DNA of 56,747 bases from Corallococcus carmarthensis (GTDB lineage Bacteria; Myxococcota; Myxococcia; Myxococcales; Myxococcaceae), in contig NZ_RAWE01000045.1 of the NCBI RefSeq assembly GCF_003611695.1, forward strand, positions 1 through 56,747. Direction: 5' to 3'. Below, one piece after another: positions 1 through 56,747 of the stretch. The notes beneath the pieces are model-generated. The model searched no databases and was not told where the DNA came from. It saw only the letters and a list, made by a program, of their open reading frames with translations. Both the position numbers and the translations under genes were made by a program. How positions within the stretch are numbered: the stretch's first letter is position 1; every line of letters begins with the position of its first letter.

Positions 1-92
1 GGCGGGGCTTGATGCGTCACGTAATAGAGGCGCCCGAACGCCAGCAGCGCTACTAGCATCAAGAGAAGCGTGTGGAGCGGGAAGCGACGCAC
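1..92 (-). CDS. N-terminus of an unknown membrane or exported protein (partial)
   Basis: Reading leftwards from a GTG at 92, the frame is open to the window edge. The peptide starts VRRFPLHTLLLMLVALLAFG and continues RLYYVTHQAP. This is a basic start followed by a hydrophobic stretch, that is, a signal anchor or signal peptide. AAGGAG lies 7 bases upstream of the GTG, which supports this start over the in-frame TTG at 98. The gene is divergent from lpdA with about 80 bases between them. Only about 30 residues are visible, so no family can be assigned. Confidence 0.5.
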   Translation of the reverse strand, partial: MRRFPLHTLLLMLVALLAFGRLYYVTHQAP

Positions 93-173
93 GAGCAAAC
101 TCCTTGATTCCAACCGGGACCGGGGGTTATCAGCGCCCGCGAGTTCCATCCGCAAAAATGACCGGAGGCGTGT

Positions 174-1571
174 GTGGCTGAGACTTTCGACGTGGTGATC
201 ATCGGCTCGGGTCCTGGCGGCTATGTGGGCGCCATCCGCGCGGCCCAGCTAGGGCTGAAGACGGCCATCATCGAGAAGGACAAGCGCCTGGGTGGCACGT
301 GTCTGCACCGCGGCTGCATCCCCACCAAGTCGCTGCTGTGGACGGCGTCGCTCTTCCACCACATCAAGGAGTCGTCCGACTTCGGCATCGACGTGGCGAA
401 CCCCACCGTGAACTGGGCCAACGCCCAGAAGCACAAGGACAAGGTCGTCACCAAGGGTGCCAACGGCATCGACTTCCTGATGAAGAAGAACAAGATCACC
501 GTGGTGAAGGGCCACGGGCGGATCACGGGCAAGGGCAAGGTGGAGGTGACGGCGGAGGACGGCTCCAAGCAGACCCTGGACACGAAGAACATCATCATCG
601 CCACGGGCTCCGTGCCCAAGTCCCTGCCGAACGTGGCGGTGGACCACAAGCGGGTGATGAACAGTGACTCCATCCTGACCATCGACCGCATCCCCAAGAG
701 CATCATCGTCCTGGGCGCGGGCGCGGTGGGCTGCGAGTTCGCCTCCGTGTTCAACCACGTGGGCAGCAAGACGGCCATCGTGGAGTACATGCCCGCGCTG
801 CTCCCCATCGAGGACGCGGACGTCTCCAAGGAGCTGGACAAGATCTTCCGCCGCCGCGGCATCGACGTGCACACGGGCGCCAAGGTGGAGAAGGTGGAGC
901 ACACGGCGGACGGCGTGCGCGTCACCATGACGGTGGGCACGGAGACCAAGACGCTGGAGGCCGAAATCCTCCTGTCGGCGGTGGGCCGCGCGCCCGTCAC
1001 CGAGGACGTGGGCCTCAACAAGACGTCCGTCCAGGTGGACCGCGGCTTCATCAAGGTCGACACGCTGTGCCGCACCAGCGAGCCCAACGTCTACGCCATT
1101 GGCGACGTCATCCCCACGCCGATGCTGGCGCACATGGCCAGCGCCGAGTGCGTGATGGTGGTGGAGCACATCGCCGGGAAGAACCCCGCGCCCATCAACT
1201 ACGACCTGACCCCGTCGGCCACGTACTGCTACCCCGAGGTGGCGTCCGTGGGCCTCACGGAGAAGAAGGCCAAGGAGCGCGGCTACGACGTGAAGGTGGG
1301 CATCGCCCCCTTCGGCGCCGTCACCAAGTCGGCCATCTCCAACGAGTCGATCGGCATGATCAAGATCGTCTCCGACCGGAAGTACGACGAGGTGCTGGGC
1401 ATCCACATCATCGGGCCGCACGCCACGGAGCTGCTCGCCGAGGCCTGCGTCGCGATGAAGCTGGAGATCACCACCGAGGAGCTGGCCCACACCATCCACG
1501 CGCACCCGACGCTCTCCGAGATCATGCACGAGGGCGCCGAGGCCACGCTGGGTCACCCGCTGCACTTCTAG
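174..1571 (+). CDS. lpdA: Dihydrolipoyl dehydrogenase (E3)
   Basis: This flavoprotein reoxidises the dihydrolipoyl arm of 2-oxoacid dehydrogenase complexes or the glycine cleavage system, passing electrons to NAD+. The 465 residues fit the family length. The FAD-binding GSGPGG motif is at residues 11-16. The redox disulfide is C43/C48 in GGTCLHRGCIPTK. A second nucleotide motif, GAGAVGCEFA, lies near 181, and the active-site HAHPTLSE is near the C-terminus. The start is GTG, with GGAGG 5 bases upstream. The matching E2 and the lipoate genes lie at 29.2-34.2 kb, so this E3 may serve that complex. Its E1 partner is not in the window. The stop codon overlaps the tail of the convergent WYL regulator by a few bases. 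Confidence 0.97.
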   Translation: MAETFDVVIIGSGPGGYVGAIRAAQLGLKTAIIEKDKRLGGTCLHRGCIPTKSLLWTASLFHHIKESSDFGIDVANPTVNWANAQKHKDKVVTKGANGIDFLMKKNKITVVKGHGRITGKGKVEVTAEDGSKQTLDTKNIIIATGSVPKSLPNVAVDHKRVMNSDSILTIDRIPKSIIVLGAGAVGCEFASVFNHVGSKTAIVEYMPALLPIEDADVSKELDKIFRRRGIDVHTGAKVEKVEHTADGVRVTMTVGTETKTLEAEILLSAVGRAPVTEDVGLNKTSVQVDRGFIKVDTLCRTSEPNVYAIGDVIPTPMLAHMASAECVMVVEHIAGKNPAPINYDLTPSATYCYPEVASVGLTEKKAKERGYDVKVGIAPFGAVTKSAISNESIGMIKIVSDRKYDEVLGIHIIGPHATELLAEACVAMKLEITTEELAHTIHAHPTLSEIMHEGAEATLGHPLHF

Positions 1572-2566
1572 CGGGTACGGCGGCCCGGCCTCTTCTGGCC
1601 GGGCCCTCCGTAGAGCGCCTGCAGTGAGGCCGCCAGCGCGGCCAACCGTTGGCGCAGGGGTTCCGGGGCGAGCACCTCCACGCCCGCCCCCACTTCGCAC
1701 AGCTGGGAGACCGCGATGGACTCCCGCTCGAAGTCCAGCGTCACCTTCCGCTTCCCACCGCGTGCCGCGGGTGCCTTGTCCAGGCGCTCACCGTCGGCCG
1801 GGGGACGCATCCTCCGCAGCGCCGCTTCCCCTTCCTGCGTGCAGGCGAGCGTGACGTCGTAGTGGGCGCGCTCCACCGCGAACTTCACGCACCAGTCCTT
1901 CCAGAACGCGGGCAGGTCGAAGCCGTGGGGGCGGGTGAAGCCCTGGGGGCGCAGCCGCACGTCGCCAATGCGTCCGCCCCGGAAGACGCGGGGGCCCTTG
2001 TCCGTGCCGGCGACGAGGTACCAGCGGTCCGCCTTGATGACGAGCCCGTAGGGGTCCACCGTCCGGCGGGAGCGGGCGCCGTCGAAGTCCTGGTAGCTCA
2101 ACGACACGCGGCGGTCCTGCCAGGCGGCGTCGCGCAGCTTGCCCAGGTGCGGCAGGGGCTCGCGGCCGGTGAACCAGCCGGAGGCGTCCACGTGGAGCCG
2201 CTGGCGGGCGTGCTCCAGCGCGGGTTGCTGGAGCGCGGGGAGGGCCGCGGCCAGCTTCACCAGGCCCGTGCGCAGCGGCGTGGACAGGCCCAGGTCGTCC
2301 AGGGCTCCGGGGGCTCCCACCGTGGCCAGCGCCTGGAGCTCCGGGCGGGTGAGGCCGGTGAGCTGCGTGCGCCAGCCCTCCATCAGCGCCACACCGCCCG
2401 TGGCTCCGCGCGTGGCGTACACGGGGACGCCCGCGGTGGAGAGCGCGTCCAGGTCCCGGTGCACGGTCCGGCTGGAGACCTGGAGCTCGCGCGCCAGCTC
2501 GCCCACGGTGCTGCGGGGCCGGGACTGGAGGCGCATCAACAGGTGGACGAGGCGATCCGCGCGCAT
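1568..2566 (-). CDS. WYL-domain HTH transcriptional regulator (YafY/DeoR type)
   Basis: This is a DNA-binding regulator with an N-terminal winged helix-turn-helix (about residues 1-60, including VGELARELQVSSRTVHRDLD) and a C-terminal WYL ligand-sensing domain (about 140-320) with the diagnostic DRWYLVAG. I start it at the ATG at 2566, which has GGAG 5 bases upstream. The GTG two codons earlier has no usable ribosome site. The product is 332 residues, a normal length. It is divergent from the short-chain dehydrogenase at 2669, which makes that gene a plausible target, as is common for this family. The inducer cannot be told from sequence. Confidence 0.88.
   Translation of the reverse strand: MRADRLVHLLMRLQSRPRSTVGELARELQVSSRTVHRDLDALSTAGVPVYATRGATGGVALMEGWRTQLTGLTRPELQALATVGAPGALDDLGLSTPLRTGLVKLAAALPALQQPALEHARQRLHVDASGWFTGREPLPHLGKLRDAAWQDRRVSLSYQDFDGARSRRTVDPYGLVIKADRWYLVAGTDKGPRVFRGGRIGDVRLRPQGFTRPHGFDLPAFWKDWCVKFAVERAHYDVTLACTQEGEAALRRMRPPADGERLDKAPAARGGKRKVTLDFERESIAVSQLCEVGAGVEVLAPEPLRQRLAALAASLQALYGGPGQKRPGRRTR
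1582..1605 (+). terminator. Hairpin after lpdA
   Basis: Arms GGCCCGGCC and GGCCGGGCC (9 bp) enclose the loop TCTTCT, starting 10 bases after the lpdA stop. There is no T tract. It lies inside the 3' end of the convergent regulator, so both strands would carry it. Confidence 0.45.
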
Positions 2567-2668
2567 GGGCACTCCGGCCGTGGGGAGACGTGCAGCCTGG
2601 ACCGGGAATCATGACAGGGGTTGTCAGGATTGGGCGTGCAGGGTGGCACGTGAAAGGGGAGCACGGAC

Positions 2669-3625
2669 ATGAAGCCACTCGAAGGACAGGTGGCCCTGGT
2701 CGCGGGAGCGACGCGGGGCGCGGGCCGGGGAATCGCGACGATGCTGGGAGCCGCGGGGGCCACGGTGTACTGCACCGGCCGCAGCGTGCGGGGGCGGCTG
2801 GCGAGCGGGGACTCGCGGCCGGAGACGATTGAAGAGACGGCGGAGCAGGTGACCGCGCTGGGCGGGAAGGGCATCGCGGTGCGGGTGGACCACACCGTGG
2901 AGGAGGAGGTGGAGGCGCTCTGCCAGCGCATCCGCGCGGAGGCCGGGAAGCTGGATGTGCTGGTCAATGACATCTGGGGCGGGGAGTCGCTGCACGAGCT
3001 GGGGCTGCCGTTCTGGAAGCAGTCGCCCGCGAAGGCGCGGCTGATGTTCGACCGCGCCGTGGGCACGCACATCGTCACGAGCCGCTACGCGGTGCCGTTG
3101 ATGCTGGAACGCGACCGGGGGCTCATCGTGGAGGTGACGGATGGGGATTCGTTCGGCTACCGGGGCGGCGTCGCGTACGACGTGACGAAGATGGCGGTCA
3201 TCCGGCTGGCCTTCGCGATGTCGAGGGACCTGCGCCGCACGAACATCACGGCGCTGGCGGTGACGCCGGGGTTCCTGCGCTCGGAGGAGATGCTGGATGG
3301 CTTCGGGGTGAAGGAGGCGAACTGGCGCGACGCGGTGAAGAACGTTCCGGACTTCGTCGCGTCGGAGACGCCGTCTTACGTGGGCCGCGCGGTGGCGGCG
3401 CTGGCGGCGGATCCGGACGTCCACCGCAAGGCGGGGCGCGTGGTCGCGTCGTGGACGCTGGCGCGCGAGTACGGCTTCACGGACCTGGATGGCTCGCGGC
3501 CGCACTGGGCCGAGCACTTCGAGCGGGCCTATGGGAAGGCGTACACCGTCGCGGACGACGCGGCCTATGCGTCGTGGCTCGGGGGCTCCATCGAAATCGT
3601 GTGTCCGGACTGGCCGCGCTACTGA
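2669..3625 (+). CDS. Short-chain dehydrogenase/reductase (SDR)
   Basis: This is an NAD(P)-dependent oxidoreductase with a Rossmann fold. The cofactor motif TRGAGRGIA is near residue 16. The VND sequence (normally NNAG) is near 91, and the catalytic Tyr-Lys pair is in YDVTKMAV near 171-175. R in CTGRS after the second strand suggests NADP preference. The 318 residues are somewhat longer than a classical SDR because of a C-terminal extension. The ATG has AAAGGGGA upstream. NDIWGGE replaces the usual NNAG, a variant that occurs in some SDRs. The substrate is unknown. The divergent WYL regulator is the likely controller. Confidence 0.88.
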   Translation: MKPLEGQVALVAGATRGAGRGIATMLGAAGATVYCTGRSVRGRLASGDSRPETIEETAEQVTALGGKGIAVRVDHTVEEEVEALCQRIRAEAGKLDVLVNDIWGGESLHELGLPFWKQSPAKARLMFDRAVGTHIVTSRYAVPLMLERDRGLIVEVTDGDSFGYRGGVAYDVTKMAVIRLAFAMSRDLRRTNITALAVTPGFLRSEEMLDGFGVKEANWRDAVKNVPDFVASETPSYVGRAVAALAADPDVHRKAGRVVASWTLAREYGFTDLDGSRPHWAEHFERAYGKAYTVADDAAYASWLGGSIEIVCPDWPRY

Positions 3626-3688
3626 GGCACACGGCCCATCCCCCGACGCCGGGTGACGCGGTATGGTCTGACGCGAGAGGTCGCGCAC

Positions 3689-5179
3689 ATGGCCAAGGGG
3701 CACCGCAGGAACGACGAGCCGGAGCGGGTCGACGAGACCCGGGTCGCACCGCTCGACAACGACCTGGACGAGACGGAAGAGGTCCGCACCGAGCAGACCC
3801 AGGTGCCCACCCCCGCGCAACGGGACGCCGCGGAGGCGGCCCGTTCGTCCGCGGGCGGCTCCGGCCGGAAGTCCTGGGGCAACCAGACGCGGGTCGCGCC
3901 CACCACGGGCGCGGCCCTGCGCGCCGCCGAACTCACCGGGCCCGAGACTCGGATGACGCCGCCCCCGGTTCCCGACGAGGACCTCGTCGAGGAGACCCGC
4001 GTGGATGGCTTCAAGCCTCCTCCCCCGCCGCCACCCCGCGCGCGCGACGGCCGGGGCGTTGCTGGCGAGGACGACGACGAGGGGTTCGCCGCTCCGGAGA
4101 CCGCCTTTCGCCCCTCGCGTGGCGGCGCCCGCGAGGAAGGGCAGGGCCTTCCGGAGATCGCTCGTCCGGGACGCGGCGGCGCACGCGAGGAAGGGCAGGG
4201 CCTCCCGGAGATCGCCCGTCCGGGGCGCGCGGTGACTCGCGAAGAGGGGCAGGACCTTCCAGAAATCGTCCGCCCGAGTCGAGGCGGCACTCGGGACGAG
4301 GCCCGTCTGGAGGGCGCCCGGCCGGGACGCGCGGCGGCGCGCGAAGAGGGGCAGGGCCTTCCGGAGATCATCCGTCCAGGTCGCGGTGGTGCTCGCGAGG
4401 AAGGTCAGGACCTCCCGGAGATCATCCGTCCTTCCCGGAGCGGTGTTTCCCCGCGCGGTGGCGCGAAGGACGAGGACTTCGCGCTGCCAGAGATCATCCG
4501 CGCGGGCCGTGGCGCGGAGCTGGACGGAAGCTCCTCCGAACCTCCTCGCACGGCACGCAGCGACAGTCCCGGAAAGGCCAGCCGGCCGGAGCCGATGATC
4601 TTCGCGCCGCTGCCCTCCGCGCAGGCAGCAAGCCAGGCGGAAGCGCCGTCCGAACTGCGCACGATGTTCGCCACCCACTCCGCGCTGCTCGCGGAGCGCC
4701 TCAAGGCCGAGCTCCAGCACAAGATCTACGGCCGCTCCCCGCACCGCATCCTGCGCGTGGACGAACCCGAAGGCCCCAGCACCGCGGGCGGCAAGCAGGC
4801 CCGTCAGGCCATCTCGCTCGTGGACCGCAAGGGGAGCGCCCCCGCGCTCATCGCGGGCTGGGTGGACGTGGCCAAGGGACAGGCCTCGCTGCGCAACCAC
4901 GAGGCCGTGGCCAAGCGCTACGAGTTCCAGCACGGCACTCCGCTGGAGCTCGCCCCGGAGGAGTACGAGAAGTTCCTCACCGACGTGGACGAGGTGCTGC
5001 GCACCGCCGCCATCCAGGTCCGCATCCTCGTGCCGGACGAATCCACGCCCACTCGCGCCACCGTGGGACAGCAGGCACCTCGCGCCACCGGGGTCGCCGT
5101 GCGGTGGGTGATGCTGCTCGTCGTCGTCGCCTTCCTGCTGGGACTCGCCGCCGGGAGCCTGCTGCTTCCTCACGAGTAG
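3689..5179 (+). CDS. Repeat-rich protein with C-terminal membrane anchor
   Basis: I do not recognise this gene. The ATG at 3689 has GAGAGG 8 bases upstream; an in-frame start at 3653 lacks a good site. The 496 residues fall into three parts. An acidic N-terminus carries repeated Thr motifs (ETRVAP, EQTQVP, NQTRVAP, ETRMTPP, EETRVDG). A central array of roughly seven 18-residue units has the core EEGQ(G/D)LPEI(I/A/V)RP(G/S)R. A folded-looking region at about 310-450 is followed by one hydrophobic helix near residue 470 (WVMLLVVVAFLLGLAAGSLL) and then PHE. It is probably a tail-anchored cytoplasmic protein. The Thr motifs resemble sites that Ser/Thr kinases and FHA domains could use, which is inference only. 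Confidence 0.7.
   Translation: MAKGHRRNDEPERVDETRVAPLDNDLDETEEVRTEQTQVPTPAQRDAAEAARSSAGGSGRKSWGNQTRVAPTTGAALRAAELTGPETRMTPPPVPDEDLVEETRVDGFKPPPPPPPRARDGRGVAGEDDDEGFAAPETAFRPSRGGAREEGQGLPEIARPGRGGAREEGQGLPEIARPGRAVTREEGQDLPEIVRPSRGGTRDEARLEGARPGRAAAREEGQGLPEIIRPGRGGAREEGQDLPEIIRPSRSGVSPRGGAKDEDFALPEIIRAGRGAELDGSSSEPPRTARSDSPGKASRPEPMIFAPLPSAQAASQAEAPSELRTMFATHSALLAERLKAELQHKIYGRSPHRILRVDEPEGPSTAGGKQARQAISLVDRKGSAPALIAGWVDVAKGQASLRNHEAVAKRYEFQHGTPLELAPEEYEKFLTDVDEVLRTAAIQVRILVPDESTPTRATVGQQAPRATGVAVRWVMLLVVVAFLLGLAAGSLLLPHE
4109..4512 (+). repeat. In-frame tandem repeat, about 54-57 base unit
   Basis: About seven imperfect copies encode (R)PGRGGAREEGQGLPEI-type units. The second and third copies are nearly identical at DNA level; later copies have drifted (SRGGTRDEARLEGARPGR, for example). 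The array is in frame, so unit gain or loss would keep the protein readable. Confidence 0.8.
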
Positions 5180-5411
5180 CGCGCGACCCGCGTCTCCTCC
5201 TCGCGGAAGACGCGACCAGGAATAATTCGTCAGGTCGTATTCCGCGCAAGTCTCCGGACACGCCACGTCGTTGAGGGGATCTCGCGCCGCCTCCGCGGAC
5301 GGCGAGGTCGCGCCGCGCGTCCGGATGACCCGTCACCACGCCCCGCCATGGACGTGTTCGCGCAGTGCCGCGAACGCGAGGGCCGGGGTCTGTCGCGAGA
5401 GGGGAATGTCG

Positions 5412-8400
5412 ATGAAGCAATACGGACGAAGAGCATGGTGGGCCCTGGTGGCCACCGTGGGCCTGATGGCCTGCGGCCCCGAGCCCGAACCTGAAACAAC
5501 GGCGGTGGAGGCCATGGCCGCGCAGGAACAGGCCCTGGATGGCACCTCCTGCCGGCCCACCTCCGAGCCGGTCGTGGGCAGTGGCCTGTCCCAGAAGTGT
5601 ACGGGACCGTGGGAGTACCGCGACCTGTGTTTCAAGTCCGGCAGCTCGTCCGCGTGCGGCGGCATCATCGGTTATCAGCCGGCCACCTGCACCTCCACGT
5701 GCAACCACCCCACCGGCTACGAGCGACAGACGTTCGGCGGGACCGCGAGCGGCGTGTACCGGACGACGCGCTCGTGCGACTACTCGGAGAAGCCGCCGTG
5801 CACGACGACCAACAAGTCGACTTACTCCAAGACGTGCAGCCAGGTGGCCAGTGACGTCGTCGCCACGCTGCGCGCCCAGGGCAAGGAGTTCACGGGCCAT
5901 CCGCTGACCGTCGTCAGCGCGACGCCGGGCTCCCGCACGTACAGCAACTTCCGCGTCCTCTCCAACACGGCCGAGCTCTACATCACCGAGGAGAACTTCG
6001 CCGAGGCGTGCACCATCGTCATCGACAACGTGGGCGTGAACTGGGTGAACAGCCAGGACCCGGTCTGCGGCACGTACGCCTGCAACGGCGCGCCCATCTA
6101 CCCGACCTGTCGTGACGCGTCCTTCGGCACGGAGCCCAACCCGGCCACGTGCGACGGGCTGGCGGGCGGCGGCGTGAAGTACTCGCAGCCTGGAAAGATG
6201 CTGTCGGAGCTCGGCGGCGCGGCGGACACCCGGCAGGAGCCGGCGCTGCCCAACCGGCCCCTCTGCCTCACGGCGGATGACGTGCCGTTCTCCAGCGCCC
6301 AGACGAAGTATGGCCGGCTGCAGGCCACGTGGGACCGCGTGGCGTCCCTGCCGTCCTCGTCGGTGGACCAGCCGCTGCTCCAGCGCAACCTGGTGGACGC
6401 CTTCAAGACGCTCTTCGAGCTCCAGGGGCAGCTGCTCACCCCCGCGCAGCAGGACTTCATCCTCCAGCGCTACGCGGACTTCCCGGACTTCAACCGCGTG
6501 ACGCGCGTCGACCCCACCGTCGACTTCAGCTGGGGCCGGGGCTCGCCGTCGGGCGCCATCGCTCCGGAGACGTTCTCCGCCCGCTGGACGGGCGAGGTGC
6601 AGGCGCCCGTCACCGGCACCTATACCTTCGAGATCACCACCGACGACGGCATGCGGCTGTGGGTGGACAACACGCTGCGCATCGACGCGTGGTTCTCCCA
6701 GGCGCCGACGGCGTACACCACCACCGTCAACCTCCAGGCCGGCCAGCGTTACGCGCTGCGCGTGGAGTACTTCGACAACGGTGACAGCGCCACGGCCCGC
6801 CTGCGCTGGACGCCCCCGGGCTCCAGCGGCCTGGTGGTCATCCCCCCGGAGCAGCTCTACCTGACCGCGTCCTCCACGCACGGCCTGCGCGCGGAGTACT
6901 TCGACGAGATGGACCTCACGTCCAACAACTGCAACGCCTGGACGCCCCCGGCCGCCGCCGAGGCGTGCGCGTCCACCGGCGCCGTGGACGCCACCCTGGC
7001 CATGTGCCACCGGATGGCCCAGTCCCACGTCCCCGCGGACCGCGTCGCCACCGTCTGGCAGCGCTGCATGGACGCGGCCGCCAGCGCCGCCGCGGTGTCC
7101 TGCTCCGGCCCGTCGCCCTACAAGCAGGCCTGGTACGACATCAGCCAGGCGCTGCTGCGCAAGGACGTCCTCGCGCTGAAGCGCGACAGCCAGGGGCAGC
7201 TCATCCAGGCGGACCTCCAGGCGCGCATGGCGCGGCTGGACCAGTGGTACGGCCTGGCGCGCACCCAGGTGTACGGCGGCGCCGCGTTGCCGGAGGCCCT
7301 GTGGAAGGACCTGGACCTGACCTTCAGCGACTTCTGGAAGCAGGCCTACGCGGGCGGACTGCTCAGCCAGGACGGCACGCAGCTCATCGCCGGGGACCCG
7401 TTCAACACCGGCCTCTCCACGGACCGCGCGATGCTGACGGCGGCCCTCACGCCGGTGGGCGGCTCCACGTCGCTGCCCCTGAGCAACGCGCCCCTCCTGC
7501 TGCTCCTGGGCGACGGCCTGCACGGCCTGCATGACCGCCTGGCGGACGTCAGCCAGATGCACGACCTGGGCTGCCGCTTCATGGTGTGCGCGGGCCCGCC
7601 GCCCGTGCAGACCGAGGTGTCCGAGCTGTGGCGGCTGTACGGCGCCATGGCGGACGAGACGACCCTGAACGCCGCGGTGCAGGGAGCCTCCAACCTGGCC
7701 CTGGCCCCCGCGGAGCGCAACGCCTGGCGCAACCTCTTCGACCTGCTGCGCCAGCGCCACGCGGCCCTGCGGACCGCCGTGACGGAGGTCTACGGCGCGA
7801 CGGACTACTCGCCGTCGCTGCTGATGGGCACGTCCCCCACCACCACGCCGGCCGCCGCGCTGATGCTGTCGCGCGCCATCCAGGACGGCAGCACGCGCAC
7901 CGCCAGCTACCTGCGCACGGGCACCTTCCTGCCCAGCGCGCGCAACTCGCTGCGCGCCGGCATCCAGGAGGCCAAGCGCGCCCAGCTGGACAACCTCATC
8001 ACCCAGCGCACCCAGAAGCTGACGACGGACAAGGCGGACTTCGTCCAGCACCGCACGGACTACGTGAACGCGCGGCTGGCGGAGATGGGCAACGTCCAGC
8101 AGCGCACCAGCGTGAAGGACCAGCTCAAGCTGCGGCTCACCCAGTTCGACCAGCTGGCCGTGGACCTGACGGGGCTGCGCGCCAACGCGGCCCTGGAGGA
8201 CGCCGCCTTCGGTGACTTCGCCGCCGCGTTCAACGTGGCGAGCGAGGCGGAGTCCGCGGACCTGGCCCGCCTGGCCATCACCCGCGGCACTCCGGACACG
8301 CTGGTCATCTCCGCCCAGGAGGCTCGCTTCGAGCCGGGCATGAGTCAGGGCAACTTCACCAGCTACGCCGTGCGCAAGAACGGCGCGGTTTGGACGCAGG

Positions 8401-10421
8401 CCGCGAGCGCGGGCGACATCTTCAACATCTCCGCGCGCAACCAGTGGGCCCCCGCGTGCGTGCTGTCCAAGGCGCAGCTGCAGAAGCCGATGCAGACCCA
8501 GGGCACCCTGGGTGGGGTGAACGTGTCCAACGCGCTCACCGGCACCGAGGGCTACCTGGTGTCCTTCAGCGACAGCGCCTTCAGCGCGCAGTCCAACGCC
8601 ACGTCCAACTACTCAGGCGCGTCCAGCTCCGTCCGGGGTTGCGCGGGGACCCGGGTGGAGGCCGGCACCAGCTGGGACCTCTTCGTCACGGTCGAGGCCT
8701 CCGTCTACGCCTACGCGGAGGCGTGCCTGGCCAGCGAGAAGGGCCACCGCACCACCAACGACAGCACCAACGGCGGTGACCAGCGCGTCAGCGCCACGTA
8801 CAACACCGGCATCCGCCTGCCGGGCACGCCGTTCCCGGACCTGCCCGTGGGCTCGCTCCTGCTGGTGCAGGTGGAGAAGAACACCCAGGTCGTGCGCGAC
8901 GTGCAGGTGGTGCAGCCGGCCATGTCCGTCATCATCGGACGCAAGCCGGGGCTCGCGGACACGCAGACGGATCCGGGCGTGGACCTGTACCTGGTGGCCA
9001 ACGACGCCGCGAAGGTGGCGCTGCCCGGCTCCACGTTCACGTGCTCGCCGGACACGACGCACTCGCTGACGGTGGACTTGCAGAAGCTGGTGCCCGCGGG
9101 CTCCGCCGTGCGCCAGATGGCGCCGGCCATGGCCCGGGTGCTGACGGACATGCGCACCGCCACCGAGGCCCTGGTCAACCAGGGCCGGGTGCTCTCCCAG
9201 GACATGGCGGCCCGCCGCCAGGGGGCCACGAGCGCGCTCAACACGGCCTGCCGCGAGGAGACCCAGTGCAACGTCACCGGCACCTGCAACACGGTGTGCG
9301 ACGTGAGCCAGTTCCCCGCGTCGCTCATGTCCCTCTACGACACCTTCGTGTCCAAGGAGCTGGCGCGGCTGGAGCGCAAGGTGGAGATCCGCGCCGTCGA
9401 GCGGCAGATGGAGCTTCTGTCGCTGGAGATGAAGGCGCTGTCGCGCGACGAGGACGCCCTGGAGGAGCAGAGCCGCCTGCTGCGGCTGGTGCCCGCCTGG
9501 AGCCTTCGCAACCTGGACGGTGAGAAGCTGCGCCAGAGCACCCAGGCCCTGTCCGTGCTGGTGACGGACCACCTGTTCCCGGTGCTGGACCTGCGCTACC
9601 CGTCGGTGCTCGCCGGCCTGAAGACGAGGACGGCCTTCACCAACCTGGTGCGCGCCGACTGGTCGCAGGCGTACGTGAACCTGGCCGACCTGGAGCTCAC
9701 CGCCGTGAACGAGGTGACGAGCGCCCTGGCCGACGGCCGCTTCGCGGACAAGGACCCCAACTACACGCTCGTGGCCCTGAGCTTCCCGAAGCCGGGCGTC
9801 CCCGCGACCACGTCGCCGTGGCTGAAGGCCAGCCCGGAGCGCTCCAAGGCGGTGTGGGACTCGCTGCTGAACACCGCGAGCCCCAAGGCGGCCTTCTCCG
9901 TGCAGCTGGTGCCTTCGGACTTCTACGCCGCCGACGGCGCGGTGTCCGGGGCGCTGCAGTGCACGGAGGCCACGCCCATCCTCCACCGCATGGGGCTGTA
10001 CCTCGTGCGCGCCGGCGGTTCGACGTCCGCGGAGAACACCACGCTCAACGGGCAGTTCCTGCGCTCGGCGACCACGTTCGAGCAGGAGCTGACCTTCACC
10101 GGATCGCAGGGCCTGAAGAAGTACTTCATCGAGGACGACCTGCTGGAGGGCGCCCGGTGGCGGCTGGGCCAGAACCGCGTGCTGTTCGGTCTGACCGCGG
10201 ACGCCATCAGCACCTTCCAGACGAAGGAGCTGGCGATGCCGGAGAACGAGCAGTTCACCGGCGGCGATGGCCTGTCGCCCTTCAGCACCGTGCGCTTCGA
10301 CGTGACGGGCCTGCGCACCAACCCCATCCACCCGCTGGATGCGGCCACGGAGCTGGTGCTCGTGTACCAGGTGGACCGCCGCACCGTGGGCTCCATGCCG
10401 GAGCCGCTGGTGTGCCAGTAG
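5412..10421 (+). CDS. Giant PA14-domain, coiled-coil lipoprotein
   Basis: This is an exported lipoprotein of 1669 residues. Start choice is the ATG at 5412, with GAGAGGGG 7 bases upstream. It gives a clean type II signal peptide with lipobox LMAC and Cys21. A Cys-rich segment follows (about 30-230). A PA14 carbohydrate- or surface-binding domain lies at about 360-490, including GTYTFEITTDDGMRLWVDN and the typical YFDNG. The central and C-terminal parts are long and helical. Charged heptad-like segments near residues 853-920 and 1310-1362 suggest extended coiled coils. It lies 101 bases upstream of the Rhs-amidase gene, so it may be an anchor, exporter or delivery partner for it, but a terminator hairpin separates them. 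No enzyme motif is visible. Confidence 0.8.
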   Translation: MKQYGRRAWWALVATVGLMACGPEPEPETTAVEAMAAQEQALDGTSCRPTSEPVVGSGLSQKCTGPWEYRDLCFKSGSSSACGGIIGYQPATCTSTCNHPTGYERQTFGGTASGVYRTTRSCDYSEKPPCTTTNKSTYSKTCSQVASDVVATLRAQGKEFTGHPLTVVSATPGSRTYSNFRVLSNTAELYITEENFAEACTIVIDNVGVNWVNSQDPVCGTYACNGAPIYPTCRDASFGTEPNPATCDGLAGGGVKYSQPGKMLSELGGAADTRQEPALPNRPLCLTADDVPFSSAQTKYGRLQATWDRVASLPSSSVDQPLLQRNLVDAFKTLFELQGQLLTPAQQDFILQRYADFPDFNRVTRVDPTVDFSWGRGSPSGAIAPETFSARWTGEVQAPVTGTYTFEITTDDGMRLWVDNTLRIDAWFSQAPTAYTTTVNLQAGQRYALRVEYFDNGDSATARLRWTPPGSSGLVVIPPEQLYLTASSTHGLRAEYFDEMDLTSNNCNAWTPPAAAEACASTGAVDATLAMCHRMAQSHVPADRVATVWQRCMDAAASAAAVSCSGPSPYKQAWYDISQALLRKDVLALKRDSQGQLIQADLQARMARLDQWYGLARTQVYGGAALPEALWKDLDLTFSDFWKQAYAGGLLSQDGTQLIAGDPFNTGLSTDRAMLTAALTPVGGSTSLPLSNAPLLLLLGDGLHGLHDRLADVSQMHDLGCRFMVCAGPPPVQTEVSELWRLYGAMADETTLNAAVQGASNLALAPAERNAWRNLFDLLRQRHAALRTAVTEVYGATDYSPSLLMGTSPTTTPAAALMLSRAIQDGSTRTASYLRTGTFLPSARNSLRAGIQEAKRAQLDNLITQRTQKLTTDKADFVQHRTDYVNARLAEMGNVQQRTSVKDQLKLRLTQFDQLAVDLTGLRANAALEDAAFGDFAAAFNVASEAESADLARLAITRGTPDTLVISAQEARFEPGMSQGNFTSYAVRKNGAVWTQAASAGDIFNISARNQWAPACVLSKAQLQKPMQTQGTLGGVNVSNALTGTEGYLVSFSDSAFSAQSNATSNYSGASSSVRGCAGTRVEAGTSWDLFVTVEASVYAYAEACLASEKGHRTTNDSTNGGDQRVSATYNTGIRLPGTPFPDLPVGSLLLVQVEKNTQVVRDVQVVQPAMSVIIGRKPGLADTQTDPGVDLYLVANDAAKVALPGSTFTCSPDTTHSLTVDLQKLVPAGSAVRQMAPAMARVLTDMRTATEALVNQGRVLSQDMAARRQGATSALNTACREETQCNVTGTCNTVCDVSQFPASLMSLYDTFVSKELARLERKVEIRAVERQMELLSLEMKALSRDEDALEEQSRLLRLVPAWSLRNLDGEKLRQSTQALSVLVTDHLFPVLDLRYPSVLAGLKTRTAFTNLVRADWSQAYVNLADLELTAVNEVTSALADGRFADKDPNYTLVALSFPKPGVPATTSPWLKASPERSKAVWDSLLNTASPKAAFSVQLVPSDFYAADGAVSGALQCTEATPILHRMGLYLVRAGGSTSAENTTLNGQFLRSATTFEQELTFTGSQGLKKYFIEDDLLEGARWRLGQNRVLFGLTADAISTFQTKELAMPENEQFTGGDGLSPFSTVRFDVTGLRTNPIHPLDAATELVLVYQVDRRTVGSMPEPLVCQ

Positions 10422-10460
10422 GCCGGCGGCCCGTCACGGGCCGCGCGTGAGCCGTTCCCA

Positions 10461-10492
10461 GGGGAGCGCCGGCAACGGCGCTCCCCGCTTTT
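10461..10492 (+). terminator. Intrinsic terminator after the PA14 lipoprotein
   Basis: A perfect 11-bp stem (GGGGAGCGCCG / CGGCGCTCCCC) with a GCAA tetraloop is followed by GCTTTTCTT. This is the most canonical terminator in the window. Confidence 0.85.
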
Positions 10493-10522
10493 CTTCCCAT
10501 CCCACTTCCCGCAGGAGTCACC

Positions 10523-13500
10523 ATGTCACCGCTACGGAAGCTGTCCGTGGCCTTGTTGTGCCTTGTCGCGCCCGGGGCCCAGGCCCAGGGCACGCCGTTC
10601 GCGGATTCACGCGTCCAGGCGCCGGAGCTCGCCGCTCCGCAGCGAGGCTCGCTCGTGGGGCAGTACGCCCACACCACCTTCGGTCCCGCCGACGTGAGCC
10701 GGGGCGGCTTCAGCCTGCCGTCCCCATTCCAGGTGCCGCAGGACCGGGGGCCGCTGCTCGTACAGCCCTTCCCGACGTACTCGCCCGACGGCGGCCTGAA
10801 TGAATGGGGCATGGGCTGGGGCACCAGCCTCACCGTCCAGCGCATCCGCGCGCGCGGCGAGGTGGACTACGCCACCGACGACCTGAGCGGGCCCTGGGGC
10901 CGCATGGTGAAGGGCACGGATGGAGCGTGGTACCCGGTGGACTTCACCGCGGGCGTGCGCGTGGTGGAGACGGGCGCGTCGCTGGTGGCGTTCCTGCCGG
11001 ACGGCAGCCGGTGGACCTTCGGCGCGCAGGTGCGGGTGGACACGCCGCGCGGCACGCACACGTGGTTCCTGGAGGAGGCGCGGGACGCCACCGGCCAGGG
11101 CACGAGGCTGGACTGGACGGTGAACCCCTCCGGCCGGCCCTTCCTGGACCGCGTGCGCTACGGCGGACGGGGCGAGGACTTCCACTACGAGGTGGCCTTC
11201 GCCTACGCGCCCCGGGCGCTCGCCACGGTGGACTACCGCAGCGGCGCGCCCCTGACGCTGGACCGCCGCGTCCAGGAGGTGGCGCTGCGCGTGCGCACGG
11301 CGGCCACTGGCACGCCCGTGGAGCGCTTCCACTACGCGCTGACGTACCAGGACGAAGCCCTGGGCCCCGCCTTCCGCCTCACCGGGGTGCGGCAGGTGTT
11401 CGCCTCCGGCGCGACGCCGCCCGCCACGCAGTACACCTACTCGGAGTCGGACGAGGCGCTGCAGGCGGCCCGGTTCCAGGCCGCGCCCGGACTGGACGGC
11501 CTGCTGTCCGCGTTCGGCGGCGACGCGTTCCAGCCGGAGCACGCGGCCCTGGTGGACGTGGATCAGGACGGACGGCTGGACGTGGAGCATCACCAGCGCC
11601 AGACGCTCTTCGTGCAGGAGGGCACCGGCTTCCGCGTGGAGGAGCTGCCGGCGCCCGGCTCGGGCACCGTGCCCGAGTGCCGCCCGCCGGAGTCCGTCTA
11701 CAACGAGCCCCGGCACCTGGTGCAGCTGGGCCCGGACACGGACGCGCACCAGGTGGTGGACCTGCGCGCGGATGGCGCCTGGCAGGCGACGGAGCTGACG
11801 GTGTGCTCGCGCGACGGCCAGCTCGTGAACCGCCAGTCGCTCCAGGGCAACTGGGAGCTGGGCCCGCAGACGCGCCTGGTGGACCTGAACCGCGACCGGC
11901 GTCCGGACCTGCTGCGCGTGTACGAGGGCGGCTATGACGTCCTGCCCAACGTGGGCACGGATCCGGTGGCGCCCGCGTTCGGCCCCAGGGTGAGCGGCGG
12001 CCTGATGCCGTACTTCACCCCGCACACCAGCTGGGTGCAGGACCTCAACGGCGACGGGCAGTCGGACCTCGTCGCGCGCCACGAGGGCGGGCTCGTCGTG
12101 TGGTACGGGCAGGGCCAGTACCGCTTCGACGGCGCGGGCCAGGGCATGCCGGTGCGCCTGTGGTACGGCGGCGAGCTGAGCGGGTTCCTGGACTACCAGC
12201 TCGCGTTCGTGGACCTGAACAAGGACGGCCTGTCGGACCTGGTGCTGTGGCAGCAGGGCTACGCGCTCTTCTTCGTGAACACCGGCGAGGAGTTCGCGGA
12301 GGTGCGCGCCCCCCTGGGTGACTTCTTCGACGGGCTGCCCGGCCCGGTGGTGGTGGGCGACCTCACGGGCACCGGCGGCACGCAGCTCAACACGGTCCGG
12401 CTGGGGCAGGCGTACGCCGTCACCCTGGATGCACCGGGCTCGGGGCTCATGCGCTCCGCGGACGACGGCAAGGGCACGCGCCTGGCGTTCCAGTACGCGT
12501 GGAGCCCCGCGGTCCCCGGCATCCACCAGCGCGAGGCGGTCCTCTCCGCGCTGGACGTGACGTCCTCCGGCCGTGCCCCCGAGCACATCACCTACGACTA
12601 CGCGAAGCCCGTCATGCACCCGGTCAGCCGCTCGCTGCTGGGCTACCAGGACGTGTCACGCGTCACGCCGGTGGTCACGGACACGTCCACCTTCGCGCAC
12701 GACGAGCGGCAGACCGGCCTGCTCGTCTCCAGCACGTCCACGGACACGCGCACCCCGGGCGTGGAGCGTTTCGAGTGGCGCGTGTACGAGGCGACGAGCT
12801 CCTTCGGCCTGCCGTGGAAGCGGCTGCACGAGCAGCACACCGGGTGGCGCTCCGGCTTGCGCCAGGTGGAGGAGTGGACGGAGGTGCAGGCCTACACCGC
12901 GGAGCTGTGCCCGGCCCGCAGCGTGCTGCACACCGCGAACGGCACGCTCACCACCGAGCGCACCCGCGCGACCCTGTCCGGGCTCGCGGGACACCTTCAC
13001 TGCCTGGACGCGAACGTGGTGCTGACGGGCCAGCACGCGGACGCGACGCTGGACTTCCGCCACGAGTCGCGCACGACGCGCAACGCGGTGGGCATGGTCC
13101 AGAAGCTGGAGAGCCTGGCGCCCACCGGCGCGCTGACGCTCCAGGACGTCTTCTACCGGCCGGACTTTTCCGTGGAGCACGTCGCCGTGCCGGGGCAGGG
13201 CTCGACCTGGTTCGACTTCGAGCCGGGCGGCACCCTCCTGCGCAAGGTGACGTCCCCGGACGGCACCACCGTGGAGGTGGCCGGCCGCGACCCGCTGACA
13301 GACGCCGCCCGCGCCCTGCGCTACGGCCGGGGCACGGCGAGCTACACGGAGTCCTTCCGCTACGACGGCCTGGAGCGGCTGTCGCGGCAGTGGGATGACC
13401 AGGGGCTCGCGACGGAGACGAACCCCGCCACGAAGCTGTCCTACCAGTACGCCACCGCGCTCACGCCCGCGCTGGTGCAGGTGGAGTCGCTGGTGGACAC

Positions 13501-16144
13501 GCAAGGCGGCGCGCGGCGCCAGGCGGCCGAGTGGAGCACCGCGGCCGGTGAGCCCGTGGCGACGGCGCAGCGCATCCCCGGAGGCTGGTCCTTCCAGCCC
13601 GTCACCACCTACGACCCGGCCCAGCTGGAGACGCGGCGGTACGCGCGCCCCCACGCGCCGGGCACGCTCCAGCCGGAGCAGGTGACCTATGGCGACCTGC
13701 TGACGGGGGCCGCGTCGCTGGGCTTCAGCCGGGGCGCCGGCTTCGGCCACGTGGCGGAGTCCTCCGCCTTCCTCCAGACGGGCGTCCAGCGCCAGGAGCG
13801 CGCGACGCTGACGGTGGAGGCGGCGGGGCTGCGGCGGGACGTGGTGGAGAACGGCACCTTCACCACTTCGCGCTGGACCGACGGCAGCGACCGCGTGCGC
13901 GCCTTCCAGGACGCGGACGGCACGCGCTACGAGTACACCTACGACGTGCTGGGCCGCGTGCGCGACGTGAAGCTGCCGGACGGCAAGCACCACCAACTGG
14001 CCCTGGACGCGCACGGGCGCGTGACGCGCGTGGCGCGCGAGGCCGTCGCCACGGTGGAGTACGCCTACGACCCCGTCTCCAGCCTGCCCACGCAGCGCCG
14101 GCTGCTGAGCCCGGCGGGCGCGGCCCGCGGCACGGAGGCCTGGACGTATGACGGCCTGGGCCGCAAGACGGAAGCCCTGCACACCGACCTTGGCACCGGC
14201 TCCACGCAGCGCTACCGCTTCTACTACGACGGCGCCACGCCCCAGTCCCCGCTCACGCGCACGCACCTGGGCGAGCTCACCGGCGTGGAGGGGCAGGGCT
14301 TCCAGAAGACCTTCCAGTACCGCGCGGACGGCAAGGTGTCGCGCCGGGTGGTGACCCTCACGGGCTGGCGCACGGTGGACACGCAGTTCGTCTACTCCGA
14401 CGGCGGCGACGTCGCGCGCGAGACGACGCTCGTGAGCGACGCGACCGGCGCGCTCCTGTCCTCGCACACGCAGGAGGACCGCTGGGACGCGCACGGCCGC
14501 CTGGCGGAGACGCGGCTGGACGGCGCGCTCCTGGCCCTCTACGGCTACGACGCGGAAGGGCAGCCGGTGACGGCGGACTTCGCCAACGGCACGCGGGTGA
14601 CGCTGGGCCGCGACCCGCTCACCCGCCGGCAGCTCACCAAGGCGCAGCAGGGCCCGGGGTGGACCGCCACCGTGGCGCAGCGGCTGGACAGCCGTGGCAA
14701 CGTGGCCGCGGAGTCCTACGGCTCCAACGGCGGATCGCTGGAGCGCGACTACGCGTACTCGCCACGCGGCTTCCTCACCACGTCGCAGGACAGCGGACAT
14801 GCGTATGCCTATGAGTACGACGGCCAGGGCCTGCCCTCCGCCATCGAACAGGACGGCGTGCGCCAGACGCTGACGCGGCAGGGCAACACCCTGACCGTGG
14901 GCGGCGTGACGTACACCTTCGACGACCTGGGCCGCACCGTGTCGCGCGGGGACCTGGTGTTCGAGTACGGCCCCAACGGCCAGGTGGCTCGCGCCCATCG
15001 CCCCGGCCAGGAGGAGTGGCGCTTCCTCTACGACGAGGCCGGACAGCGGCTGCTCAAGCTCGCCGGCACGGTGCCGCAAGCGGCCTACCTGGACGGCGGC
15101 GCGCTGCTGACGAAGGGGGGCCTGACGAAGCCGCTCCGGTTCGCCCGCCAGGTGATGGGGCTGGTGAACGACGGCGTCTTCCAGCTCGTGGGCACCGACA
15201 ACCGGGGCACGGTGATGGCGGACGCGCTGGGGCAGCTGCTGGTCGCCTCGCCGTTCGGCGCGCGGAGCTTCCGCCCGGTGAGCGCGGAGGTGCTCGACTA
15301 CGTGGAGAAGGGCTTCGACGTGGACCTGGGGCTCGCGCGCATGGGCGCCCGTGACTACGACCCGGCCATCAACCGCTTCCTCACGCCGGACCCGCTCTTC
15401 CTGGAGCAGCCGTCGCTCTGCGTGGACAGCCCCGTGGAGTGCAACCTCTACGCGTACGCGCGCAACGCGCCCACGCGCTTCGTGGACCCGAGCGGCTTCA
15501 AGGCCAAGGCGGCCGCCGCTCCGGCCGTGAAGGAGGACCCGGAGGTCCTGGTCACGCCCTATGTCGTGGAGATGAACCGCTTCAAGACGCTGGAGGGCGG
15601 GAACCTCAAGAATGTGAACGCCATCGTGTTGCACCGCACGAGCGCGTCCACCGCGGCCAGCACGCTGCATGCCTACAAGGACGGCCAGAAGACCGGCGCC
15701 CACTTCCTGGTGACCGAGGACGGACGCATCATCCAGACGATGAAGCTGGACCAGGTGGCCTCGCACGTGGGGCAGATCCGCGCGCGCTGCGAGGAGGAGA
15801 ACACCTGCTCGGCCGCGGAGAAGGCGGTGCTCAAGAACCTGTGGGACGCGAAGCGCGTCGCCAGTTATTCCGACCGCAAGAAGGACGTCTACAAGCACGA
15901 GCTGACCAAGAGCTACCCGGACCGCTATCCCCTCAACGAGGATTCCATTGGCATCGAGGTGGTGGGCGTCAAGGATGCCAAGGGCGCGTTCAATGAGCCC
16001 ACGGCGGCCCAGGTCTCCGCGGTCCAGCAGTTGGTGGGCGTGCTGCAGGACCGTTACAAACTCAAGGACACGGACGTCTTCGTGCACGGGGTCATCGCCT
16101 ACAAGGACACCCCGCGCGGCGAAGGAAAGGGCTTCGGGTACTGA
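10523..16144 (+). CDS. SpvB/FG-GAP/Rhs protein with C-terminal amidase toxin-like domain
   Basis: This is an exported polymorphic-toxin-like protein of 1873 residues. A type I signal peptide ends near GAQA. An SpvB/TcaC-like region follows (about 30-330, including LNEWGMGWG). Calcium-loop FG-GAP motifs occur near 347, 454, 507 and 564 (DVDQDGRLD, DLNGDGQSD, DLNKDGLSD). Rhs/YD repeats span about 920-1620. The Rhs core ends ARDYDPAINRF...DPSG at 1655-1658. The last 215 residues form an Amidase_2-type domain: H1704 in VLHRTS, AHFLVTEDG (H1727), SIGIEVVG, then H1855 and K1861. Family members cut the amide bond between MurNAc and L-Ala in peptidoglycan. The usual Asp/Cys zinc ligand two residues after the Lys is Thr here. 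The ATG has GCAGGAG upstream. A small exported gene begins 2 bases after the stop. Confidence 0.88.
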   Translation: MSPLRKLSVALLCLVAPGAQAQGTPFADSRVQAPELAAPQRGSLVGQYAHTTFGPADVSRGGFSLPSPFQVPQDRGPLLVQPFPTYSPDGGLNEWGMGWGTSLTVQRIRARGEVDYATDDLSGPWGRMVKGTDGAWYPVDFTAGVRVVETGASLVAFLPDGSRWTFGAQVRVDTPRGTHTWFLEEARDATGQGTRLDWTVNPSGRPFLDRVRYGGRGEDFHYEVAFAYAPRALATVDYRSGAPLTLDRRVQEVALRVRTAATGTPVERFHYALTYQDEALGPAFRLTGVRQVFASGATPPATQYTYSESDEALQAARFQAAPGLDGLLSAFGGDAFQPEHAALVDVDQDGRLDVEHHQRQTLFVQEGTGFRVEELPAPGSGTVPECRPPESVYNEPRHLVQLGPDTDAHQVVDLRADGAWQATELTVCSRDGQLVNRQSLQGNWELGPQTRLVDLNRDRRPDLLRVYEGGYDVLPNVGTDPVAPAFGPRVSGGLMPYFTPHTSWVQDLNGDGQSDLVARHEGGLVVWYGQGQYRFDGAGQGMPVRLWYGGELSGFLDYQLAFVDLNKDGLSDLVLWQQGYALFFVNTGEEFAEVRAPLGDFFDGLPGPVVVGDLTGTGGTQLNTVRLGQAYAVTLDAPGSGLMRSADDGKGTRLAFQYAWSPAVPGIHQREAVLSALDVTSSGRAPEHITYDYAKPVMHPVSRSLLGYQDVSRVTPVVTDTSTFAHDERQTGLLVSSTSTDTRTPGVERFEWRVYEATSSFGLPWKRLHEQHTGWRSGLRQVEEWTEVQAYTAELCPARSVLHTANGTLTTERTRATLSGLAGHLHCLDANVVLTGQHADATLDFRHESRTTRNAVGMVQKLESLAPTGALTLQDVFYRPDFSVEHVAVPGQGSTWFDFEPGGTLLRKVTSPDGTTVEVAGRDPLTDAARALRYGRGTASYTESFRYDGLERLSRQWDDQGLATETNPATKLSYQYATALTPALVQVESLVDTQGGARRQAAEWSTAAGEPVATAQRIPGGWSFQPVTTYDPAQLETRRYARPHAPGTLQPEQVTYGDLLTGAASLGFSRGAGFGHVAESSAFLQTGVQRQERATLTVEAAGLRRDVVENGTFTTSRWTDGSDRVRAFQDADGTRYEYTYDVLGRVRDVKLPDGKHHQLALDAHGRVTRVAREAVATVEYAYDPVSSLPTQRRLLSPAGAARGTEAWTYDGLGRKTEALHTDLGTGSTQRYRFYYDGATPQSPLTRTHLGELTGVEGQGFQKTFQYRADGKVSRRVVTLTGWRTVDTQFVYSDGGDVARETTLVSDATGALLSSHTQEDRWDAHGRLAETRLDGALLALYGYDAEGQPVTADFANGTRVTLGRDPLTRRQLTKAQQGPGWTATVAQRLDSRGNVAAESYGSNGGSLERDYAYSPRGFLTTSQDSGHAYAYEYDGQGLPSAIEQDGVRQTLTRQGNTLTVGGVTYTFDDLGRTVSRGDLVFEYGPNGQVARAHRPGQEEWRFLYDEAGQRLLKLAGTVPQAAYLDGGALLTKGGLTKPLRFARQVMGLVNDGVFQLVGTDNRGTVMADALGQLLVASPFGARSFRPVSAEVLDYVEKGFDVDLGLARMGARDYDPAINRFLTPDPLFLEQPSLCVDSPVECNLYAYARNAPTRFVDPSGFKAKAAAAPAVKEDPEVLVTPYVVEMNRFKTLEGGNLKNVNAIVLHRTSASTAASTLHAYKDGQKTGAHFLVTEDGRIIQTMKLDQVASHVGQIRARCEEENTCSAAEKAVLKNLWDAKRVASYSDRKKDVYKHELTKSYPDRYPLNEDSIGIEVVGVKDAKGAFNEPTAAQVSAVQQLVGVLQDRYKLKDTDVFVHGVIAYKDTPRGEGKGFGY

Positions 16145-16146
16145 CC

Positions 16147-16620
16147 ATGCGACGCAACCCTCAAGGAATGAAGCTCCGGCGCTGGACCGGGATGGCGGTG
16201 CTCGCCGGCCTCGCGGCCACGCTCGCGCAGGCCGAGCCACCCCGGTGGACCGTCCCGGCGAACGCTCGCATCGAGCACCTGACCGCCGGCATTGAGGACG
16301 GCTCGCACAGCACCGACAAGGAGCATTGCGGCTACTTCAAGCTCTCCGCGGAGGAGGCGCTCACGTACCTGCGCTCGGCGACGCCCATCCCGGAGGAGGA
16401 GGTGCATGACCGGGTGGAGTGGGCGGGCTGCGTCGTGCAGGGCACGCTGGTGTCCGGCAAGGGCAAGCAGCGCAAGGAGGTCACCTTCGTGATCTCCGCG
16501 ACGCTCGCGGCCCGCCTCCACGACCCCGTCAGCGGCCTGCGCTACCTCGTCTGCGAGGGCGCCTGCGCGGCGAAGATGAACGCCATCATCGAGAAGTACA
16601 TCCGGCAGGAGCCGAAGTAG
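16147..16620 (+). CDS. Exported Cys-containing protein, candidate immunity protein for the Rhs amidase
   Basis: The 157-residue product has an N-terminal signal peptide (hydrophobic MAVLAGLAATLAQA, cut near AQA|EP). The mature part has four cysteines (CGYF, AGCVV, VCEGAC), suggesting disulfides in the periplasm. It starts 2 bases after the Rhs stop, so it is probably translationally coupled. An in-frame ATG at 16168 is an alternative start. Position, size and periplasmic routing are what an immunity protein against a peptidoglycan amidase would need. I do not recognise the family, so the immunity role is inferred from context. Confidence 0.75.
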   Translation: MRRNPQGMKLRRWTGMAVLAGLAATLAQAEPPRWTVPANARIEHLTAGIEDGSHSTDKEHCGYFKLSAEEALTYLRSATPIPEEEVHDRVEWAGCVVQGTLVSGKGKQRKEVTFVISATLAARLHDPVSGLRYLVCEGACAAKMNAIIEKYIRQEPK

Positions 16621-16639
16621 GCGCTGTCCGCTGGAGGAT

Positions 16640-16681
16640 GGGGGGCGGCTCACCGGTGCGATGGCCGGTGCGCGGCCCCCC
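16640..16681 (+). terminator. Two-part hairpin after the toxin/immunity pair
   Basis: Outer arms GGGGGGC/GCCCCCC and inner arms CACCGG/CCGGTG form a long stem 19 bases after the stop. Only TTCC follows, so terminator activity is likely but not certain. Confidence 0.5.
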
Positions 16682-16721
16682 TTCCACCTTGGTGTCTCCC
16701 CCATCCGGGCCGGAGGCATCC

Positions 16722-16934
16722 ATGGCGTCCCCCCCTCGCCGTCCGAAGTCCCACCTGCGCAAGCTGGTGGGCGGCTGCGTCGTGTCCGTCGCCCGGGCCT
16801 TCGCGCCCACGTCCGTCCTCGCGGATGGCCCACCGGTGATGGATGGCCGTCCGCGTTACGGTCGTGTTCCGGGCCCGCCCCGGGACTCTCAATCACTCGG
16901 AATCCGAGGCGCGGATCCACGCGTCATCGGATGA
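16722..16934 (+). CDS. Possible small ORF, 70 residues
   Basis: The ATG has a good GGAGG 5 bases upstream. The product starts MASPPRRPKSHLRKLVGG and has a weakly hydrophobic stretch ending near VLADGPP, a signal-peptide-like pattern. The C-terminal half is Arg/Pro/Gly-rich and looks like non-coding GC-rich translation. It may be a remnant or chance. No family is recognised. Confidence 0.2.
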   Translation: MASPPRRPKSHLRKLVGGCVVSVARAFAPTSVLADGPPVMDGRPRYGRVPGPPRDSQSLGIRGADPRVIG

Positions 16935-17049
16935 CGGCGGGATGACTCGGGAGTGAAAGCGGGGCGGGGGGCCCCGTGGTACGGTGCTCGCGTCATTTTT
17001 CAGGGGGGACATCCACGAGTGCCCGCCCTGGAACTTCGTGAGCCCCACC

Positions 17050-20000
17050 ATGCGCAGACTTTCTCTGCTGGCCCTCTGCCTCGTTGTCGCCACCGCGTGT
17101 TCTCGCGGCGACAAGGACGCGAAGGGCGGCCCCTCGGAGACCGGCACCGCGCCGGCTTCGTCCTCGAAGTCCCCTGGCCTCGCCGTTGAACCGCTGCCCG
17201 AGCCTCCCGCGCTGAAGATCGACGCCGAGGACGCCGCGGCGCAGGGCCCGCTCTCCATCGCGGCCGTGCGGCCCGAGGGCCAGGTCTACGGCAACGCCCG
17301 GCCGACCATCACCTTCACCAAGCCGATGATCGCCCTGGGCTCCGTCGCCGCGGAGCGCGGCCTGGCGGCGCCCGCGAAGATCGACCCCGCGCTGGATGGC
17401 GAGTGGCGCTGGCTGGGCTCCGCGAGCGTGGAGTTCGTGCCGAGCTCGCCCGCGAAGCTGGGGACGAAGTACACGGTGACGGTGCCCGCGGGCCTCAAGG
17501 CCATGGACGGCACCGCGCTGGCGGCGCCGTACACCTTCACGTTCGAGACGCCGCGCCCGTCCATCCAATCCGCGCAGCCGGAGGCGGACTTCCGCTGGCT
17601 GCAGCCGGAGCAGGCCTTCACGCTGACCTTCAACCAGGCGGTGAAGGACCTGGCGCAGCACGCGCGCCTGGAGCCCGCGACCGGCGCCCCCGTGCCGCTC
17701 ACGCTGGTGAAGGCGACGGCGTACGCGGACATGAAGGAGACGCAGGTGGGCAGCGGCCCGGAGCGCAAGTCCCAGGACCGCCGCGTGAAGTACGAGCTGA
17801 AGGCCGCGCAGAAGCTGCCCGCGGGAACGCAGTTCACCCTGGTGGTGGACGGCGAGCTGACCGGCACGGACGGCCCGCTGCCCATGGGCGAGGCGGTGCG
17901 CTACGCGTACGCCACCTACGGCGCGCTCAAGGTGGAGTCCGCGGGCGCGTGCGTGTTCACCTGGGGCGAGGAGAAGTGCTCCTACGGCCCGCTCATCCTC
18001 TTCACGTCCAACGAGCTGGATGTCGCATCGCTCAAGGGCAAGGTGACGCTGGAGCCGAAGGCGGAGATCGACTGGGAGCGCGTGCAGACGCAGATGCCCT
18101 GGTCGGGCGGCGAGCTGAAGAACCCGTATGTGTCGCTGCCCGGCCGCTACCGTCCCGGCACCACGTACAAGATCAAGGTCGCCGCGGGCTACAAGGACCT
18201 CTTCGGCCAGACGGGCCCCGCCTTCCAGGGCGAGGTGAAGCTGTCGGACGTGGAGCCCTCCTTCGACTCCGGCTCGCGCGAGGCGCTGGTGGAGGCGTCC
18301 GGTGACGGCTCCATCCCGCTGGTGACGACCAACATCCCGGAGGTGCAGGCGGAGGTGTGGTCGCTGTCCCCCGCGCAGCTCGCGCAGCTCATCGACACCA
18401 ACGAGTGGCCGTCCACGGAGCCCTACCGGACGACGGTGGACACGAAGGCCCCGCGCAACGTGGAGCGCACGTCGCCGCTCAACCTGCGCCCGGCGTTCAA
18501 CGAGGCGAAGACGGGCCTGTTCCTCACGCGGCTCGTGGCGCCGTCGCTGAAGGACCGCAACCCGCGCCGCGTCATCGGGCAGGTGACGGACCTGGCGGTG
18601 CACGCGAAGCTGGGTGCCGCCTCTGGCGTGGTGTGGGTGACGTCGCTGGCGACGGGCGCCCCGGTGCCGGAAGCGCAGCTGACGCTCTGGGACAAGGCGG
18701 GCACGGAGCACTGGACGGGCACGACGGACGCCAACGGCCTGGCGAAGGTGCCCGGCCTGTCGGAGCTGCTCAAGCCCAAGAACGAGTCCTCCTGGGACAC
18801 GCCGTGGGCCATGGTGTCCGCGGTGAAGGACACGGACATCGGCGTGACGCTGTCCACGTGGGAGGGCGGCATGTCGCCCGGCGCGTTCTCGCTGCAGAGC
18901 GCGTGGGAGGGCCGCGTTCCGGACAGCCTGGGCTTCGTGTTCGCCGACCGCGGCATCTACCGCCCCGGTGACGACGTGATGCTCAAGGGCGTGGCGCGCT
19001 ACCGCCGCCTGGGCGTGCTCAAGTCGCCGCCCGCGAACGCGAAGGCGCAGGTCACGGTGACCAGCTCGCGCGGCGAGAAGGTCTTCCAGACGGAGGCCAC
19101 CGTCACGAAGTACGGCACCTTCCGCGCGGACCTCAAGCTGGGCAAGGACATGCCCCTGGGCTACTACGACGTGGCCGCGAAGCTGAAGGTCGGCGGCGAG
19201 TCGCTGAGCTACGGCGGCACCTTCCGCGTGGAGGAGTACCGCGCGCCGCAGTTCCGCGTGGACGTGGCGGTGCCGAAGAAGGACGCCGCCGCGGGTGATC
19301 CGCTCACCGCCCGCGTGGACGCGCGCTACCTGTTCGGCGGCGCCATGGGCGACGCACAGGTGCGCTGGAACGTGCAGCGTGCCAGCTCCTTCTTCACGCC
19401 CCCGGGCAACGAGGCCTTCACCTTCGGAGTGAATACCTGGTGGTGGGACGACGAGGCGCCGGAGCACAGCAGCGACTCGTTCGCCACGGGGGATGGCCGC
19501 ACGGACGCGCAGGGACAGCTGGCGTTGGCGCTGGGCACCGCGGACGCGCCCGGTGGCAAGACGTGGGAGTACACGCTGGAGGCGGAGGTGGAGGACGTCA
19601 ACCGCCAGCGCGTCGCCAACCGCAACCTCATCACCGTGCACCCCGCGGACGTCTACGCGGGCCTGCGCATGCTCTCCACCGGCTTCGCGGAAGCGGGCAA
19701 GGAGGTGGGCCTGGAAGTGGTCGCCGTGTCGCCGGAGGGCAAGCGCCAGGACGGCGTCGCGGTGGACGTGAACATCAAGCGCCGCGAGTGGAAGTCGATC
19801 CGCAAGAAGGGCGACGGCGGCCAGTGGTTCACCGTCACGGAGCCCGTGGAGACGGAAGCGGCGAAGTGCTCGGTGAAGAGCGCGGCGACGCCGCAGGCCT
19901 GCAAGTTCACCCCCGCGGAGCCCGGCCTGTACGTGATGGAGGCGGTGGCCACGGACGCGAAGGGCCGCAAGGCGACGACGCGCGACTCGCTCTACGTCAC

Positions 20001-22947
20001 CGGCAGCGGCTGGGTGTCCTGGCAGCGCAACGACACGGACCGCATCGACCTGGTGGCGGACAAGCAGCTGTACGACGTGGGTGACACCGCGAAGGTGCTG
20101 GTGAAGAGCCCGTACCCGCAGGCGGACGCGCTCGTCACGGTGGAGCGCGAGGGCGTGCTCAGCGTGCGCCGCGTGAAGCTCAAGGGCAGCGCCACCGCGC
20201 TGGACATCCCGCTGGGCGAAGGCGCCATCCCCAACGTCTACGTGGGCGTGGTGCTGGTGCGTGGCCGCGTGGAGGCGGCCAAGGGCATCGAGTCCGGCGA
20301 CGACCCGGGCCGCCCCGCGGTGCGCGTGGGCTACACGCAGCTCCGGGTGGAGAAGAAGTCCAAGCGCCTGTCGGTAGCGCTGACGCCGGACGCGCCGGAG
20401 AAGCGCCCGCGCGACAAGGTGACGGTGAACGTCGCGGTGAAGGACTCGGCGGGCCAGGGCACGAAGGCGGAGGTGACGCTCTGGGCCGTGGATGAAGGCG
20501 TGCTGCGGCTGACGGGCTACAAGACGCCGGATCCGGTGGACGCGATGTTCCAGGAGCGCGGCCTGTCGGTGCGCATCGGCGAGCCGCTCATCCACCTGGT
20601 GCTGCGCAAGCTGTACGGCGAGAAGGGCTCGCGTCCGGGCGGCTCCGGCGGCTCCGACACGACGGGCTCCGGCATCCGGTCCAACTTCAAGACGACGGCG
20701 GTCTTCCAGTCGGTGGAGACGGACGACCAGGGCCAGGCGAAGGTGGAGTTCACGCTGCCCGACAACCTGACCACCTTCCGCATCATGGCGGTGGCCGTGA
20801 CGGACGCGGACCGCTTCGGAGTGGGTGAGAGCAAGGTGCAGGTGGCCAAGCCGCTCCTGGCGCTGCCGGCGCTGCCCCGGTTGGTGCGCGTGGGCGACAA
20901 GGCGGAAGCGGGCGTGGTCATCCACACCACGAACCCGGCCATCAAGGAGGCCAAGGTCACCGCGCAGCTCACGGGCGTGCGCGTGGAGGGGCCGGCGGAG
21001 AAGACGGTGCAGCTGGATGGCAAGGCCCGCGAGGTGCGCTTCACCTTCGTGGCCGAGCAGCCGGGCACCGCGGTGCTGCGCTTCGCCGTCGCGGGCGGCG
21101 GGGAGACGGACGCGGTGGAGCAGCAGATCCCCGTGCAGCTGCCCGTGGGCATGGAGGCGGTGGCGGTCTACGGCGACACGACGAACGAGCGCGTGGAAGG
21201 GCTCAAGCCGCCGGGCGGCGTGCGTCCGGGCATGGGCGGCCTCACCCTGACGATGTCGTCCACGGTGATGGGCGGGTTCGACGAGTCGATGAACCAGCTC
21301 GTGGACTACCCCTACGGCTGCCTGGAGCAGATGTCGTCGCGGCTGGTGCCGTTCGTCGCGCTGCGCGAGCTGTCCGGCAAGTTCGGCGTCGCGTGGACCG
21401 GCGGTTCGGACGAGCAGAAGCAGGCGTTCATCCGCGGCTTCCTCAGCGATGACGCGATGAAGACGCAGGGCACGCTGGATCCGGACGCGGTGGTGACGGC
21501 GACGGTGCGCAAGATCGAAGCGCTCCAGAACCACGACGGCGGCTTCCGCTTCTGGGCCTCCAGTGACTGCTCGTCGCCGTATGCGTCCGCGTACGCGACG
21601 CTGGCGTTGGGGCGCGCGAAGGAGGTGGGCTACCCGGTGACCGCGAGCGTGCTCGACAAGGCGAAGAAGTACCTGGCGGACAAGGTGGCGGCGGGCGTGT
21701 GCACGCAGTGCGCCTTCGGCTGCACCGCGCCAGGTCTGGAGACGCGGGTCTTCGCGCTCTACACGCTGTCGCGCATGGGGGCGCCGCGGCCGTCGTACTA
21801 CAACGAGCTGTTCGAGCAGCGGCAGAAGCTGCCGCTCTTCGCGCAGGCGATGCTGACGGACGCCATCTTCGTGGGGAAGGGCAACCGCGCGCAGGGCCAG
21901 AAGCTGCTCCAGGAGCTGCTCAACAAGGCCCAGGAGTCCGCGGCGGGCGTGCACTTCCAGGAGACGGACGCGAAGACGTACGCGCCGCTCTGGTCGTCCG
22001 ACACGCGCACCACGGCGCTGGTGCTCCAGACGCTGGTGGACGTGCAGCCGGAGCACCCCTACGTGTCGAAGATGGGGCGCTACCTGGCGTCCGCGCGCGA
22101 GGGTGACGGGCGCTTCCGCAACACGCAGGAGGCGGCCTTCACGCTGATGGCCCTGTCGGAGGTGGTGCGCCGCAAGGAGACGGCCGTGCCGTCGTTCGAG
22201 GCGGTGGTGAAGCTGGGCGGGCAGGTGATTGCCTCCGCCGACTTCAAGGGCCGCGACATGGGCGTGAAGACGGTGCAGGTGCCGGTGGAGAAGGTGGGCC
22301 CGGCGGACAAGGCGCAGCCCTTCACCTTCGGCGTGAACGGCACGGGCAACCTCTACTACGGGGCGCTCCTGCGCTACGCGCCGGCGCAGCTGCCGGTGGA
22401 CCCGATGGACCGGGGCATCATCGTCCAGCGCTGGTTCGAACCGTACACGGGCGGCGGCCAGGCGAAGGCGGCGCGCGCGGGCGAGCTGGTGCGCGTGCGC
22501 GTGCGCGTGGCCACGCCGATGCGGCGCAACTTCGTGGCGGTGGACGTGCCGCTGCCCGCGGGCCTGGAGCCGGTGGACACGTCGCTGGCCAGCACGGCGC
22601 GGCTGCCGGGCCCCGCGGGCTCCGGCGAGGAGGAGGGCCCCGGAGAGGGCTACGAGTACGAGAGCGAGGAGGACCTGTCGGAGACGGACGAAGGCAACAA
22701 CGTCTGGGCGACGCGCTTCTGGTCGCCGTTCAACCACACGGAGATGCGGGATGACCGCGTGGTGTTCTTCGCCGACGAGCTGCCCCCGGGCGTGCACGTG
22801 ACGAGCTTCGTTGCCCGGGCCACGACGCCGGGTGACTTCCTGCTCAAGCCCGCGCACGCGGAGGAGATGTATTCGCCGGAGGTGTTCGGCCGCTCCGAGG
22901 GTGGACGCTTCCCGGTGCTGATGCCGGACGAGGTTGCTTCGAAGTGA
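17050..22947 (+). CDS. Bacterial alpha-2-macroglobulin lipoprotein
   Basis: This is a large periplasmic protease trap (1965 residues) thought to guard the envelope when peptidoglycan is damaged. The ATG at 17050 gives a signal peptide with lipobox ATAC (Cys17). Several MG/beta-sandwich domains fill the first 1200 residues. The thioester motif CLEQ lies at 1424-1427 in YPYGCLEQMSSR, so this copy should be able to couple covalently to proteases. The alpha-helical thioester domain and an acidic C-terminal region with EEEGPGEGYEYESEEDLSE follow. The next gene, a PBP1C, overlaps by one base; this is the classical pairing of bacterial alpha-2-macroglobulin with PbpC. Confidence 0.93.
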   Translation: MRRLSLLALCLVVATACSRGDKDAKGGPSETGTAPASSSKSPGLAVEPLPEPPALKIDAEDAAAQGPLSIAAVRPEGQVYGNARPTITFTKPMIALGSVAAERGLAAPAKIDPALDGEWRWLGSASVEFVPSSPAKLGTKYTVTVPAGLKAMDGTALAAPYTFTFETPRPSIQSAQPEADFRWLQPEQAFTLTFNQAVKDLAQHARLEPATGAPVPLTLVKATAYADMKETQVGSGPERKSQDRRVKYELKAAQKLPAGTQFTLVVDGELTGTDGPLPMGEAVRYAYATYGALKVESAGACVFTWGEEKCSYGPLILFTSNELDVASLKGKVTLEPKAEIDWERVQTQMPWSGGELKNPYVSLPGRYRPGTTYKIKVAAGYKDLFGQTGPAFQGEVKLSDVEPSFDSGSREALVEASGDGSIPLVTTNIPEVQAEVWSLSPAQLAQLIDTNEWPSTEPYRTTVDTKAPRNVERTSPLNLRPAFNEAKTGLFLTRLVAPSLKDRNPRRVIGQVTDLAVHAKLGAASGVVWVTSLATGAPVPEAQLTLWDKAGTEHWTGTTDANGLAKVPGLSELLKPKNESSWDTPWAMVSAVKDTDIGVTLSTWEGGMSPGAFSLQSAWEGRVPDSLGFVFADRGIYRPGDDVMLKGVARYRRLGVLKSPPANAKAQVTVTSSRGEKVFQTEATVTKYGTFRADLKLGKDMPLGYYDVAAKLKVGGESLSYGGTFRVEEYRAPQFRVDVAVPKKDAAAGDPLTARVDARYLFGGAMGDAQVRWNVQRASSFFTPPGNEAFTFGVNTWWWDDEAPEHSSDSFATGDGRTDAQGQLALALGTADAPGGKTWEYTLEAEVEDVNRQRVANRNLITVHPADVYAGLRMLSTGFAEAGKEVGLEVVAVSPEGKRQDGVAVDVNIKRREWKSIRKKGDGGQWFTVTEPVETEAAKCSVKSAATPQACKFTPAEPGLYVMEAVATDAKGRKATTRDSLYVTGSGWVSWQRNDTDRIDLVADKQLYDVGDTAKVLVKSPYPQADALVTVEREGVLSVRRVKLKGSATALDIPLGEGAIPNVYVGVVLVRGRVEAAKGIESGDDPGRPAVRVGYTQLRVEKKSKRLSVALTPDAPEKRPRDKVTVNVAVKDSAGQGTKAEVTLWAVDEGVLRLTGYKTPDPVDAMFQERGLSVRIGEPLIHLVLRKLYGEKGSRPGGSGGSDTTGSGIRSNFKTTAVFQSVETDDQGQAKVEFTLPDNLTTFRIMAVAVTDADRFGVGESKVQVAKPLLALPALPRLVRVGDKAEAGVVIHTTNPAIKEAKVTAQLTGVRVEGPAEKTVQLDGKAREVRFTFVAEQPGTAVLRFAVAGGGETDAVEQQIPVQLPVGMEAVAVYGDTTNERVEGLKPPGGVRPGMGGLTLTMSSTVMGGFDESMNQLVDYPYGCLEQMSSRLVPFVALRELSGKFGVAWTGGSDEQKQAFIRGFLSDDAMKTQGTLDPDAVVTATVRKIEALQNHDGGFRFWASSDCSSPYASAYATLALGRAKEVGYPVTASVLDKAKKYLADKVAAGVCTQCAFGCTAPGLETRVFALYTLSRMGAPRPSYYNELFEQRQKLPLFAQAMLTDAIFVGKGNRAQGQKLLQELLNKAQESAAGVHFQETDAKTYAPLWSSDTRTTALVLQTLVDVQPEHPYVSKMGRYLASAREGDGRFRNTQEAAFTLMALSEVVRRKETAVPSFEAVVKLGGQVIASADFKGRDMGVKTVQVPVEKVGPADKAQPFTFGVNGTGNLYYGALLRYAPAQLPVDPMDRGIIVQRWFEPYTGGGQAKAARAGELVRVRVRVATPMRRNFVAVDVPLPAGLEPVDTSLASTARLPGPAGSGEEEGPGEGYEYESEEDLSETDEGNNVWATRFWSPFNHTEMRDDRVVFFADELPPGVHVTSFVARATTPGDFLLKPAHAEEMYSPEVFGRSEGGRFPVLMPDEVASK

Positions 22948-25250
22948 TGAAGCGCCTCACGCTTCGCGGGGCGGTGCGCGCCGTGGCGATTGCCGCGGTG
23001 CTCGTGGTGGTGGGCTGCGCGGGCTTCATCGCGTGGCCCCTGCCGGGGACGTTGCTGTCCCGCGAGGCGCTGTCCTCGCTGGTGCTCACCGACCGCACGG
23101 GCCACGCCCTGCGCGAGGTGCTCTCCCGCGAGGACGGACGCAGTGTGGGCCTTCCGGGGGGACGCATTCCCCCGAGGGTGCGGCAGGCCTTCATCGCCGC
23201 GGAGGATCAACGCTTCACGTGGCATCCGGGCGTGGACGTGGTGGCGGTGGCCCGGGCGGCGCGCGACAACGTGTCCGCGGGGCGCATCGTGTCCGGTGCG
23301 TCCACGATTCCGCAGCAGCTGGCGCGCAGGCTGGTGCCTCGCGAGCGTTCGTGGTGGGGCAAGGCCGGTGAGGCGCTGTGGGCGCTGCGGCTGACGGCGC
23401 ACCTGTCCAAGGAACAGGTGCTGTTGGAGTACCTGGACCGCGTGCCGCTGGGGAACTCCACGTTCGGTGTGGAGGCGGCGGCGCAGCGGTACTTCGGGCG
23501 GCCCGCGGAACGGCTGTCGGAGGGACAGGCGGCACTGCTCGCGGGCATGGCGCGGTCTCCCGCGCGGAGGGATCCGTACCGGCGGCCAGAGATGGCGATG
23601 GCCGGGATGCGCGACGTGCTCTCGCGCATGGTGGAGGAGGGCTTCCTGACGAAGGAGGAGGCGCGGCTGGCTGAGGAGACGCCGCTGGACCTGGTGCCTC
23701 CGGAGCGCGTGTTCGAGGTGCCGCACCTGACGACGGCGCTGCTCCAGCGGCTGCCGGAGATGGGGTTGGACCGGGCGTCGCGCATCGAGACGACCATCGA
23801 CCCCGCGCTCCAGGCGGCGGTGGAGAAGGCCATCACGGAGGAGCTGCGGGGACTGGCGCACCGGCGCGTGGGCGAGGCGGCGGCCATCGTCCTGGACAAC
23901 GCGACGGGCGAGGTGCTCGCGTACGTGGGGTCTTCAGACTTCCTGGACGAGGAGAAGGGCGGGCAGAACGACGGCGTGCGTTCCCTGCGGCAGCCGGGGT
24001 CGGCGCTGAAGCCGTTCGCGTATGGACTGGCGCTGAGCAAGGGCTTCACTCCGTCGAGCGTGCTCGCGGACGTGGAGGTGCACCTGGCGACGCCGGGCGG
24101 CGCGTACGTGCCGAAGAACTACGACCGGCGCGTGCACGGCCCGGTGCGGCTGCGGGCGGCGCTGGCGTCCAGCTACAACATCCCGGCCGTGCGGGTGGCG
24201 GACGCGCTGGGGCCGGAGCAGGTGCTGCGCGTGTTGCGCGAGGCGGGCTTCCAGAGCCTCAAGGAGAGCGCGTCGCACTACGGCGTGGGCATCGTGCTTG
24301 GCAACGGTGACGTGACGCTGCGCGAGCTGGCGCGGGCGTACCGGGGGCTGGCGCGGGGTGGGGTGGTGGGACCGGTGAGGGAGGTGCGCGCGGCGTTCGG
24401 ACCGGATGGCTCGCCGCTGAGGATTCCGCAGGAGCTGGAGGAGCACCGCTTCCTGGCGGCGCGGCCGGTGGAGTTGCTCACGGACGTGCTGGCGGACGAG
24501 GCCGCGCGGGCACCGGCCTTCGGCCTGGACAATGCGTTGCGGCTGCCGTTCCGCGTGGCGGCGAAGACGGGGACGAGCCGGGCTCACGTGGACAACTGGG
24601 CGGCGGGCTTCACCCGCGAGCGCACGGTGGCGGTCTGGGTGGGCAACTTCGACGGCACGCCGATGCGCGGAGTGTCCGGCATCACGGGCGCGGGTCCCGT
24701 GTTCGCGCGGGTGATGTCGCTGGCGATGCGAGGCCTCCGCGCCGCGCCGCTGGTGGACCGGAGCCACTTCGAGTCCGCGGAGATCTGCCCGCTGTCCGGT
24801 GAGCGAGCGGGCCCGAACTGCCCCGGAGCGATGAAGGAGGTCTACCTGCCGGGAACGGCGCCGCGCCACGAGTGCAAGATGCACCGGAGCGACGGTGCGC
24901 TGGACGTGGGCCCGGCGTACCTCGCATGGGCGCAGGCGGAAGGGCTGACCTCCACATCGGTGAGCGCGGAGGAGGGGCCGGGGATGCAGCCGGGCTTCAT
25001 CCTGCCGGCGAACGGGGATGAGTTCTTGGTAGAGCCGGAGCTGCCTGAAAGCGCACAGGCGGTGCCGGTGCGCGTGATGGCGCCGCGGGGAGCGAAGCTG
25101 CTGGAGCTGCGCACGGACGATGGCCGCCGCATCGAACTGCGCCCGCCCTTCGTGACGCGGCTGCCCGCGGTGGAAGGGGAGCGCCGGCTGGAGCTCTGGG
25201 CGCCCGGTGGCTCAGAGCCGCTGGCGGTGACGCGGTACCGCGTCCGATGA
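22947..25250 (+). CDS. pbpC: Penicillin-binding protein 1C (bifunctional)
   Basis: This peptidoglycan glycosyltransferase/transpeptidase is anchored by an N-terminal helix (LVVVGCAGFIAWPLPG). The glycosyltransferase Glu is E86 in AAEDQRF, and GASTIPQQLAR follows. The transpeptidase SxxK is S352-A-L-K355, SYN follows in SSYNIPAVR, and KTGTS begins at K540. The C-terminal segment after about 600 matches the biPBP_C domain typical of PBP1C. The 767 residues are normal. The start ATG overlaps the upstream TGA (TGATG), which implies coupled translation with the alpha-2-macroglobulin. Confidence 0.93.
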   Translation: MKRLTLRGAVRAVAIAAVLVVVGCAGFIAWPLPGTLLSREALSSLVLTDRTGHALREVLSREDGRSVGLPGGRIPPRVRQAFIAAEDQRFTWHPGVDVVAVARAARDNVSAGRIVSGASTIPQQLARRLVPRERSWWGKAGEALWALRLTAHLSKEQVLLEYLDRVPLGNSTFGVEAAAQRYFGRPAERLSEGQAALLAGMARSPARRDPYRRPEMAMAGMRDVLSRMVEEGFLTKEEARLAEETPLDLVPPERVFEVPHLTTALLQRLPEMGLDRASRIETTIDPALQAAVEKAITEELRGLAHRRVGEAAAIVLDNATGEVLAYVGSSDFLDEEKGGQNDGVRSLRQPGSALKPFAYGLALSKGFTPSSVLADVEVHLATPGGAYVPKNYDRRVHGPVRLRAALASSYNIPAVRVADALGPEQVLRVLREAGFQSLKESASHYGVGIVLGNGDVTLRELARAYRGLARGGVVGPVREVRAAFGPDGSPLRIPQELEEHRFLAARPVELLTDVLADEAARAPAFGLDNALRLPFRVAAKTGTSRAHVDNWAAGFTRERTVAVWVGNFDGTPMRGVSGITGAGPVFARVMSLAMRGLRAAPLVDRSHFESAEICPLSGERAGPNCPGAMKEVYLPGTAPRHECKMHRSDGALDVGPAYLAWAQAEGLTSTSVSAEEGPGMQPGFILPANGDEFLVEPELPESAQAVPVRVMAPRGAKLLELRTDDGRRIELRPPFVTRLPAVEGERRLELWAPGGSEPLAVTRYRVR

Positions 25251-26494
25251 ACGCCGCGGGCGTCGCCATGCTCATCGCCGCGCTGGTGGTGGGCACGGCG
25301 TCCGCTGCTGAGAGCACCGACGCTTGGGATGGCGCCGCGACTGGGAGGAGCGCGCTGTTGCCGGCGGCTGGCACCTCGACCGTTCGAGCCTCTCCACGCC
25401 ACGCGCGTTCGTCGCCCGCGGCCCGCGCACCGTCCTCTACGAGCGCAACCCCCGCACCTGCTTCCCGTGCGCCCAAGCCCGCGGCCGATACGCAGGTCGA
25501 CGTCCGGATCCTTTCGAAGCACCGGCCCGCTCGGCTGCGGCTGGATGGCCCGCGCTCACTGGAGGTCGTGGCGTCGGGGAACACGCTCATCGTGGACGGC
25601 CGCCCCCAGCCGCATGCCTTGCGGCTCGATGCGGGCCGCTGGCATGTCCGGGGCCGGGGCCTGGACCGGCGCTACGAAGCAGCGCTTTCGCTGGAGGCCC
25701 GGGACGGGGAGTTGCTCGTCGTCGCCACCTTCGAGCTGGAGACCTACGTCGCCGCCGTCACCGCGAGCGAGACCGAGGTCGACACGCCCTTCGAAGCGCT
25801 CCGCGCCCAGGCCATCACCGCCCGCAGCTACGTGCTCGCTTCCGGCAAGCGGCACGATGAGGCCCGGGCCTGCGACCTCACCCACTGCCAGGTCCTTCGC
25901 GGTGAGGGCTTCGCCCGCCACCTGCGCCGCGCTCGCGATGCCGCCCGCTCCACGGAAGGCATCGTGCTTCGCCTGCCCGGGGGGGACATCGCCCTCTCTC
26001 CCTTCCACGCAAGCTGCGGCGGTCACACGGCCGAGCCCGTGGCCGTCTTCGGTGCACCTGACCGCACAGGCGCCGCCGCCGTGCCGGACCGTTGCCCCGC
26101 TTCTCCGTGGCGCGCCGTCGTGCCGCGCGCGCTGGTGACGGCCGCCGCGACGGATGCGCTCGGGGGTCCCGCGCAGGCGGCGGATCTGCTGCTGGATCGG
26201 GACTCCAGTGGCGCGGTGGTGCGCGTCGTGGACCGCGCTTCGGGACGCGATGCCCGCGGCGACGCGTTCTTCCGCGCGCTCGGATCCCGCGCCGGATGGG
26301 ATCGGATCCGCAGCGCGAAGTTCTCCATGACGCTGGGGGGTGACCAGGCACTCCTCGAAGGGCAGGGCCACGGTCACGGCGTCGGTCTCTGTCAGGCCGG
26401 CGCGGCCCTGCTCGCACGGCAGGGATGGACCGCGGAGCAGTTGCTCGCGCACTACTTCCCGCACGCCCTTCCCGGGAAGCTCCAGGACAAGTGA
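25247..26494 (+). CDS. SpoIID/LytB-domain protein, possible peptidoglycan lytic factor
   Basis: SpoIID-family proteins strip or cut glycan strands during wall remodelling. This 415-residue protein has a signal-like N-terminus (MNAAGVAMLIAALVVGTASA), an Ala/Pro/Ser-rich linker, then the SpoIID core. Family signatures are ALRAQAITARSY, SPFHASCGGHTA and the C-terminal GQGHGHGVGLCQAGAA. The ATG overlaps the pbpC stop by 4 bases (ATGA), so the three genes form one tightly coupled operon. A wall-cleaving partner next to a wall-building PBP1C is functionally sensible. Whether it is catalytic or only a glycan-binding regulator is not visible. Confidence 0.88.
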   Translation: MNAAGVAMLIAALVVGTASAAESTDAWDGAATGRSALLPAAGTSTVRASPRHARSSPAARAPSSTSATPAPASRAPKPAADTQVDVRILSKHRPARLRLDGPRSLEVVASGNTLIVDGRPQPHALRLDAGRWHVRGRGLDRRYEAALSLEARDGELLVVATFELETYVAAVTASETEVDTPFEALRAQAITARSYVLASGKRHDEARACDLTHCQVLRGEGFARHLRRARDAARSTEGIVLRLPGGDIALSPFHASCGGHTAEPVAVFGAPDRTGAAAVPDRCPASPWRAVVPRALVTAAATDALGGPAQAADLLLDRDSSGAVVRVVDRASGRDARGDAFFRALGSRAGWDRIRSAKFSMTLGGDQALLEGQGHGHGVGLCQAGAALLARQGWTAEQLLAHYFPHALPGKLQDK

Positions 26495-26703
26495 ACGCGG
26501 GGGCCGGAATGGCCTTCAGTTCGCAGTCGTCCGCGAAGGTGACGGCCCTCCGGGGGCTCTCCTCCGGCCTCACCGCAAGGGCTTACCAGCAGCCGGTGTG
26601 CTCCGTATCGATTGCTCCAGAGCCCTCAGCCCCGCGCGGTCCGGTGGGGAGGTGGCTTCGCGCACCGGCCATCCCGGTGCGGGACCCAACCGGGAGGCAT
26701 CAC

Positions 26704-28194
26704 ATGGCGTTCAATCTGATCGAAGCAGTCGGCTCACAGTTCATGCAGAAGGGATTGCTCCAGAAGATCAGCGGCTCGCTCGGCGAGGACCCGCAGGCGA
26801 CCACCAAGGCGCTGCCGGGCGCCATCGCCGCCGTGGCCGCGGGCGTCGCGGACCAGGGCGGAAACGAAGCCGGCGCCCACCGTCTGCTGTCGAAGCTCAA
26901 TGAGGGCGGTTACACCGGACCCGACGCGCCCGCGCGCCAGGGTGGCGTCGGCGAGGGGCTGCTCGACGAGGAGGAGAGCGGGAAGGGGATGCTGAGCGGC
27001 ATCTTCGGCAACAAGCTGGGCGGCATCACCGAGGGGCTCACGCGCTTCGGTGGGATGCGCAACGCCGGCTCGGCGACGCGGCTGTTGTCCCTGGCCGCGC
27101 CCATGCTGATGGGCGTCCTGGGCAAGCAGGTGCGTGACCAGCGCATGGGGTCGTCCGGGCTGATGCAGATGCTCAACGGCCAGCGCAACAACATCGCCGC
27201 CGCGCTGCCGGCGGGGCTGGGCGGCATCCTGGGCTTCGGCGGTGCGCGCCACGCGGTCGCGGAGGTCATCGAACCCCACCGCGAGACCGTGACGCAGGTC
27301 CGTGAGACGGCCCCCGTGCGGGAGGCCCACACCGTGCGCGAGACGACGTCCCGGCAGACCATCAACCGTCCGCCGGAGCGCAAGAAGAGCATCGCCGGCT
27401 GGGCCATTCCGCTGGCCCTGCTCGCGCTGGTCGTCCTCGCGTGGGGCGCCCTGCGCGGACGCAGGGAGGAGCGCCGGGCCCCGCAGGTGACCCGCACGAC
27501 ACCTCGGCCCGAGCAGAACCGCGTCGCGCAGGCCCCGCAGCCCGCTCAGCCCGCGCCGGCGACGCCTCCCGCGGCGCCGCCGCAGGCCACGCAGCCGACC
27601 CCGCCCGCGACGGGCGGCGCTGGCACGGTGGAGAACGAGGGCACGGGCGGCGCCGGTACCGAACCGAGCGAGAGCGCCAACATGGCGCAGGACGCGGGCA
27701 CCGGCGGCTCCGGTACCCAGGAGCAGGAGCCCGCGGGCGCCACCAGCGCCACGAAGCCGGAGGAGGAAGGCACTGGCGGTTCGGGCCAGGAGAAGATGCG
27801 CGCGAGCGACCCCAACAGCCTGCGTGAGGCCTTCGCAGGCCCGGGCGCGGAGCAGGGCTTCGTGCTGGAGGGCGTGGAGTTCAAGACGGGCTCGGCGCAG
27901 CTCACCTCGAAGAGCAAGCGCATGGTGGGCGAACTGGGCAACGTGCTGAAGGAGAAGACCGACACGCGCGTGCGCATCAAGGGCTTCACGGACTCCACCG
28001 GCAACCCGGACACCAACCGCCAGCTGTCGGAGACCCGCGCGGAGAGCGTGCGCAGCGCGCTGGTGCGCGACGGCGTGCCGGAGAACCGCATCGAGGTCAG
28101 CGGCGAGGGTGACGCGGATCCCATCGCCTCCAACGACAATCCCCAGGGCCGCGTGCAGAACCGCCGCATCGAGGTGCAGGTGCTCGGTCAGTAA
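26704..28194 (+). CDS. DUF937 domain fused to an OmpA-like peptidoglycan-binding domain
   Basis: The ATG at 26704 with GGGAGG 6 bases upstream gives 496 residues. Residues 1-210 form a DUF937-type helical, glycine-rich domain (MAFNLIEAVGSQF..., later MLNGQRNNIAAALPAGLGG). A basic segment and one membrane helix near 233-253 follow (WAIPLALLALVVLAWGALRG). A Pro/Ala/Gln-rich spacer carries repeated GTGG(A/S)GT units. An OmpA domain fills the last 120 residues (GVEFKTGSAQLTSKSKRM, TDSTGNPDTNRQLSETRAES, NRRIEV). The protein would sit in the inner membrane and grip peptidoglycan. The role of DUF937 is unknown. Confidence 0.85.
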   Translation: MAFNLIEAVGSQFMQKGLLQKISGSLGEDPQATTKALPGAIAAVAAGVADQGGNEAGAHRLLSKLNEGGYTGPDAPARQGGVGEGLLDEEESGKGMLSGIFGNKLGGITEGLTRFGGMRNAGSATRLLSLAAPMLMGVLGKQVRDQRMGSSGLMQMLNGQRNNIAAALPAGLGGILGFGGARHAVAEVIEPHRETVTQVRETAPVREAHTVRETTSRQTINRPPERKKSIAGWAIPLALLALVVLAWGALRGRREERRAPQVTRTTPRPEQNRVAQAPQPAQPAPATPPAAPPQATQPTPPATGGAGTVENEGTGGAGTEPSESANMAQDAGTGGSGTQEQEPAGATSATKPEEEGTGGSGQEKMRASDPNSLREAFAGPGAEQGFVLEGVEFKTGSAQLTSKSKRMVGELGNVLKEKTDTRVRIKGFTDSTGNPDTNRQLSETRAESVRSALVRDGVPENRIEVSGEGDADPIASNDNPQGRVQNRRIEVQVLGQ

Positions 28195-28215
28195 TCCCCC
28201 GGGCACGCGGTCCCG

Positions 28216-28251
28216 GCGGCGTCCGGTCCTCACGCGAGGGCCGGGCGCCGC
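28216..28251. terminator. Bidirectional terminator between convergent genes
   Basis: A 16-bp stem with two T-G wobble pairs (arm 28216-28231 with arm 28236-28251) encloses the loop ACGC. It fills the 60-base gap between the DUF937-OmpA and DUF72 genes. There is no T run, but stability should be high. Confidence 0.65.
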
Positions 28252-28254
28252 TGT

Positions 28255-29031
28255 CTACGTCACGGCGGACGGCTCTGGCTGGTGCAGCGGTTCACCCAGG
28301 AGCTCCGCCAGGTCGAACGCGTCCAGGAGCGCATGGCCCTTCAGGTCGTTGTTGAAGAACACCCAGGCCGTCCGGCCCGCGTCGCGCCACGCCGTCAAAT
28401 CGTTCGCCACCCGTTGGAGCGCACGCCGTCCATAGCGGCCCTCGTAGCGCGAGCGCGCGCCGTGGAAGCGCAGGTAGCGGAAGCCTCCGGTGGGGTGGGG
28501 CACCGGCGCGTCCACGAGGTCGTGCTCGCACACCGCCGCGCCATACGCCTCCAGCACCGCGAGCACCTCCGGGTGGTACCAGGCCGCGTGCCGGAACTCG
28601 AAGACGTGCCGCACGCCGCCGGGCAGGTGGGCAAGGAAGCGCTCCAGCCGCTCGGGGTCTGGCTGCTTCATCGTCGGTGGCAGCTGCCAGAGGATGGGCC
28701 CCAGCCGGCTGCCCAGCCGCAGCACCCGCGAGTGGAAGCGCTCCACGCCCTCGCCCACCTCCGTGAGCCGCTTCAGGTGCGTGAGGAAGCGGCTGCCCTT
28801 GCATGCGAAGCGGAACCCGCGCGGCACCTGATCGCGCCAGCCATCCACGGCGGCTTCCGTGGGCAGGCGGTAGAACGTGGCGTTGATCTCCACGGTGGAG
28901 AACACGCGCGCGTAGTAGGGGAGCCAGCGGCGGGCCGGCAGCCCGTCCGGATAGAAGAGCCCCTTCCAGTGCTTGTAGACGTACCCGCTGGTTCCCAGGT
29001 GGATGGGCGCCATGTGCTGGAGGATGGGCAT
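28255..29031 (-). CDS. DUF72 (YecE-like) protein
   Basis: This is a TIM-barrel-like protein of the DUF72/YecE family whose biochemical role is not established. The family start motif IHLGTSGYVYKHWKG is at the N-terminus. YARVFSTVEINATFYRLP, FACKGSRFLTHLKRL and the late WVFFNNDLKGHA match the conserved blocks. I give the ATG at 29031 (258 residues); the ATG at 29013 is equally possible, and neither has a strong ribosome site. It is divergent from lipA with about 140 bases between them, and may share its regulatory DNA. Confidence 0.88.
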   Translation of the reverse strand: MPILQHMAPIHLGTSGYVYKHWKGLFYPDGLPARRWLPYYARVFSTVEINATFYRLPTEAAVDGWRDQVPRGFRFACKGSRFLTHLKRLTEVGEGVERFHSRVLRLGSRLGPILWQLPPTMKQPDPERLERFLAHLPGGVRHVFEFRHAAWYHPEVLAVLEAYGAAVCEHDLVDAPVPHPTGGFRYLRFHGARSRYEGRYGRRALQRVANDLTAWRDAGRTAWVFFNNDLKGHALLDAFDLAELLGEPLHQPEPSAVT

Positions 29032-29104
29032 GGTCCGCCCCGCGTGGCCGCGCCCTGTCCACCGCGTTACACCTCCCGGAAGTTGTCCTCGGGGTAGGCC
29101 CGCG

Positions 29105-29121
29105 CTAACGCGAGGCGTTAG
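29105..29121. promoter_or_regulatory. Inverted repeat between DUF72 and lipA, possible operator
   Basis: Perfect 7-base arms CTAACGC and GCGTTAG are separated by GAG. The repeat lies just upstream of the putative lipA -35 box and in the divergent promoter region, a typical place for a dimeric regulator. No regulator is identified. Confidence 0.4.
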
Positions 29122-29131
29122 GGCTTCACGC

Positions 29132-29159
29132 TTGACCCTGCTTTCACCCACCCTCTAGA
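29132..29159 (+). promoter_or_regulatory. Putative sigma-70-type promoter for the lipA operon
   Basis: TTGACC at 29132-29137 and TCTAGA at 29154-29159 are 16 bases apart. Transcription would start about 29166, only about 7 bases before the lipA ATG, so the mRNA would be nearly leaderless and lose the GAAGG at 29158. That makes the call uncertain. Confidence 0.35.
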
Positions 29160-29172
29160 AGGCCCGCGACCC

Positions 29173-30102
29173 ATGGCGACTCCCGACCGGTTCCCCCTCC
29201 CACAGGTCTCAGACAGCACCCGGAAGCCCGAGTGGTTGAAGGTGCGCCTGCCGCATGGCGAAGGCTATGAGCGGGTGAAGGCCATCGTGAAGCGGGTGGG
29301 GCTGTCCACGGTGTGCGAAGAGGCCCGCTGCCCGAACATCGCCGAGTGCTGGGGCGGAGGCACCGCCACGGTGATGCTGATGGGCGAGGTCTGCACGCGC
29401 GCCTGCCGCTTCTGCCACGTGAAGGTGGGGGCGCCCCCGCCGCTGGATCCGATGGAGCCCATCCATCTGGCGCAGGCGGTGAAGGAGATGGACCTCGAGT
29501 ACATCGTCGTCACGTCGGTGAACCGCGACGACCGTCCGGACGGAGGCGCCGGCCACTTCGCGTCCGCCATCCGGGAGCTGCGCAAGGAGAGCCCGCGCAC
29601 GATCGTGGAGGTCCTCATCCCCGACTTCAAGGGGAAGGAAGAGGACCTGGCCACGGTGGCGCAGGCGAAGCCGCACGTGGTGGCGCACAACGTGGAGACG
29701 GTGGAGCGGCTGACGCCGACGGTGCGAGACCGCCGCGCCACGTACCGCCAGTCCCTGCGCGTGCTGGAGTACCTGAAGAACCGCCCGGAGAAGGTCTACA
29801 CCAAGACGTCCGTCATGGTGGGCCTGGGCGAGACGGACGCGGAGCTGGAGCGCACGTTCAAGGACCTGCGCGACGTGGGCGTGGACGTGCTCACGCTGGG
29901 CCAGTACCTGCAGCCGTCGCAGTACCACCTGCGCGTGGAGCGCTTCGTGACGCCCGCGCAGTTCGAAGCCTACAAGGCGCTGGCGGAGTCCTTCGGATTC
30001 CTCTACGTGGCATCGGGGCCGCTGGTGCGCTCCAGCTACCGCGCCGCCGAGTTCTTCATGAAGGGCCTGATGGAGCGCGAGCGCGTCGAGCGACTCGGCT
30101 GA
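29173..30102 (+). CDS. lipA: Lipoyl synthase
   Basis: This radical SAM enzyme inserts two sulfurs into protein-bound octanoyl groups. The auxiliary cluster ligands are C48, C53 and C59 (CEEARCPNIAEC). The radical SAM CxxxCxxC is C74, C78, C81 (CTRACRFC). The C-terminal RSSY needed for the auxiliary cluster is present in LVRSSYRAAEF. The 309 residues fit. It heads a same-strand run with an E2, an AAA-like protein and lipB, so the window encodes octanoyl transfer, sulfur insertion and one lipoylated substrate together. Confidence 0.97.
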   Translation: MATPDRFPLPQVSDSTRKPEWLKVRLPHGEGYERVKAIVKRVGLSTVCEEARCPNIAECWGGGTATVMLMGEVCTRACRFCHVKVGAPPPLDPMEPIHLAQAVKEMDLEYIVVTSVNRDDRPDGGAGHFASAIRELRKESPRTIVEVLIPDFKGKEEDLATVAQAKPHVVAHNVETVERLTPTVRDRRATYRQSLRVLEYLKNRPEKVYTKTSVMVGLGETDAELERTFKDLRDVGVDVLTLGQYLQPSQYHLRVERFVTPAQFEAYKALAESFGFLYVASGPLVRSSYRAAEFFMKGLMERERVERLG

Positions 30103-30145
30103 CCGGACGCACCCCTTCCCCAACCCCAGAGAGACATTCCCCCTC

Positions 30146-31417
30146 ATGGCGACTTTCGAATTCAAGCTCCCGGATCTCGGCGAAGGCGTGGCGGAGGGTG
30201 AGCTCGTGAAGTGGCACGTCAAGGAGGGCGACCTGGTGAAGGAAGACCAGGTGCTCGCCGAGGTGATGACGGACAAGGCCACGGTCACCGTGCCCACCCC
30301 CCACGCCGGCCGCGTCGTGAAGACGCACGGCCGCGAGGGCGACATGGCGAAGGTGCACCAGCTGCTGGTGACGCTGGAGCTGGAGGGGAGCGCTCCCGCG
30401 GCGGCGGCCTCCGCGTCGCATGGTGCCCCGGCGGCGGCCGCGGCTCCCTCGGCTCCGGCTTCGAGCCCCGCGCAGTCCGCGGCTCCGGCTTCGGCCACGA
30501 AGGTGCTGGCCACGCCCGTCACGCGCCGCATGGCGCGCGAGCACGGCCTGGACCTGGCGGAGATCTCCGGCTCGGGGCCTCAGGGCCGCGTGACGAAGGC
30601 GGACGTGGTGGCGGCGCTGGAGGGTGGCAACGGCGCGGCGAAGAAGAACGAGGTCGCTGCTCCCGCGCCCCAGGCCGCGCGTCCGGCGGCGCCGCTGTCG
30701 GCGGGGAAGGGCGACGAGCGCATCGCGCTGCGCGGCCTGCGCAAGAAGATCGCCGAGAAGATGGTGCGCTCGAAGTTCACGATGCCGCACTTCGCGTTCG
30801 TGGAGGAGGTGGACGCCACGGACCTGGTCGCGCTGCGCACGCGGCTCAACAGCCAGCTGGCGGCGGCGGGTGACGGCACGAAGCTCACCTACCTGCCGTT
30901 CATCGTGAAGGCGACCATCGCGGCGATGAAGAAGTTCCCGCACCTCAACGCGAACTTCGACGAGGCGTCGCAGGAGCTGGTGGTGCGTGGCGACTACAAC
31001 ATCGGCATCGCGGTGGCCACGCCGGACGGCCTCACGGTGGCGGTGGTGCGCAACGCGGATCAGCTCACGCTGGGCGAGCTGGCGAAGGAGATCACCCGCC
31101 TGAGCGTCGCGGCGCGCGACCGCAAGCTGAAGATGGAGGAGCTGACGGGCGGCACCTTCACCATCACCTCGCTGGGGCAGAGCGGCGGCCTGTTCGCCAC
31201 GCCCATCCTGAACCACCCCGAGGTGGGCATCCTGGGCGTTCACAAGCTGAAGAAGCGCCCGGCGGTGAAGAACGACCAGGTGGTGGTCCGGGACATGATG
31301 AACCTGTCGCTGTCCTGCGACCACCGCGTCATCGACGGCGACGTCGCGGCGAGCTTCGTGTACGAGATCATCAAGTACCTGGAAGCGCCGGACCTGTTGT
31401 TCCTCGCGATGGCGTGA
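30146..31417 (+). CDS. 2-oxoacid dehydrogenase E2 (lipoyl acyltransferase)
   Basis: This is the core acyltransferase of a pyruvate or branched-chain 2-oxoacid dehydrogenase complex. The lipoyl domain covers residues 1-80, with lipoylated K44 in MTDKATV. An Ala/Pro/Ser hinge follows. The E1/E3-binding domain is at about 118-155 (ATPVTRRMAREHGLDL). The catalytic domain runs from about 185, with H393 and D397 in DHRVIDG. It has a single lipoyl domain, and the LPDLGEGVAEGE start is more like branched-chain E2, but pyruvate cannot be excluded. It is 43 bases after lipA. E1 genes are absent from the window; E3 may be lpdA at 174. Confidence 0.92.
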   Translation: MATFEFKLPDLGEGVAEGELVKWHVKEGDLVKEDQVLAEVMTDKATVTVPTPHAGRVVKTHGREGDMAKVHQLLVTLELEGSAPAAAASASHGAPAAAAAPSAPASSPAQSAAPASATKVLATPVTRRMAREHGLDLAEISGSGPQGRVTKADVVAALEGGNGAAKKNEVAAPAPQAARPAAPLSAGKGDERIALRGLRKKIAEKMVRSKFTMPHFAFVEEVDATDLVALRTRLNSQLAAAGDGTKLTYLPFIVKATIAAMKKFPHLNANFDEASQELVVRGDYNIGIAVATPDGLTVAVVRNADQLTLGELAKEITRLSVAARDRKLKMEELTGGTFTITSLGQSGGLFATPILNHPEVGILGVHKLKKRPAVKNDQVVVRDMMNLSLSCDHRVIDGDVAASFVYEIIKYLEAPDLLFLAMA

Positions 31418-31518
31418 GGACACACGCGTCGCGGGGCTCACCCGACCGCTCCTGCTCCGGGGGGCGGCCGGGATGCGGGGGACTTCCGGAACAGAAACGC
31501 TGAAGGCGGGCATCCGCG

Positions 31519-33099
31519 ATGGCCGACAATCCCCGTGAGTTGATCCGCGCCGCGCAGACCGCCGAGCTCCAGGGAGACCGTGCGCGCGCGGCGGAGTGCC
31601 TGGAGCAGGCCGCCGCCCTCTATCAGCGCTCCGGTCACACCTCGCGCGCCTCGCAGCTCTTGCGGCAGGCGCGCCAGTTGAAGGCCCGCGCTCCGGACGT
31701 CAGCCCGGCCTTCACCGCGGCGATGACCGGAGGCAAGGACGTGGCGGCCTTCCGCGCGGTGAGCTGGAGCGACGCGGTCAACGACAAGGCCGACGTCGTG
31801 GCCCACACGCTGGACGCCCATGGGGACCCCACCGTGACCGGCGGCACGCCGCTCGCGGCGGAGCCCGGCCTGCCCCGGCTCGCCGGAAGGATCGCCACCG
31901 TTGGTGCCCCGTCAGCCTCCGAGGCCATCACGCTGCACGACGGGCCGCCTTCCACGACCGCCACGGACACCGCTCCCGACAGTGCCGATGAAGGCGCTCC
32001 GCGGCACTCTGGAGACGACGTCGTCGTTCCAGGCGGCATGCTGCTTCCTCCCGAAGAGGACGCGTTCATCCCCGCCACCGGGCTGCTGCGGGCTTCGGGC
32101 GCCGAGGACGTCGTCGTTCCCGGCGGGCTCCTGCGTCCACCGGAGGAGGACACCGCGTCCGCGCCCGCTGAACCCGCGCGGGGCCGGCGCCGCGAGAAGC
32201 GCATCATCGAGCGGGGCCCCACCCGCGCGGATCCGGCTTTGGATGCGTGGTGCTCGTTCTGCTGCCGCCCCCGGGGCGAGGTGGGCGACCTGGTGGCGGG
32301 CCCGGCTGGCGCGTTCATCTGCAAGGGTTGCCTGGGCGAATCCCAGGGCCTCCTGGGCGACGTCGTCGCTCCGCCCCCCGTGCGCAAGCCCGTGGTGGAG
32401 GAGCCGCGCGCCGGTGCCGTGGAGATGGTGGGCCACGACGAATTGAAGACCCTGCTGGAGCGCACGCATCAAGCAGGCGCGCGCTGCCTGCTGCTCGTGG
32501 GCCCGGAGGGCTGCGGCAAGAGCCTCTTCTTCCAGTCGCTCCAGCGGCGCGGCCAGGGCGTACTCGCGTCCGTGGAGACATTGGAGTCCACGCCGGGCAC
32601 GGAGCCGCTCCTCGTGGAGGACGTGGACCGCCTGGAGTCCGGCGTCCAGGCCGCGCTGGCAACGTTCCTCGCAAGCCACCCACAGCGCGCGGTGGTGATG
32701 AGCGCTCGCGGCTCCGTGTCGTCGCTGGGCCTGTGGGTGCGAGGGGAGGGTGGCAGCCTGCCCGTCCCCACCACCGCGGGCATGCTCGAAGCGGTGCAGG
32801 GCGCCGTGCCGGTGTCCCTGCTGGAGCGCGTGCAGGTGCTGCTGCCGGTGCGCCGTCCCACGGTGCCGGAGCTGGTCGAAGTGGCCCGCCGCTCCCTGGC
32901 CCTGCGCCAGCCGGCGGTGACGCTGTCGGAAGAAGTCCTGGGCGCGTTCGCCGCCGAAGCGGTCCGCTCCCCGCGCGCGGGGCATGAGCTCCAGGCGCTC
33001 CTGTCGCGCGTCTACGCGGGCAGCTGGAGCCTGGAAGCGGCGCAGACGCCCGCCGCGCCATCCCAAAACCCACGAGGGGGGCGAAAGGGATCACCATGA
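31519..33099 (+). CDS. Protein with ClpX-type zinc finger and AAA-like ATPase domain
   Basis: I recognise the parts, not the whole. The 526-residue protein starts with a TPR-like helical pair (about 1-55, ELIRAAQTAELQGDRARAAE). A low-complexity region carries a repeated DVVVPGG(M/L)L(L/R)PPEED motif. At 245-271 is a four-Cys zinc module (C245-x2-C248, C268-x2-C271) with LVAGPAG, closely like the ClpX N-terminal finger. A Walker A (GPEGCGKS, 328-335), a Walker B-like LLVEDVDRL and a sensor-2-like RAGHELQAL follow. It lies between E2 and lipB, and its stop overlaps the lipB ATG by 4 bases. It may be an AAA+ regulator or a substrate adaptor linked to the lipoylation operon, which is inference. 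Confidence 0.75.
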   Translation: MADNPRELIRAAQTAELQGDRARAAECLEQAAALYQRSGHTSRASQLLRQARQLKARAPDVSPAFTAAMTGGKDVAAFRAVSWSDAVNDKADVVAHTLDAHGDPTVTGGTPLAAEPGLPRLAGRIATVGAPSASEAITLHDGPPSTTATDTAPDSADEGAPRHSGDDVVVPGGMLLPPEEDAFIPATGLLRASGAEDVVVPGGLLRPPEEDTASAPAEPARGRRREKRIIERGPTRADPALDAWCSFCCRPRGEVGDLVAGPAGAFICKGCLGESQGLLGDVVAPPPVRKPVVEEPRAGAVEMVGHDELKTLLERTHQAGARCLLLVGPEGCGKSLFFQSLQRRGQGVLASVETLESTPGTEPLLVEDVDRLESGVQAALATFLASHPQRAVVMSARGSVSSLGLWVRGEGGSLPVPTTAGMLEAVQGAVPVSLLERVQVLLPVRRPTVPELVEVARRSLALRQPAVTLSEEVLGAFAAEAVRSPRAGHELQALLSRVYAGSWSLEAAQTPAAPSQNPRGGRKGSP

Positions 33100-34181
33100 A
33101 CACGCTCACCGTCTTCCGCCTGGGCCGGGTGGAGTACGAGGACGGACTGAAGCTGATGCACCTGTTCGGCGAGGCCCGCCTGCAGGAGCTCATCGGGGAC
33201 GCGCTGCTGCTGCTGGAGCACCCGCCCGTCCTCACGCTGGGCCGCGCCGCGAAGCGCGAGAACATCACCGCCACGGACGCGCGCCTCGCGGAAGAGGGCG
33301 TGGAGGTGTTCGACACCAACCGCGGCGGCGACGTCACCTACCACGGCCCCGGACAGGTGGTGGGCTACCCCATCCTCCTGCTGCCTGAGGACCGCCGCGA
33401 CGTGCGCCGCTACGTGCGCGACGTGGAGCGAGGCCTCATCCAGACGCTCGCGGGCTTCGGCCTCACCGCGGGCGCCATCCCCAAGTGGCCGGGCGTGTGG
33501 CTGGGGCACGAGGGCTCGCCGGACGCGCGGAAGATTGGCGCCATTGGCGTGCACCTGTCGCGCTGGCTCACCACGCACGGCTTCGCGCTCAACGTGAACA
33601 CGAACCTGGAGCACTTCCAGCTCATCGTCCCGTGTGGCATCCGCGAAGCGGGCGTCACGTCCATGCAGCGCGAGCTGGGCCACGCCGTGTCCGTCCCGGA
33701 CGTGGAGGAGGCGCTCGCGCGCGAGTTCACCCAGGTCTTCGACGCACGGCGCGTGGACGGCACGGTGGACCTGCGCACGGTGAGCGTCGCCGTGGTGCAC
33801 GGCCGGGGCCCGGAAGCGCGCGTGTTGCTGCTGCGCCGGACGCCGGAGCGCGGCGGCTTCTGGCAGACGGTGACCGGGCGCCTGGAGCCGGGCGAGTCCC
33901 CCACGGAGGCCGCGCGCCGCGAGGTGGCGGAGGAGACGGGCCTCACGCTTCCCGTCGTGGACCTGGCCTACCGCCACGCGTTCGCGCTGGGAGAAGCGCT
34001 GCCGCCCAGGCTGGTGGAGGAGCACGGCTTCGCGGTGCACGCCGCGCCGGACACGCAGGTGCGCCTGGGCCCGGAGCACGACGCCTTCGAGTGGGTGGAC
34101 GTGCCCACCGCCCTCGCGCGGCTGCCCTTCCGGGGCCTGCGCGAGACGGTGACCCGGGCGCTGCTGGCGCCCGGGCAGTGA
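33096..34181 (+). CDS. lipB: Octanoyltransferase LipB fused to a Nudix hydrolase
   Basis: LipB moves octanoyl groups from acyl carrier protein to lipoyl domains. Residues 1 to about 215 form LipB: RGGDVTYHGPGQ, catalytic K146 in RKIGAIGVH and C180 in PCGI. From about 225 to 361 the same chain carries a Nudix domain with a complete box at 261-283 (GRLEPGESPTEAARREVAEE followed by TGL), expected to hydrolyse a nucleoside diphosphate linked to another moiety. LipB alone is about 210-240 residues, so the 361 residues are a true fusion with no frameshift. AAGGGA lies 5 bases before the ATG. The start overlaps the upstream stop (ATGA). Confidence 0.93.
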   Translation: MNTLTVFRLGRVEYEDGLKLMHLFGEARLQELIGDALLLLEHPPVLTLGRAAKRENITATDARLAEEGVEVFDTNRGGDVTYHGPGQVVGYPILLLPEDRRDVRRYVRDVERGLIQTLAGFGLTAGAIPKWPGVWLGHEGSPDARKIGAIGVHLSRWLTTHGFALNVNTNLEHFQLIVPCGIREAGVTSMQRELGHAVSVPDVEEALAREFTQVFDARRVDGTVDLRTVSVAVVHGRGPEARVLLLRRTPERGGFWQTVTGRLEPGESPTEAARREVAEETGLTLPVVDLAYRHAFALGEALPPRLVEEHGFAVHAAPDTQVRLGPEHDAFEWVDVPTALARLPFRGLRETVTRALLAPGQ

Positions 34182-34187
34182 CGCCCG

Positions 34188-35075
34188 CTACAGCTGGATG
34201 ACCATCGCTTCCTTCGCGGCGATGGAGTCCTTGCGCTGCTTGCGCACCTCGCGCAGCAGCTTGTCCATGGCCGCGTCGTCGCGGCCCGGATCGTGGTGGA
34301 AGAGCACCAGCTGCTTCACCTCGCTGGCGTCCGCCGCGCGCACCGCCGCCTCCCAGGTGGAGTGGCCCCAGCCCGTGCGGCCGCGGTACTCGTCCTCCGT
34401 GTACATGGAGTCGTAGATGAGCGCGTCCGCGCCGCGCGCGAAGTCGAACAGCTTCGCGTCCAGCGCGGTGCCGTGCTCCACGTCCGTCGCGTACACCAGC
34501 GAGCGCCCGCCGAAGTCCACCCGGTAGCCCACGTTGCCGCCCGGATGGTTCAGCTCCAGCGTGCGCACCGTGGCCTTGCCCACCGGGATGTCCTCGCCCA
34601 CCACCACGTCCCGGTACGCCAGGCGCGTGCGGAACACCTCCTCCGCCGTCACCGGGAAGTAGGGGTGCACCATCTGCCCGGCCAATATCTGCTTGAGCGA
34701 CTTGCCGTCCCGAGGTGAGCCGTACAGCGTCACGTCGTTCGCCGGAGAGAACATCGGCGAGAAGAACGGCAGGCCCTGCAGGTGGTCGTAGTGGTAGTGC
34801 GAGATGAAGATGGACGCCTTGACGGGCTTTCGCGTCGCCACCAGCGCATCCCCCAGCCCGCGCGCTCCAGAGCCCAGGTCGAAGATGAGCAGCTCATCCC
34901 CACAGCGGACCTCCACGCACGGCGTGTTGCCGCCGTAGCGCTTCGTCGCCGGGCCTGGCGCGGGGATGGACCCGCGCACCCCCCAGAAGCGCACCTCGAA
35001 GCGCGCGGTGCTCCGCCGTGCCGGGCGCTCAGCCGGCTTTGGCTTCCGTGTCGTCGTCCTCCGCGAAGAGCTCAA
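34188..35075 (-). CDS. Metallo-beta-lactamase-fold hydrolase
   Basis: This is a zinc-dependent MBL-fold enzyme of about 295 residues. GGNTPCVEV and FDLGSGARGLG are followed by the metal motif H93-Y-H95-Y-D97-H98. Later blocks are NHPGGNVGYR, YATDVEHG, LIYDSMYTEDEY and a final VLFHHDP. The arrangement is like RNase Z/phosphodiesterase-type MBL proteins; the substrate is unknown. The start is uncertain: the only upstream candidate covering the domain is TTG at 35075, which overlaps the 3' end of ribA by 47 bases. The N-terminus from there is basic (SSSRRTTTRKPKP). Likely co-transcribed with ribA. Confidence 0.82.
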   Translation of the reverse strand: MSSSRRTTTRKPKPAERPARRSTARFEVRFWGVRGSIPAPGPATKRYGGNTPCVEVRCGDELLIFDLGSGARGLGDALVATRKPVKASIFISHYHYDHLQGLPFFSPMFSPANDVTLYGSPRDGKSLKQILAGQMVHPYFPVTAEEVFRTRLAYRDVVVGEDIPVGKATVRTLELNHPGGNVGYRVDFGGRSLVYATDVEHGTALDAKLFDFARGADALIYDSMYTEDEYRGRTGWGHSTWEAAVRAADASEVKQLVLFHHDPGRDDAAMDKLLREVRKQRKDSIAAKEAMVIQL

Positions 35076-35703
35076 TCAGGTGCCCCGTACGCTCACGCTT
35101 CGTCTTCAAATAGTCGACGTTATGCGGATTGTGCTCGGTCCGGGAAGGGATTCGGCGCCGGACCGCCACACCTTCCTCCACCAGCCCGGCGATCTTCAGC
35201 GGATTGTTGGTGATCAGGTCCACCGACCGCACATCCAACGACCGCAGCATTTCCGCAGCGATGTCGTACGAGCGCAAGTCATCCGCGAAGCCCAGCTGGC
35301 GATTGGCCTCGTAGGTGTCCAGCCCCTTGGCCTGCAGGGCGTAGGCCTTGATCTTGTTGCCCAGGCCGATGCCCCGGCCCTCCTGGCGCAGGTAGAGCAC
35401 CACGCCCAGGCCGTTCTGCGACACGAAGTCCAGCGCCCGGTCCAGCTGCTCGCGGCAGTCGCACTTGAGGCTGCCGAAGACCTCGCTCGTGAGGCACTCG
35501 GAGTGGATGCGCACCGGCACCCCCTCCAGGCCCTTGGGCTCGCCCACCACCAGCGCCACGTGCTCACGCCCATTGCGCTTGTCGCGGAAGACGATGGTCC
35601 TCAGCACTCCGCGGGCCGTGGGCACGTCCGCCTCCGAGTACCGCTCCAGGTGCTGGGTCGGCTTACGGGTTGGCAGGACCTGGGGTGAGCGCGTGTCGGA
35701 CAT
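35029..35703 (-). CDS. ribA: GTP cyclohydrolase II
   Basis: This enzyme opens GTP to 2,5-diamino-6-ribosylamino-4-pyrimidinone phosphate, the first step of riboflavin synthesis. I start at the ATG at 35703 (224 residues). Zinc ligands are C70, C81 and C83 in CLTSEVFGSLKCDC. RQEGRGIGL and NPLKIAGL are the substrate-binding and catalytic signatures. There is no RibB domain, so this is the stand-alone form. It sits between moeA and the MBL gene on the minus strand. No FMN riboswitch could be made out in the 122-base leader. Confidence 0.95.
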   Translation of the reverse strand: MSDTRSPQVLPTRKPTQHLERYSEADVPTARGVLRTIVFRDKRNGREHVALVVGEPKGLEGVPVRIHSECLTSEVFGSLKCDCREQLDRALDFVSQNGLGVVLYLRQEGRGIGLGNKIKAYALQAKGLDTYEANRQLGFADDLRSYDIAAEMLRSLDVRSVDLITNNPLKIAGLVEEGVAVRRRIPSRTEHNPHNVDYLKTKRERTGHLIELFAEDDDTEAKAG

Positions 35704-35787
35704 GGTAGGTCGTCTCCCAGTGGAGGGCCGTTTCTTCTCGCCCCCCTGGATGCAAGTCAAGGTGACACCCGGATGGGTGCGTTGAAA

Positions 35788-35810
35788 CCCGCCTGTTTGG
35801 ATGCGGCGGG
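35788..35810 (-). terminator. Weak hairpin after moeA
   Basis: On the minus strand CCCGCC and GGCGGG enclose 11 bases and are followed by TTTCAAC. A second small hairpin (CACCC/GGGTG) lies at 35766-35779. Either could terminate moeA or shape the ribA leader. Confidence 0.35.
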
Positions 35811-35825
35811 CGTGGACTGCGTTGC

Positions 35826-37055
35826 TCAGGCGACCCAGGAGAGGGGGAGCAGCTCGACATGGGAGCCATCAGTCAAGCTGCTGTCAGCCCGGGGGAAGTG
35901 AAGCAAATGTGTGGCTGCCGCAGCTGAACGCAGGGCCCCCGACGTCTGAGTCCCCAGGGGTTTCGCCCACAGCTCGCCCGCCCGCCAGGTGGCCGTGACG
36001 CGCACGAAGTGGGCAAGTCCCGGGGCCTTCGAAAGGCGTCCTTCCAGGCGGCCGGCGACGCGGGGCGGCTCCACGTCCTCCAGGCCCAGGAGCCGGCGCA
36101 GGGCGGGGCGCACGAAGAGCTCGAAGGTCACCAGCGACGACGTGGGGTTGCCGGGCAGTCCCAGGAAGAGGGTGGCGCCCCGCTGGCCCACGACCAGGGG
36201 CTTGCCGGGCTTGATGGCCACGCGCCAGAAGCGCTGCTCCACGCCCAGGGCCTCCAGGGCGTCCTTCACGAAGTCGTGGTCCCCCACGGAGACGCCGGCG
36301 CTGGTGAGGACCACGTCGAAGCCGTCCACGCGCGACAGGGCCTCCTGGACGGCCTCACGCGTGTCCCGGGCGATGCCCAGGAGCGTGGGCACGCCGCCCG
36401 CGCGCCGCACCGCCAGGGCCAGGGCGGGGGCGTTGATGTCCACGATGCCGTCGCCGGGGGGCTCGTCCACGCGGCACAGCTCGTCGCCCGTGGACAGCAC
36501 CGCCACGCGCGGCCGGCGGGGCACCGGCACCGTGCCCTGGCCCTGCGCCCACAGGAGCCCCAGCTCCGGGATGCCCAGGGGCGTGCCGCGCCGCAGCAGC
36601 AGGGCGCCTTCCTTCGCGTCCTCGCCCCGGGGGCGGATGAAGTTCCCCGGCCCCACGGCCTCCAATATCTCCACGGCGTCCGGCGCGTCCGGGACGGCGC
36701 GGGTGCGCTCGCGCATCACCACCGCGTCCGCGCCCGGGGGCAGGGGGGCTCCGGTCATGATCCGCGCGCAGGTCCCGGGGACGACCTCCCGGGTGGGACG
36801 CTTCCCGGCGAACACCGTCTCGCCCACCGTGAGGCGCACGGGCAGGGGGGCCGCCAGGTCCTGGGCGCGCACCGCGAAGCCGTCCATGGCGGAGTTGTCC
36901 CAGGGGGGCAGGGTGCGGCGGGCGGGGACGTCCTCGGCCAGCGCGCGGCCCAGGGCGTCATCCCCGGGCACCCATTCGGTGGGCAGCGGCGTGCACAGCC
37001 CGAGGATCCTCGCGCGGGCCTCCTCCACCGGCAGCAATTCGGGGGCGTCACTCAT
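35826..37055 (-). CDS. moeA: Molybdopterin molybdenumtransferase
   Basis: MoeA inserts molybdate into adenylylated molybdopterin. The ATG at 37055, with GGTGGGAAAAC upstream, gives 409 residues, the usual length. Conserved blocks are PPWDNSAMDGFAVRA near 60, ARIMTGAPLPPGADAVVMRE near 110, VLSTGDEL near 187 and SVGDHDF with GKPLVVG and FLGLPGNPTSS in the last half. The minus-strand frame stays open far upstream of this start, but that part opposes the H1-like gene and is a shadow. Other molybdenum cofactor genes are not in the window. Confidence 0.95.
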   Translation of the reverse strand: MSDAPELLPVEEARARILGLCTPLPTEWVPGDDALGRALAEDVPARRTLPPWDNSAMDGFAVRAQDLAAPLPVRLTVGETVFAGKRPTREVVPGTCARIMTGAPLPPGADAVVMRERTRAVPDAPDAVEILEAVGPGNFIRPRGEDAKEGALLLRRGTPLGIPELGLLWAQGQGTVPVPRRPRVAVLSTGDELCRVDEPPGDGIVDINAPALALAVRRAGGVPTLLGIARDTREAVQEALSRVDGFDVVLTSAGVSVGDHDFVKDALEALGVEQRFWRVAIKPGKPLVVGQRGATLFLGLPGNPTSSLVTFELFVRPALRRLLGLEDVEPPRVAGRLEGRLSKAPGLAHFVRVTATWRAGELWAKPLGTQTSGALRSAAAATHLLHFPRADSSLTDGSHVELLPLSWVA

Positions 37056-37098
37056 GCTGTTTTCCCACCCAAAGTCCGTGGGAAAATCAAGTGTTAGT

Positions 37099-37127
37099 TT
37101 GACAGCCCAGCTGATCATCGTTACAAG
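37099..37127 (+). promoter_or_regulatory. Sigma-70-type promoter for the H1-like gene
   Basis: A perfect TTGACA at 37099-37104 and TACAAG at 37122-37127 are separated by 17 bases. A start near 37134 would leave an untranslated leader of about 84 bases. It lies in the divergent moeA gap. Confidence 0.6.
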
Positions 37128-37217
37128 CAACCGTGCTCGCGAGGCTCGCGTCCAACAGCAGGGGCGTCCCGCCAACCCGTTGATAGCACACGGGAAATTT
37201 CCAAGGAGACAGCGTCG

Positions 37218-38624
37218 ATGGCCAAGCCCAAGTCCGGGGCGAAGAAGCCGACTCCCGCTGCAAAAGCCGGTGCGAAGCCTGCCGCGAAGAAGGACAACGC
37301 GGCCCGCCTGGATCTGATCAGGAACGCCTCGAAGAAGGTGGCGACGGCCGCGACGAAGGTCGTCAAGGCGGTGGCTGAAGGGGCGAAGGGGAAGGTCGCG
37401 GCGGCGAAGAAGGCGGTGGCGGAGAAGGTGGAGAAGGCCCCCGTGGCCGCCAAGAAGGCGGCGGCGAAGGCGGCTCCTCCCGCTCCCCCGACGCCCCCCG
37501 CGAAGCCTGGCAAGGCCGCGCCCGCCGCGAAGGGTGCGCCCGCCGCGCCCGCCGCCACCGGGAAGAAGGGGGCTGGCAAGGCGGGGGGCAAGACCCCGTC
37601 GGTCGTCCCCGCCGGTCCCGCCGTGGAGAAGCCGCGCCCCCGCGCGACGAAGCTTCCTCCCGTGGGCGAGCCGCTCACGAAGCGTGAGATGGAGCAGCTG
37701 CTCACCGCCGGCGAAGGCCGCGGCGTGATGGGGGAGGGCAGCCTCAAGGGCCGGCTCATCCTCAGCGGCGAGATGCCCCACCTGGTCGTCATTGGCCGCG
37801 ACAAGCGCGAGCTGACGTTCCTCTTGCAGGGACCGGATCAGGAAGTCCTGCCGGCCTACGTGGACCACAAGGTCTCCGTGAGCGGGCTCATCAAGAAGAC
37901 GACCAACCACAGCGGCGTGGTGGAGGTGCGCAAGTACTCCGCCAAGAAGCCGGAAGTGGAAGAGGTCGCGCCGCCTCCCGCGGACACGGAGCCGAAGCTG
38001 CGCTACCTGTCGCCCGGCGAGGTCTCCATGGCCATCGCCGCGGGCATGGGCGCCGGCATCAAGGGCTTCGCCAGCATCCGGGGCAACCTGGAGATGATGG
38101 GCGAGGACTTCGTGCTCGTCGTCTCCAACGGCGGCACGCGCCAGCAGGTGTCCTTCGCCATCGAAGGCAAGGCGGCGGTGAAGAGCCTGCGCAAGCACGT
38201 GGGGCAGACGCTCCAGGTGACGGGCGTGGTGGACAAGACGTCCGGCTGGGGTGGCCGCATCACCGCGGAGACCGTGGAGCCGCGTCCGTCCGAGGCCCGC
38301 TCGGTGTCGCGCGATGAGATGGAGCTGGTCCACATCGAGGGCGAGGTGCCCACGTCCGTGGACGTGAAGCTCAACCACGGCCTCACCGTGCGCCTGCAGG
38401 AGCAGCCCGGCGCCACCTGGGCCATCGAGCCCACGCTGGCCAAGCGCGTGGGTCTGCGCGAGGCCAACTTCGAGCCGGGTCCCAACGGCAGCCCGGCCAC
38501 GCGCGAGTTCTTCTTCACGCCGCGCAACCCCGGCAGCTTCGAAATGGAGTTCTTCCTCGCCAAGGCGTTCACGCCGGGCGTGGTGGAGCGCTCCTTCAAG
38601 ATCAACGTCACGGTCAAGCCCTGA
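37218..38624 (+). CDS. Protein with histone H1-like Lys/Ala/Pro N-terminus and a conserved C-terminal part
   Basis: AAGGAGA lies upstream of the ATG. Residues 1-150 are built from AAKKA/PAAK-type repeats like eukaryotic H1 tails and bacterial H1-like proteins, and should bind DNA or RNA non-specifically. Residues about 150-468 are a globular region I do not recognise: KREMEQLLTAGEGRG, then beta-rich segments, and a last segment (FFFTPRNPGSFEMEFFLAKA) that looks like an Ig-like sandwich. There is no signal peptide. The promoter at 37099 is strong, so expression may be high. A nucleoid role is inferred from the tail only. Confidence 0.7.
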   Translation: MAKPKSGAKKPTPAAKAGAKPAAKKDNAARLDLIRNASKKVATAATKVVKAVAEGAKGKVAAAKKAVAEKVEKAPVAAKKAAAKAAPPAPPTPPAKPGKAAPAAKGAPAAPAATGKKGAGKAGGKTPSVVPAGPAVEKPRPRATKLPPVGEPLTKREMEQLLTAGEGRGVMGEGSLKGRLILSGEMPHLVVIGRDKRELTFLLQGPDQEVLPAYVDHKVSVSGLIKKTTNHSGVVEVRKYSAKKPEVEEVAPPPADTEPKLRYLSPGEVSMAIAAGMGAGIKGFASIRGNLEMMGEDFVLVVSNGGTRQQVSFAIEGKAAVKSLRKHVGQTLQVTGVVDKTSGWGGRITAETVEPRPSEARSVSRDEMELVHIEGEVPTSVDVKLNHGLTVRLQEQPGATWAIEPTLAKRVGLREANFEPGPNGSPATREFFFTPRNPGSFEMEFFLAKAFTPGVVERSFKINVTVKP

Positions 38625-38640
38625 CGGCTTGGGCGCACGG

Positions 38641-38675
38641 GCCCTCCCTGGACCGCAAGGTCCGCCAGGGAGGGC
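38641..38675 (+). terminator. Strong hairpin after the H1-like gene
   Basis: Arms GCCCTCCCTGG and CCAGGGAGGGC (11 bp) surround a smaller ACC-GCAA-GGT stem. It begins 16 bases after the stop. There is no T run, but it is placed as a terminator before rnr. Confidence 0.6.
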
Positions 38676-38751
38676 GAATGGGGGCCGGGGGGTTCCCGCC
38701 CGCACCCTTCGGGCTTACCCGTTCCCTCAGCGGCCTTGCCGCATCCCCACC

Positions 38752-41700
38752 GTGAGCCTCTCCCAAGACCACATCCGACAGCTGCTCGCCGAAGCCGATC
38801 ACCCCCTGGGCGTGAAGGAGCTCCTTCGCGTCGCGGGGCTGAACCCCGGCCAGCAGACCGAACTCAAGCGCGCCCTGCGGGAACTGGTGCGCGCGGGCAT
38901 CATCGTCAAGGACGGCAAGCGGTTCCGGCTGGAAGGCCCGCGCACGCCACGGGCGCCCGAGGCTGGCGTCGAGGCTCGCCGCGAACCCTCCGCGCCTCCC
39001 TTCAAGAAGCGGGGCCCCACGCCGGGCAGCGGGCGCGAGGAGCGCGGGGGCGGCTTCCGGGACGACCGTCAGGGCTTCCGCGGCGGCGACTTCCGGCGCT
39101 CGTTGCAGCGCGGCTCGCGGGACGACCGCTTCGAGGACTCCGGCCAGCCCGCGGTGGAGGGCATCCTCCACATGCACCGGGACGGCTTCGGCTTCGTGCA
39201 CCCGGTGACGGGCGAGGGGGAGAACATCTTCCTGCCGCCCGGCGAGGCGCAGCGGGCGCTCGACAACGACCGCGTCGTCGTGGAGGTGGCGGGACGGCCG
39301 GGCCGCTTCGAAGGCCGCCTGGTGCGCGTGCTCAGCCGGCGGCGTGAGCTGGCGGTGGGCACGTACGTGGCGCAGGGCCGGCACTCGCTGGTGATGACCA
39401 CGGACGCGAACCTGCCGGGCCCCATCCGCGTGCCGCCGACGCAGATGGCGCGCGACGGCGACCTGGTGAAGGTGCGGCTGGGCGTGGGCGCGGACCTCCT
39501 GGAGCCCGGGCAGGGGCTGTTCGGTGAAGTGGCCGGCTCCCTGGGGCGGCCGGGTGATCCGAGCGCGGAGGTGCTGGGTTCGGCCTTCGCGCATGGTTTC
39601 TCCGACGAGTTCCCGCCGGAGGTGATGGACGAGGCGGACGCGTTCGCGGTGAAGGTCACGGAGGCGGAGGCCACGGAGGGCAACCGCCGCGACCTGCGCT
39701 CGATGCCGCTCATCACCATCGACGGCGAGGACGCGCGCGACTTCGACGACGCGGTCTACGCGGAGCCGCGGGCCGGGGGCTGGCGGCTGGTGGTGGCCAT
39801 CGCGGACGTGTCGCACTACGTGAAGGAGCGCAGCGCGCTGGACGCGGAGGCGCTCAACCGCGCCACGTCCGTGTACCTGCCGGACCGCGTGCTGCCCATG
39901 CTGCCGGAGCGGCTGTCCAACGGCATCTGTTCGCTGCGCCCGGACGAGGACCGCCTGTGCATGGTCGCGGACATGACGTTCGACCGTCAGGGCCAGCGGC
40001 GCTCGCATGAGCTGTACCCGGCGGTGATGCGCAGCGTGGCGCGCTGCACGTACAACGAGGTGCAGGACGTCCTGGACGGCACGGACGTGCCGCACCGGAA
40101 CTTCCTCAAGCCCCAGTTCGAGCAATTGATGGCGCTGGCGCGCTCGCTGATGGCCATGCGCAAGGCGCGAGGCGCCATCGACTTCGACGTGCCCGAGCAC
40201 AAGGTGTTGCTGGGCGAGGATGGCCTGCCGCAGCGCATGGAGAAGCGCGAGCGCAAGGACAGCCACCGGCTCATCGAGGAGTGCATGCTGGCCGCGAACG
40301 AGGCGGTGGCCACGTACTTCCAGGACGAGGGCCTGCCCACGGTGTACCGGTTCCACGGCGAGCCGGATCCGCAGAAGCTGGCGGCGTTCGCGGTGCTGGC
40401 GGAGGCGTACGGCTTCCAGCTCGACGTGGAAGACGGCGTGTCGTCCAAGGAACTGGACGCGTTCATCACGCAGCTGGAGGGGCACCCGGAGCAGCGGGCC
40501 CTGAACCAGCTGCTGCTGCGCTCCATGATGCAGGCCGTCTACACGTCGACGCGCGTGGGCCACTACGGGCTCGCGGCGGAGAACTACCTGCACTTCACTT
40601 CGCCCATCCGGCGGTATCCGGACCTGCTGGTGCACCGCATCCTGAAGGCGGTGTGGGCGCGCAAGGGCAAGCGGCCCTCGGAAGCGCATCTGGAGCGCGA
40701 GGAGGAGCGGCTGGAGGGCATGGCGCAGCAGTGCTCGGAGCGCGAGCGCGCGGCCATGACGGTGGAGCGCGAGGTGGTGGCGTTCTACGCGGCCCTGATG
40801 ATGAAGGACCGCGTGGGCGAGGAGTTCGACGCGACGGTGGCGGGCATCGCCGAGTTCGGCTTCTTCGTGGAGCTGGACGAGGTCCACGTCGAGGGCCTGG
40901 TGAAGGCGGAGACGCTGGGGCCGGGCTCCAAGCTGGACAAGCGCACGCACTCGCTCGTGTATGCGAATGGCCGGCGCGTGCGCGTGGGGCAGAAGCTGCG
41001 CGTGCGGCTGCTGTCCGCGAACACGACGTCGCGGAAGATCGACTTCGAGGCGCTCCAGTTCGCGGATGAGGCCCCGCTCCAGCGCACCACCGGAGCGCGG
41101 CCGCCGATGCGCCGCCGCGAGGCCGTCACCGAGGCGCCGGGCCGTCACACGGGTGGCAGGCCCGGAGGCCGCGAGCGCGAAGCCGTGAAGACGGGCCGCA
41201 CGCCGTGGCGGAAGCCCGCGGCGGAGGAGACGCCGGACGCGGAGCAGTGGAAGTCGCTCGCGGAGGCGGAGGAGACGCCGTTCGGTGTGAAGGCGTGGGA
41301 GCCGCCCGCGGCCGAGGAGATCGCGACGGAGGATGCCGCGGCGCTCTCCGGATACGGCAGCGAAGCTTCGGAGGAAGAGGCGGCCCGCCCGCGTCCGCGT
41401 GGACGGTTCAGCCGGGAAGGGCGCCGCGAGGAGGCCGCTCCCGCCCGCTCCACCTCCCGCTTCCTGCGCGCCCGGCCCGAGGAAGCCCCCGCGCCGAAGG
41501 CGGAGCCGGCCACCCCGGCCAAGGGCAAGCGCAAGGTCATCCGCCCCACGCTCCCCGCATCCGATGAGGGCGCCGAAGCCGGCCCTCCGGAAGAAGCCCG
41601 AGCGCCGCGTGAGGACTTCAACGCCGGGCGTTCCGGCGAGGAACCTGCTTCGCGGGCGAAGGCGCCTCGCGAGGACTTCACGCCGCCGTCCTTTGACGCC

Positions 41701-41949
41701 GACGACAGCGCGCCGGCGGCTTCACCGCACCCGGGCTTCGACCGGATCCGCGCGCTGGCGGCGCAGCGGGGTCAGCTCTCCACGGGGGCGGCTCCGGGCG
41801 GCGCGTCCAAGAAGGTCCGCAAGGCGGCCTCGGGCGCGAGCTCCCGTGCGAAGCCCTCGAAGAAGGCACCGTCGGGGAAGAAGTCCGGTGGGTCGAAGGG
41901 CGCGGGCAAGACGCCGGGGCGCGGAGCTCCGGGCAAGCGCAAGCGCTGA
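38752..41949 (+). CDS. rnr: Ribonuclease R with long C-terminal extension
   Basis: This processive 3'-to-5' exoribonuclease degrades structured RNA. The GTG at 38752 fits the family N-terminus (SLSQDHIRQLLAEADHPLG, a winged-helix segment). Cold-shock domains cover about 130-260. The RNB catalytic centre starts at D324 (DGEDARDFDD), and HFTSPIRRYPDL lies near 610. The S1 domain is at about 689-775. Residues after about 776 are an unusual tail of some 290 residues, charged and Ala/Pro-rich, with two APREDF motifs and a Lys/Ser/Gly end (KKAPSGKKSGGSKGAG). E. coli RNase R is about 810 residues, so this tail is additional. Confidence 0.92.
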   Translation: MSLSQDHIRQLLAEADHPLGVKELLRVAGLNPGQQTELKRALRELVRAGIIVKDGKRFRLEGPRTPRAPEAGVEARREPSAPPFKKRGPTPGSGREERGGGFRDDRQGFRGGDFRRSLQRGSRDDRFEDSGQPAVEGILHMHRDGFGFVHPVTGEGENIFLPPGEAQRALDNDRVVVEVAGRPGRFEGRLVRVLSRRRELAVGTYVAQGRHSLVMTTDANLPGPIRVPPTQMARDGDLVKVRLGVGADLLEPGQGLFGEVAGSLGRPGDPSAEVLGSAFAHGFSDEFPPEVMDEADAFAVKVTEAEATEGNRRDLRSMPLITIDGEDARDFDDAVYAEPRAGGWRLVVAIADVSHYVKERSALDAEALNRATSVYLPDRVLPMLPERLSNGICSLRPDEDRLCMVADMTFDRQGQRRSHELYPAVMRSVARCTYNEVQDVLDGTDVPHRNFLKPQFEQLMALARSLMAMRKARGAIDFDVPEHKVLLGEDGLPQRMEKRERKDSHRLIEECMLAANEAVATYFQDEGLPTVYRFHGEPDPQKLAAFAVLAEAYGFQLDVEDGVSSKELDAFITQLEGHPEQRALNQLLLRSMMQAVYTSTRVGHYGLAAENYLHFTSPIRRYPDLLVHRILKAVWARKGKRPSEAHLEREEERLEGMAQQCSERERAAMTVEREVVAFYAALMMKDRVGEEFDATVAGIAEFGFFVELDEVHVEGLVKAETLGPGSKLDKRTHSLVYANGRRVRVGQKLRVRLLSANTTSRKIDFEALQFADEAPLQRTTGARPPMRRREAVTEAPGRHTGGRPGGREREAVKTGRTPWRKPAAEETPDAEQWKSLAEAEETPFGVKAWEPPAAEEIATEDAAALSGYGSEASEEEAARPRPRGRFSREGRREEAAPARSTSRFLRARPEEAPAPKAEPATPAKGKRKVIRPTLPASDEGAEAGPPEEARAPREDFNAGRSGEEPASRAKAPREDFTPPSFDADDSAPAASPHPGFDRIRALAAQRGQLSTGAAPGGASKKVRKAASGASSRAKPSKKAPSGKKSGGSKGAGKTPGRGAPGKRKR

Positions 41950-42000
41950 GGGTGGGGCCGGGCCTTCCGGCCTCGCCGCCATTCCAATCAAGGAGGCCGT

Positions 42001-42219
42001 GTGGGTGCTGTGCGAATCGTGGGGTTGATGCTCGCGGTGGCGGGCGGAGTGCTGCTGTTCACCGGGCTCAAGGCGCGGGACTCGCTCACCGAACGCGCCA
42101 CGGAGCTCATCACCGGCCGCAACACCGAACAGACCACGCTCTACGTCGCGGGCGGCGGCGCCGCGCTCGTGGGCGGCATCCTGCTGGCCCTCTTCGGGGG
42201 AGGACGAGGCCGGCGTTAG
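42001..42219 (+). CDS. DUF3185-like small membrane protein
   Basis: The 72-residue protein has two membrane helices (VGLMLAVAGGVLLFTGL and YVAGGGAALVGGILLALFGG) separated by the polar DSLTERATELITGRNTEQT. This layout matches the DUF3185 family. The GTG has AAGGAGG 4 bases upstream. Function is unknown. It follows rnr by 51 bases and converges with the TPR lipoprotein. Confidence 0.75.
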   Translation: MGAVRIVGLMLAVAGGVLLFTGLKARDSLTERATELITGRNTEQTTLYVAGGGAALVGGILLALFGGGRGRR

Positions 42220-42240
42220 GCCCCGTCCCCCGCGCCGGGA

Positions 42241-43074
42241 CTACTTGTTGGAGGCCTGCGCGGCCTTGGCGCGCTTGGTCGCCTCGCCGAACTGCTTGGT
42301 CGACTCGTTGGCCTGGGCCGTCAGCTCCTCGATGCGCTTGGCGTGCGCGGCGGAGCTGGCCTTGGCGGCGGCGACGCGCTCCGCGGCCTGCGGATCCACG
42401 ACGGGCTTCTTGCCCTTCTCCGGCTTGGGCGGCGTGGCGGCCTCGACGGCCTCCTGATCGGCGGCCTGCTGCAGCGCCTTCTCGTGCTCGATGTACTTGA
42501 ACATCACGATGCGCTTGTTGAGGTACGTGTTGGGCAGGTCCGGGTTGATGGCGATGACCTGGTCATACGTCTTCAGCGCGAGATCCAGCTCCGTGGGGAC
42601 CGCGGGAGCGGACATGGAGCGGGCGCCACCGCGCTGCGCGTGCACCTCCGCGATCCAGCTGAGCGCGTCGGTGTCCTTCGGGTTGATCTTGAGGCACTCC
42701 TGGAAGTACTGCTCCGCCTTCTCCAGCGGGCCGTTCTTCGCGTACATCGCCGCGACGTTGCGGTAGGCCTCGGCCTTGTCGTTGGGCGTCTTCGCGAACT
42801 CCACCAGCTTCAGCGCGGACTCCGCGGCCTGGTCCGTCTGGCCCGCCTGCAGGTGCGCATAGGCCTTCCGCTCCCAGACCTTCTCCTGGGTCGGGTCGAT
42901 CTTCAGCGACTCCTCGTACTCCTTCACCGACTCCGCGTACTTCTTGTCGGCGAGGAAGTTGGTGCCCTTGACCCGGTGCTCCTTGGCCTTCTCCGCCTTC
43001 TCGTCGCCACAGCCGAAGGACCCGCCGAGGGTCAGCACACCCAGCATCAAACCCACGCTACCCAGCCGCTTCAT
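42241..43074 (-). CDS. TPR-repeat lipoprotein
   Basis: The ATG at 43074 gives 277 residues with a lipoprotein signal peptide ending GSFGC (Cys22). Tandem TPR units follow (EYEESLKIDPTQEKVWERKA, AEQYFQECLKINPKDTDALS, TYDQVIAINPDLPNTYLN), so it is probably a periplasmic protein-interaction scaffold. The C-terminal 70 residues are Ala/Lys/Glu-rich and coiled-coil-like (KRIEELTAQANESTKQFGEA). No partner is evident from the neighbours. Confidence 0.85.
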   Translation of the reverse strand: MKRLGSVGLMLGVLTLGGSFGCGDEKAEKAKEHRVKGTNFLADKKYAESVKEYEESLKIDPTQEKVWERKAYAHLQAGQTDQAAESALKLVEFAKTPNDKAEAYRNVAAMYAKNGPLEKAEQYFQECLKINPKDTDALSWIAEVHAQRGGARSMSAPAVPTELDLALKTYDQVIAINPDLPNTYLNKRIVMFKYIEHEKALQQAADQEAVEAATPPKPEKGKKPVVDPQAAERVAAAKASSAAHAKRIEELTAQANESTKQFGEATKRAKAAQASNK

Positions 43075-43167
43075 GCCCAAAGCCTTTCGTGAAGTTCCAG
43101 GGGCACGTCCCAGCGGGGGCCCCACGCGGCGCGGAATATACCCGAACTCGTCTCGTGAACCCCCCGT

Positions 43168-43208
43168 CCTGAAGGCTCGGCCGCCCCCGTCCGGCGGGGC
43201 GCTTCAGG
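43168..43208 (-). terminator. Terminator at the end of the btuFDC-like operon
   Basis: Outer arms CCTGAAG/CTTCAGG and inner arms CCCCG/CGGGG form a composite stem on the minus strand. The outer arm overlaps the permease stop codon. Confidence 0.5.
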
Positions 43209-44139
43209 AGCGAGCGCGCGCGACCAGGGAGACGAGCAGGGGCGCGCCCAGGGCGGCTGTCACCACTCCCACGGGCAATTCACGCCCGGGGAGGATCACC
43301 CGCGCCGACGCATCGCACAACGCGAGGAAGGCGGCCCCCACCACCACGGAGCCAGGCAGCAGCACGCGGCGGCTCACGCCCAGCGTCCGGCGCACCAGGT
43401 GCGGGACGATGAGCTCCACGAAGGCGATGGGGCCACACCACGCGACGCAGGCGGCCACGCCCAGCGCCCCCAGGCCGATGGCCACCGTGCGCACGCGGCG
43501 GACGGGGACGCCCTGGGACTCCGCGTGCTCCTCGCCGGCGATGAACACCTCCAGTGCGCGGGTGAGGGCCAGCAGCCCCACGACGGTGACGGCCGCGAAC
43601 GGCGTGAGGAGCAGCACGCCCGAGTAGCCCACCTGCGGCAGGTGGCCCAGGGACCAGCGCATGGCGGCCATGAGCTCCGCGGAGTCCGCGGTGAACTGCA
43701 ACCCGGTGGAGATGGCGCCCGCCGCCATGGAGCAGGCGATGCCGGCCAGCACCACGTCGTTCATCCGTACGCGGCGGCCCGCGGCGATGGCGGCCACCAC
43801 CAGGCTGACGCCGAGCGCCCCCACGAAGGCCGCGGCGGTGATGAGCGGCAGTCCGCCTGGAGCAAGCCGGGCCCCCAGGATGATGGCCACCAGCGCGCCC
43901 AGGGTCGCCCCGGCCGTGGTGCCCACGGTGCTGGGCGCGGCCAGCGGGTTCGCGAAGAGGGACTGGTACACCGCGCCCACCAGCGACAGCGTGCCGCCCA
44001 CCAGCATCGCCATCAGCGTGCGGGGCACGCGCAGCTGCCAGAAGACGAAGTCCGCCGTGCCGGGGGCGAACCCCGGGCCGATGAACGGCGCCACCGCGCA
44101 CGCGGCCAGGCACACCGCCAGCAGGAGCCAGACCTTCAC
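43204..44139 (-). CDS. FecCD/BtuC-type ABC permease
   Basis: This is the integral membrane subunit of a cobalamin, heme or siderophore importer. The GTG at 44139 overlaps the ATPase stop by 4 bases and gives 311 residues. Many hydrophobic helices are present, with family motifs RVPRTLMAMLVGGTLSLVGA, NPLAAPSTVGTTAGA and GPIAFVELIVPHLVRRTLG. The longer frame upstream is not used because it lies in the ATPase gene. Substrate cannot be fixed from sequence. Confidence 0.9.
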   Translation of the reverse strand: MKVWLLLAVCLAACAVAPFIGPGFAPGTADFVFWQLRVPRTLMAMLVGGTLSLVGAVYQSLFANPLAAPSTVGTTAGATLGALVAIILGARLAPGGLPLITAAAFVGALGVSLVVAAIAAGRRVRMNDVVLAGIACSMAAGAISTGLQFTADSAELMAAMRWSLGHLPQVGYSGVLLLTPFAAVTVVGLLALTRALEVFIAGEEHAESQGVPVRRVRTVAIGLGALGVAACVAWCGPIAFVELIVPHLVRRTLGVSRRVLLPGSVVVGAAFLALCDASARVILPGRELPVGVVTAALGAPLLVSLVARARS

Positions 44140-44930
44140 GCGGCGCCTCCGCTCCGGGGCAGGCTCACGAAGACGCGGTGTCCGTCCACGGCCGTCGCGT
44201 GCATGCGCACGCCGAACAGCTCGCCCAGGTGTTCGCCCAGTTCGGGGGCGTCGTGGGCCCGCTCGAACGCCACGCGGCCCTGGAACAGGCCCACGACGCG
44301 GGGGGCCCGCGTGCCCGGAGCATGGGCGTGCGTGAGCACGTTGACGTCGTGGGTGACGCAGAGGATGCCGCGCCCTGCTCGCCAGAGGTGGCCCATGCGC
44401 ATGTAGAGCTCCAGTTGTTGCGCGGGGTCCAGGAAGTTGGCGGGCTCGTCCAGCAGCACCAGCGGTGTCTCCTGCGCGAGCAGTCCCGCGACCGCCACGC
44501 GCTGCCGCTCGCCGCCGGACAGCTCCGTGATGGGGCGCAGGGCGAAGGACCCGGCGCCTGCTTCCGCCAGGGCCTTGTGCGCCGCCGTCTCTGAGGCGCG
44601 GCGGGATTCGGGGAAGCGGTAGCGCGCGGAGACGACCTGCTCCAGCGCGGTGATGGGCTCCGCCGCTTCCAACCGCTGGGGCAGCCACGCGAGCCGCGCC
44701 GCGCGCTCCCGGGGGACAAGGCTCGACACGTCCTGCCCGTCCACGAACGCATGTCCCGAGTCCGGACGCAGCAGCCCCAGCGCCACGCGCAGGAGCGTGG
44801 ACTTGCCCGCGCCGTTGGGCCCGACGATGGCGACGAACTCTCCCGGGGCCACGTGCAGGGAGACGCTGTCCAGCAGCGTCCGTCCCCGCGCCCGCACCGT
44901 CACCGCGTCCAGCGTCAGGCCGGCCGTCAT
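44136..44930 (-). CDS. ABC transporter ATPase, BtuD/FecE type
   Basis: The nucleotide-binding subunit has 264 residues. Walker A is GPNGAGKST at 37-45. The signature is LSGGERQRVAVAG, followed by Walker B LVLLDEPANFLDP and the switch His in CVTHDVN. It overlaps both neighbours by 4 bases, so the three transporter genes are translationally coupled. GERQR is normal for this family. Confidence 0.93.
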   Translation of the reverse strand: MTAGLTLDAVTVRARGRTLLDSVSLHVAPGEFVAIVGPNGAGKSTLLRVALGLLRPDSGHAFVDGQDVSSLVPRERAARLAWLPQRLEAAEPITALEQVVSARYRFPESRRASETAAHKALAEAGAGSFALRPITELSGGERQRVAVAGLLAQETPLVLLDEPANFLDPAQQLELYMRMGHLWRAGRGILCVTHDVNVLTHAHAPGTRAPRVVGLFQGRVAFERAHDAPELGEHLGELFGVRMHATAVDGHRVFVSLPRSGGAA

Positions 44931-45793
44931 CGCGGGGAGGGCAGGGTGCCCAGCGCGGCGCGAAGCCGCTCGACGACGTCAAGGATGGCGGGCCCGGTGG
45001 ACTGCACGTCGGAACCGATGACCAGCCGCACCCGGTCCTCCCGCGCCGCGCGCAGGCCGGTGAGCTGCTTCCACGGGGCCAGGGCCTGCGCCTGCCGAGC
45101 GGCGTCCAGGGCCGGCACGTTGATGAGCACCAGCACCGCGTCCGGATCCAGCGCGATGACGCCCTCCAGCGACAGGTTGGGAGGACCGGAGCGCTCGTCA
45201 GCGACGGCGTTGCGAGCCCCCGCCGCCTCCAGCGCGGCGCCGTGCAGCGACGCGCGCTTCATGTACCAGACCTCCGACAGCGTGCCCGCGACGTCGCCCA
45301 GCACCAGCAGCACGCGGTGGGCGTCCTTCGGCGCGGGGCGCGACAGCGTGCGGTTCATCTTCTCCGCCAGCGCGGTGGCCTGGGGTTCACGTCCGCTCAG
45401 GCGGCCCAGCTCCTTCACGCTGTCCACCACCTCCTGGAGTGACGTCCAGGGCAGCACCTTCAGCGGCGCGAGCGCGGAGAGCGCCTCCGCCGGGGCCTGC
45501 TTCACCTGCTGATCCACGAGCAGCGTCGGCTTGAGCTTCGCGATGGCTTCGAAGTTGGGCGCGAACGTGGTGCCTACCTTGGGCAGGGCGGGTGTGCCTT
45601 CGGGCAGGGCGGTGTAGTCGGACACGCCCACGATCTCCGCGCCCGCGCCCAGGGCGAACAGCGTCTCCGTGACGGAGGGAGACAGCGAGACGATCCGCCG
45701 CGCCTGGGTCTCCGGGGGAGGCGCCGAACGCTGACAGCCCGCGGCGAGCGCGAGCACCACGCAGAGCAGAGAGGGGAGGCGGAAGAGACTCAT
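44927..45793 (-). CDS. BtuF/FhuD-type periplasmic binding lipoprotein
   Basis: The substrate-binding subunit is first in the operon. The ATG at 45793 gives a lipobox LAAGC (Cys20) and 288 residues. Family signatures include RIVSLSPSVTETLFALGAG, VGVSDYTALPEGTPALPKVG, the long helix linking the two lobes, and LNVPALD-like DAVLVLINVPALD. RIVSLSPSVTE and VGVSD favour cobalamin-type BtuF over siderophore proteins, though heme remains possible. The 100-base upstream gap is too short for a cobalamin riboswitch and none is seen. Confidence 0.88.
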   Translation of the reverse strand: MSLFRLPSLLCVVLALAAGCQRSAPPPETQARRIVSLSPSVTETLFALGAGAEIVGVSDYTALPEGTPALPKVGTTFAPNFEAIAKLKPTLLVDQQVKQAPAEALSALAPLKVLPWTSLQEVVDSVKELGRLSGREPQATALAEKMNRTLSRPAPKDAHRVLLVLGDVAGTLSEVWYMKRASLHGAALEAAGARNAVADERSGPPNLSLEGVIALDPDAVLVLINVPALDAARQAQALAPWKQLTGLRAAREDRVRLVIGSDVQSTGPAILDVVERLRAALGTLPSPR

Positions 45794-45896
45794 GGGCGGG
45801 CCGACTTCTAGCACGCGAGTCATGGGCGGGCGTCCGGGAAGCGGCGTCATGGGTTTCGCTTATCCTGGGAACTCCTCACAGGGGGAATACCCGGTC

Positions 45897-47105
45897 ATGA
45901 CCTGGATGAATTGGAGTTCCCGCGCGCTCGGCGCCGCGGCGTTGCTTTGCACTTCCTCGGCCCTTGCCGCGTCGCCGTTCGCGGAAGGGATGGTCTCCAT
46001 CACGTTGGATGACGGCTGGAGCACGCAGTACACGCTGGCGCGGCCGGCGCTCAAGTCGCGGAGCATCCCCGCCACGTACTACCTGGTGACCGATGCCATC
46101 GCCCAGAGTTGGGGCGGCTACATGAGCCTCGCGCAGGTGCAGACGCTCAAGGCGGAGGGCAACGAGATCGCCAGCCACACGCGCACGCACTCGGACCTGA
46201 CCACGCTGACGCCCACGCAGCTGACGTCGGAGCTGCACGACTCGCGCACGTGGCTGCAGACGAACGTGGGGGCGGCGTGCGGCAAGGACTTCGCGTCACC
46301 CTACGGCGCGTACAACGCGACGGTGATGACGGCGTTGAAGCCGGAGTACGCCAGCCACCGCACCATCAACGCGGGGCGCAACTTCAAGGACACGGTCATC
46401 TACGAGCTGCGCGCCAACGACGTGTCGAGCGCGGTGACGGTGGCGCAGGTGAAGGGGTGGATCAACCAGGCCATCGCGGAGAAGAGCTGGCTCATCATCC
46501 TCTTCCACGAGTTCACCAGCGGCACGCCCACGCGGGAGACGCAGTACAAGACGACCAACTTCACGAACATCCTCAACTACGTGCAGTCGACGGGCATCCG
46601 CACCGTGACGGTGGAGCAGGGGCTTGCGTTGACGGATGGCCTCACGGAGCCGCCGCCTTCCGTGGGCACGGTCGTCTACGACGACGCGATGGGCAGTGGC
46701 TTCCAGGACTGGAGCTGGGCGACGCACGACCTGGACCAGGCCGTCACGGTGCACTCCGGGTCCACGGCGGTCAGCTTCGAGCCGGATTACTGGGAGGCGC
46801 TGATGTTCCACCACACGGGCCTGGACCTGTCGCTGTATCAGTCCGTCGACCTCTGGGTGCACGGAGGCACGACGGGTGGGCAGCAGGTGCGACTGGCGCT
46901 CTACAACGGCGGCACGCCGCTGGGCAGCATCAACCTGGCGACGGCGCTGGGACACCCCATCACGGCGGGGACCTGGCAGAAGGTCTCCATTCCGCTGAGC
47001 ACCCTGGGCGCGACGTCCGGCACGGTGGATGACTTCTACGTGATGGACGACTCCGGTTCGGATCAGGGCACGCTGTACGTGGACGACTTCGTGCTCGTGC
47101 CGTAG
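45897..47105 (+). CDS. Secreted polysaccharide deacetylase with C-terminal carbohydrate-binding-like domain
   Basis: This is a NodB-family carbohydrate esterase. The ATG at 45897 gives 402 residues with a signal peptide (ALGAAALLCTSSALAAS). The metal and catalytic motifs are SITLDDGW (first Asp) and IASHTRTHSDLT (His pair). SPYGAYN and IILFHEF are the later family motifs. From about 260 the C-terminus is a beta-sandwich of the kind found in carbohydrate-binding modules (FEPDYWEALMFHHTGLDLS, ending TLYVDDFVLVP). The likely substrate is chitin, peptidoglycan or another N-acetylated glycan. It is divergent from the transporter operon. Confidence 0.9.
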   Translation: MTWMNWSSRALGAAALLCTSSALAASPFAEGMVSITLDDGWSTQYTLARPALKSRSIPATYYLVTDAIAQSWGGYMSLAQVQTLKAEGNEIASHTRTHSDLTTLTPTQLTSELHDSRTWLQTNVGAACGKDFASPYGAYNATVMTALKPEYASHRTINAGRNFKDTVIYELRANDVSSAVTVAQVKGWINQAIAEKSWLIILFHEFTSGTPTRETQYKTTNFTNILNYVQSTGIRTVTVEQGLALTDGLTEPPPSVGTVVYDDAMGSGFQDWSWATHDLDQAVTVHSGSTAVSFEPDYWEALMFHHTGLDLSLYQSVDLWVHGGTTGGQQVRLALYNGGTPLGSINLATALGHPITAGTWQKVSIPLSTLGATSGTVDDFYVMDDSGSDQGTLYVDDFVLVP

Positions 47106-47132
47106 CGGACTGCCTCGGGAGCCGTGACACTG

Positions 47133-47162
47133 GCCAGCCACCTCGCAAGAGAGGTGGCTGGC
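47133..47162. terminator. Bidirectional terminator
   Basis: A perfect 12-bp stem GCCAGCCACCTC/GAGGTGGCTGGC encloses GCAAGA and is followed on the plus strand by TTGTT. It separates the convergent deacetylase and small secreted-protein genes. Confidence 0.8.
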
Positions 47163-47177
47163 TTGTTCATTTGCGCG

Positions 47178-47576
47178 TCAGCCGCCAGCGATGATCGCCG
47201 TACCACACGAGTACGGAGTGCCGCCGGAGCCGTTCTGCCGACAGGCCACGATCTTGAGCTGCGCGCTCTCACGGGTGACGTCCACGTTGTTGCCCTTGTG
47301 CGTGTTGTACCCGGTCCCGACGTAGACGCGCGCGTAGGCCTTCCACGACCCGTCCGCCTGCTTGACCTCGATCCAGCCGACGACGCCCTCGTTGTCGGAG
47401 TCCAGGTCGTACACAGTGTAGATGTCGCCACCGTCGTCGAAGCAGGTCTTGCCCGCGGTGGTGCCCGCGTCCGTCGTGTACGCACAGCCGCTCGCTGCGA
47501 AGGCAGGAGCGCCGGTCAAGCCAACCAGAGCAGCAGCGACCGCGCCCAAAGCCGTACGGATGTACATGCCCTTCAT
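47178..47576 (-). CDS. Small secreted Cys-containing protein
   Basis: The 132-residue precursor has a clear signal peptide (LGAVAAALVGLTGAPAFA, cut near AFA|AS). The mature chain of about 100 residues holds four cysteines (SGCAY, KTCFDD, VACRQ, YSCGT) and looks beta-rich (VGWIEVKQADGSWKAYARVY). A strong AGGAGG precedes the ATG. It is monocistronic, with hairpins on both sides and an AT-rich leader region, suggesting strong or special regulation. No family is recognised. Confidence 0.8.
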   Translation of the reverse strand: MKGMYIRTALGAVAAALVGLTGAPAFAASGCAYTTDAGTTAGKTCFDDGGDIYTVYDLDSDNEGVVGWIEVKQADGSWKAYARVYVGTGYNTHKGNNVDVTRESAQLKIVACRQNGSGGTPYSCGTAIIAGG

Positions 47577-47650
47577 CGTGAGCCTCCTGGTCTTGCGTTG
47601 AGTAGGCGCTGACAGCGGCTGGAGCCCCCCGCGCCCGCAATGACCCTAGA

Positions 47651-47670
47651 GGAAGATTTAATCGTCTTCC
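47651..47670. promoter_or_regulatory. Palindrome in an AT-rich island upstream of the small secreted protein
   Basis: GGAAGA and TCTTCC are separated by TTTAATCG. It lies inside a stretch of about 70 bases that is much richer in A/T than its surroundings, 75-95 bases upstream of the minus-strand gene at 47576. It is probably promoter or operator DNA; no clear -35/-10 pair was found. Confidence 0.35.
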
Positions 47671-47747
47671 ACGAAAATCTGCTTATTCTTGTTTGTGGTT
47701 GGCTATTCATCAATGCGAGGCATTTCGGAGGCGGGTGGGTTGCAATG

Positions 47748-47777
47748 GCGCGCGCCGGTGCCTGCTCCGGCGCGCGC
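47748..47777 (-). terminator. Hairpin at the 3' end of the oxygenase/ATP-grasp/MFS cassette
   Basis: Arms GCGCGCGCCGG and CCGGCGCGCGC enclose TGCCTGCT, 10 bases beyond the MFS stop. It is 29/30 identical to, and in the same orientation as, the hairpin at 52272-52301. There is no T run. Confidence 0.6.
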
Positions 47778-47787
47778 AGGCTGACTC

Positions 47788-48978
47788 CTACCGGGTGGTG
47801 GCGGCGTCGGGAAGCGCGTCCGGAGTGCTGCCGCGCATCGAGCGCGCCGCGACCACGGCCAAAGCCAGGAAGATGAGGATGAGCGCGCGCGGCAAAGCCT
47901 GGGTGCCGAACGCATCCTGTAGCACGCCAATGGCCGACGAACCGGCGACCCCACCGGCGCCGCCCGCCATCGTCATCGCGGCGCTGCAGCTCAGGAGCTG
48001 TGCGCCGGTGAAGCGGTCACCGATGGACGCCAGCGCCACCGTCGTCGTGCCATAGGCACAAGCGCCCCAGACGAACAGGAACAAATACAGCAGCGGCGTC
48101 GACGCGCCGATGACCCACGGCAGAACGCCGCCGCCGACAACGGTGAGCAACGCGCAGCCCATCATCACCGGGCGCCGGCCCCAGCGGTCGGACGCCCAGC
48201 CAATGGGCGGCTGCAACAGCACGTTGCCGACGTTCAGCACGCTGAGGCCGATGCCCATGACCGCGGTGCTCGTGCCATGGACCGCCCCGAACTTGGGCAG
48301 GAACGCCAGGGACGCGTGGTCGAACGCGCCGAACGACGCGGCCGCGAGCAACGCCGCGGGAATCAACGGAACCGCTCCGAGCACCGGTGCGCGCCCCGTG
48401 CCGTGGAAGTCCGGCAGTTGCTTGCTGACGAGCAGCACCCCCAGCGCACACGCGACGAACGCCGCGCCGAGCATCGCGAAGCAATGCGGCGAGCGGAAGT
48501 CCGCCAGCGACACCAGCAGCGGGCCGCACGCGAAGCCCGCCGACAGGAACGACGTGTAGATGCCGAACACCCGGCCGCGGCGCCCCGACGGCGTGAGCTG
48601 CGCGAGCCACGCCTTGTTGACGATGTAGAAGCCGCCCACCGCCAGCCCCCACAGCAGGCGCGCGGCAATCCACAGGAGGGGCTCGGGCACGAGCGCCATC
48701 GACGCCATCGCTGTCAGGCCGAGCATGCAGCTCGCGACGCCGATGCGCACGGCGCCGAACCGCTCGGCCGCCCATGGAATCACGAACGACGAGGCAATCA
48801 GCCCCAGCGGGCTGCACGCCGCGGAGATGCCAATCACGCTGTCGGCGACGCCCTGGCGGGACAGCAACACGCCGAGCAGCACGGGCGTGCCGCCCACCGC
48901 GACGGCGAACATGCCGACCAGGAACGAAATCGTGAAGATGCTCCGCCACGCGGCGGCGTCCGAGGAGGATGGACTCAT
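47788..48978 (-). CDS. MFS transporter, probable exporter
   Basis: This 396-residue integral membrane protein has about 12 helices. Typical MFS features are the loop 2-3 region (IPWAAERFGAVRIG) and the central repeat GWASDRWGRRPVMMG, which holds the D-R-x-G-R-R motif. The N-terminus reads FLVGMFAVAVGGTPVLLGVL. It begins 4 bases after the ATP-grasp stop and is the last gene of the cassette, the usual place for a product exporter or self-resistance pump. Direction of transport is inferred from context. Confidence 0.88.
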   Translation of the reverse strand: MSPSSSDAAAWRSIFTISFLVGMFAVAVGGTPVLLGVLLSRQGVADSVIGISAACSPLGLIASSFVIPWAAERFGAVRIGVASCMLGLTAMASMALVPEPLLWIAARLLWGLAVGGFYIVNKAWLAQLTPSGRRGRVFGIYTSFLSAGFACGPLLVSLADFRSPHCFAMLGAAFVACALGVLLVSKQLPDFHGTGRAPVLGAVPLIPAALLAAASFGAFDHASLAFLPKFGAVHGTSTAVMGIGLSVLNVGNVLLQPPIGWASDRWGRRPVMMGCALLTVVGGGVLPWVIGASTPLLYLFLFVWGACAYGTTTVALASIGDRFTGAQLLSCSAAMTMAGGAGGVAGSSAIGVLQDAFGTQALPRALILIFLALAVVAARSMRGSTPDALPDAATTR

Positions 48979-48982
48979 GGCA

Positions 48983-50395
48983 CTAATGGCGCGCGACCAT
49001 GACCGGCAGCATCGCGCCGCCCTTGTAGAGGCTCATGATGGGGCTCTGGTTGGCGCGCGACAAGAAGCCCACCGCCTTGCCGCCGAAGATGAAGGTGTTG
49101 AGGTCGGCGATCCGCGGCGTGATTTCGCCCGTGGCCGGGTCCGGACAGTGGACGACGTGGCCCTGGATGTACTCCTGGGCGACGAACGCGGAGTTGGACG
49201 CCGCGGCATCCACGGCGCGCTGCCAGTCCGCGTCCTGGACCTTGTTGCCAATCACGATGCCGTCGCCCCACGTGGCGTTGGTCGGCTTGAGCAGGAAGCG
49301 GGTCCGGTGGCGCTTGAGGTAGTCGCACAGGTCCACCTGCTCGCCTTCCATGGAGATGGAGCGCCCGGGTGCCACGACGCGCGTCCACGGCACGTGGCGC
49401 TGGAACATCCGCCGGTCCGCCGGCGAGAAGTGGTCGCCGAACCGCGGGTCGCTCAAGAGCGCGAGAATCGACTTGTCGGCGTAGATCCACTGGCAGGCCA
49501 GCGGGTTCACGCTGACCACGTCGCCAGCGGCCACCGCGCGGAGGTAGTGCTCTGCGTCGGGACACTGGACGAGGTCGCGCAGGTCCCACTTGTTGTAGAC
49601 GAGGTCGATGCGCGTCCCCCGGTGGGTCACGCAGCCCGCGCCGCGCTCAAGCTCGCGCAGGTCGATGAACTCGCAGTGGATGCCGCGCTCGCCGAAACCC
49701 TGGATGATGAGGTCGGTCTCGCTGGTGAAGCGGCCGTTGTAGTTGACGATGCGGACCTCGCTCGGGTCCCGGCCCTTGTCCGCGCGATACGTGTCCAGCA
49801 TCTCCGAGATGAACAGGTTGCGCGTCTCGACGATGGGCTGGGGGACCAGTTCGACGTCGCGGCCCCACGCGGCCAGGATGGGATTGGGCAGCGAGCGCCA
49901 CAGCCGCGTCGCCATCCCGGAGGCGAACAGGTTCGCGGGACAGTCGGTGTTGGTCTCCAGAATCAGATAGCGGCCATCCGGCGCGACCAGGCCGTCGAAG
50001 CGGCAGATGCGCGTGAGCGGCCGGAACGCGGGCGCCGCCAGCAGGAGGTCCCGCACCGGCTCATAGCCGCGATAGAGCTTCCGGACCTCGGCGTCATGGC
50101 GGTACAGCTCGAGCACGTTGTCGAACACGCGGATGAAGCGCTCGCCCGCGGACTTCAGCTGCTCAGCCCAGTCGGCGTCGATGATGGTCGGGCGCAGGCA
50201 CACCGGATACGCGTGATTGGCGTCGAACTGGAGCCCTTTGGCGAGCGCCACGCCGCGCAGCTCGCGTTGCGCCGCCGCGATGTTCTCACGCTCGGCGGCC
50301 GAGGCCTGGGCCAGCAGCACGTCGAGCTCCGCGTCGTACGGACACAGCGCCAGGCCGCCACGGTCTTGCTGAAAGGGACCATTTGCTTTGGACAT
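48983..50395 (-). CDS. ATP-grasp ligase resembling glutathionylspermidine synthase
   Basis: The 470-residue protein has ATP-grasp features in the order seen in glutathionylspermidine-synthase-like ligases. ICRFDGLVAPDG and LILETNTDCPANL match the family (G)RFD and LE(Y/F)NADTP blocks. A later FLLKPTNATWGDGIVIG carries the ATP-binding Lys and flexible loop, followed by VAQEYIQGH. I start at the ATG at 50395, which has GGAG 6 bases upstream; an in-frame ATG at 50407 is possible. ATP-grasp enzymes of this kind make amide bonds through acyl-phosphates. With an oxygenase, a VOC protein and an exporter, amide ligation in a small-molecule pathway is the best guess. Confidence 0.72.
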   Translation of the reverse strand: MSKANGPFQQDRGGLALCPYDAELDVLLAQASAAERENIAAAQRELRGVALAKGLQFDANHAYPVCLRPTIIDADWAEQLKSAGERFIRVFDNVLELYRHDAEVRKLYRGYEPVRDLLLAAPAFRPLTRICRFDGLVAPDGRYLILETNTDCPANLFASGMATRLWRSLPNPILAAWGRDVELVPQPIVETRNLFISEMLDTYRADKGRDPSEVRIVNYNGRFTSETDLIIQGFGERGIHCEFIDLRELERGAGCVTHRGTRIDLVYNKWDLRDLVQCPDAEHYLRAVAAGDVVSVNPLACQWIYADKSILALLSDPRFGDHFSPADRRMFQRHVPWTRVVAPGRSISMEGEQVDLCDYLKRHRTRFLLKPTNATWGDGIVIGNKVQDADWQRAVDAAASNSAFVAQEYIQGHVVHCPDPATGEITPRIADLNTFIFGGKAVGFLSRANQSPIMSLYKGGAMLPVMVARH

Positions 50396-50410
50396 CGCGG
50401 ACTCCATTGT

Positions 50411-51049
50411 TCAAGTCAGGATACGGATCCCGGACGGCGTGCGGATCGTCGCGGTATAGCGGAATGCCTCGCCGTGCGTGACGGCGGGCGCGCCCGAGAC
50501 TCCGAGCGCCTCGTAAAGCCGGGCGATGCGCGCGGTGTCCGGGTGCTCGAGCGTGAACGCCACCAACTCGCAGCCCCGCTGCGTCTCGGGCGCGAGCGTC
50601 GGGCGTTTTCCCTTCCGGTCGATGAGCGACGGCACGACGCCCTGCATGGGCAGTGAGCCGTCCACGGGCACGGAGAAGAAGTAGCTCGACGTCCCGGCGT
50701 GGAACTCGCGCGGCTCCCCGAACACGCCCGGGTGTTGGGCCATCCGCTGGGCGAAGTGATCGGTGCTCGCCACCCAGCCCCGCAGGCGCTTGCCGTCGTC
50801 CCACGCCTTGCGCACCGCCGCGCGGTCGTCGAGCCCGAACCACCTGGGGCCCGGGACGGCCGGCGCCTCCTCGTCGATGGCAATCACTTCGAGATAGGCG
50901 GCCTCACCCAGCTGGAGCAGGTGATTGTGCGTGCCCATGTGGGGGTGCTTGCGGCCGAAGGGGATGTCGATGCCCAGGCACTCTTGGAGGTGAGCGATGC
51001 CTTCGACGAGCGAGGGTGCGATGACGGAGAGATGATCGAGTCGGGGCAT
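50411..51049 (-). CDS. Glyoxalase-like VOC-fold protein
   Basis: The 212-residue protein has the two beta-alpha-beta-beta-beta halves of the vicinal oxygen chelate fold. It starts PRLDHLSVIAPSLVEGIAHL, with metal-ligand-type His in LDHL and HNHLLQLGEAAYLEV, and a second half around CELVAFTLEHPD. The long form resembles the glyoxalase-like_dom family (PF13468-like, from memory). VOC members include dioxygenases, epimerases, lyases and antibiotic-binding resistance proteins. It lies 13 bases after the oxygenase gene and 15 before the ligase, so a role in the same pathway or in self-protection is likely. Confidence 0.78.
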   Translation of the reverse strand: MPRLDHLSVIAPSLVEGIAHLQECLGIDIPFGRKHPHMGTHNHLLQLGEAAYLEVIAIDEEAPAVPGPRWFGLDDRAAVRKAWDDGKRLRGWVASTDHFAQRMAQHPGVFGEPREFHAGTSSYFFSVPVDGSLPMQGVVPSLIDRKGKRPTLAPETQRGCELVAFTLEHPDTARIARLYEALGVSGAPAVTHGEAFRYTATIRTPSGIRILT

Positions 51050-51062
51050 GGCGTCGCCGGGG

Positions 51063-52094
51063 TCAGGCCTTGACCAACATCGGGTCGGTCGACTGGACGA
51101 TGGCGGTGGAGAAGCGGTTGTAGCCGAACAGTCGCACGAGGATCCGCCGGTTGTCCTTGATGATGTCGCGGCAGTGCAGGGCCTTGGTGTTGTTGATGAG
51201 GATGGCCTTGCTGGAGTCCAGGGTCACCTGGAGCCGCTCCGCGTTCGTGATGCCAGCCTGTAGCGCGTCAATGGCACGCCGTGAGTTCTCCGGCACCCCG
51301 TCGCACGCGGAGAAGCGATAGGCGCTGAACCGGAACGCGAAGTCACCGTGGTTGTTGTAGTCCACGATGGAGACATGACGGCCATCCTCGTCGCCGGGCA
51401 CGTAGGAGTTGGGCCGGGTGAACTGATAGTGCTTCCGGGTCAGCGCGTCGACCACCGGCTCGCCGAGTGCCTTCAGCACGGGCGTGATCGGGATGACCTG
51501 GGTCGGCTCCTGGAGCGGATTCCACCGCGCCGTCAGGATCAACGTCGAGGGCGCCGGTGAATGCCGCTCCGTCGCTTGGAACGAGCAGTAGTGCGGCGGC
51601 TCGGTGTGCGCGCCGAGCGCAAGACCGGAGTGTGATGAAACCTCCACGTCCTCGGGCGCGGGCTCCTCGGGAATCTTGTGCTGCCCGCCGCCCTTGAAGT
51701 TGCCGACGAGGCGCACCATTTCGTTGTAGTCCAGATCGTATGCGAAGGCGCGATTGCCAGCGAGGTTCAACAAAAGCTGGCTGCGCGACGCGAGCACCAG
51801 GCAGTCGAGATCCATCTTCAACGCCTCGAGTGAAGGCCGCGCCTCGGGGACGCCATCGCCCACTTCGAGCATGCCCTCGACGACCAGCAGGGTGATGCGA
51901 TTGCTGGCATAGCCATCGACCACGGCGCGCTGCTCGGAGTCCAGCATGTCGCGCAGCACGTGGGCGTGGGCTTCGGCGCGTTCACGAATCCCCGCGCACT
52001 GCGGCCCGCCGGCACGTGCCAGTTGCACGGCGTGGTGATGCAGGGATTCCGCCTGGGAAGGACTCAGCTTCAGGACCGCGACTTCGGTGTGCAT
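51063..52094 (-). CDS. Fe(II)/2-oxoglutarate oxygenase of the clavaminate synthase/AsnO type
   Basis: The predicted product is a non-heme iron oxygenase of 343 residues (ATG at 52094; an ATG at 52133 is also open). The iron ligands are H163-x-E165 in GAHTEPPHY and H307 in NNTKALHCRDI, with a following Arg (NRRILVRLFGYN) for 2-oxoglutarate. The HxE instead of HxD triad is characteristic of clavaminate synthase, VioC and AsnO, which hydroxylate or desaturate amino acids and derivatives. QLLLNLAGNRAFAYD and NDFAF-like DFAFRFSAYRFSA also fit that fold. As first gene of a four-gene minus-strand cassette, it probably oxidises the amino-acid building block. Confidence 0.8.
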   Translation of the reverse strand: MHTEVAVLKLSPSQAESLHHHAVQLARAGGPQCAGIRERAEAHAHVLRDMLDSEQRAVVDGYASNRITLLVVEGMLEVGDGVPEARPSLEALKMDLDCLVLASRSQLLLNLAGNRAFAYDLDYNEMVRLVGNFKGGGQHKIPEEPAPEDVEVSSHSGLALGAHTEPPHYCSFQATERHSPAPSTLILTARWNPLQEPTQVIPITPVLKALGEPVVDALTRKHYQFTRPNSYVPGDEDGRHVSIVDYNNHGDFAFRFSAYRFSACDGVPENSRRAIDALQAGITNAERLQVTLDSSKAILINNTKALHCRDIIKDNRRILVRLFGYNRFSTAIVQSTDPMLVKA

Positions 52095-52182
52095 GCTTGC
52101 GAATTCCCCCTCGGACCTCGCAACCCGAGCCATGGCCGCCCCCGGCCCGGCCTCGAGTTGTGGCGCGCAGATACTACCGCGA

Positions 52183-52198
52183 AGTCCAGTAGTCCAGA
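52183..52198. promoter_or_regulatory. Tandem 8-base repeats upstream of the cassette
   Basis: AGTCCAGT is followed directly by AGTCCAGA, about 90 bases upstream of the oxygenase start. On the minus strand TAGTAT (52171-52176) lies just downstream and could be a -10 box. A regulator site is possible; no regulator gene is linked. Confidence 0.35.
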
Positions 52199-52270
52199 CT
52201 AATCTTGTATTTCTGGCATGGAGAGGGAAGAGAGTTCAGGAAGTCTGGCCGCCATCCGGAGGACTGACGC

Positions 52271-52302
52271 CGCGCGCGCCGGTGCCTGCCCCGGCGCGCG
52301 CG
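52271..52302 (-). terminator. Hairpin after the GH16 gene
   Basis: Arms CGCGCGCGCCGG and CCGGCGCGCGCG (12 bp) enclose TGCCTGCC, 17 bases beyond the GH16 stop. It is nearly identical to the hairpin at 47748-47777, at the other end of the cassette. Confidence 0.6.
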
Positions 52303-52319
52303 TTGAAGACAGCCGGGGC

Positions 52320-53678
52320 CTACAGCTTGATCAGCTCCACGTCATCCATGTGGATGAAGTTGGAGCCGTTGTGGGCGGGCGACTTGCTGTGCAGGCCGAA
52401 CTCCAGATAGCCGTTGGTGACGTTGACGGCTGGCGTCTCCAGCAGCGTGTAGTTGCCGTAGGTGCCCAGGTTGGTGATGGCCGCGGCGCAATCACCGCAG
52501 GTCTTCACCTGGAAGCGCGCGAAGTCGAACGTGCCGCCCTTGCGGAACCAGGCGCGCAGCTTGTAGTTGCCCGACGCCAGGCCCGTCTTCGTCTGGTACG
52601 TCCACGCCTCGTACGCCGCCGCCGACGTCCAGTGCGTCAGGTGGAAGCTGCCCGAGTGCCCGCCGTTGTACGTCTCCGAGAACGCCGCCGCCGCCGTGCC
52701 GTTCGGGCTCCAGGTGTTCCAGCCCGTCATGCCGCTCTCGAAGCCCGCGTTGGTGAGCCCCAGCGACTGCGAGCCGCCCGGCTGGTACCAGCGCACCCAC
52801 TCCACCTCCATCGTCTTCCTGGCGCCAAAGGGCAGGTCGATGGAGGCAGGTGCTGGATTGCCGTACCAGACGCCGCCCAGCGCCAGGTTCAGGATGAGGT
52901 AGTGGTTCTGCTGGAACTCCGTCTCGTTGTGGTTGAACGTCGCCGTGGACACGAAGTCCTTGTCCAGGCGGAACACCATGCTGTTCGCCGTCCACTCCAC
53001 TTCATACGTGTGGAAGTCCTGCGACAGGTCCACGCCGCGGCTCGCGCCCGTGCCCCAGTCCGCGTTGCCGCCGTTGTACCAATGCAGCGCGGACTTCATC
53101 CACGTGGGCTCCGTGGACTTCCACTCCAGGATGTCGATCTCTCCCGCGCCCGGCCAGCCCGCGCTCTGCACGTTCGCGCCCAGCGTCCAGAACGCCGGCC
53201 ACATGCCGTAGCCCGGCGGAATCTTGATGCTCGCCACAATCTTTCCGTAGCGCCCCTCCACCTTGCCCTTGGTGTGGATGCGGCCGGAATAGAACGAGCG
53301 GTAGTTGCCAGGGCAGTGCGAGTCCGTGGGGTTGTCCCCCGTGCGCTCCGCCGTGATGACCAGCTTGCCGTTGCCCACCGTCACGTTCTGCGCGCGCGGG
53401 AACTCCAGCTCACCCGTGCCGAAGTTGCAGTTGTTGAGCAGCGGATCCCAGTTGCTCGTCAGCACGTTCCACGCGCCCGTGTTCAGCGACGTGCCCGTGA
53501 AGTCGTCCTGCCACGACAGGGACCACCCCGCGCCCGGGTCGTACGCGCGCTCGCCCTGCTGCGTCTGGCCGTAGCCTTCCGCCTCCACCGGGGCGGCGGC
53601 TTCCGGCTCCGGTGAACAGCCGGAGAGGGTGGTCAGGAGTCCTGCGGCGACAAGGCCAGCTCGAAAGGGGCGATGCAT
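52320..53678 (-). CDS. GH16 beta-glucanase lipoprotein with C-terminal carbohydrate-binding domain
   Basis: This is a secreted endo-beta-glucanase (laminarinase or lichenase type). The lipoprotein signal ends LSGC (Cys21). The GH16 catalytic motif GEIDILEW carries nucleophile E180, D182 and acid/base E185. WPAFWTLG, AGWPGAG and YEVEWTANSMVFRLD are further family blocks. From about 300 a jelly-roll CBM follows (GFESGMTGWNTWSPNG, ending FIHMDDVELIKL). The 452 residues fit. The start codon and ribosome site lie in a perfect hairpin (53678-53706). The role may be prey or fungal wall digestion, which is inference. Confidence 0.93.
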   Translation of the reverse strand: MHRPFRAGLVAAGLLTTLSGCSPEPEAAAPVEAEGYGQTQQGERAYDPGAGWSLSWQDDFTGTSLNTGAWNVLTSNWDPLLNNCNFGTGELEFPRAQNVTVGNGKLVITAERTGDNPTDSHCPGNYRSFYSGRIHTKGKVEGRYGKIVASIKIPPGYGMWPAFWTLGANVQSAGWPGAGEIDILEWKSTEPTWMKSALHWYNGGNADWGTGASRGVDLSQDFHTYEVEWTANSMVFRLDKDFVSTATFNHNETEFQQNHYLILNLALGGVWYGNPAPASIDLPFGARKTMEVEWVRWYQPGGSQSLGLTNAGFESGMTGWNTWSPNGTAAAAFSETYNGGHSGSFHLTHWTSAAAYEAWTYQTKTGLASGNYKLRAWFRKGGTFDFARFQVKTCGDCAAAITNLGTYGNYTLLETPAVNVTNGYLEFGLHSKSPAHNGSNFIHMDDVELIKL

Positions 53679-53706
53679 GAATGCTCCGGGGAAGGGGGAG
53701 CATTCA
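53678..53706 (-). promoter_or_regulatory. Hairpin that hides the GH16 ribosome site and start
   Basis: On the transcript UGAAUGCUCC pairs perfectly with GGAGCAUUCA over 10 bp, with a CCCUUCCCC loop. The Shine-Dalgarno GGAG (53687-53684) and the A of the AUG (53678) are inside the stem. Opening this stem should be needed for translation. Confidence 0.65.
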
Positions 53707-53751
53707 TATTTGCCGGTTTTGACGCGGCTTGCCAGGAAGTCACGAAGCGGC

Positions 53752-54744
53752 TCAGCCGAGCCACTGGGGATTCTGGACGGTCCCGTCGAAGTGGTGGCTC
53801 GTCTTGTACTTCTCGAAGGCGCCGTCCCTGGCCGCGTCCTTCGTCCTGGCGAGCAGGGCCTGCACTTCCTTCTCGCTCAGGGGCTTGAAGGTGCGCGCGG
53901 CGGTGAGGGCCTGCTGCAGGCGCTCCTGCGAGTCGATGCCGGTGATGACGACGCTGACGGGCAGGGACAGGTTGTAGCGGAGGCATTCCGGCGCGGTGAC
54001 GGTCTTGCTGTCGAGGATGAACGGGTCGCCCATGCACTTCATGGCGAGCACGCCGATGCCCTCCTTCACGAGCACGGGCAGCACGCGCTTCTCGAAGCTG
54101 TTGAAGTGGGCGTCCATCACGTTGAGGGGCAGCTGCACGGTGTCGAAGCGGAAGCCGTGCTTCTTCGCCGTCTCCAGCATCTTCAGGTGGATGTCCGGGG
54201 ACTTGTGGCCGGTGAAGCCCAGGAAGCGCGCCTTGCCGGCCTTCTGCGCGTCCTTCATGGCTTCGATGGCGCCGCCTTCGGCGAAGGCTCGGTCCGGATC
54301 ATTGTCGCGGATGACCTCGTGGAGCTGGAGCAGGTCCAGGTGGTCCGTCTGGAGGCGCTGGAGGGATTCGTCGATCTGCTTCGCGGCGGTCTTCTTGTCG
54401 CGGCCGTCGATCTTCGTCATCAGGAAGGCCTTGGCGCGGTAGCCGTCGCGCAGCGCCTTGCCCATGCGCTCCTCGCTCTTGCCGTCGTTGTAGTCCCAGC
54501 AGTTGTCCAGGAAGTTGATGCCCTGGTCCAACGCGCCCCGGATGAGCGCGAGGCTCTCCGACTCGTCCTTCTGCTTCCCGATGTGGAAGCCCCCGAGTCC
54601 CACGCACGACACCTCCTGGCCGGTGCGGCCCAGCTTGCGGCGGGGCACGGTGGGGGCGTTCTTCGCCTTCGCGGGCGGAGCACCGAACACGGTCGGGGCG
54701 GCCATCAACGACAGCGTCGCGGCGAGGAATTCCTTCCGGGTCAT
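53752..54744 (-). CDS. Aldo/keto reductase, possibly exported
   Basis: This NADPH-type oxidoreductase has a TIM barrel. The ATG at 54744 gives 330 residues. The N-terminus MTRKEFLAATLSLMAAP resembles a Tat signal with an Arg-Lys pair, which would make it an exported member. The reductase body starts RRKLGRTGQEVSCVGLG. The catalytic set is NCWDYNDGKSEERMGKAL (Asp, Tyr), MTKIDGRDK (Lys) and DLLQLHEV (His). It lies 73 bases upstream of the GH16 gene on the same strand and is divergent from the solute-binding protein. Substrate unknown. Confidence 0.9.
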   Translation of the reverse strand: MTRKEFLAATLSLMAAPTVFGAPPAKAKNAPTVPRRKLGRTGQEVSCVGLGGFHIGKQKDESESLALIRGALDQGINFLDNCWDYNDGKSEERMGKALRDGYRAKAFLMTKIDGRDKKTAAKQIDESLQRLQTDHLDLLQLHEVIRDNDPDRAFAEGGAIEAMKDAQKAGKARFLGFTGHKSPDIHLKMLETAKKHGFRFDTVQLPLNVMDAHFNSFEKRVLPVLVKEGIGVLAMKCMGDPFILDSKTVTAPECLRYNLSLPVSVVITGIDSQERLQQALTAARTFKPLSEKEVQALLARTKDAARDGAFEKYKTSHHFDGTVQNPQWLG

Positions 54745-54900
54745 GTCAGGGCGTCCTTCCAGAGGGACAGGTGGCGTCTGGGAGGCCGACGTTGGGACCG
54801 GGTAGGGCCGGGGACAACGGGCGCGCGGGCCGAATGTGCAGGAGCCATCGCTGCGGAGTGGGTGTGCAGGGCGGGCGTGTGCCGCATAATCGACACCCGC

Positions 54901-55947
54901 ATGCGCATCCCCCTCCTTGTGCGGCGCGTGGCTCCGCTCCTCGCGCTGATCCTCCTGGCCGCGTGCCGCATCGAATCCGCCGCGCCGTCGGGAGGCGCCG
55001 CCGTGGCGCAGGCCACGACCCCGTCCGGCGAGGTGTGGGTCTACACGTCGATGTACCGGCACGTGCTGGATGCGCTGGAGCCGCTGTTGAAGGAGCGTCT
55101 GCCCGGCGTGCAGGTGCACTGGTACCAGGCGGGCAGCGAGAAGGTGGCCAGCCGGCTGGAGGCGGAGCGCGCCGCGGGTGCGGTGCGCGCGGACGTGCTG
55201 ATGACGTCGGATCCGTTCCTGTACGAGCGGCTGGCGCGGGACGGTGCGTTCCTGCGCTACGCGTCCGTGAACTCACTGCGCATCCCACGCACGTTGATGG
55301 ACCTGGACGCGAGGTACGCGGCGGTGCGGCTGTCCACGATGGTGCTGGTGCACCGCGTGGGTGCTGGCGAGGCGCCGAAGTCGTTCGCGGCGCTGGTGGA
55401 TGGCAGCTGGAAGGGAAGGGCGGCCATCGGTGATCCGCTCACGTCGGGCACCGCGTTCACGTGGGCGGTGTTCCTGCACGCGCGGCGCGGGGAGGCGTAC
55501 TTCGCGGGGTTGAGGGAAAAGGGCGCGGTGGTGTCGGGCGGCAACGCGGCGGTGCTCCAGAAGGTGGAGAGCGGCGAGGTGGACGCGGGCGTGCTGCTCC
55601 TGGAGAACGCGCTGGCGGCGAAGGCGAAGGGCAGTCCCATCGAGGTCGTCTGGCCGGAGGATGGCGCGGTGGTCATCCCGGGCCCGGTGGGGCTGTTCGC
55701 ATCGACTCGGAACCCGGTGGCGGCGAAGGCCCTGGTGGACGTGCTGCTGTCACCGGAGGGCCAGCGCATCATCGTGGAGAAGGGGGACATGCACGCGGTG
55801 GACCCGCGCTTGAGCGGCCCGCGTGGCGAGCCTGGCGTGGAAGGGCTGCTGGGTCGCGCGCAGGCATGGACTCCGGAGTTGCTGGAGCAGGGCCTGCTGC
55901 ACGGTGGCGAAATCAAGGAAGCCTTCAGCCGGGCCTTCGCGCGATGA
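54901..55947 (+). CDS. Solute-binding lipoprotein of an ABC importer (iron type), orphan
   Basis: The 348-residue protein has a lipobox LLAAC (Cys22). The mature part starts VWVYTSMYRHVLDALEPLLK, with YQAGSEKVASRLEAERAAG and ADVLMTSDPFLYERL, matching ferric-iron (FbpA/AfuA)-like binding proteins. GPVGLFASTRNPVAAKALVD and LSPEGQRIIVEKG are late family blocks. The start lacks a strong ribosome site. No permease or ATPase gene is nearby; an insertion element begins about 200 bases downstream and may have replaced or displaced them. Ligand assignment to iron is tentative. Confidence 0.85.
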   Translation: MRIPLLVRRVAPLLALILLAACRIESAAPSGGAAVAQATTPSGEVWVYTSMYRHVLDALEPLLKERLPGVQVHWYQAGSEKVASRLEAERAAGAVRADVLMTSDPFLYERLARDGAFLRYASVNSLRIPRTLMDLDARYAAVRLSTMVLVHRVGAGEAPKSFAALVDGSWKGRAAIGDPLTSGTAFTWAVFLHARRGEAYFAGLREKGAVVSGGNAAVLQKVESGEVDAGVLLLENALAAKAKGSPIEVVWPEDGAVVIPGPVGLFASTRNPVAAKALVDVLLSPEGQRIIVEKGDMHAVDPRLSGPRGEPGVEGLLGRAQAWTPELLEQGLLHGGEIKEAFSRAFAR

Positions 55948-56157
55948 GCCAGGAACGTCGCATGCGGGAGTGGGCATGTATCCACGGCTTCGGTACCACC
56001 GAGCCCTTCCACGGAAATGGGCCCCCGCAGTGGACGCGAGGTCGCGCCCCAAACCTCCGGATGTCCTCGCTGGCCCCCTCCCACCCGACGCGGTCCAAAC
56101 CTGTCCGACTGGAGGGTTGCGCGAAATAAGGAGTCCTGGGGGGAGGGTAGAGAGGAG

Positions 56158-56747
56158 ATGAAGCCGGAAGAAGGACGCCCCTGCCCGCCAGCGAAGCCGC
56201 CGAGGCGGCGCATTCCGAAGGACCCAACGCCTCGCTTCAAGGCGCCGGACAGGGAAGCGCTAGCGCTGGCGGAGCGGCTGGTGCCCCGGGAGCATCTGGC
56301 CAGACGGGTGCAGCGAGTGGTGGAGCGCTTCGAGTTGACGCAGGTGGAGGCCCACTTCTCGGCGCTGGGCCAGAATGGGTTCGCTCCGCGCCAACTGCTG
56401 GGGCTGTGGCTATACGCCAGCCTCATCGGGCTGCACCAGGGGACGCGGCTGGCGCGTGCACTGCAAACGGACTGCGCCTTGCGGTGGCTCAGTGGAGGCC
56501 ATTGCATCAGCGTGGCGGTCCTCAACCGCTTTCGCGCCCAGAATGCCGCCCTCTTCCTAGCGGCCCTGGAGCAGACGGTGCGCTGGGCCGTGGAGGAGGG
56601 CCTGGTGCGCACGCAGGAGTTGGGCATCGACAGCGTGCGTTTGCGCGCCCATGCCAGTCGCAGCCAGGTGCGCGTGCACGCGCAGTCCCTGCGGCGCTTG
56701 AAGCACCTGCGCGCGTTGGACGTCGACGCCCTGGACGCTTCCGCGCG
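56158..56747 (+). CDS. IS1182-like transposase, N-terminal part
   Basis: The ATG at 56158 has AGAGGAG directly upstream and the frame stays open to the window end (196 codons). Family blocks are VPREHLARRVQRVVERFELT, LLGLWLYASLIGLHQGTRLA, LQTDCALRWLSGGHCISV and ELGIDSVRLRAHASRSQ, where the last Asp is the first of the DDE triad (usually DGT, here DSV). The rest of the catalytic domain is beyond the edge, so activity cannot be judged. Confidence 0.82.
   Translation, partial: MKPEEGRPCPPAKPPRRRIPKDPTPRFKAPDREALALAERLVPREHLARRVQRVVERFELTQVEAHFSALGQNGFAPRQLLGLWLYASLIGLHQGTRLARALQTDCALRWLSGGHCISVAVLNRFRAQNAALFLAALEQTVRWAVEEGLVRTQELGIDSVRLRAHASRSQVRVHAQSLRRLKHLRALDVDALDASA
56158..56747 (+). mobile_element. 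Left part of an IS1182-type insertion sequence
   Basis: It is identified by its transposase gene. The left inverted repeat should lie between 55948 and 56157, but without the right end it cannot be defined. Confidence 0.65.

Follow-up and report, generated by a model that had tools for sequence, protein, structure and literature searches.

The locus considered here raises the question of what four closely packed genes of the predatory soil bacterium Corallococcus carmarthensis, encoding a putative iron-dependent oxygenase, a VOC protein, a ligase and an MFS transporter, accomplish together. They lie as consecutive minus-strand ORFs, in this order, in the analysed stretch of 56,747 nucleotides (the window; Table 1). 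We regard a self-contained, mobile, NRPS-independent biosynthetic cassette for oxidation, ligation and export as somewhat better than an even bet (probability about 0.55), with a modified amino acid or dipeptide probably being made and exported.

Table 1. Positions of the cassette genes and neighboring features in the window.
Feature	Coordinates	Strand	Size and basis
Fe(II)/2-oxoglutarate oxygenase, putative HxE type, distantly AsnO/VioC/OrfP-like	51063..52133	-	356 aa; ORF, alignments
VOC-superfamily protein (Pfam Glyoxalase_3)	50411..51049	-	212 aa; Pfam, aligned homologs
ATP-grasp acid-amine ligase, predicted GSS/GspS/YgiC/Cp1B fold	48983..50407	-	474 aa; predicted fold, tree
MFS transporter (MFS_1), putative exporter	47788..48978	-	396 aa; Pfam and NCBIfam searches
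Block shared with MAG PMG_225 cassette	47792..52141		86.4% DNA identity; nucleotide comparison, co-terminal block of 4,351 bp
Left terminator-type hairpin copy	47748..47777		30 bp; brackets cassette
Right hairpin copy	52272..52301		29/30 identical to left copy
Small ORF, signal-peptide-like start by eye	47178..47576	-	132 aa; same insertion, outside cassette

The four genes of C. carmarthensis are real. Chance ORFs do not account for them, because their orthologs in the metagenome-assembled genome (MAG) PMG_225 show amino acid identities of 85% (oxygenase), 78% (VOC), 88% (ligase) and 89% (MFS), the respective dN/dS values of 0.16, 0.22, 0.18 and 0.19 indicate that all four evolve under purifying selection, and the GC3 values range from 0.85 to 0.92. 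The sequence-only reading had recognized the four minus-strand genes in a span of 47788-52094, but the upper limit is an internal ATG in the frame of the oxygenase gene, which starts at 52133; the gaps, given there as 4-15 bases, are indeed short, but measure 13, 3 and 4 nt. These gaps leave no space for a further gene inside the cassette. A graspetide RiPP system with its precursor gene inside the cassette was rejected, since no precursor gene fits between the genes, and since the ligase matches the GSS/GspS enzymes over its whole chain and RimK over 214 residues with a Z of 9. The absence of NRPS and PKS genes was borne out for the 22 of the 32 picked window ORFs run against Pfam at the thresholds used; these include every ORF above 450 aa, the remaining 10 all being shorter, and the window represents a small part of the whole genome. 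No Rfam family reached its gathering score within 46500-53800, a promoter scan, which proved uninformative, returned nothing, and the viral contigs searched contained no match.

As to distribution, all four genes occur together in one further genome, MAG PMG_225, which is also the only other genome found with close orthologs, and there they are linked at a different site, as the proposal of a linked set had anticipated. The known carriers thus number two, one of them a MAG. Of 96 family genomes, the same two hold close orthologs of the ligase, oxygenase and VOC genes; the family-wide count covers these three genes, the MFS gene being compared between the two carriers, and the close ligase ortholog is absent from the other 94. 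In C. carmarthensis the cassette has been inserted where two genes converge, and a terminator hairpin of 30 bp, present in duplicate, flanks it on both sides. The empty site, found in 13 of 15 same-genus genomes, carries one such hairpin in the relatives, and the same site also receives unrelated cargo. Judged from these patterns, the cassette appears to be mobile. The small ORF within the same insertion has DNA homologs in two relatives at other loci.

The ligase yields only sub-threshold Pfam matches by sequence (CP_ATPgrasp_2 and GSP_synth). Its AF2 model (pLDDT 80.9) shows a three-domain ATP-grasp fold across the whole chain and matches 3kal in Foldseek with an E-value of 1.7e-16. Structural matches to acid-amine ligases extend over 351-420 residues with Z 23-27 among the first 16 listed, the individual values being 27 for YjfC and YgiC, 26 for human GSS, 25 for GspS and 23.3 for Cp1B. 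The protein is thus predicted to be an ATP-grasp enzyme of the glutathione synthetase/glutathionylspermidine synthetase/YgiC-YjfC/Cp1B fold. R136, D138, E151, N153, K374, N377, A378, T379 and G381 are invariant across 15 homologs, and may correspond to the RxD...ExN metal site and the Lys/Gly-rich ATP loop of GSS and GspS; the residue alignment with these enzymes is weak and covers partial stretches only. The description as a glutathionylspermidine-synthase-like ligase therefore holds for the fold, but not in the sense of a close homolog of a characterized housekeeping enzyme, as the identity to the best-matching solved structures is 11-16%.

In a tree affected by long-branch warnings, the window ligase groups with homologs from Pseudomonadota and apart from the seven myxobacterial paralogs included, which suggests that it was acquired by transfer. 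Apart from the two carriers, 74 of the 96 family genomes contain more distant homologs (22-34% identity). In the loci searched around them (2.7-4.3 kb in 23 of the 74 genomes, 19-20 kb in two of these, L037 and L038), no relatives of the oxygenase, VOC or MFS genes were detected at 1e-2, except for an oxygenase at locus L036, which had been fetched because of that match. Within this sample the distant homologs were rejected as instances of the same system, given that the loci searched, apart from L036, lack partner genes and the seven paralogs fall outside the clade.

The oxygenase is harder to place. No Pfam family matches it at E <= 1, NCBIfam gives a weak match to VioC (E 0.0076), and direct searches of the PDB with the protein alone or with its MAG ortholog gave no match. 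Its profile matches the L036 homolog with an hhalign probability of 97 (E 1e-11), the L036 homolog matches AsnO (E 1.4e-19), and the joint profile reaches AsnO at 5e-7; when the L036 bridge is left out, the best match is OrfP with an E-value of only 0.048. Homology to the AsnO group is therefore transitive, and since the AF2 model built from two sequences has a pLDDT of 33, the fold assignment rests on bridging through L036. The alignments place putative Fe ligands at H176, E178 (in an H176-T-E178 motif) and H320 and the 2-oxoglutarate-binding arginine at R330/R334, from which the HxE assignment derives; these five residues are invariant across four orthologs and align with the HxD...H...R pattern of the L036 homolog. 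By sequence, the enzyme is accordingly placed among the HxE oxygenases of the AsnO/VioC/OrfP group, on a branch far from the known members, and the nearest characterized relatives, reached via the joint profile or L036, are the free-amino-acid hydroxylases AsnO, OrfP and CmnC. A partial match elsewhere (L034/G041, 41% over 76 aa) was taken as chance because the matching ORF lies antisense to the one picked at that locus, and the plasmids searched contained no oxygenase homologs.

The VOC protein (Glyoxalase_3, 9e-29) retains H6, H35, E54 and H169 in six aligned homologs, and its relatives occur in varied gene contexts. In two plasmid regions with incomplete gene tables, the 5 kb to either side of them hold no annotated ligase; one of these regions has an MFS gene near the VOC relative. 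Adjacency of VOC and ligase homologs was rejected for genome G045, where about 22 kb separates the two; those of G081 and G082 lie on different, short contigs. The MFS protein (MFS_1, 7e-30) would act as an exporter, family membership leaving the direction of transport unfixed. The family calls made initially for all four genes were upheld by Pfam, fold and alignments.

In Photorhabdus, Pseudomonas and Pantoea, relatives of the ligase share clusters with genes for different iron oxygenases, for ATP-grasp enzymes and for MFS transporters; relatives also occur in rhizobia. In all five gammaproteobacterial loci examined (leaving out a second Pantoea record, H1), the ligase homolog belongs to one conserved cluster with genes for a class-III aminotransferase, ThiF, a TauD/TfdA oxygenase, GNAT, ATP-grasp and PurD-like proteins, an MFS transporter and an amidase, as judged from the annotation of L027, Pfam searches of L047 and one L040 gene, and BLAST clustering for the rest. 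No description of this multi-ATP-grasp cluster was found in the open-licence PMC literature, nor any paper there that names HKI0874 along with Pseudomonas fluorescens; the accessible parts of the Pantaphos and PNP-1 literature describe other clusters. In Mesorhizobium (L043), the ligase homolog comes after genes for an aminotransferase and for an Fe/2OG enzyme resembling WelO5, and in S. fredii GR64 it adjoins an ATP-grasp gene of the L-amino-acid-ligase type, while an MFS gene lies two genes further along. Outside the MAG, the ligase is the only one of the four window proteins that matched these loci at 1e-3. The MFS and TauD/TfdA proteins of the gammaproteobacterial cluster are not close relatives of the window proteins (hhalign probability 11 for the window oxygenase against the Photorhabdus TauD). 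Window-type oxygenases are missing from nine of nine rhizobial and two of four gammaproteobacterial ligase genomes searched whole; the other two, P. fluorescens HKI0874 and a Photorhabdus, carry relatives (42-47%) as solitary genes with no linkage to the ligase cluster. This co-occurrence compares with 1 in 369 genomes class-wide, HKI0874 itself being the one hit, but is only suggestive, as that sample is spread across the class and may contain few Photorhabdus or Pseudomonas. The solitary oxygenases, the ligase clade without oxygenase and the lack of close kinship between the cluster's MFS and TauD/TfdA proteins and their window counterparts count against a strict co-dependence of the four genes.

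The pathway envisaged is best read as working like the Fe/2OG and ATP-grasp part of E-64 biosynthesis. From its family, the oxygenase would bind Fe(II) via H176/E178/H320 and 2-oxoglutarate via R330/R334 and oxidize either a free L-amino acid or an acid resembling one, most likely by hydroxylation at C-beta or C-gamma. The ligase, with its predicted fold, would phosphorylate a carboxylate to an acyl phosphate, releasing ADP, and join it to an amine or a second amino acid. The VOC protein might, as a guess, rearrange the product, or bind or detoxify it as self-protection, and the MFS protein would export it. For the small-molecule pathway first suggested, the family calls and the linkage in MAG PMG_225 speak in favor, while the natural product, its substrates and its export are inferred.

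VOC folds act as self-resistance factors in FosA and the bleomycin-binding proteins. An E-64-like warhead, in which the oxygenase introduces an epoxide or a double bond into a small acid, or works on the ligated dipeptide, the ligase adds an amino acid and the VOC protein confers self-resistance, would agree with Cp1B being among the structural matches. According to the accessible part of PMC12568646, E-64 requires an Fe/2OG enzyme and an ATP-grasp ligase, which form the minimum cassette together with an ANL amide synthetase; bacteria are reported there to have related mfa clusters. We nevertheless consider this version improbable, as the closest enzymes to the oxygenase are hydroxylases of free amino acids, YjfC, YgiC and human GSS outscore Cp1B, and neither carrier has a gene for an ANL amide bond synthetase (Cp1D) in the cassette.

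VOC and MFS proteins are also common resistance folds, and the sporadic, mobile cassette sits at a site open to unrelated cargo, as would suit an island that oxidizes, ligates, sequesters and pumps out a foreign toxin instead of making one. This appears unlikely to a similar degree: the gammaproteobacterial ligase clade resides in multi-enzyme clusters of biosynthetic type, and PADLOC, whose library covers anti-phage systems and not toxin resistance, gave no match at 0.01. YjfC and YgiC as top ligase matches might finally point to housekeeping conjugation of the polyamine or glutathione type; this is very improbable in view of close ligase orthologs in just two family genomes, 12-16% identity to YjfC/YgiC-type enzymes, and the same oxygenase, VOC and MFS partners in both carriers. 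The biosynthetic cassette remains our preferred reading. Its boldest form, a new class of minimal mobile cassettes in which an HxE oxygenase of a new subfamily and a ligase with the GSS fold would jointly yield a reactive product (a modified amino acid or a pseudodipeptide), together with VOC immunity and a dedicated MFS exporter, the whole spreading as cargo through insertion at terminator hairpins, is rather doubtful.

The amino-acid derivatives made by NRPS-free ATP-grasp pathways are compact and bioactive, and such pathways are probably easily missed by genome mining. A four-gene unit of 4.3 kb, intact at two genomic sites, represents an unusually small, testable expression target, and its ligase clade leads to the conserved multi-ATP-grasp cluster of Photorhabdus, Pseudomonas and Pantoea. 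No published account of the cassette was found in the open-licence PMC literature. Among known enzymes, AsnO, VioC, OrfP and CmnC (2og5, 2wbo, 4m23, 7vgl) share with the window oxygenase the HxE...H...R arrangement, a length of about 350 aa and a C-terminal N-x-x-LH-x-R core, whereas the latter lacks the YDGTD insert before the 2-oxoglutarate arginine, contains an extra NFKGGG segment and gives no direct phmmer match. YgiC, YjfC, GspS and the eukaryotic glutathione synthetases have the whole-length ATP-grasp fold in common with the window ligase (Z 20-27), which in contrast is 12-16% identical to them, sporadic and cassette-borne. The mangotoxin mbo cluster, as far as the accessible part of PMC13185094 describes it, is likewise NRPS-free and makes a small peptide with two ATP-grasp ligases and a non-haem iron oxidase of the HDO di-iron type, a likeness at the level of description. 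As presented in the accessible part of PMC12568646, E-64/cp1 and the bacterial mfa clusters also pair an Fe/2OG oxygenase with an ATP-grasp ligase that stands alone, within a small cassette free of NRPS genes. Cp1B (9cjn) belongs to the same ligase superfamily fold at 13% identity to the window ligase, whereas the window oxygenase is, among the enzymes compared, nearest to another subgroup (AsnO/OrfP) than the fumarate epoxidase Cp1A, and the window cassette has VOC and MFS genes in place of an ANL amide synthetase.

The best argument that the oxygenase, VOC, ligase and MFS transporter genes work together is that these four alone are common to two species as one block, located in different places and under purifying selection. 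Close orthologs of the oxygenase, ligase and VOC genes, which were the ones counted across the 96 genomes of the family sample, occur in the same two genomes each time, namely that of the window and G026 (MAG PMG_225). The sole block shared between the window and the 20-kb locus read from MAG PMG_225 (L035) extends from 47792 to 52141 and is 86.4% identical, with dN/dS values of 0.16 (oxygenase), 0.22 (VOC), 0.18 (ligase), and 0.19 (MFS) between the two copies. The cassette is flanked by polysaccharide deacetylase and GH16 genes in the window, and by a DUF885 protein gene and others in MAG PMG_225, where the site is also variable among relatives. The sequence-only reading had described a row of four minus-strand genes with gaps of 4-15 bases; the row is indeed present, but the consecutive ORFs are spaced by 13, 3, and 4 nt. 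Its statement that NRPS and PKS genes are absent agrees with the Pfam scan, which covered 22 of the 32 picked window ORFs, including every one of >450 aa, and returned no such domain. The large ORFs rather represent PA14, FG-GAP/RHS/amidase, alpha-2-macroglobulin, RNase R-type and penicillin-binding proteins. Neither unlinked genes nor a housekeeping ligase, which that reading had named as counter-evidence, was encountered for the cassette itself, although more distant relatives of the oxygenase and the ligase do occur apart.

Features of the cassette and its insertion site (window coordinates)
Feature	Position	Strand	Evidence
Oxygenase	51063-52133	-	ORF; no Pfam match; NCBIfam VioC, E 0.0076
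VOC protein	50411-51049	-	ORF; Pfam Glyoxalase_3, 9e-29
Ligase	48983-50407	-	ORF; Pfam CP_ATPgrasp_2/GSP_synth, both sub-threshold
MFS transporter	47788-48978	-	ORF; Pfam MFS_1, 7e-30
Left hairpin copy	47748-47777		29/30 bases same as right copy
Right hairpin copy	52272-52301		29/30 bases same as left copy
Small ORF	47178-47576		
Insertion hotspot at the convergent deacetylase/GH16 pair	47106-52319		

All 16 genomes of the genus have the flanking pair of deacetylase and GH16 genes, and 13 of the 15 others, MAG PMG_225 included, contain only 56-73 bp with a GC-rich hairpin (recognized by eye) between them. This hairpin looks like a bidirectional terminator. It occurs twice in the window, and these two copies are the only matches to its 22-base core anywhere in the 10.8-Mb genome; the cassette therefore appears to have entered at the hairpin and to have either duplicated it or brought it along. 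Shuffling the window 100 times produced no such pair. The interval between the repeats is taken up by the four genes, with no transposase or integrase among them, and no such hairpins are present within the 20 kb read from MAG PMG_225. Another 0.64 kb, holding a small ORF, separates the deacetylase gene from the left hairpin and may have been acquired independently of the cassette. In genome G021, an unrelated insert of 1.8 kb between two hairpins carries a 304-aa ORF without Pfam match, and G025 contains another one of 1.2 kb, in which a 388-aa ORF codes for an eCIS_core domain. Because the window (cassette plus small ORF), G021, and G025 hold different cargo, the convergent deacetylase/GH16 pair (compared with loci L062-L076) is an insertion hotspot. 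DNA homologs of the small ORF are found elsewhere in G022 (81%) and G025 (77%).

The AF2 model of the ligase (15 homologs, mean pLDDT 80.9) matches homoglutathione/glutathione synthetase, glutathionylspermidine synthetase, YgiC, YjfC, and the E-64 pathway ligase Cp1B along the whole length in Foldseek and VIA-align comparisons, with Z values of 27.2 for YjfC, 26.9 for YgiC, 26.0 for hGSS, 25.3 for GspS, and 23.3 for Cp1B at 12-16% identity. The ligase is predicted to belong to this fold. A sequence search of the PDB with the 15-homolog profile gave weak matches only (best 0.095). Residues R136/D138/E151/N153 and K374/N377/A378/T379/G381, putative metal and ATP residues, are unchanged across the 15 aligned homologs. 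Ligase matches were obtained in 76 of the 96 family genomes, two of them close and 74 distant (22-34% identity). A tree of 22 rows groups the ligase of the window and its ortholog from MAG PMG_225 with 13 homologs from Pseudomonadota (support 100/99 for these 15), and the seven included myxobacterial paralogs fall apart from this group, with long-branch warnings.

Scanning genome contigs with the ligase profile yielded at least 14 loci, from MAG PMG_225, P. fluorescens HKI0874, three Photorhabdus and nine rhizobia; two peptide patterns were strict, and more loci may exist. HKI0874, the three Photorhabdus and a Pantoea plasmid (L027, L040, L047, L048, L049) share a conserved cluster coding for a class-III aminotransferase, the ligase, ThiF, a TauD/TfdA oxygenase, GNAT, a CapA-like protein (4/5), ATP-grasp and PurD-like proteins, MFS, and an amidase, as judged from annotation for L027, Pfam for L047 and one L040 gene, and BLAST clustering for the others. 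Literature searches for this multi-ATP-grasp cluster in Pantoea, HKI0874 and Photorhabdus returned no published description. Its TauD and MFS proteins are not close relatives of those in the window. Pfam detects an iron-containing redox domain in L047 and L040. Single open frames of 1174 and 1139 aa in Photorhabdus (L047, 7787-11311; L048, 7892-11311) contain redox, aminotransferase and ligase parts, suggesting a possible fusion of a haem-oxygenase-like iron-redox domain, class-III aminotransferase and ligase, with Pfam assignments from L047 only; a 912-aa frame in L040 comprises the ligase and what precedes it. The rhizobial scan covered ten neighbours from six loci, including plasmid locus L029, and four further proteins, with L046, L050, L051, and L028 outside it. 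A WelO5-like gene lies 6.5 kb from the ligase homolog in L044, an aminotransferase gene 7 kb away in L052, and LAL-type ATP-grasp and MFS_3 genes nearby in L029; the neighbours scanned in L041 and L045 included nothing telling. In Mesorhizobium WSM3860 (L043, 7461-11353), genes for a class-III aminotransferase and a WelO5-like Fe/2OG enzyme are immediately followed by that for the ligase homolog, and in Bradyrhizobium canariense (L042, 8967-13122) an autoinducer-synthase-like gene is directly followed by the ligase homolog and then an AMP-binding gene.

The oxygenase gave no match in a direct PDB sequence search. A relative in family genome G032 (L036), which is 26-28% identical and adjoins an EamA transporter, matches AsnO (1.4e-19) and also CmnC, lysine hydroxylase, VioC, and clavaminate synthase. 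A three-sequence profile including this relative reaches AsnO (5e-7) and OrfP (1e-6), but the link to this group is transitive, because a profile of the four close orthologs without it reaches OrfP at 0.048 at best. In hhalign, the four orthologs align with the L036 relative at a probability of 97 (E 1e-11), versus 11 for the Photorhabdus TauD. H176-T-E178, H320, R330, and R334 are unchanged in all four. Matches were found in four of the 96 family genomes (two close, one at 28%, one partial, the last being put down to chance), and a phylum search of 195 genomes, the family included, added none. Among 13 non-myxobacterial ligase genomes searched whole, two contain the oxygenase, both gammaproteobacterial and with the gene solitary and distant from the ligase cluster, and HKI0874 itself was the sole match in 369 class-wide genomes. 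This co-occurrence with the ligase outside the myxobacteria is suggestive, in counts that ignore kinship. Compared with the AsnO/VioC/OrfP group, the oxygenase lacks the YDGTD insert ahead of the 2OG arginine and contains an additional NFKGGG segment.

VOC matches were present in five of the 96 family genomes (two close, three at 38-48%, one of these partial) and in seven plasmid records, the contexts being varied in the two regions read, one with an MFS gene nearby. D5, H6, H35, E54, and H169 are among the residues common to six homologs and are consistent with a putative metal site. The simplest pathway using all four genes would start with oxidation of an amino acid by the oxygenase, continue with ADP-forming amide ligation by the ligase, and end with export of the product by the MFS protein; substrate identity, VOC role, and direction of transport are guesses. 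As reported for E-64 (PMC12568646), a minimum cassette of three genes can be anchored by an Fe/2OG enzyme together with a ligase that has this fold, and mangotoxin is an NRPS-free peptide made by an ATP-grasp cluster (PMC13185094).
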